In this document: one piece after another, positions 1 to 23,244 of the stretch
Numbering within the stretch: the stretch's first letter is position 1
Layout: the number at the start of each line of letters is the position of its first letter
From: a virus
Strand: one strand, 5' to 3'
DNA: 23,244 nucleotides
IMG/VR virus record: IMGVR_UViG_3300007539_006604
Location: 1-23,244 of that record
Translations under genes and position numbers: made by a program
The notes under the pieces: generated by a model
What the model saw: the letters and a program-made list of their open reading frames with translations, nothing else
Told to the model about the DNA's origin: nothing
Database searches by the model: none

Positions 1-1090
1 CAAAAAGACCACCACCCGACGAATAAAGACGGACAGCAAAGGGTGTATCTGAACCAGAGTTAGTTCTGTACTGCAACTGGACAAACGGCGTCAACAAACT
101 TGCCTCTTGTGAAGCACCGGGGCGATAAATTGTGACCGCTTGATCAGTATCAGTGCCATAAACAGCACGGGTGAAACCATTGAAGTTATTGCTGTTTACG
201 TTCTCTGCGCTCCATGAACCCAGCAAAAGCACATCTTCGCCTGACGCAGGGTCAGTCAAAGTGTGTGCAGTCGTCAAACTATTAGTACTTGTAGTTTGAA
301 ATGTGGTGGTTCGTTCAGCATGTGTGACAGCGGTAAACTCAGCCGCATCCAAAAACACCACGTCGATGTCGTAGTAACTGTTAGTACCACCGTCGACTTT
401 GCCAAACAACTCAATGTAATCTGAAGTAGTTACATTCTCGGCGTACCCAAAAATTGGGGTGTTCCAAAAATTGTCCTGATAGCTTTCCATTTCAGCTTCG
501 GACTCTGGCCCCAACTGGGTACCAGTGCTACTAATATTTTTTTCCCACAAAGCGTAAGCGCTACGGTCTGCTGAACCGCCAGTAGACACTTTCATTGTGG
601 TGAGAACTACAAAGTCTCCAGATGCAGGAAAGGTCTGCGTTCCTAATGATGTGTAAGTAGATGAACTCGTAGAAGTATCCGACAGCGTATGAAACGAATC
701 ATTACCTGCCATCTTCATAACGAAGTATTTAGGCTGGGCAGCCACAACATTAGCTGAGGTGCCCGAACGATGAACATACCACTGGATCGTTACAGCGTTT
801 GTATTAGACGCCGTGTACTTGTACAGCTCAACTATTGGTCTTGATATATTGAAAGAAACCTGCGACTCGAACTGGGTTTCTTGAGAGTGAATCGCTGTCC
901 CGTTTACACGTAACTCAGCGTTTGCTTCAGCCGACGTAGATAACACATCAAGATCAAGCATTGCGATAATGATGTAATCACCGGTGCTAGGTGGCGTGTA
1001 CGAATACGTACTGCCAACTGCAACCCAAGAAGTGCTAGAAGTAGTTGTAGTCGTGTCTTGCCAGTTATGCCCAAAAACACGATCAGCCAT
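1..1090 (-). CDS. Partial phage appendage or tail structural protein built from three tandem beta-rich repeats
   Basis: An open frame starts with ATG at 1090 and stays open to the window edge, so the C-terminus is missing (363 codons seen). The start follows a Shine-Dalgarno-like AAGGGGTGAG and lies just past the stop of the gene upstream. The protein is rich in Thr, Ser, Asn and aromatic residues, has almost no Cys and shows no signal peptide. It consists of three related blocks of about 125 residues beginning near residues 13, 138 and 265. Each opens with a Thr/Ser-rich strand, then a P-x-(S/T)-G-(D/E)-(Y/F/D) turn and a hydrophobic strand (for example TGDYIIIAML, SGDFVVLTTM, SGEDVLLLGS), and the first two end in a hydrophobic segment before a short linker. 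Repeated beta-sandwich blocks are typical of virion appendages and receptor-binding proteins. The last place in the structural block agrees, but no specific family is recognised. Confidence 0.72.
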   Translation of the reverse strand, partial: MADRVFGHNWQDTTTTTSSTSWVAVGSTYSYTPPSTGDYIIIAMLDLDVLSTSAEANAELRVNGTAIHSQETQFESQVSFNISRPIVELYKYTASNTNAVTIQWYVHRSGTSANVVAAQPKYFVMKMAGNDSFHTLSDTSTSSSTYTSLGTQTFPASGDFVVLTTMKVSTGGSADRSAYALWEKNISSTGTQLGPESEAEMESYQDNFWNTPIFGYAENVTTSDYIELFGKVDGGTNSYYDIDVVFLDAAEFTAVTHAERTTTFQTTSTNSLTTAHTLTDPASGEDVLLLGSWSAENVNSNNFNGFTRAVYGTDTDQAVTIYRPGASQEASLLTPFVQLQYRTNSGSDTPFAVRLYSSGGGLF

Positions 1091-1100
1091 CGCTCACCCC

Positions 1101-1463
1101 TTATCTAGTTGGAGGAGCATCCACTTTTATTCGCTGCCGCAACATCCGACGAACAATCTTCGCTAACTCGCTGACGTTAGGGTCGATTGACTGGCCGATG
1201 AGATCAAGCGTAGAAATCGCGTTGTCCCTAAGCCAAATATAATCTGGGTCAAAATCGTAGTCAGGGTCAAACACCACGTTTTCAGCGGCATGATGAATCT
1301 CATCACCCGAGAAAATACCTGCCGGATCGTACACCTCACCGTTACCGTCTGCGTCAAGAGTGGCAGACAACCCCCAACCGTCAGGCACAGGACGGTCAGG
1401 ATGTGCTGCTTTTACCGCGTCAGCAATCTGCGTAAGGCTAAACGGTGAATTTACGTGAGCCAT
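1101..1463 (-). CDS. Hypothetical phage protein, 120 aa
   Basis: Not a family I can name. A longer in-frame start exists at 1502, but I chose the ATG at 1463 because it follows the upstream stop by one base, whereas the longer start would overlap that gene by 38 bases. The protein begins MAHVNSPFSLTQIADAVKAA, which looks like a short helical segment. A Gly/Asp-rich middle follows, then an acidic DPDYDFDPDYIWLRD stretch near residues 67-81, and a basic C-terminal helix (AKIVRRMLRQRIK). There is no membrane segment or Cys. It sits between a virion protein and the appendage protein, so a small structural or connector role is plausible but only inferred from position. Confidence 0.6.
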   Translation of the reverse strand: MAHVNSPFSLTQIADAVKAAHPDRPVPDGWGLSATLDADGNGEVYDPAGIFSGDEIHHAAENVVFDPDYDFDPDYIWLRDNAISTLDLIGQSIDPNVSELAKIVRRMLRQRIKVDAPPTR

Positions 1464-1464
1464 C

Positions 1465-1905
1465 TTACCAAGTAAAAATACCTGAAGTATTCCAGGTAAC
1501 AATAATATCGGTGCCGTTAGGAGTAATTGGCAAACCCGTTACGTCAGCCGACGTAAAATTGCAAATCAACAAACTATCAGAAGCAGTGCCAGTGTTCTTG
1601 TAAAGAACTAAATCTTCTGATTCGGCGCCAGACACAGACGTAAACGTTAAATCTGCTGCGTCAAACTTGCCTACACCACCAACAATAGTCCACGTTTTGC
1701 TAGCCAACGCAGCGTCAGCAATGATAGCCCCACCAGTAATATCCGCTTTATCTTGTTGAGCAGTATTAGTAGTATCAGGGTTCCAAGTATTAGCGTCAAT
1801 TAAAGCGCAATGAATAACATCACTTACAAAATCAACTGCGCCGTGACCAGAACTGCCGCCCGGGTCAAATTGTTCCTTACGGAATTCAACAAAAAAATCA
1901 GCCAT
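1465..1905 (-). CDS. Small phage virion-associated protein, beta-rich, 146 aa
   Basis: ATG at 1905 follows the stop of the previous gene by one base, with a GGGATGGG purine stretch upstream. The protein is predicted to be mostly beta: the middle has alternating hydrophobic strands with Gly/Asp turns (SKTWTIVGGVGKFDAADLTF), then SEDLVLYKNTGTASDSLLIC, and it ends TGLPITPNGTDIIVTWNTSG. That C-terminal pattern, a TGLP-turn followed by a strand and a W-x-x-x-G-I-F ending, resembles a small protein that recurs in the structural blocks of marine metagenomic phages. That recollection is my basis for the call and has not been checked by search. It contains no enzyme motif. The likely location is the virion, near tail or head-tail parts. 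Confidence 0.65.
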   Translation of the reverse strand: MADFFVEFRKEQFDPGGSSGHGAVDFVSDVIHCALIDANTWNPDTTNTAQQDKADITGGAIIADAALASKTWTIVGGVGKFDAADLTFTSVSGAESEDLVLYKNTGTASDSLLICNFTSADVTGLPITPNGTDIIVTWNTSGIFTW

Positions 1906-1906
1906 A

Positions 1907-2305
1907 TCAAACCCATCCCTTCGGACGATCCGTTGTTTTTAGCACAGCTTTAGTGCGCATTGCATCTTCTACCATAGCCCGGTACTGACCGTAATTAATT
2001 GATCTCATTCCAGACGGCAAATCCAAAACACCAACATGCTCAGAATCACCAATAGGTGGACCACCAATATGTTGAACAGCACCGTCAAATGGTTCTTCGC
2101 CAACAATAACAAGACTTTGAGAGACAAGTCCAGCTTTCATAGCACGATCAATACGATCATGCCATACAGTCTTGGAAATCTTTCCAAACCCGTTGTTGTC
2201 TAAAGCTACTTTAGTTAAAACCCATCTACCAGCAGGTGTAGCCGGTGGAATTCTAATAAGCAGTGTTGAATTTCGCAACGACGGATGTTTCACAACGTAA
2301 TTCAT
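1907..2305 (-). CDS. Hypothetical phage protein, 132 aa
   Basis: ATG at 2305 overlaps the TGA stop of the glycosyltransferase gene in an ATGA arrangement and has a Shine-Dalgarno AGAGG six bases before it, so translational coupling is likely. The sequence is basic at the N-terminus (MNYVVKHPSLRNSTLLIRIP), has a Pro-rich turn at residues 20-27 and a central helix (SKTVWHDRIDRAMKAGL) followed by a strand (QSLVIVGEEPFDG). The C-terminal helix is near residues 104-117. There is no membrane segment, Cys pair or catalytic motif that I recognise. Its coupling to the glycosyltransferase may mean the two work together, or it may simply be a small virion component. Function unknown. Confidence 0.6.
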   Translation of the reverse strand: MNYVVKHPSLRNSTLLIRIPPATPAGRWVLTKVALDNNGFGKISKTVWHDRIDRAMKAGLVSQSLVIVGEEPFDGAVQHIGGPPIGDSEHVGVLDLPSGMRSINYGQYRAMVEDAMRTKAVLKTTDRPKGWV

Positions 2306-3093
2306 TTTGCCTCTTGCAAATTGTGATGCATAATTTCGTTTATGTGTTTTTGGTAATATTCTTCGTTAATCTCATGGGTTTTTATATGCCCAATTTTTAA
2401 CCCAGTATGAACATACGTTCCAAACCCAAGAGAACCAGCAAGCAAACAAAAGAAAATATCTTCACCAAACGCAACTCCAGCTTGCTCATACTCCCTAAAC
2501 CAAATGTAAGGATTCGGATAACCATTTCGCATACTGTGCTTTTCTTCAATGCACTCGAGCACATGCCGATGAATCATCAAAAACGCCGCACCAGTAGCAT
2601 TGACTTTCAACAATGCGTTTTCTTCGTATGCGTAATGTCTTTCTATTTCAATTGGTTTAGAAACATCAAAATCTTTAGCGTTTGCGATTGTAAACAACGT
2701 TGGCCAAACAGCTTTTGATCGACCACCACCAAAACACAAACCCCCTAAAATTTTTATATCTTCTTTGCTGCGGCTAACAATACCAATTGCTTTATCAACA
2801 ACATCAGATTCAAATTTCATATCCGAATCGATAAACAACAACCAATCAGCATCAGGATATTTTTCTAAAAACACTTTAACTATGTCGCATCGTGCTTGAA
2901 AAATACGCGGAGAACTTTCTAACCAAATTGTTCCGCCATGTTTCGTAATGTATTGATTGTTATTTGCGTCATGCAAAAGCAAACCAGTAATTGAACTCAT
3001 AAAACGAGCATTAACAGTCCCCGGATTTGGACCTGCAATAACTACACCATTTGCAGATTCTGGTTCACGCGCGGCAGGTTTACGTTTTCCCAT
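2302..3093 (-). CDS. GT-A-fold glycosyltransferase-like protein, 263 aa
   Basis: The start is ATG at 3093, preceded by GGGAG at a five-base spacing. Residues 83-98 hold a hydrophobic strand ending in a DxD motif (WLLFIDSDMKF, D89 and D91), the metal and nucleotide-sugar binding signature of GT-A glycosyltransferases. A later GEDIFFC at residues 210-216, followed by Gly-Phe-Gly, a Tyr-Val strand and GHIKTH at 235-240, matches the acceptor-side acidic residue and the C-terminal His strand of phage and bacterial GT2-like enzymes. There is no membrane segment, so the enzyme is probably cytoplasmic. It lies just downstream of the capsid terminator, among structural genes, so candidate targets are virion proteins, host surface glycans or modified phage DNA bases; the sequence does not decide. 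The gene is visibly AT-richer than its neighbours, which may mark it as a later acquisition. Confidence 0.82.
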   Translation of the reverse strand: MGKRKPAAREPESANGVVIAGPNPGTVNARFMSSITGLLLHDANNNQYITKHGGTIWLESSPRIFQARCDIVKVFLEKYPDADWLLFIDSDMKFESDVVDKAIGIVSRSKEDIKILGGLCFGGGRSKAVWPTLFTIANAKDFDVSKPIEIERHYAYEENALLKVNATGAAFLMIHRHVLECIEEKHSMRNGYPNPYIWFREYEQAGVAFGEDIFFCLLAGSLGFGTYVHTGLKIGHIKTHEINEEYYQKHINEIMHHNLQEAK

Positions 3094-3109
3094 ATTGCTC
3101 CCAACAAAT

Positions 3110-3142
3110 AAAGGGCGGCCCCTATATCAGGGACCGCCCTTT
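3110..3142 (-). terminator. Rho-independent terminator after the major capsid gene
   Basis: A 14-pair stem with one C/A mismatch (arms 3110-3123 and 3129-3142) encloses a five-base loop. The core is GGGCGG paired with CCGCCC. On the minus strand the right-hand arm ends in CCCUUU and is followed by AUUUGUUG, so it reads as an intrinsic terminator for leftward transcription, starting 20 bases past the capsid stop. The flanking A/T pairs on both sides would let it work in either direction. It fills most of the 68-base gap before the glycosyltransferase gene, so later genes depend on read-through or on a promoter I cannot see. Confidence 0.85.
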
Positions 3143-3161
3143 AGTCTAACTGATTTACTGA

Positions 3162-4301
3162 TTAGTAGTTCAAGTTGTTGAACACACCCATGTGTTCTTC
3201 ACCCTTAATCTGCAAACCTTCCTCAGCGACAATCATCATTGAATCAGAGTCGCCAGTCTTAGCAAGAGAAACAGCGCGAAGCGGAGTCATAACCCGTCGC
3301 ACAATATTGCCCTGCTTGAGAAGGAACGCGTGACCTGGGTAAACCCAACGGTTACGGACTACAGAAACATCACCAAACTCAGTGACAATAACCGTTACCC
3401 GACGACGACCACGCATCGTATCAACATTAGTGACTCGCACAACATTCGTGTCAGTAACATTATTCAAATCAGTAAGTGACTTTGGATTCGCCATCAAAAG
3501 AAGCGGATCGCCACCCTGATCATACACAGTTTGCTGAAGCGTCTGAATATTAGCAACAGTTAAACTCGTAGCATTACTCGTATTAGTAGAAATTTGCTTA
3601 AACAAACCTTGAGTAGTACGCCGCTTGTTCACAGTATCGTTAGCAAGTTCCGAATAAAGGAACGCTTGTTCGCGACTAATAACATTTTCCTTAGTGCGCT
3701 GTGCAAGCTGGTGAGCTGCCTCGTTGCTGATGCCGTACTTGCGAACAAGCTGCTCGGTACGAGAAAGCCGCACCTTAGTAGGACCAAAAATTTGAGTCCG
3801 GTTAGACGAATCAGTACGATCAGTTACCCGAGTGTTTTCAGGGTCAGCACCTTCGTTTAACGCAGTGCCAATCTGATAAATAAAATCTCCGCTTGCGTGT
3901 GTAGTCGCTACGTCTGAACCCCATGAACGGGTTACGTCAAGAACATCTGCTGTTGCGTTATAACCAGTCACACGCATACGTTCTTGGTTGGTTTGCCCAA
4001 GATACAAAATATCACCGGTTGAGAACCGGGCACGAGTTCCGGCAGCAAGCGTAATTGTTCCATCAGCAGTAACAACAGCGCCGCCAAGAGTGCTTCGCGG
4101 AGTCAAAATTTCGTCGTCCATCCAATTGAACAACGTCTGACCAACCGGACGCGACGGAAGAATCATCGTACCGTCAGCATCCACACCGTTAATCATTGGA
4201 GAGTCGATGGGCGAAAGCATGTAAATAGCTTCGTCCATATCAACAATTACACCTACAGTTAAATCAAAACTAGTTGTAGGGTCATAAACGCCAGTAGCCA
4301 T
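3162..4301 (-). CDS. Major capsid protein, SU10/DUF5309-like
   Basis: This 379-residue protein starts at ATG 4301 with a good ribosome site (AAGGA, seven bases upstream). The N-terminus MATGVYDPTTSFDLTVGVIV is followed by a conserved-looking segment on placing the subunit (AIYMLSPIDSPMINGV) and NWMDDEI near residue 59, a layout typical of the SU10-type major capsid family (DUF5309, HK97 fold). Residues 67-145 form an inserted beta-rich domain with Gly/Thr-rich strands. Residues 170-230 form the long spine helix region (TEQLVRKYGISNEAAHQLAQ). The C-terminal half has P-domain-like strands and ends GEEHMGVFNNLNY. It lies after a scaffold-like gene and right before a strong terminator, as expected for the most highly made virion protein. 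The family assignment is from pattern memory and is fairly firm. Confidence 0.85.
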   Translation of the reverse strand: MATGVYDPTTSFDLTVGVIVDMDEAIYMLSPIDSPMINGVDADGTMILPSRPVGQTLFNWMDDEILTPRSTLGGAVVTADGTITLAAGTRARFSTGDILYLGQTNQERMRVTGYNATADVLDVTRSWGSDVATTHASGDFIYQIGTALNEGADPENTRVTDRTDSSNRTQIFGPTKVRLSRTEQLVRKYGISNEAAHQLAQRTKENVISREQAFLYSELANDTVNKRRTTQGLFKQISTNTSNATSLTVANIQTLQQTVYDQGGDPLLLMANPKSLTDLNNVTDTNVVRVTNVDTMRGRRRVTVIVTEFGDVSVVRNRWVYPGHAFLLKQGNIVRRVMTPLRAVSLAKTGDSDSMMIVAEEGLQIKGEEHMGVFNNLNY

Positions 4302-4311
4302 TATTTAATCC

Positions 4312-4698
4312 TTAAGAAGATTGCATTCGTTTAAGTTGCTCATTAATCGAATGCCGGTTTTCCGAATATTGTTTCATCCGAACAGGAGTACCATTCGGAT
4401 TTAAAATTGGAACACCCCGATGATCTCGAGCAATCCCACGCTCCCAAGCATTATTAGGTTCAGATCGACGCAGTTTTGGTTCGCCAATGCGATGAGTGTG
4501 CGCTCGTTCGCCTACACCTGACGTACCAGCAATTTGCATGTACTGGATGTTGTGTTTCCAACACAACTTTGCGCCAGGCCGTGTAACGTTGTCAGGACAG
4601 TCATTACAAGTTAATGCGTCCTGCAACCACTCGTCATACGTCGGAACATCGTAACTCAAACGATTCGTTCCCCATGATCTGCTAAATGAGCTTCCCAT
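4312..4698 (-). CDS. Small capsid-module protein with a CxxC...CxxH zinc-binding motif, 128 aa
   Basis: It has an in-frame TTG at 4713, but I prefer ATG at 4698. Both overlap the end of the scaffold-like gene (by 43 bases for the ATG), and no strong Shine-Dalgarno decides between them. Residues 31-49 read C-N-D-C, then 11 residues, then C-W-K-H: a CxxC-x11-CxxH arrangement able to bind one zinc ion. These three are the only Cys residues, so they are unlikely to be random. The C-terminal half is basic and hydrophilic with a DHRGVPILNPNGTPVRMKQY segment and a short helical tail (NEQLKRMQ). Its place between scaffold and capsid genes suggests a role in head assembly, such as a minor head or head-completion protein. 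That is inferred from position. A DNA-binding regulator is the main alternative. Confidence 0.7.
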   Translation of the reverse strand: MGSSFSRSWGTNRLSYDVPTYDEWLQDALTCNDCPDNVTRPGAKLCWKHNIQYMQIAGTSGVGERAHTHRIGEPKLRRSEPNNAWERGIARDHRGVPILNPNGTPVRMKQYSENRHSINEQLKRMQSS

Positions 4699-5210
4699 TT
4701 CTGAGCAGTCCAAATAGCTGTTTCATCACCTGCTGCTGCTCTTGACAACAACGTTCCAAAGAACGCTGCTTCTTGAGCAGTTTGATCTGACCCGTTTTGC
4801 TTTTCTTCTTGCATCGCAGCCCAAGCAGCTTCGCTGGCAGTCATTTCCTCTTGAGGAGGTCGACCAGCAGAGTTTTCTGCTACTTGTTCACTAATACGCA
4901 AAGATTCAAGAGCTTCAGGAGAAGCACCTGGAACATTAGGGGTAAGCTGTGACAAAGTTGGATCTTCGTTTGGAGATGGAGTAGCAGAAGGTCCAGACAA
5001 ATTGCCTGAAATCTGTTCCCACTGTGTCGACAAATCGTCGCTACTAGGGACTTCTCCTCCACGATTCTTTAAGTTCTCAACAAACATTTGCCCAAGAGCA
5101 GACGTTGTATCAATCCCAGCTCGAGTAACAGCTAACTCTAATTGAAGTTCGCGTTTTTCTTGCTCGAATCGTTCTCTAAGTTCTGAACCAGTTTCTTCGT
5201 TTTCAGCCAT
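4656..5210 (-). CDS. Probable capsid scaffolding protein, 184 aa
   Basis: ATG at 5210 has a clear AGAGGAAG ribosome site. The protein is acidic and lacks Cys. It starts with a charged helix likely to form a coiled coil (residues 8-33, ELRERFEQEKRELQLELAVT), followed by a low-complexity Pro/Ser/Asn stretch (about 70-105) and a C-terminal helical part rich in Ala, Glu and Gln (EAAWAAMQEEKQNGSDQTAQ). A flexible acidic middle between helical ends is the usual look of phage scaffolding proteins, and the place just upstream of the major capsid gene is the classic one. No protease motif is visible, so scaffold removal would rely on another factor. Identification is by context and composition, not by a family motif. 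Confidence 0.68.
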   Translation of the reverse strand: MAENEETGSELRERFEQEKRELQLELAVTRAGIDTTSALGQMFVENLKNRGGEVPSSDDLSTQWEQISGNLSGPSATPSPNEDPTLSQLTPNVPGASPEALESLRISEQVAENSAGRPPQEEMTASEAAWAAMQEEKQNGSDQTAQEAAFFGTLLSRAAAGDETAIWTAQKWEAHLADHGERIV

Positions 5211-5267
5211 TCTTCCTCTTTACGTTGACTTGGCGCGGCAACGTTACCCGCATTACGCCCTACCTTA

Positions 5268-5293
5268 CAAACAACACTGGGGGTTGTTGTTTG
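5268..5293. other. Hairpin in the leader before the scaffold-like gene
   Basis: Nine perfect pairs (5268-5276 with 5285-5293, CAAACAACA against TGTTGTTTG) enclose an eight-base loop containing five G on the plus strand, or five C in a leftward transcript. It lies about 60 bases before the scaffold start, inside the 5' leader expected from the promoter at 5353-5381. No U-run follows, so it is not a standard terminator. It may stabilise or control the capsid messenger. The remaining 171-base gap holds no gene I believe. Confidence 0.45.
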
Positions 5294-5352
5294 ATTGTTG
5301 ACGGCCCTATAGCGCACATCCGTCGGACGGCCATAGAGCACACATCAAGACC

Positions 5353-5381
5353 ATTAAAACATATTTGTTTTATGATTGCAA
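5353..5381 (-). promoter_or_regulatory. Candidate sigma70-type promoter for the capsid genes
   Basis: On the minus strand TTGCAA (5376-5381) is followed after exactly 17 bases by TTTAAT (5353-5358), matching TTGACA at four of six and TATAAT at five of six positions. It begins at the last base before the stop codon of the small membrane protein gene and opens the longest intergenic gap in the leftward block apart from the terminase leader. Together with the terminator at 3110-3142 it would make scaffold, zinc-motif and capsid genes a separate transcription unit. The match is by eye only. Confidence 0.42.
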
Positions 5382-5630
5382 CTACGGGTGTTCAAGTTTT
5401 GTTACACGCGTAGTTAAATCTACTTGTCCTTCTTCTAACGTTCTTACTCTTTTGGGAAGTGTCCCCACCTCACTAGCAAGTATCGAATCGTCGTTAAAGT
5501 GTTGATTAATTTGATTTAAAGCTTCTCGTAGTTCTTTGTGATGCTTAGACAAACTTCTGTAAATAAAAGGCAGAACACAACCTACAATTGCGTTGTTAAT
5601 TAAAGTATCTACAATATTTATTTCATTCAT
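5382..5630 (-). CDS. Small membrane/coiled-coil protein, possibly holin-like, 82 aa
   Basis: ATG at 5630 overlaps the TGA stop of the LysM-protein gene (ATGA), so the two are probably translated together. Residues 6-24 form an uncharged hydrophobic stretch (IVDTLINNAIVGCVLPFIYR) that could span the membrane once. The rest is charged and heptad-like (residues 28-45 and 56-80, TLEEGQVDLTTRVTKLE), as in a coiled coil. One membrane segment plus a coiled coil at this size is seen among holin-like and XhlA-like lysis proteins and also among small virion proteins. No endolysin gene lies next to it apart from the wall-acting virion proteins upstream, so a lysis role is tentative. Confidence 0.6.
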   Translation of the reverse strand: MNEINIVDTLINNAIVGCVLPFIYRSLSKHHKELREALNQINQHFNDDSILASEVGTLPKRVRTLEEGQVDLTTRVTKLEHP

Positions 5631-6976
5631 TGTCCTGCTACACCTAATCCGACAAAACCTTGGCCTGCGAAAAACGCTGAACCGCCACCGCCACTAAACG
5701 CTGCCATGCGCCGATTGCGACGATCACGCAACGCGCGCCGTGCATTCAAAGCACCAGACGTATTAAAGACCGACGCCAACAAATCAGCTTGAGTTAAATC
5801 AGTTTGTTCAGAAAACGTTTCTTGTTGTAAGGGCATTTGGTCCCCGACAGCAGCCATACCTGCAATAATCTGATTAGCAGATGGCGAGGTGCCAGCAATT
5901 TCTTCTGCTTGGTTACGCCCGACTGTAACACCTGCACGTTGACCTAAACCGCCAACTTCAGCAGCACGGGCTTGAGCAATTAACGTGTTACTCGCCCTAT
6001 CAGGGTCAAGGAATAAAGCAGCTAAAACGTTGTCGCCTTCAAACCCATAATAAGAATTAAACGCGTCGCGGATTGCTGGGTCAGTTTGAGCAACTCGTTT
6101 ATACCCTTCATTAATACGATCTTGCACTTCCAAAGGAGAAACGTCGTTAGCAATGAAATTAGTAAAATCATTTCGTTGATCGTAAAATTCTCTAGGCAAA
6201 CCTGACATTCGCATTAAAGCTGCGTATTCATTTTCTAAATCAATATAATCACGTTCAGTAATAGCGTTAAGCCGGTTGGTATTTCTAATATCCATTGCCG
6301 GAAAACGATCTTTGTAAATTTGAGTTTCTCTTAAATCTAAAAGTATCTTGCTGTAATCACCAGAGTCGCCAGCGCCAGATTGAATTTGTTCCCACAACCA
6401 ATCACCCAATCCTTCTAACCCATATTGCGACATCAAATCTTCTAAATACGCTTTTGCATTTAAACGCGCAATACTGTCTACGGCAGGGGCATCCGGGTCA
6501 TCTGGGGTAGACGTATCTGTATCATCTGTAATTGGGGGCGGGTCAATAGGTTCACCAGTATCAACAGGTTGTTCTGGCTCCAACGGTTCTTCTGGAGCCG
6601 GTTGATTCTCAGCGCGCCAACGCTCTAATTCTGTAAGAGCTTCATCCCGTGTTTCATAAATTGTGTAACCCTTATTTTGTACCGAGTATCTTGGCGCCCC
6701 CATCATGATGCCGTTGACAACAACGTATACAAAATCGTTGCTCCCGTCGTTTCCAACAGGAGCATCAGACTCAGGAGTTTCAGGAGGTGAACCCGGATTT
6801 TGGAATGAAGGCGGTTGCATTGCCGTTTCATCTGGCAAAGCAACTACTTGCCCAGGGTAAATCAAATTAGGATTAGGAAACTTGCCTGGGTTTGCTGTTA
6901 ACAACTCTTGTAGGCTTACACCAAACATTGCCGCAATACGGCCAAGAGTGTCGCCACGTTTAATTGTGTATGGCAT
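5627..6976 (-). CDS. LysM-domain internal virion-type protein, 449 aa
   Basis: ATG at 6976 shares its A with the upstream TAA stop (TAATG) and follows a GGAGAG ribosome site. Residues 2-48 form a clear LysM peptidoglycan-binding domain: YTIKRGDTLGRIAAMFGVSL, then NPGKFPNPNLIYPGQVVALP. A small compact segment around residues 80-122 (VYVVVNGIMMGAPRYSV) is flanked by Pro/Glu/Asp/Thr-rich linkers (53-75 and 125-165). The rest is helical, with an Ala-rich stretch near residues 325-375 (ALFLDPDRASNTLIAQARAA). The C-terminus is a hydrophobic glycine-rich tail (SGGGGSAFFAGQGFVGLG). LysM at the very N-terminus without a catalytic domain suggests a structural protein that grips the cell wall during DNA entry. 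It forms a run with three other large proteins upstream. Confidence 0.78.
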   Translation of the reverse strand: MPYTIKRGDTLGRIAAMFGVSLQELLTANPGKFPNPNLIYPGQVVALPDETAMQPPSFQNPGSPPETPESDAPVGNDGSNDFVYVVVNGIMMGAPRYSVQNKGYTIYETRDEALTELERWRAENQPAPEEPLEPEQPVDTGEPIDPPPITDDTDTSTPDDPDAPAVDSIARLNAKAYLEDLMSQYGLEGLGDWLWEQIQSGAGDSGDYSKILLDLRETQIYKDRFPAMDIRNTNRLNAITERDYIDLENEYAALMRMSGLPREFYDQRNDFTNFIANDVSPLEVQDRINEGYKRVAQTDPAIRDAFNSYYGFEGDNVLAALFLDPDRASNTLIAQARAAEVGGLGQRAGVTVGRNQAEEIAGTSPSANQIIAGMAAVGDQMPLQQETFSEQTDLTQADLLASVFNTSGALNARRALRDRRNRRMAAFSGGGGSAFFAGQGFVGLGVAGQ

Positions 6977-8565
6977 TAAATCTCTCCAAACATTTGCAAC
7001 AACGAACGCCCCAACCGAGCGCTTTTGTTTATTGCGTCATCAGTAGTTTCGTAATCTTCAAGACTATAAATATGTCGACGAGCTTCGTCAGTTGTCATTG
7101 ATCTCATACCTTGGCCATCAGGATTGTATTCCAAAATCGGATTAAACCTAGAGTCATTTACAAAATCAACTTCAGCAGTTGAAATACCTAAAATGTTTGA
7201 AACATCTTGAGCTCGAGGTGCCATGATAGTTCTTAAATTAAAACCAGCATCAAACTGATCAGCCAACCAAGGATAACGCGTTTTAGCTTGCTCAATTAGA
7301 AACCCATTAATAGCACTTGCTTGTTTTTTGCCCGAAACAATATCGACTGCTAATTCTTCATACGATTGTCGATCAAATGCTAAACCATAATCAGAAGCTG
7401 ACTGTTGGATTTCGGCAAACCTTGCAGCTAAATCGCTTTGAACATCAATTTCATTAGGATCAAAATCGTTTTCTCCAATTAACGCATCGTAAATTTGTCC
7501 AATGTTCCATCCGTACATTAAACTATCTCGAGCAATATTGGTAAACGATTCGTCGCTTAAGGTAATCCCAAGACTTCTAGCATACGTTTCCAACGTATTG
7601 ACTTGATTGTTAATCCGCTGTTGAGTTGAAGCAGGATCGTCTAATTCCTGCTGCATAAACTCTCTTGCAGTATCGCTTGTTGTTCGCCACCATTCGGTTT
7701 GCCTAACTGCGTCCTGCAATCTTTCAGTCGACCATTGATTTAACGCGGCAAGAATTAAAATAGAACCAAGTTCTGGGTGTTGAATTAAAGTCGTTGAGTA
7801 ACCTAATTGTCTTTTAATTTCTGCTTGCAAATTAGGTGCTAAATCATTCCAAGAAACATCATCTGGAATTCCATCAGGAAAATATTCTTGAATTAACGCG
7901 TCTAAATCGTCGTTACCTTGATCGCGAACGCCGGTATCGCTTTCATACTCAGCGTAAATATCACCACCACTGCCTGACGACTGATTTCCTAACGGTGCTT
8001 CAGCAGAATTACCACTTCTGCGAGCAAAACTCCCGGTACCCCAAGTACTTGTTTGCCCCCCAGGAGCAACCGCTTCAGACAACGTTGCCGCACTAACATT
8101 AGGGTCAGCTAACGTTTTTAAAATATTCCTGTAACGCCCAAGAACAATCGTGTCAGCAGTTGCTTTCACACCATTTTCAAACGTGCTGTAATTTTGGACG
8201 TTAGCGGTATTGAACCGTGTTGAATCATAAATAGTTGAGTCGTTATAACCTCTAGTTGTTGCCAATGGGTTATTAATAGCCCGCGTATTTTCTCCTTCCA
8301 TCCAAGCAACAACAGCACGCAAATTGTTTTGATTAACAGTTAAACGCAAACCTTGAGAATTCAAATATGCTTGCGCTTCAGGCATTTGCGCTATCTCTTG
8401 CAACAACGCAGCAGCAAACTCAATCCTCGTTTTATTGTCAGGATTTCGGGTTTGGTCAAATGTTCTTTGACTCTGATTCCCTAACGGAGTGCTACCACCA
8501 ACAGTTTCGGTTGATCCTACATTTTGTTCATACTCAGGTGTATTAATAGGTTCAATAAACGCCAT
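6976..8565 (-). CDS. Virion protein with lysozyme-like N-terminal domain, 529 aa
   Basis: ATG at 8565 follows the upstream stop by two bases. Residues 45-185 resemble a lysozyme-like domain found in actinobacterial phage wall-degrading proteins. It has a helix with AWMEGEN (E90 or E92 as candidate catalytic acid), NNPLATT at 98-104, a YSTFENGVKATADTI segment at 126-140, then GRYRNILKTL and a closing WGTGSF at 175-180. The domain is bracketed by two copies of PLGNQS (residues 27-32 and 191-196) that look like flexible linker joints. Residues 200-529 are helical and polar with no motif I know. A peptidoglycan-cutting domain on a large helical protein next to a LysM protein fits a virion-borne enzyme that opens the wall during infection. 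Catalytic activity is inferred from pattern only. Confidence 0.72.
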   Translation of the reverse strand: MAFIEPINTPEYEQNVGSTETVGGSTPLGNQSQRTFDQTRNPDNKTRIEFAAALLQEIAQMPEAQAYLNSQGLRLTVNQNNLRAVVAWMEGENTRAINNPLATTRGYNDSTIYDSTRFNTANVQNYSTFENGVKATADTIVLGRYRNILKTLADPNVSAATLSEAVAPGGQTSTWGTGSFARRSGNSAEAPLGNQSSGSGGDIYAEYESDTGVRDQGNDDLDALIQEYFPDGIPDDVSWNDLAPNLQAEIKRQLGYSTTLIQHPELGSILILAALNQWSTERLQDAVRQTEWWRTTSDTAREFMQQELDDPASTQQRINNQVNTLETYARSLGITLSDESFTNIARDSLMYGWNIGQIYDALIGENDFDPNEIDVQSDLAARFAEIQQSASDYGLAFDRQSYEELAVDIVSGKKQASAINGFLIEQAKTRYPWLADQFDAGFNLRTIMAPRAQDVSNILGISTAEVDFVNDSRFNPILEYNPDGQGMRSMTTDEARRHIYSLEDYETTDDAINKSARLGRSLLQMFGEI

Positions 8566-8567
8566 AA

Positions 8568-10946
8568 CTAAGTACCCATCATGTTTCGTAAAGTAGCAAC
8601 AGCAGAGCTCATATCACGTGCAAACACTTTGCTGCCTTGCTGCCGACGCATAGCAGAAACAGCGTAATCAGTAGGAGTTGCTGCAACCTCAATGTCTCTT
8701 ATCAAATTCGGCCCTACGTAATCGTCTGACAAACTTGTTGATTCTTCAGAGGTACGTTCAAATGGAACCGGTTCTACAAGATTGGTGTCAGGCGCAAAAC
8801 GAGTATTCGGGTCCATTTCAAATTGAAGTTCATTTCCGAACTGATCATAAAGTTTACTTAAACCAGTACGGCTATTAATAGCAGCACGACGATTACGTTG
8901 TCTAGCCAAATTAATTTGATTCTGTTGTTGTTCAACTAAGAAATTAATATTAGCTTGTCGGTATTCGCTTTCTTCGGCGCGGTACGCTTGTTTTAATTTT
9001 GCCAATTCGCTAGCACTTAACCGCTCACCAATTTCAGCACGCGAAACATCTGCAAACCGTGCGTCTAATTCTTCTTCTGATCTCACTGGAAATAACTGCT
9101 CAATACCAGCGACATCAAGACCAGCACCACCAGCATCATCAAAATCAAATATTTGAGCTACTTCGCTGAATACTCTGAATGCTTCACGACGTTTATCGTT
9201 TTGCACAGCCATTGCGTCACGGTTTGGGTCTAACGCAACAAGCATCCAAAATTCAGAGTTAGCTCGTTCGTCTGCTTCGCTAATAAACCCCCAGTTAGGA
9301 ATAGCACCATTACGAATAGCAGCATTGCCGTAAAGACCCATACCCCACAAACGTTTTTGCCATTCAATTAACTGTTGTTCGTTTAACCCATACATATAGT
9401 TTTGGGCGTCGCGTAAATTAATTTCGTTTTGCTCATATGCCCGAGTGCCGCGCTCTTGAACAGTTAAAAACTGTCCTTCTCCAATTGGCACAGGAGCAGG
9501 CTCAACTACGGTAGGACCAGTTGGTTCAAAAATATTTCGGTTTTCTTGCCCAACTCCAAGAATCGGATTGTATGAACTTCTTGAAATGCCGAAATCTTCT
9601 GGGTTAAAAGTAATTCTAAATCGTTCTGAACCTGCTGCCCCTCGAGCGCCCATGCCCTGAAAAGCATTGTCAAAAATAGTTCTAGCGTCACGCGATTCAG
9701 GTGTTGCACCAAAAATCCGTTGCATGTTAACTATGCTTTGGATTTGCGCCATTTCGTTGCGACTATACAATCCGGCTGCGCTACCAAATCCTGCATCAAA
9801 GAATGCCTGTGTTGCTTGTTCGTTAGCCACATCAGCTTGCAAATCTCCTAATGCGTCCGAAGCAATGATCTGCCCTTCTTCGCTGAACGTGCTGTTTTCT
9901 AACAGGTTATTTACTTGCACATTTGCGCGTGCGGCAGCATTAGGATAAACGCCAGAAAACGTATTTGCGATATTGCCAACATTTTCTATTTGAAATTGAG
10001 TATCAAACTCGCCTCGATTGTTGCCTCCACCTAATCCAAACTCAGTTGGAAACGCAGATAGGTGAAAATCACTAGCTTGCCATTCTTGTGCAAACTCTGT
10101 TACTTGCTCACTGTTTAATCCATGCAATCGTTCAAGTGAAATTTCTGGAAACAAAAGATCAGCTAATAAAAAGTAAGCTTTTACTTCATTTGCACTTGCT
10201 CTTTTAAACCAGTTCTCTGCATTTTTTTCTTCATCGCCAGCTCGCCACCAATTAGCCTGGCTTAATGTTTCATCTTCGTATACATCAACGTTGCTTACGT
10301 AAGCCATTAACTCCAATATTTGTCTTGACTCAAGATTTTGCTCAACAAACAACCAATTATAAAATTGATTTTGATCGTTGGGGTAATTTTCTTGGACGTA
10401 ATTAATGTTTCTGTTAGCCCACTGTCTCAACGACTCGCTTCCCGAAGGGTTTCTTGACAAACCTGTCGGTATCTCGTCAAGTGTTGGGCCTTCGACGACA
10501 GGAGGCTGGCTTTCAGTTTGAGAGCTTTCGATGGCAGGAAGCTCGCTCTCAATTTGTAAGCTTTCGACGGCAGGAAGCTGGCTTTCAGTTGTTAACTGCT
10601 CACCACTCGCAGCGTTTCTAATAGCAGGTGCTAAATCTTCTGGAGAAAATGTTCGTAATTTACTTTGCAAATCAACATTGTTCTGAACACTTTCAGCAAA
10701 CGCTTGTTCGTTTTCCGCAGCGCTTGTGCCATTTTCAGTTAAACGCTCAAATTCGGCAACAGCTTCTTGATGTTGACGAATTTCATTTCGTTTAGTTTCA
10801 ATTTCTTGTTGTCGTTCATACGTATATTGCTCATCTTGAGCATTTTCTAACTCAATTAACTCTTGCTCAGAGTCTCGATATTGTTCAATAGTCTGCTTTA
10901 ATTGAGTTAAATGAAATTGATAAACTTCTTCAAGTTGTTCAGCCAT
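8568..10946 (-). CDS. Large internal virion-type protein, 792 aa
   Basis: ATG at 10946 overlaps the stop of the giant gene by eight bases, with GAGGAG in front as ribosome site. The first 70 residues form a strongly charged coiled coil (QLKQTIEQYRDSEQELIELE). Residues 117-152 are three copies of a 12-residue unit (TESQLPAVESLQ and variants), probably a disordered spacer. The remainder is mostly helical and polar with Gln, Asn, Ala and aromatic residues, without membrane segments or catalytic motifs I recognise. A GFGSAAGLYSRNE segment in the middle and a basic C-terminal helix (QNQINLARQRNRRAAINSR) are notable. It is likely part of an internal core or ejection complex with its neighbours, judged by size, composition and position. 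A tail or head fibre role cannot be excluded. Confidence 0.7.
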   Translation of the reverse strand: MAEQLEEVYQFHLTQLKQTIEQYRDSEQELIELENAQDEQYTYERQQEIETKRNEIRQHQEAVAEFERLTENGTSAAENEQAFAESVQNNVDLQSKLRTFSPEDLAPAIRNAASGEQLTTESQLPAVESLQIESELPAIESSQTESQPPVVEGPTLDEIPTGLSRNPSGSESLRQWANRNINYVQENYPNDQNQFYNWLFVEQNLESRQILELMAYVSNVDVYEDETLSQANWWRAGDEEKNAENWFKRASANEVKAYFLLADLLFPEISLERLHGLNSEQVTEFAQEWQASDFHLSAFPTEFGLGGGNNRGEFDTQFQIENVGNIANTFSGVYPNAAARANVQVNNLLENSTFSEEGQIIASDALGDLQADVANEQATQAFFDAGFGSAAGLYSRNEMAQIQSIVNMQRIFGATPESRDARTIFDNAFQGMGARGAAGSERFRITFNPEDFGISRSSYNPILGVGQENRNIFEPTGPTVVEPAPVPIGEGQFLTVQERGTRAYEQNEINLRDAQNYMYGLNEQQLIEWQKRLWGMGLYGNAAIRNGAIPNWGFISEADERANSEFWMLVALDPNRDAMAVQNDKRREAFRVFSEVAQIFDFDDAGGAGLDVAGIEQLFPVRSEEELDARFADVSRAEIGERLSASELAKLKQAYRAEESEYRQANINFLVEQQQNQINLARQRNRRAAINSRTGLSKLYDQFGNELQFEMDPNTRFAPDTNLVEPVPFERTSEESTSLSDDYVGPNLIRDIEVAATPTDYAVSAMRRQQGSKVFARDMSSAVATLRNMMGT
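10490..10597 (-). repeat. Three tandem 36-base coding repeats
   Basis: Three adjacent 36-base units begin at 10490, 10526 and 10562. Shared parts on the plus strand include TTTCGAnGGCAGGAAGCT and GCTTTCAGTT-like pieces. They stay in frame and encode three 12-residue copies of a Glu/Ser/Pro motif in the 792-residue protein. The copy number may vary between relatives. Confidence 0.85.
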
Positions 10947-13900
10947 ACTGCAACTCCTCTACTTCAGCCAACCCAGGCTCAATCACACTGTTATAAAAAT
11001 GCAACGTCGTTGGGTTACGTCGCACATATGATTCCATAGTCGCGCGCATTCGTTGATCCAACTCTGCTCGATAATCTTTAACCATTTCAGCAGTACGACC
11101 AGTCAAAGCATCACGCTGCGCTCGGTACAACGCGTACAACTGATACAACCCATCTAACAATAAAAACTGTTGATCTTTGTCAAATCGGTCATCAACACGG
11201 TATTGTTCCCACTCGCTCAATACTTGAGTTCTACGTTGTTCGCCTTTGCCAGATGACCAATTAGCAGCAAACGCCGGATTAGCAGCCAAAAATTCTTGGC
11301 TTTGCCTTCGCCAACGATCATTTTCCTCTAACCGCAACCGAGTTTTTTCTGGCCCAGGATTCATTTGCCTAATAGCTTCAAGATTCCGTGTATGAATTCG
11401 ACGCAAATCCTGATACGGACCAATCGCAGCATTAAACTGTAACGTGTCGTAAAATTCCGTTAATTCATTTTTGCTACGCAAATTATGTGCCAGCATTTTG
11501 TTGTACGCAGCAAAATCAAATTGATCGTCGTTTTCCTTTTGGCCTAAAGGAATTAACCATGATCCTGCAAAAGCGTACCGGTTTAACAAATCTTCGTTTG
11601 AACGCATCCAATCCAAAGATTGTTCAGTTGGGATTCCAGAAACGCCAGTAACAGATGAACTCGCAAAAACAGTCCACGCAGTAGCATCAGGATTTTCTTT
11701 TAAGAACTGAGAAACAGCTTCATCCCACTCAAACCCTTGATCGGTTAATTCAAAAAGCCGAGCTCGAGGAATTTCATTTAATTCGTCAGCGTTAAGCCCA
11801 ACATTAGCCATCCAATTATCAGGGTCTAACGATAAAGCGTTATCACCAGTAATAATGTCCCCCGCTGAAGGAGGCGCAGGAGCTATGAACCCGTAAATAG
11901 CTTCAGTCAACGCCAGAATACGTGTCCAATTTTCGACACGATCCAGAAACGCCTGCTTTTCTGCGTAAGTTGCATCTTCTTCTAACCCATACCCATTAGC
12001 TTCAAGGTACTGAATTGCCCTGATACCCGCGCTAACGTGCCGCGAACCACTTGGGTCCCACATGGTAGTCGCTGCAATAACTCGTCGCAGAGAAGCGGGT
12101 ACAAGTACCTCATAGGCCCCACGATCTCCGATTTGGCCAGTGTGCAACGGGAACAAATCGTGTTCGACAATTGGCGCCAACTCAGGGAACCTATTTTTAA
12201 ACGCACCTAATCCTAAGCCAAGAACTGGGCCAGGTGACGGCTTCCATAAACCATCCAAACCAGGCAAAGACATTTTCAATTCGCCGGTTAATGGCATGGC
12301 TATAGGTAAATGAGCGTCTTTGCCTGAAACAAGTGACCATGAACGAGCAATAACGTCAGTCGCAACCGCAGAACCAGGCATAACAAAAATATCTTCACCA
12401 GTTTCAGGGTTAGACATAATTGTGCCAGACGATTTCATGCCGTGATACAACAGTTGGAGGCGACGGATACCTTCAGGGCTTTCCGCAAAAGCTCGGGTCC
12501 AACGTTTAATAAATTGTTCAGTGGCAAAATGGAACGGGATGTAGTTTCCTGTCCATTGTTGGAACTGTGATCTTAAACGATGGTCATCAACAAAACGTAT
12601 TGCTGCCCGGAACGCTCGTTCTGTTGCCATAACTTGCGTTTGGGCACGCACAGATGCGTCATTTTTGTACGCTCTGTTTACCATTTTGAATGTTTCCGCA
12701 TTCATACTTGCTAAATGTGCAGGTACTGGGATTTTGTTTGCGTAAGCTTCGTCTAACCAATTCGTAAACTGCCCATACGTTTTTACTTGATTTCTAACAG
12801 AAATATCAAACAAATGCATTACGTAATCAAGATCACCCGTTTGCATATGTTTGTCAACGCCGCGCATAATTTGATGAGCTTTAGCAAACAGTTCATCCCC
12901 GGTTTTTGCTTGGTCTCCTACCGTTGACAAAATTTTATTCCAATTTGTAGCCAACGTATAATCAGGCAAATGCGGCAAACCAGCACTTAGTCCTAAACGT
13001 TTTAAAGCTAAGTCAAGAATTTCAAACTCATCTTCGCGTAACATCGCGTAATCAATATGTGCGGGTTTCGCTTTAACATCAGGTTTCGACGGTTGATCTT
13101 TAAACCGTTTCTTGCTTAACCAATACCGCGAATTTTCATTATGCGTTTTGTTATACAACTCTTGCGTTTCGCCCCATAACGACTGGCTACGCATTCGTTT
13201 TACGTTTGCTTCGGCAAGTCTCATTGCACGCAAATATTCCATTGTGTATAACGGTTGCCGCGCAATTGAATCAACAGCCGCAGTAATGTGGTTGAACCCA
13301 AATTTTTTAATTCGCTCCCACATTGCGTCTTGCCCAACAGCTTTATACGTAGGCATTGCAAAAATTTGTTTAGCGTTTGATGCTTCCGATACGTGAGTAG
13401 GGCTAAATAAAGTGTTGCCAAATGATGTGTCTGCACTAACAAGTTGATGTCCAATAAATTCATGAACCAACTCATTGTCATCAGGGTTGTAAAACAGCTC
13501 TGCGTAACGTCTTTCAATCGCTTCTGCGTGCATACGAGTTAAGGTTTCAGCAGTAACCCCTTCAACAGCTTCGCCATCAATAATTTGAATTGGGTTATTG
13601 CCAAACTGATCAAACGAAAGCCAAGTTTCAACAGGAATATCAAACGCTTCCGCTTGCTCAAACGATGCGTCAGTTCTTTTAATTAACCTATTTTCACTTG
13701 TTGCAATATTTAATTCTTCAGTTGTAACATTCCTGTAAAACGGCAACTCATCCAAATAAGATTGCGGGTCTAAACCTAAAACCTCATCTAAAGTTTCGTT
13801 AAAAGCTTTTTGCACTCGCAGGGCTTGTTCGTAATTAGAAAATGCAAGCCCTTGAAGTATCGCGGGAAACGGTTGGGTAAATTCTCCAACACCCTTATTT

Positions 13901-16900
13901 AATTCTCGCAATCCCGACACATAAGGGTAGCGAGGCGAATTAGGCGGTTGCTGTTGCGCGAATTCACGGCCACGCATTAAACGTCGAATAACGTTTTCAG
14001 GCAAACCTTTTTCAGTTAACAACGATTCAAGTTGAAATGCTTGTTGATCATTCAATTGATACATCATGTATTGACGGTTATTGTCAACAGCAGGGGCATA
14101 CAATCGAATTTGCCCAGGAGGAATAGCTTCTGCCAACATTTCATTATTAGGCCCACGACGTGAACGCACCATGCCTCTTACAAGAGGCTCAAGTTCAGCA
14201 GTTCCTAAAAGTTGTTCCGCTTGTTGGCGCAATATAAATCGCAGTTCTTCAAATGAATCAACAAAGTCATCGACTCGTTGTGTAAGAGCGCCTTGAATTA
14301 CAGACCTAGTATCAGCTCCTAAATTTAAAACTTCGTCTAACCATTCTTCAAACCGCGCTTGATTAAAACTATCATTCACGCGATTAGGCGAAATATTGTT
14401 AGGATAAACTCTAAACCCAAAAGGTTTAGTTTCTTTTACAGTTTCAATTAACCGCAATCTGGCAAGTTCATTTGACGGGTTTGCTAATAAAAGTTTGAAA
14501 TCAGAACCAAGCAAATTGTACTGAGATTGCAAGTTTCTAAGTACTTGAATATAAGTTTGCCCATTAAGCCCTGATTCTTCAAGCTTTCGGCGCACGGATG
14601 GATTGACGTAACGAGTTAATGTCCGAAGCAAATTTTGCTCAAGAACACCATTCCCAGCGCGACTAACTTGCGAATGAACACCCTGCAAGTAATACGGGTC
14701 GCCAGGTGTTCCTAAAACCCAACCTGCATCACGATCAATAATTACTTGTTGACGTTGGCCTATCTGAAGTAACTCATCAGGATCATTTAATTGCAATTGC
14801 CCTGACGTAAACAACTCAGCAACTGAAGCATTGCCAGACATAGTTTGTCTTGCCCATTGTTCAGCGGCAGCATTTGGAGTTGCCAACATTTTGTTCATGT
14901 ACCGAATGTTTTCCCAATCATCAACAGCCATTACTGTTTTAGGGTCACGCGACAAAGCACCCTTAATTTGATCAGGTTTATATCTGTTAATTGTTAAACC
15001 AGTTAACGTTTGAGCCGCATCCAAATATTGTTCATCAAAATTGTCAAGAATTTGAGCGTTTTCAATTTGCAACAGTTGACGTGTAAAAATTAAATCTTTA
15101 GTCCCGTTTACGCCTAGCCACGACAGCGGCCTTTGAAGTGCAGTATCTGGATTATTAATGGTTGCACGCAACTGTTGACGAACAGCGTTAGTCGCGTACA
15201 CATACATCTTTTCAGCAACGCTAATTTGTGAATTGCCGAACAAGCGATGCCGATATTCAGGGCCAATCATTTCATTGTAAATGTTCCCTAAATCAATAAG
15301 CTCCCTTACATCAGGGTCGTCCCAAGCTATTGAACGTTCAATATCCGGGTCTTTGCGAATTTTTTTAGCCAACCTGTTTTGATACCACTGCCCGGTAGGC
15401 AACAACCCACCAGCAATACGATTTGTTTCTGGGTCAATGCGAATATCATCAGCAGCAAATCGCAAAATCTTGCCACCAATAAAATCTTGCGGTTTGCGGA
15501 ACAATTGATTTAAAAGTTCTTCACCAGCAGCTCGAGGGATAAAACCAAGGCGTAGCAACACTGACGGTTTCCATATTTGCTGCATCCCACTTTCAAGCCA
15601 TTGAGGGTTTGCCCACCCATGTACTTGACGCATGTAATTATGTTTCCTGCTAACAGCAAGCAAATCCCTAAAATCAGGTATACGCATTGCATTAGCGTGA
15701 TCTGCTTGCGGCAAAACACCGTGTGGCCCACCGCCGTACACATTCAAATCTTCAGCGACACCATAACGGCCACTGTGATTCTTCAACTTGCTTAATAACC
15801 CGTTAATTGCGTCTGGGTCAGCAGCTTTTAAACCACTAGCGGTAAAAATACCGTCGTACAAAGATTCGATCCCTTTGCGCTGAAGCACAGGATCATTACT
15901 AGTTAAAACTTCTACCCAACCACGCTTAACAGATGTTGGCAAATTAAATAACGTGCCAACAGATTCGACAATATTAATAAAGTCTTGCGTGTTTTGTGAC
16001 GCTAAGGTTCCTTCAAAATTTATAACTGTCCCACTCAAAGGAACTTGCCGAGTCAAAACTTGTGCTAAACGCGCAGCGTTACTAAAAACATTTAAGTTAA
16101 GATTGCGTCCAGCAACTTGCACATCACTACCATAAAGCAAAGCTTTAAGGAACAAACCATTTTCATACTTCTCACGCAACCACGAAGTAGTTACACTTTC
16201 CGTAATCCGATCAGACAACCCAAGCGAAGCATCCCACACATCTCCATATTCAATTACTAAATCGTCAACAGATCGTTGACTCGTAGGCGCAGCAAAAAAG
16301 TCGATAGCATCATGAGCAGTAGCAGACGAAAACAGTTTACGGTGACCTTGTTTTGTCAACATGGGAAGTTCTACCCAATCGCGACGAACAGGCACACGCC
16401 CGCTCGATATCGCTGCGATACCTGCGTCACTCTGAAGAAACTTGAAAACGTCGTCCGCAGATTGAATTATTTGATCTCCCTCGATGAGTTTATTTTTGAG
16501 AGAATTGACAATCGGGATTACTTGCGGCACCTCTTGGAGCAAATCAGCCACGCCGTTTTCACTATTAAAAGCAACAGCAATGCGGTCAAGGGTGTTCTCA
16601 AACGCTTCCCCAACAGTCAAAGCTTCACCTGTTTGCCCTCCTCGCCGCAAAGAAGAACGAATTCCACTAGTACCAAAAGCACCGAGTTTTTCTTGCGAGT
16701 TGCGCAATACTTCCAAACGCTCAAAAATGTCCTCAGTTTTGTTGATGCCACGTCTAGCAAGGCGACTGGATTTTGCTGCACTACCGACAATCAAAAACGG
16801 ATCAGTAGCTATTAACCAAGCTGCGTCAACACTGCCACTTAACACGTTGTATGGCGCGCTTCCAGGGTCAAGCCAAGTAAATGAGCGTGCAATAAACCTG

Positions 16901-17907
16901 CCAAACGATTGCTTTCCGAGCTCTAACTCTTTTTGAGCATTCGCAAACGCCGGGTCAGCTTGCAACTGCGAAATTTCACGCATTGCTTGTTCATACTCAG
17001 GTGTACCAGGAGCAAATTGTGTTGCTGCTAATTCTTGAACACTGACACCTGCTGCTAATTCTTCAGCTAAATGCAACGCATCTAAATCGCCGTTTAAAAG
17101 TTCCTTAGCATTATCAACGGCGTACTTGCGAAAATAAGTATCACCATCGTAAGTTTCACGAAACGCGTCGGTAAACGCTCGAGGGTTACCTGCCAAAAGC
17201 GACGCCCCCATGCTGACACCCAAACCAGCTAACATTCCTGACGTAAGAGCAGTTCCACCAACTCCAAGAACACTCGCTACGCCTAATGCTCCCAACCCCC
17301 CGTAAACCCACGCGGCTGTGCCCCCAGTCGCAGCAATAACAAGAGCAGCAACAGCCGGATTTTCAATATCAATTCCAATATTTTCTAATGTTGCATCAAG
17401 CGTTCTAAAAACATGACCGGCTCTGTCACCTGCCCACGACAAACCATCTAAGGTGACTTCTGTAACATCTTTTAAACCAGCACGAATTGGTTCAGGAACT
17501 GCCCCAACAATAGGTTCAGCAACGTTATTAAACGTTCGCCAGACAGAACCCATCCACCCCCCGTCGCCGCCATCAAACGACGGCTGTACCCCGTAATGAC
17601 GAGTAAGCAAATTGCGTTGATTCGCATCTAACTGCGAAAACACAACTTTTTGTTCTTCGGGTGGCAAATGAACAAATTCAGTTGCAAACCGTTGCATTTG
17701 CAAACGATGCGTCGCTTCTTGCAACTGCGTCACATCAATTTGCTGGTTCTGCACCATCATCGCATACAACTGCGGGTCTTGAGCTAACACAGGGTTAGCG
17801 GCAAAACGTTCCGCTTTTTGAATTGCGTCCCAACCAATTAAATCGTTAGACGACAAATTCGACGGGTTATACCCGTCGGAATCAACACCAGAAAAAACAT
17901 AAACCAT
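10939..17907 (-). CDS. Giant internal virion/ejection-type protein, 2322 aa
   Basis: ATG at 17907 shares its A with the upstream TAA (TAATG). At nearly 7 kb this is close to a third of the window and is unbroken. Residues 184-240 are Gly/Ala-rich and hydrophobic (AVAALVIAATGGTAAWVYGG, then repeated Gly-Leu-Gly-Val stretches), long enough for two or three membrane passes and the only such region. The rest is helical and soluble-looking, with a conserved-looking block near residues 1775-1830 (FQQWTGNYIPFHFATEQFIK) and a charged C-terminal helical end. I find no polymerase, protease, helicase or transglycosylase motif by eye. Its size, the single membrane-active patch and its position with lysozyme-like and LysM partners suggest a protein carried in the head and ejected through the envelope, as T7 gp16-type or N4-type giant virion proteins are. 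Homology to these is not shown. Confidence 0.72.
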   Translation of the reverse strand: MVYVFSGVDSDGYNPSNLSSNDLIGWDAIQKAERFAANPVLAQDPQLYAMMVQNQQIDVTQLQEATHRLQMQRFATEFVHLPPEEQKVVFSQLDANQRNLLTRHYGVQPSFDGGDGGWMGSVWRTFNNVAEPIVGAVPEPIRAGLKDVTEVTLDGLSWAGDRAGHVFRTLDATLENIGIDIENPAVAALVIAATGGTAAWVYGGLGALGVASVLGVGGTALTSGMLAGLGVSMGASLLAGNPRAFTDAFRETYDGDTYFRKYAVDNAKELLNGDLDALHLAEELAAGVSVQELAATQFAPGTPEYEQAMREISQLQADPAFANAQKELELGKQSFGRFIARSFTWLDPGSAPYNVLSGSVDAAWLIATDPFLIVGSAAKSSRLARRGINKTEDIFERLEVLRNSQEKLGAFGTSGIRSSLRRGGQTGEALTVGEAFENTLDRIAVAFNSENGVADLLQEVPQVIPIVNSLKNKLIEGDQIIQSADDVFKFLQSDAGIAAISSGRVPVRRDWVELPMLTKQGHRKLFSSATAHDAIDFFAAPTSQRSVDDLVIEYGDVWDASLGLSDRITESVTTSWLREKYENGLFLKALLYGSDVQVAGRNLNLNVFSNAARLAQVLTRQVPLSGTVINFEGTLASQNTQDFINIVESVGTLFNLPTSVKRGWVEVLTSNDPVLQRKGIESLYDGIFTASGLKAADPDAINGLLSKLKNHSGRYGVAEDLNVYGGGPHGVLPQADHANAMRIPDFRDLLAVSRKHNYMRQVHGWANPQWLESGMQQIWKPSVLLRLGFIPRAAGEELLNQLFRKPQDFIGGKILRFAADDIRIDPETNRIAGGLLPTGQWYQNRLAKKIRKDPDIERSIAWDDPDVRELIDLGNIYNEMIGPEYRHRLFGNSQISVAEKMYVYATNAVRQQLRATINNPDTALQRPLSWLGVNGTKDLIFTRQLLQIENAQILDNFDEQYLDAAQTLTGLTINRYKPDQIKGALSRDPKTVMAVDDWENIRYMNKMLATPNAAAEQWARQTMSGNASVAELFTSGQLQLNDPDELLQIGQRQQVIIDRDAGWVLGTPGDPYYLQGVHSQVSRAGNGVLEQNLLRTLTRYVNPSVRRKLEESGLNGQTYIQVLRNLQSQYNLLGSDFKLLLANPSNELARLRLIETVKETKPFGFRVYPNNISPNRVNDSFNQARFEEWLDEVLNLGADTRSVIQGALTQRVDDFVDSFEELRFILRQQAEQLLGTAELEPLVRGMVRSRRGPNNEMLAEAIPPGQIRLYAPAVDNNRQYMMYQLNDQQAFQLESLLTEKGLPENVIRRLMRGREFAQQQPPNSPRYPYVSGLRELNKGVGEFTQPFPAILQGLAFSNYEQALRVQKAFNETLDEVLGLDPQSYLDELPFYRNVTTEELNIATSENRLIKRTDASFEQAEAFDIPVETWLSFDQFGNNPIQIIDGEAVEGVTAETLTRMHAEAIERRYAELFYNPDDNELVHEFIGHQLVSADTSFGNTLFSPTHVSEASNAKQIFAMPTYKAVGQDAMWERIKKFGFNHITAAVDSIARQPLYTMEYLRAMRLAEANVKRMRSQSLWGETQELYNKTHNENSRYWLSKKRFKDQPSKPDVKAKPAHIDYAMLREDEFEILDLALKRLGLSAGLPHLPDYTLATNWNKILSTVGDQAKTGDELFAKAHQIMRGVDKHMQTGDLDYVMHLFDISVRNQVKTYGQFTNWLDEAYANKIPVPAHLASMNAETFKMVNRAYKNDASVRAQTQVMATERAFRAAIRFVDDHRLRSQFQQWTGNYIPFHFATEQFIKRWTRAFAESPEGIRRLQLLYHGMKSSGTIMSNPETGEDIFVMPGSAVATDVIARSWSLVSGKDAHLPIAMPLTGELKMSLPGLDGLWKPSPGPVLGLGLGAFKNRFPELAPIVEHDLFPLHTGQIGDRGAYEVLVPASLRRVIAATTMWDPSGSRHVSAGIRAIQYLEANGYGLEEDATYAEKQAFLDRVENWTRILALTEAIYGFIAPAPPSAGDIITGDNALSLDPDNWMANVGLNADELNEIPRARLFELTDQGFEWDEAVSQFLKENPDATAWTVFASSSVTGVSGIPTEQSLDWMRSNEDLLNRYAFAGSWLIPLGQKENDDQFDFAAYNKMLAHNLRSKNELTEFYDTLQFNAAIGPYQDLRRIHTRNLEAIRQMNPGPEKTRLRLEENDRWRRQSQEFLAANPAFAANWSSGKGEQRRTQVLSEWEQYRVDDRFDKDQQFLLLDGLYQLYALYRAQRDALTGRTAEMVKDYRAELDQRMRATMESYVRRNPTTLHFYNSVIEPGLAEVEELQYG

Positions 17908-18317
17908 TACAAACCAAGCTCGGCCGCACGTTGCGCTAACGCATTAACAGAAGGACTGTCAACACGCGAAGCAATCATTGATAAAATATTTGCAACATTG
18001 TTTTGCATAACGCGCGGGCCTGGCCCTGGGCCGCTCGGAGAACCCGAAGTAATGGGTTCATCAGGACGAGCAGTAGGTTCCCCAAGGCCAGGCCCCCGCA
18101 CAGGTAACTGCGTCGCCGCAAGACGCAGCACCTGCTCTGCACCCAACCCTGGGGGAACTGCCCGATTCCCCCCCTGGGGAGGAGGTTGAGATGCAGACTG
18201 TATAAGCTTATCAGTAGGAACAGGCATTTGCCTTTGCGCTTCCAACAACGCAGCCCGTTCTCCATGAGATGCTTGTGGCGCATCTAACACAGGAGGTTTT
18301 TTTCTTGCTCGAGGCAT
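17907..18317 (-). CDS. Pro/Gly-rich small protein after the portal, 136 aa
   Basis: ATG at 18317 shares its A with the portal stop (TAATG), and its own stop overlaps the next start the same way. The N-terminus is basic (MPRARKKPP). The middle is dominated by Pro, Gly, Gln and Arg (QPPPQGGNRAVPPGLG, SGPGPGPR) and is probably disordered. Only the last 35 residues look folded, as one helix pair (ANILSMIASRVDSPSVNALA). No family is recognised. The region is GC-richer than the flanking genes because of the Pro/Gly codons. The genuine start-stop coupling on both sides and the sensible helical C-terminus support a real gene. A role with the portal or the internal proteins is only inferred from place. 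Confidence 0.62.
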   Translation of the reverse strand: MPRARKKPPVLDAPQASHGERAALLEAQRQMPVPTDKLIQSASQPPPQGGNRAVPPGLGAEQVLRLAATQLPVRGPGLGEPTARPDEPITSGSPSGPGPGPRVMQNNVANILSMIASRVDSPSVNALAQRAAELGL

Positions 18318-20221
18318 TACCGCATACCTTTCTGTGTTGCACCAATCAGATTAAACAACCCTCTCTGGTTAGCGTTCGGTTCAAACGTTGAAGGAGCTTC
18401 AGGAAGATTTGCATTTTCGACAGGCAACCCCTGCAAACCTGGCACTTGATCTGCACCCATCGGGTTAGCACCAGGCAATGCTCCCATTTGGACACCTTCC
18501 ATTTGTTCTTGTTGTTCAGCAAGCAACGCTGCTTGACGTTCCTGCGATGCTCTTTGCATTTCTTTTACAGACGCTAACAAAGATTCACCTTTTTCAAGTT
18601 GTTCCCCGAGAACAATTTGATCTTCAATAGACAACGTTTGATTCTCAATGCCAACTTCAATGAAACGACGCAAACTGCGCTCTAATGCTTCCTGGTCAAC
18701 TTTCTTTTTAGTGGTTTCCGCATCAGGAATATGCGGATGAGCCATACGGAAATCGTCCATTGAAATAGCTTCAATAGCCAACATTTGACTTAGTTCAACA
18801 GTCAACCTACTACTAGACGCTCCAGGCACAGAATACTGCGTTGCATTCCACCGCGAATCCAAATGCGTTTTCGGGCTAAAACGAGCAATCTCAGAATGCC
18901 CACGATTACCAGTAAACACAACATACTTTTTAGAAGGCCAATAAACGTTGTAAGCTTCAATTACACGCTCATTCATTTTGGTTGCCCAAAATTCACCGAT
19001 TTCGTGATACTCTTGAATACGCGGTTCGGCAGCAGAACTAAAAATAGCTTCATTAGCTCGACCAGTACGCAAACCCCCACCCGGTGTTTCACCCATCATT
19101 TGAGGCAGCAAACCAGCAGACGTTTTTGCGTTGCGTTCCAAACGATCCATCCCAATTTTCACATTCGGATCAGGACTGTTACCTAACGTAAAAACTTGTT
19201 CAGCGTTTAAAATAATATTTGGTTCGCCGTCAATGCCATCATGCCACCTACCGCCAACAAGCGTAGGAGGATTAGTCGACGAACCAACAATAACCCGATC
19301 AGGGAAAATACTTCGCTCAGACGACAAAATATCTAACGCCATAAGACGCGACTGCAAATCAGTCATACTTAAAATGTGTGCAACTTGAGAAACAGTTTTA
19401 TCAAGCGACACACGTTCAGGCATCAAAACCGTACACATACCCAACGGATTCGGTGACCAATGCAACGGCATATGTGTTTCTCGACCAATTTCACGATGCG
19501 CCCGATAGATCGGCGTATCACGTGGCCCCAAAATACCCCACACTCGTTGCTGTTCATCAACCCACTCAACAAGTTCCCACATCTGCGGGCCTTCAGGATC
19601 AATAACACCCTTCCGACCGTAAGAATCCCGCATCTGCGACGAAGCAAACGGGAACATTCGCAACACAGCATCCTTGTGCAACACATGCACAATGCCTGCC
19701 GACTTCGGTGGAGTCATCGTCCCATTAGTAACTTCTTCAGGATAAACACCTAATGGGTCTAAAACCTGAATGCGAGGAACCTCATGTTCCCAATCGCACA
19801 CAAGATTCATCGCAAACGTAGAATAACCGGCAAGTTGCCGGTACCATTTACGCCACAACAATTTGCCGCCGCTCATATACCAGACATAATCCAAAGACTG
19901 TTTACGCTTACGTGCGTTCATGTCCGCTTTTTTTTCACCCGGATTCATCGACGGACAAAAAATGTTAGGCGACACAGAACCAGCCATCATGCCGGTATGG
20001 TCAATAGCATCAGTGACAATAGCAGGGCCAAGAGGCGGCAAATCCGGCCCAGCATCAGAACCCGGATACGGCACAGCCCACTCACCGTTATACCGGTGCA
20101 TCACATCCTGCATGTGATCTAACAAAACTGAACGATTTTCGCGCCGCAATTCCATCTCACGATAAATCACAGGCCAAACAGCCCACAACATATCGTTATT
20201 AGTAACCATTGGATTATGCAT
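18317..20221 (-). CDS. Portal protein, 634 aa
   Basis: The frame also has a GTG at 20239, but ATG at 20221 makes the TAATG overlap with the terminase stop that recurs in this operon, so I place the start there. The protein has the size and feel of a podovirus-type portal. It has an N-terminal helical part with many aromatic residues (YREMELRRENRSVLLDHMQD) and a wing with strands leading to DPLGVYPEEV near residue 160. The crown side begins after a stem-like segment (TSAGLLPQMMGETPGGGLRT, with GRANEAI), and the C-terminal helical barrel-like region is rich in Glu and Gln (LLASVKEMQRASQERQAALL) before a disordered Pro/Gly tail. It forms the dodecameric DNA channel at one head vertex and docks the terminase. 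The direct neighbourhood of the terminase supports the call. No single diagnostic motif exists for this family. Confidence 0.8.
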   Translation of the reverse strand: MHNPMVTNNDMLWAVWPVIYREMELRRENRSVLLDHMQDVMHRYNGEWAVPYPGSDAGPDLPPLGPAIVTDAIDHTGMMAGSVSPNIFCPSMNPGEKKADMNARKRKQSLDYVWYMSGGKLLWRKWYRQLAGYSTFAMNLVCDWEHEVPRIQVLDPLGVYPEEVTNGTMTPPKSAGIVHVLHKDAVLRMFPFASSQMRDSYGRKGVIDPEGPQMWELVEWVDEQQRVWGILGPRDTPIYRAHREIGRETHMPLHWSPNPLGMCTVLMPERVSLDKTVSQVAHILSMTDLQSRLMALDILSSERSIFPDRVIVGSSTNPPTLVGGRWHDGIDGEPNIILNAEQVFTLGNSPDPNVKIGMDRLERNAKTSAGLLPQMMGETPGGGLRTGRANEAIFSSAAEPRIQEYHEIGEFWATKMNERVIEAYNVYWPSKKYVVFTGNRGHSEIARFSPKTHLDSRWNATQYSVPGASSSRLTVELSQMLAIEAISMDDFRMAHPHIPDAETTKKKVDQEALERSLRRFIEVGIENQTLSIEDQIVLGEQLEKGESLLASVKEMQRASQERQAALLAEQQEQMEGVQMGALPGANPMGADQVPGLQGLPVENANLPEAPSTFEPNANQRGLFNLIGATQKGMR

Positions 20222-22062
20222 TAAAACGCCTGTCTCCACTCTAAATAACTTTTACCCATAGATTCGTAAGAGTTATTAAAACTCCAATCCTGGGAACCAG
20301 CCCCAGGAAGAATATTTGTTTGGCGTTCTTTCCAAAGAATCCAACAAAACCAAAACGCCATTAATCTATCCTGCCGCAACGACTTGCCGCTAGCTTTTGG
20401 TCGCCAAGAACGCAACTCCGCAATCAACGGCTCCATACGAGCACGCGTTAAATGATCTTCAGCCCAAGGAATTTCCACCAAACCACGCCCCATAGATAAC
20501 GGAATTTGTGGAATACCATGATTTTCATCGTACTTATTTTTGCCAGTATTGTGACCGCGAACTCTTACACCCCACTTCGACTGCAACTCCAACAAACGGT
20601 CATCTAAAATCATGCCTTTTTGAAACGAGTTCGCTTCAATCACAACATCAGTAACCTGATGCCCCAAACTATGCCACTGCATAATCACAGACTCAAGTAA
20701 TGCCCAAATTTGTTCATAACGAGTAAACCCAGGCTCCGCACGCGAATCCAACACACGCACATAATTACGCCCCAAATCGTCAACAATATGCTGCAAAACA
20801 CAAATTGCTGTAACACCACCAATAGCCGGATCTAACCCCACATAAATAGGAGCACCCATAAACGGCTCAGAATTAACAGACAAACCAGGCCGCAAAGACG
20901 AATCAATACTATTCTCATCAAACGTAGACGCACCCGCAGCTCGAGGCTTCTGCATATAGTTACGCCACCAAGCCTCCTCCCCCACATTACGCCGCATCCG
21001 CTCATACTCCTCCGGCGAATACCGCTCAGGCCACAAATACTCCCCATCATCATTAATCGCCGGAAAAATAATCAGATGATCAACCAAACCCTCATCTAAC
21101 AAACGCTCATAAACATCACCCTCCCCCACACGCGTCCCATTAATCCACGTAAACCCCTTAGTCCCAGGACGCGACAACCAATCCTGCCGAAACGTTTCCA
21201 ACACCGAAGCAGCCTGATTGAAATTACGCAACGACATCACATCATCAACCAACAACATCTGCGTCCGAGTCCCCGCAATACCAGACCCAATCCCCAACGC
21301 CTGCATCGAAAACTCACGATCATCAAACGACCCCTTCTTAAAAACATCAAACGCCTCAGCACCCCAAGGCTGACGATTCGCATTCCGACCCTTTTGAGGC
21401 TCAAACGGACCAAAATAACGAACATAATCAGGCACCGGACCAGAAATCTCCATCCGCTGCTGAACACGCTTCAAAATCTTCTTCGACATATCCTGACGCT
21501 CCGACCCCACACAAATCGTAAAATCAGGATCTAACGCCAAACGATAAGAACAATAATCCTCAGCAAACGTCGTCTTACCATGCTCAGGAGGAAACAAACA
21601 CATCAAAATATCCCCACCCTTCACACGCCCAGAATCAACAACCGCCGCAACTTGAGCATGAAAAAACGGAGAAGTCATACCAAAAAAATGCTCACGAAAC
21701 TCAACAAACCGGCCACGCCAACCCTCACGCGAATCCGGCAAACCCTCACGACCAGACACCGCCAACACAGCATCCACATACGCCGCAAACGCAGGCCAAC
21801 GAGAACGATTCTGCGAATACGCCTGCTGCGACCAACCCACAAACTCACGCGCAGCAGAAACCTTCCCAATCCCCGACTCCAACACCCTCAAAAAAATCTC
21901 ACGCTTCTGAAACCCCGAAGCCTTCCCCCTAAAAAACTCCCTAAACCTCTCATCAACAACACCCCCATCAACCACCCCCTGAACCCAACCAGGCACCTTC
22001 ACAGACCCACGATCCAAATCCTTCACCCCAGCACCATCAAAACGCCTAAAACCATCAACCAT
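20221..22062 (-). CDS. terL: Terminase large subunit with N-terminal helix-turn-helix-like extension, 613 aa
   Basis: Starts are possible at GTG 22089, ATG 22074 and ATG 22062; none has a clear ribosome site, and I chose the last. The packaging ATPase is shown by Walker A PPEHGKTT (residues 158-165) and Walker B LLVDD (270-274). The RNase H-like nuclease is shown by GLDP (D411), VIEAN (E476) and RQDR (D565), a complete set of acidic residues. Residues 53-101 precede the ATPase and look like the helix-turn-helix of small terminase subunits (IFLRVLESG, VSAAREFVG, WPAFAAYVDA). No separate small-subunit gene lies in the window, so both jobs may sit in one chain. The first half of the gene has a coding strand extremely rich in G and T and poor in C, a bias that fades toward the portal gene. 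It docks on the portal and pumps DNA into the prohead. Confidence 0.9.
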   Translation of the reverse strand: MVDGFRRFDGAGVKDLDRGSVKVPGWVQGVVDGGVVDERFREFFRGKASGFQKREIFLRVLESGIGKVSAAREFVGWSQQAYSQNRSRWPAFAAYVDAVLAVSGREGLPDSREGWRGRFVEFREHFFGMTSPFFHAQVAAVVDSGRVKGGDILMCLFPPEHGKTTFAEDYCSYRLALDPDFTICVGSERQDMSKKILKRVQQRMEISGPVPDYVRYFGPFEPQKGRNANRQPWGAEAFDVFKKGSFDDREFSMQALGIGSGIAGTRTQMLLVDDVMSLRNFNQAASVLETFRQDWLSRPGTKGFTWINGTRVGEGDVYERLLDEGLVDHLIIFPAINDDGEYLWPERYSPEEYERMRRNVGEEAWWRNYMQKPRAAGASTFDENSIDSSLRPGLSVNSEPFMGAPIYVGLDPAIGGVTAICVLQHIVDDLGRNYVRVLDSRAEPGFTRYEQIWALLESVIMQWHSLGHQVTDVVIEANSFQKGMILDDRLLELQSKWGVRVRGHNTGKNKYDENHGIPQIPLSMGRGLVEIPWAEDHLTRARMEPLIAELRSWRPKASGKSLRQDRLMAFWFCWILWKERQTNILPGAGSQDWSFNNSYESMGKSYLEWRQAF

Positions 22063-22136
22063 AAAAACCAACATAACACTTGCAACCACACAACCAAACC
22101 CCTACACTCAAAACACACACACCGTGTCCCCACTAA

Positions 22137-22288
22137 CCCTGGGTGAATCGCCCGTCAGAGGGGCCGGTGCCCCCACGCCTCAACACACCTGGGCAAAGAC
22201 GTTGCGACATACCGCGCGTGGGGCAGACCCGCAAAGGCCAAAGCGAGGTCAAGGCAAAAGCAGCCTCAATGCTTGGAGGGACCCAGGG
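22137..22288 (+). ncRNA. Candidate structured RNA with nested perfect helices
   Basis: The outermost helix pairs CCCTGGGT (22137-22144) with ACCCAGGG (22281-22288), eight of eight. Inside it CCCCACGC (22171-22178) pairs perfectly with GCGTGGGG (22216-22223). A hairpin GACCCGC/GCGaGGTC (22226-22250) has seven pairs, one bulged A and a ten-base loop AAAGGCCAAA. Local helices also fit at GCCC/GGGC (22150-22164) and CCTC/GAGG (22264-22279). These helices nest without crossing. Unpaired plus-strand bases are rich in A, which favours the rightward strand as the RNA. Nothing matches tRNA, tmRNA or RNase P, and I see no class I know. It could be an untranslated leader, a regulatory RNA, a packaging RNA or a DNA-level cruciform region. 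The pairing is seen; transcription is not shown. Confidence 0.45.
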
Positions 22289-22359
22289 AAAACCACACCC
22301 AAAAACACCCCCACACCCACACCGTCACCGTCACCGCAACACACACCAACCTAAGACGT

Positions 22360-22386
22360 TTATTAAAGGGACGGGGGTACTGGCAA
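22360..22386 (-). promoter_or_regulatory. Weak candidate promoter toward the terminase
   Basis: On the minus strand TTGCCA (22381-22386) matches the -35 consensus at five of six. TAATAA (22360-22365) lies 15 bases further on, inside the only AT-rich patch of this region. The spacing is shorter than the ideal 17, so the call is weak. If used, it would send transcripts leftward through the foldable block into the terminase gene. Confidence 0.22.
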
Positions 22387-22389
22387 TCA

Positions 22390-22434
22390 AGTCCTGAGCC
22401 GGTGGGCACCACGTGCCGAGCCGAGGCTCGGACT
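22390..22434. other. Compact fold with two mutually exclusive pairings
   Basis: AGTCC-T-GAGCC (22390-22400) pairs with GGCTCGGACT (22425-22434), ten pairs with one bulged T, and encloses a perfect hairpin GGCAC/GTGCC (22405-22417). The same 3' part can instead form a local hairpin CCGAGCC/GGCTCGG (22416-22422 with 22425-22431). Both cannot exist together, which is the arrangement of attenuators and switches. It may equally be a protein-binding palindrome in DNA. Confidence 0.45.
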
Positions 22435-22443
22435 CGTGCGCCA

Positions 22444-22490
22444 CCTGTCCCCACACACAGGCATGCCAGGTTCCTGCCCCCACACACAGG
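22444..22490. repeat. Two 18-base direct repeats, 29-base period
   Basis: CCTGTCCCCACACACAGG (22444-22461) recurs as CCTGCCCCCACACACAGG (22473-22490) with one change. The start-to-start distance is 29 bases. Each copy has complementary ends (CCTGT/ACAGG in the first). Such pairs can be iteron-like or operator-like binding sites; two copies are too few to say more. Confidence 0.65.
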
Positions 22491-22494
22491 TCGA

Positions 22495-22578
22495 CCACCA
22501 CACACCCACACCACACCACACACCCACACACCAAACAAAACACACACCACACCCATCACACACTCAACAAAACCACAA
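22495..22578. repeat. C/A low-complexity tract
   Basis: Almost every plus-strand base here is C or A, in CACACC, ACCCACA and ACAAAACC pieces. It forms the left side of the abrupt composition switch and codes for nothing credible. Confidence 0.85.
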
Positions 22579-22630
22579 CCAGCGCACCACACACCAGCAG
22601 CCCTCAGGGTTGTTGGTGTGTTTGTGCTGG
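22579..22630. repeat. 52-base imperfect dyad at the strand-composition switch
   Basis: The inner stem pairs 22590-22603 with 22607-22620 (14 pairs, two of them G-U when written as plus-strand RNA) around a three-base TCA loop. The outer stem pairs CCAGCGCA (22579-22586) with TGTGCTGG (22623-22630), one G-U, separated by a small internal loop. The G-U pairs become A/C mismatches on the other strand, so as RNA the fold favours the rightward transcript. No U-run follows, so a plain terminator is unlikely. Confidence 0.75.
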
Positions 22631-22722
22631 TTGGTGTGTTTGGTTTGTTGGTTTGTTTGTTGGTTGTGTGTGTGTGTTGTTGGTTTGTTTGTTTGTTTGG
22701 TTGGTTTGGGTGAGAGCAGAAA
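22614..22722. repeat. G/T low-complexity tract
   Basis: The plus strand consists almost only of G and T, with runs such as TGTGTGTGTG and repeated GTTT. It mirrors the C/A tract on the other side of the dyad. It ends as normal sequence resumes before the pentapeptide gene. Confidence 0.85.
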
Positions 22723-22791
22723 GGGTTGTTTGGTATGTGTGGTTATGGGTTGGTTGTTGGTGAGTTGAGAGACAGAGAGACGACCATGACT

Positions 22792-22800
22792 GGAGGAGGT
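22792..22800 (+). promoter_or_regulatory. Strong ribosome binding site of the pentapeptide gene
   Basis: GGAGGAGGT lies six bases before ATG 22807 and is the strongest Shine-Dalgarno match in the window. It decides the start against the in-frame ATG at 22786 and the longer frame from 22726. No rightward promoter is convincing in the G/T tract. Confidence 0.85.
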
Positions 22801-22806
22801 CAACTA

Positions 22807-23223
22807 ATGAACATCGACTTGTCTGAAGTGCTTAGGCTGCACGAGCTGTGGCTTGAAGGCGATCCGGCGGGGTGTCGTGCGGTCCTGCCCAGGGCAAACC
22901 TGATCGAGGTGAACCTGGCTGGTGCGAACCTGGTCGGTGCGTACCTGGCCGGGGCCGACCTTTACAAGGCAAACCTGGTCGGTGCGGACCTGGCCGGTGC
23001 CGACATGGTCGGTGCGATCCTGCACAGGTCGAACCTAACCGAGGCAAACTTGGGCGGTGCGGACCTGGTCGAGGCGGACTTGTACAGGGCGAAGCTGACC
23101 AGAGCGGACTTGTACTGGGCGAACCTGTACAACGCCTACTTGTCCGACGCCGACCTGACGGGAGCCGACCTCACCAGTGCGAACCTGACGGGTGCCAACC
23201 TGTCAGGTGCTCTCATGCCCTAG
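22807..23223 (+). CDS. Pentapeptide-repeat protein, 138 aa
   Basis: The start at 22807 is fixed by the strong ribosome site. Residues 1-27 form a short helical head (MNIDLSEVLRLHELWLEGDP), a pattern seen before pentapeptide repeats in actinobacterial and phage proteins. From about residue 28 to the end run roughly twenty A-(D/N)-L-x-x units (ANLVGAYLAGADLYKANLVG), which fold into a right-handed square beta helix. No enzyme or membrane part is present. Known members of this superfamily include DNA mimics such as MfpA and Qnr that bind gyrase, but most have no known role, and no Qnr- or MfpA-specific feature is visible. It is the only plus-strand gene, is clearly GC-richer than the others, and may begin a rightward early or regulatory operon that continues beyond the window. 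Confidence 0.88.
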   Translation: MNIDLSEVLRLHELWLEGDPAGCRAVLPRANLIEVNLAGANLVGAYLAGADLYKANLVGADLAGADMVGAILHRSNLTEANLGGADLVEADLYRAKLTRADLYWANLYNAYLSDADLTGADLTSANLTGANLSGALMP

Positions 23224-23244
23224 CGTCGTTCAGACAAGGGATGG

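Follow-up and report, generated by a model that had tools for sequence, protein, structure and literature searches.

The virus record analysed here (the window, a complete IMG/VR virus record of 23,244 nt, G000) contains a stretch of non-coding DNA between two divergent genes, that of the terminase large subunit on the minus strand and that of a pentapeptide-repeat protein on the plus strand. A first-pass annotation had read 22137–22288 as a possible new structured RNA with three nested helices, and had remarked on the adjoining packaging gene, recalling the packaging RNA of phi29-type phages while adding that nothing in the sequence showed such a function. The sequences on which this reading relied are all in place: CCCTGGGT (22137–22144) and ACCCAGGG (22281–22288), CCCCACGC and GCGTGGGG, GACCCGC and GCG-A-GGTC, the loop AAAGGCCAAA, and GGCC at 22162–22165. 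The locus raises the question of whether such an RNA exists, how it folds and what it might do for the virus.

A search with the terminase returned L001, which is the same virus, L002 (65%) and L003, and a search with the terminase alignment returned 80 loci, mostly on more distant contigs. With the window's non-coding region as query, blastn and nhmmer matched L074 (blastn E ~3e-7) and L051; it was by these searches (through L074) that the window was first tied to its relatives, independently of the training of covariance model R1. A 17-base core matched ten further loci, always on the strand opposite the terminase, and the core TCGCCCGTMARANGGGC with C-rich sequence after it turned up in 39 viral stretches and in one 5.7-kb contig of an Actinomycetota MAG (isolate RS391). 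On other phage contigs, about 35 distinct relatives adopt a common fold. R1 was built from 34 sequences, with the window included and the A4 mycobacteriophages left out; it matches the window, itself one of the training sequences, at 22125–22292 with 96.2 bits (E ~2e-23, E-values from covariance models being rough). A single copy per record was found in 24 of the 36 whole records searched with R1. Blastn of the elements of the window, L089, L104 and L112 against named phages gave no matches.

Several candidates were set aside. L144, L145/L149, L150 and L155 scored ~12–18 bits, hardly more than the core hairpin alone would give, and were put down to chance; the pattern CAANNNNNGGRNGGGACCCARGG occurred at only two loci, both in repetitive, seemingly coding sequence. 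The virus with the next-closest terminase, L002, carries a 1.5-kb non-coding region upstream of that gene, which was rejected as a homologue, its best full-length model match being 7.1 bits on the opposite strand. This structure-rich sequence contains two copies of CCCTCCGCCCTTCCAGTC..GGCGGCTAGAGGGCTTCC on the minus strand, at ~3740–3781 and ~3930–3972. A locus in L147 (974–1107, minus strand), with the core hairpin, a long P2 and TGCTATAGT upstream, scored 22 bits with model R2 and is a probable further, more divergent member of the family.

Comparison of the relatives bore out a structured RNA at this locus. In a hand alignment of 34 distinct sequences, 1252 of 1351 cells pair. Total covariation reached 10.2, whereas none of 300 structure-free alignments simulated along the inferred tree exceeded 1.85, and the individual covariation of P0, P1, P2, P4, P5, P6 and P7 was in each case reached by 0 of 300 simulations, although the covariation in this test is inflated by a hand alignment that was made knowing the structure. 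The alignment produced by the model, counted by a separate tool, agrees with the hand alignment: 88.4% of positions were paired (77.0% when shuffled, at most 47% when slid), two-sided changes were seen in 19 of the 30 aligned pairs, and covariation over these pairs was 0.280, compared to 0.102 when shuffled and at most 0.082 when slid. Among the relatives the core is 141, 142, 143, 144, 145 or 147 nt long, and since these lengths differ by 1–2 nt no reading frame is kept.

Folding energy, the test that the first-pass annotation had itself proposed, would not have supported a structured RNA: the single sequence folds at −61.0 kcal/mol versus −56.8 ± 4.4 kcal/mol for shuffles (z −0.96), and 41 of 200 shuffles were at least as good. 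The fold energy of the downstream stretch 22350–22520 was likewise not significant (z −0.79). The A-richness of the unpaired bases (36% A) was discarded as a sign of RNA because the flanks are nearly as A-rich. The claim of novelty held as well, since neither the window's element nor its homologues matched a family of Rfam 15 at gathering, and a permissive search gave only a chance match of 17.4 bits. Collectively, the covariation, the promoter box at the 5' end, the frame-breaking lengths and the published RNA-seq over the region of a divergent homologue (PMC4626039) make it almost certain that the element is a genuine, conserved RNA, irrespective of what it does. Its standing as a previously unclassified pseudoknotted RNA family, new with respect to Rfam 15 and the open-licence literature, is supported. 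The features of the locus are given in Table 1.

Table 1. The RNA element of the window, its helices and its neighbours.
Feature	Position	Strand	Remarks
Terminase large subunit gene	20221..22089	−	phrog_38, E 1e-47; divergent from the RNA; start at or before 22089
Predicted promoter	22080..22108	+	−35 TTGCAA (22080–22085), 17 bp, −10 TACACT (22103–22108)
P1 hairpin	22113..22127	+	ACAC/GTGT; weak in the window and assigned there by position only
Non-coding RNA	22115..22288	+	both ends predicted, 5' by the promoter and 3' by the final conserved motif
P2 hairpin	22129..22143	+	CCCA (22129–22132)/TGGG (22140–22143), 7-nt loop
P3 hairpin	22150..22164	+	GCCC-GTCAGAG-GGGC, invariant core; sequence conservation only; also the search seed
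P4	22168..22225	+	TG(C)CCCCACGC (22168–22178)/GCGTGGGGCA (22216–22225), 37-nt loop
P5	22226..22250	+	GACC-CGC/GCG-A-GGTC, loop AAAGGCCAAA
H-type pseudoknot P6/P7	22252..22274	+	two interleaved helices
P6	22252..22255/22263..22266	+	AGGC/GCCT
P7	22258..22262/22270..22274	+	AAGCA/TGCTT
Conserved 3' segment	22275..22288	+	GGAGGGACCCAGGG; relatives nearly identical (GGAGGGACCCAAGGG and variants)
Conserved motif 3' of the RNA	22353..22384	−	possible leftward promoter, facing the terminase and antisense to the RNA
Pentapeptide-repeat protein gene	22726..23223	+	PF00805, E 2e-46; 3' of the RNA, same strand

Hand reading and the model alignment give the order of the fold of this ~175-nt RNA as P1, P2, P3, P4, P5, the H-type pseudoknot P6/P7 and then the 3' segment, and P2-P3-P4-P5 with P6/P7 can all be written in the window in the same order as in the relatives. 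In most non-mycobacterial relatives P1 is a 6-bp helix crossed by a 5' pseudoknot, P0, and P0/P1 covariation is seen across 30 relatives. Compensatory changes occur in all five aligned pairs of P2, and two-sided changes in five of the nine of P4; the GCCC/GGGC of P3 is unchanged in 36 of 36 distinct rows and hence provides no covariation evidence. P5 appears among the relatives as GACC/GGTC, GTAG/CTAC, GAAC/GTTC, GGAT/ATCC and GCATC/GATGC, P6 as AGGC/GCCT, AGGT/ACCT, GAGT/ACTC, AAGT/ACTT and CAGT/ACTG, and P7 as AAGCA/TGCTT, GAGCA/TGCTC, CCGT/ACGG and CTGG/CTAG. A further pairing, of the P2 loop (CCCT) with a 3' AGGG, has GCCT/AGGC in L112 but competes with P2 and was left out.

This fold retains part of what had been drawn from the window alone. 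The second and third helices of the first-pass annotation are P4 and P5, both conserved with compensatory changes. Its outer helix, CCCTGGGT/ACCCAGGG, makes 8 of 8 pairs in the window only, with 3–5 of them formed in relatives carrying the 3' motif, and it uses a TGGG that belongs to the conserved local hairpin P2. P2, the invariant P3 and the 3' pseudoknot P6/P7 had been missed, and the supposed GGCC kissing loop is peculiar to the window, its place being taken in relatives by AGGAC, AAGAC or unrelated loops. The 5' edge had been placed ~20 nt too far in.

A looser core pattern led to eight contigs of ~51 kb scoring 24–26 bits; blastn placed these in mycobacteriophage subcluster A4 (148 of 192 Mycobacterium phage records at ≥95% identity). 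The A4 members Kampy, Peaches and Backyardigan score 24–25 bits with R1, a model built without A4. Their element, unannotated, begins ~580 bp in from the right end, is on the early strand and lies ~400 nt before the first early gene. P1–P4 match, as does the position right after the early promoter; the 3' half barely matches, with a partial GGCAGGGAC segment visible and the 3' pseudoknot not recognisable. A bridge is provided by L157 (30.8 bits), which has an A4-like 5' half (CAGCAAGTTCTCCC..GGGAGTCAG) and a window-like 3' end (GGCAGGGACCCAGGGG). From sequence and predicted pairing, the A4 element is very probably homologous to the window RNA; we stop short of a firmer statement because the A4 loci were found through the core-hairpin pattern, so that about half of the 25 bits was preselected (the core alone gives ~13–15 bits). 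L157 also carries a type II hammerhead ribozyme (RF02276, 54.7 bits, above gathering) at 613–678 on the minus strand, ~1.3 kb downstream of its RNA element on the same strand and between two predicted ORFs.

This link connects the family to published transcription data. In Kampy, the unannotated region upstream of gene 88 had the highest coverage, accounting for 41% of phage transcription at 5 min and 51% at 15 min; a 5' read pile-up was reported near 50,400, and the authors, who saw no conservation of the region beyond A4, put forward neither a structure nor a family for it (PMC4626039). We predict the Kampy RNA at ~50,795–50,610 of record KJ510414. The reported pile-up lies ~200 nt downstream of it, and the abundant species may thus be a different portion of this transcript. 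In the cluster A2 phages L5, D29 and StarStuff, an abundant, stable ncRNA of ~500 nt is found at the same genome position; it is processed to smaller pieces with a common 5' end, its locus is toxic to M. smegmatis, and an L5 deletion that removes the first part of the Pleft transcript is viable (PMC5712189). Model searches gave no match to the family in D29, RedRock, Bxb1, Rockstar, Puppy or BTCU-1, and the D29 right end gave none with R1 or R2 with filters off (L5 was not among the phages compared). The L5/D29 RNA is thus an analogue by position only.

We propose that the RNA would be made at the start of early transcription, behind its own promoter, and that, to judge from the mycobacteriophage relatives, it would form the opening part of the early transcript, stable and present in very large amounts. 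It may then act in trans as a structured RNA, which is the least certain step; its probable target would be a host machine, for instance RNA polymerase or the ribosome, with phage takeover of the cell as the expected outcome. The viruses probably infect Actinomycetota, a host that for the window's virus is suggested by its mycobacteriophage relatives and the one MAG contig. On our analysis, the chances that this RNA is a trans-acting early takeover RNA are evenly balanced, which still makes it the most likely of the readings considered. A more specific version can be offered only tentatively: a new class of pseudoknotted RNA serving marine and mycobacterial Actinomycetota phages as an early weapon, which would be produced in very large amounts straight after infection and would bind, and inhibit or redirect, a core host machine, as a viral counterpart of 6S RNA.

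The same arrangement would also suit a leader that acts in cis on its own polymerase, allowing it to pass pauses or terminators that precede the early genes, in the manner of HK022 put. The element starts at a promoter and is followed by a long non-coding stretch, with the first same-strand gene ~400 nt beyond it in the window and likewise in Peaches; it occurs in one copy per record; and put is a known precedent for action by nascent RNA (PMC9378689). In L5, however, most transcripts stop before the genes and levels fall by >90%, and the RNA builds up as a stable species (PMC5712189), something not required of an element that works only while nascent. We regard the cis-acting leader as the main rival, though a doubtful one.

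The trans-acting reading takes the plus strand as the functional one. Of 35 distinct upstream sequences, 28 carry an extended −10 box (TGnTAnnnH) 3–14 nt before the first helix, compared to 1.7% of background positions. The window has the TAnnnT part of this box, without TG; in the L074 group TGATACCAT overlaps the first helix; and the A4 phages carry TTGACA-N17-TAGMGT immediately 5' of the first hairpin. A −10 box is found at the element's 5' end in every lineage, which favours the plus strand. Were the functional molecule instead the minus strand, it would be the structured 5' leader, or an antisense part, of a leftward transcript that is fired from the conserved motif to the right of the element and enters the late operon. 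Substitutions of the GU type for the minus strand are indeed at least as common as those for the plus strand (16 AC versus 7 GU events), and the downstream motif, which reads CAGAC(A/G)..TATA..GGGGG..GGYACATCC in many relatives and was aligned with that of the window by eye, resembles a conserved leftward promoter, leaving room for transcription of the other strand as well. The strand is not settled by wobble pairs, whose counts become 8 versus ~7 once three poorly kept pairs are dropped, and the A4 relative is on the strand of early leftward transcription, where its P1 has several GU pairs. Taken together with the promoter box, this makes the plus strand the highly likely functional strand and a minus-strand molecule unlikely.

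Two other observations concern the DNA beyond this motif. Two near-identical 18-bp repeats, CCTG(T/C)CCCCACACACAGG, at 22444–22461 and 22473–22490, have complementary ends and are possible operator sites. At ~22605 strand composition flips sharply, from CA-rich on the left to GT-rich on the right, both on the plus strand, as if both divergent transcripts were GT-rich.

The genomic setting was then compared among relatives. The RNA is opposite in orientation to the terminase in 13 of 13 loci with both, as well as in the window, G028 and G032, and over the 13 loci it lies 0.3–4.9 kb from that gene (2.9–4.9 kb in 12 of them). Early or replication genes are found on its far side, such as a beta clamp in G028 and SSB in G001. 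Position and orientation indicate that the RNA marks the late/early divide, and that the proximity of the terminase in the window is incidental. In the window's late operon, a 2322-aa ORF (10939–17907, minus strand) has no PHROG match, and very large ORFs also occur 3' of a portal-like gene in G001 and G032. The location on the early/replication side of the divide might suggest a replication RNA, either a primer or an origin RNA of the kind known from plasmids whose origins are under RNA control; nothing resembling a replication origin was recognised, and we consider this role quite improbable. A packaging RNA like that of phi29, as hinted earlier from the adjoining terminase gene and the self-complementary GGCC loop of the window, is the most improbable of all, because the RNA invariably faces away from the late/terminase operon and in most relatives is separated from the terminase by kilobases, the GGCC loop is not conserved and Rfam gives no match.

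The role of the Kampy early RNA region has been open since 2015, and the region was thought to be unconserved outside its subcluster (PMC4626039). A structural model is now offered for an element within this region, which gives about half of early phage RNA, and the element is placed, on the homology argued above, in a family spread across uncultured phages. The model and the family membership together provide base pairs and conserved loops that can be tested. Our results also add a well-supported pseudoknotted RNA family that is absent from Rfam 15.

Among known systems, phi29 pRNA resembles the window RNA in being a phage RNA beside a packaging gene, in the window only; the family differs from it in having no constant linkage to the terminase, no conserved loop-loop pairing (GGCC being confined to the window) and no Rfam match. 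GOLLD and ROOL, like this family, are conserved structured RNAs carried by phages for which no protein partner is known, but they are large and ornate, whereas the family RNA is far smaller and matches neither in Rfam. HK022 put is a small two-hairpin element. The family shares with put a structured RNA that opens an early phage transcript, here by promoter position and with a presumed operon; unlike put, it has four to five helices plus pseudoknots and no recognised sequence relation, and antitermination is hypothetical here. The A2 Pleft ncRNA of L5, D29 and StarStuff is comparable to the family's A4 members in genome position, early promoter and general architecture, but no sequence or structure match was found in D29 or RedRock, both among the phages listed in PMC5712189. 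The A4 early RNA region, as in Kampy, differs from the window RNA in that no 3' pseudoknot domain can be recognised, yet like the window RNA it is non-coding, lies on the early strand after the early promoter, and carries P1–P4 together with a partial GGCAGGGAC.
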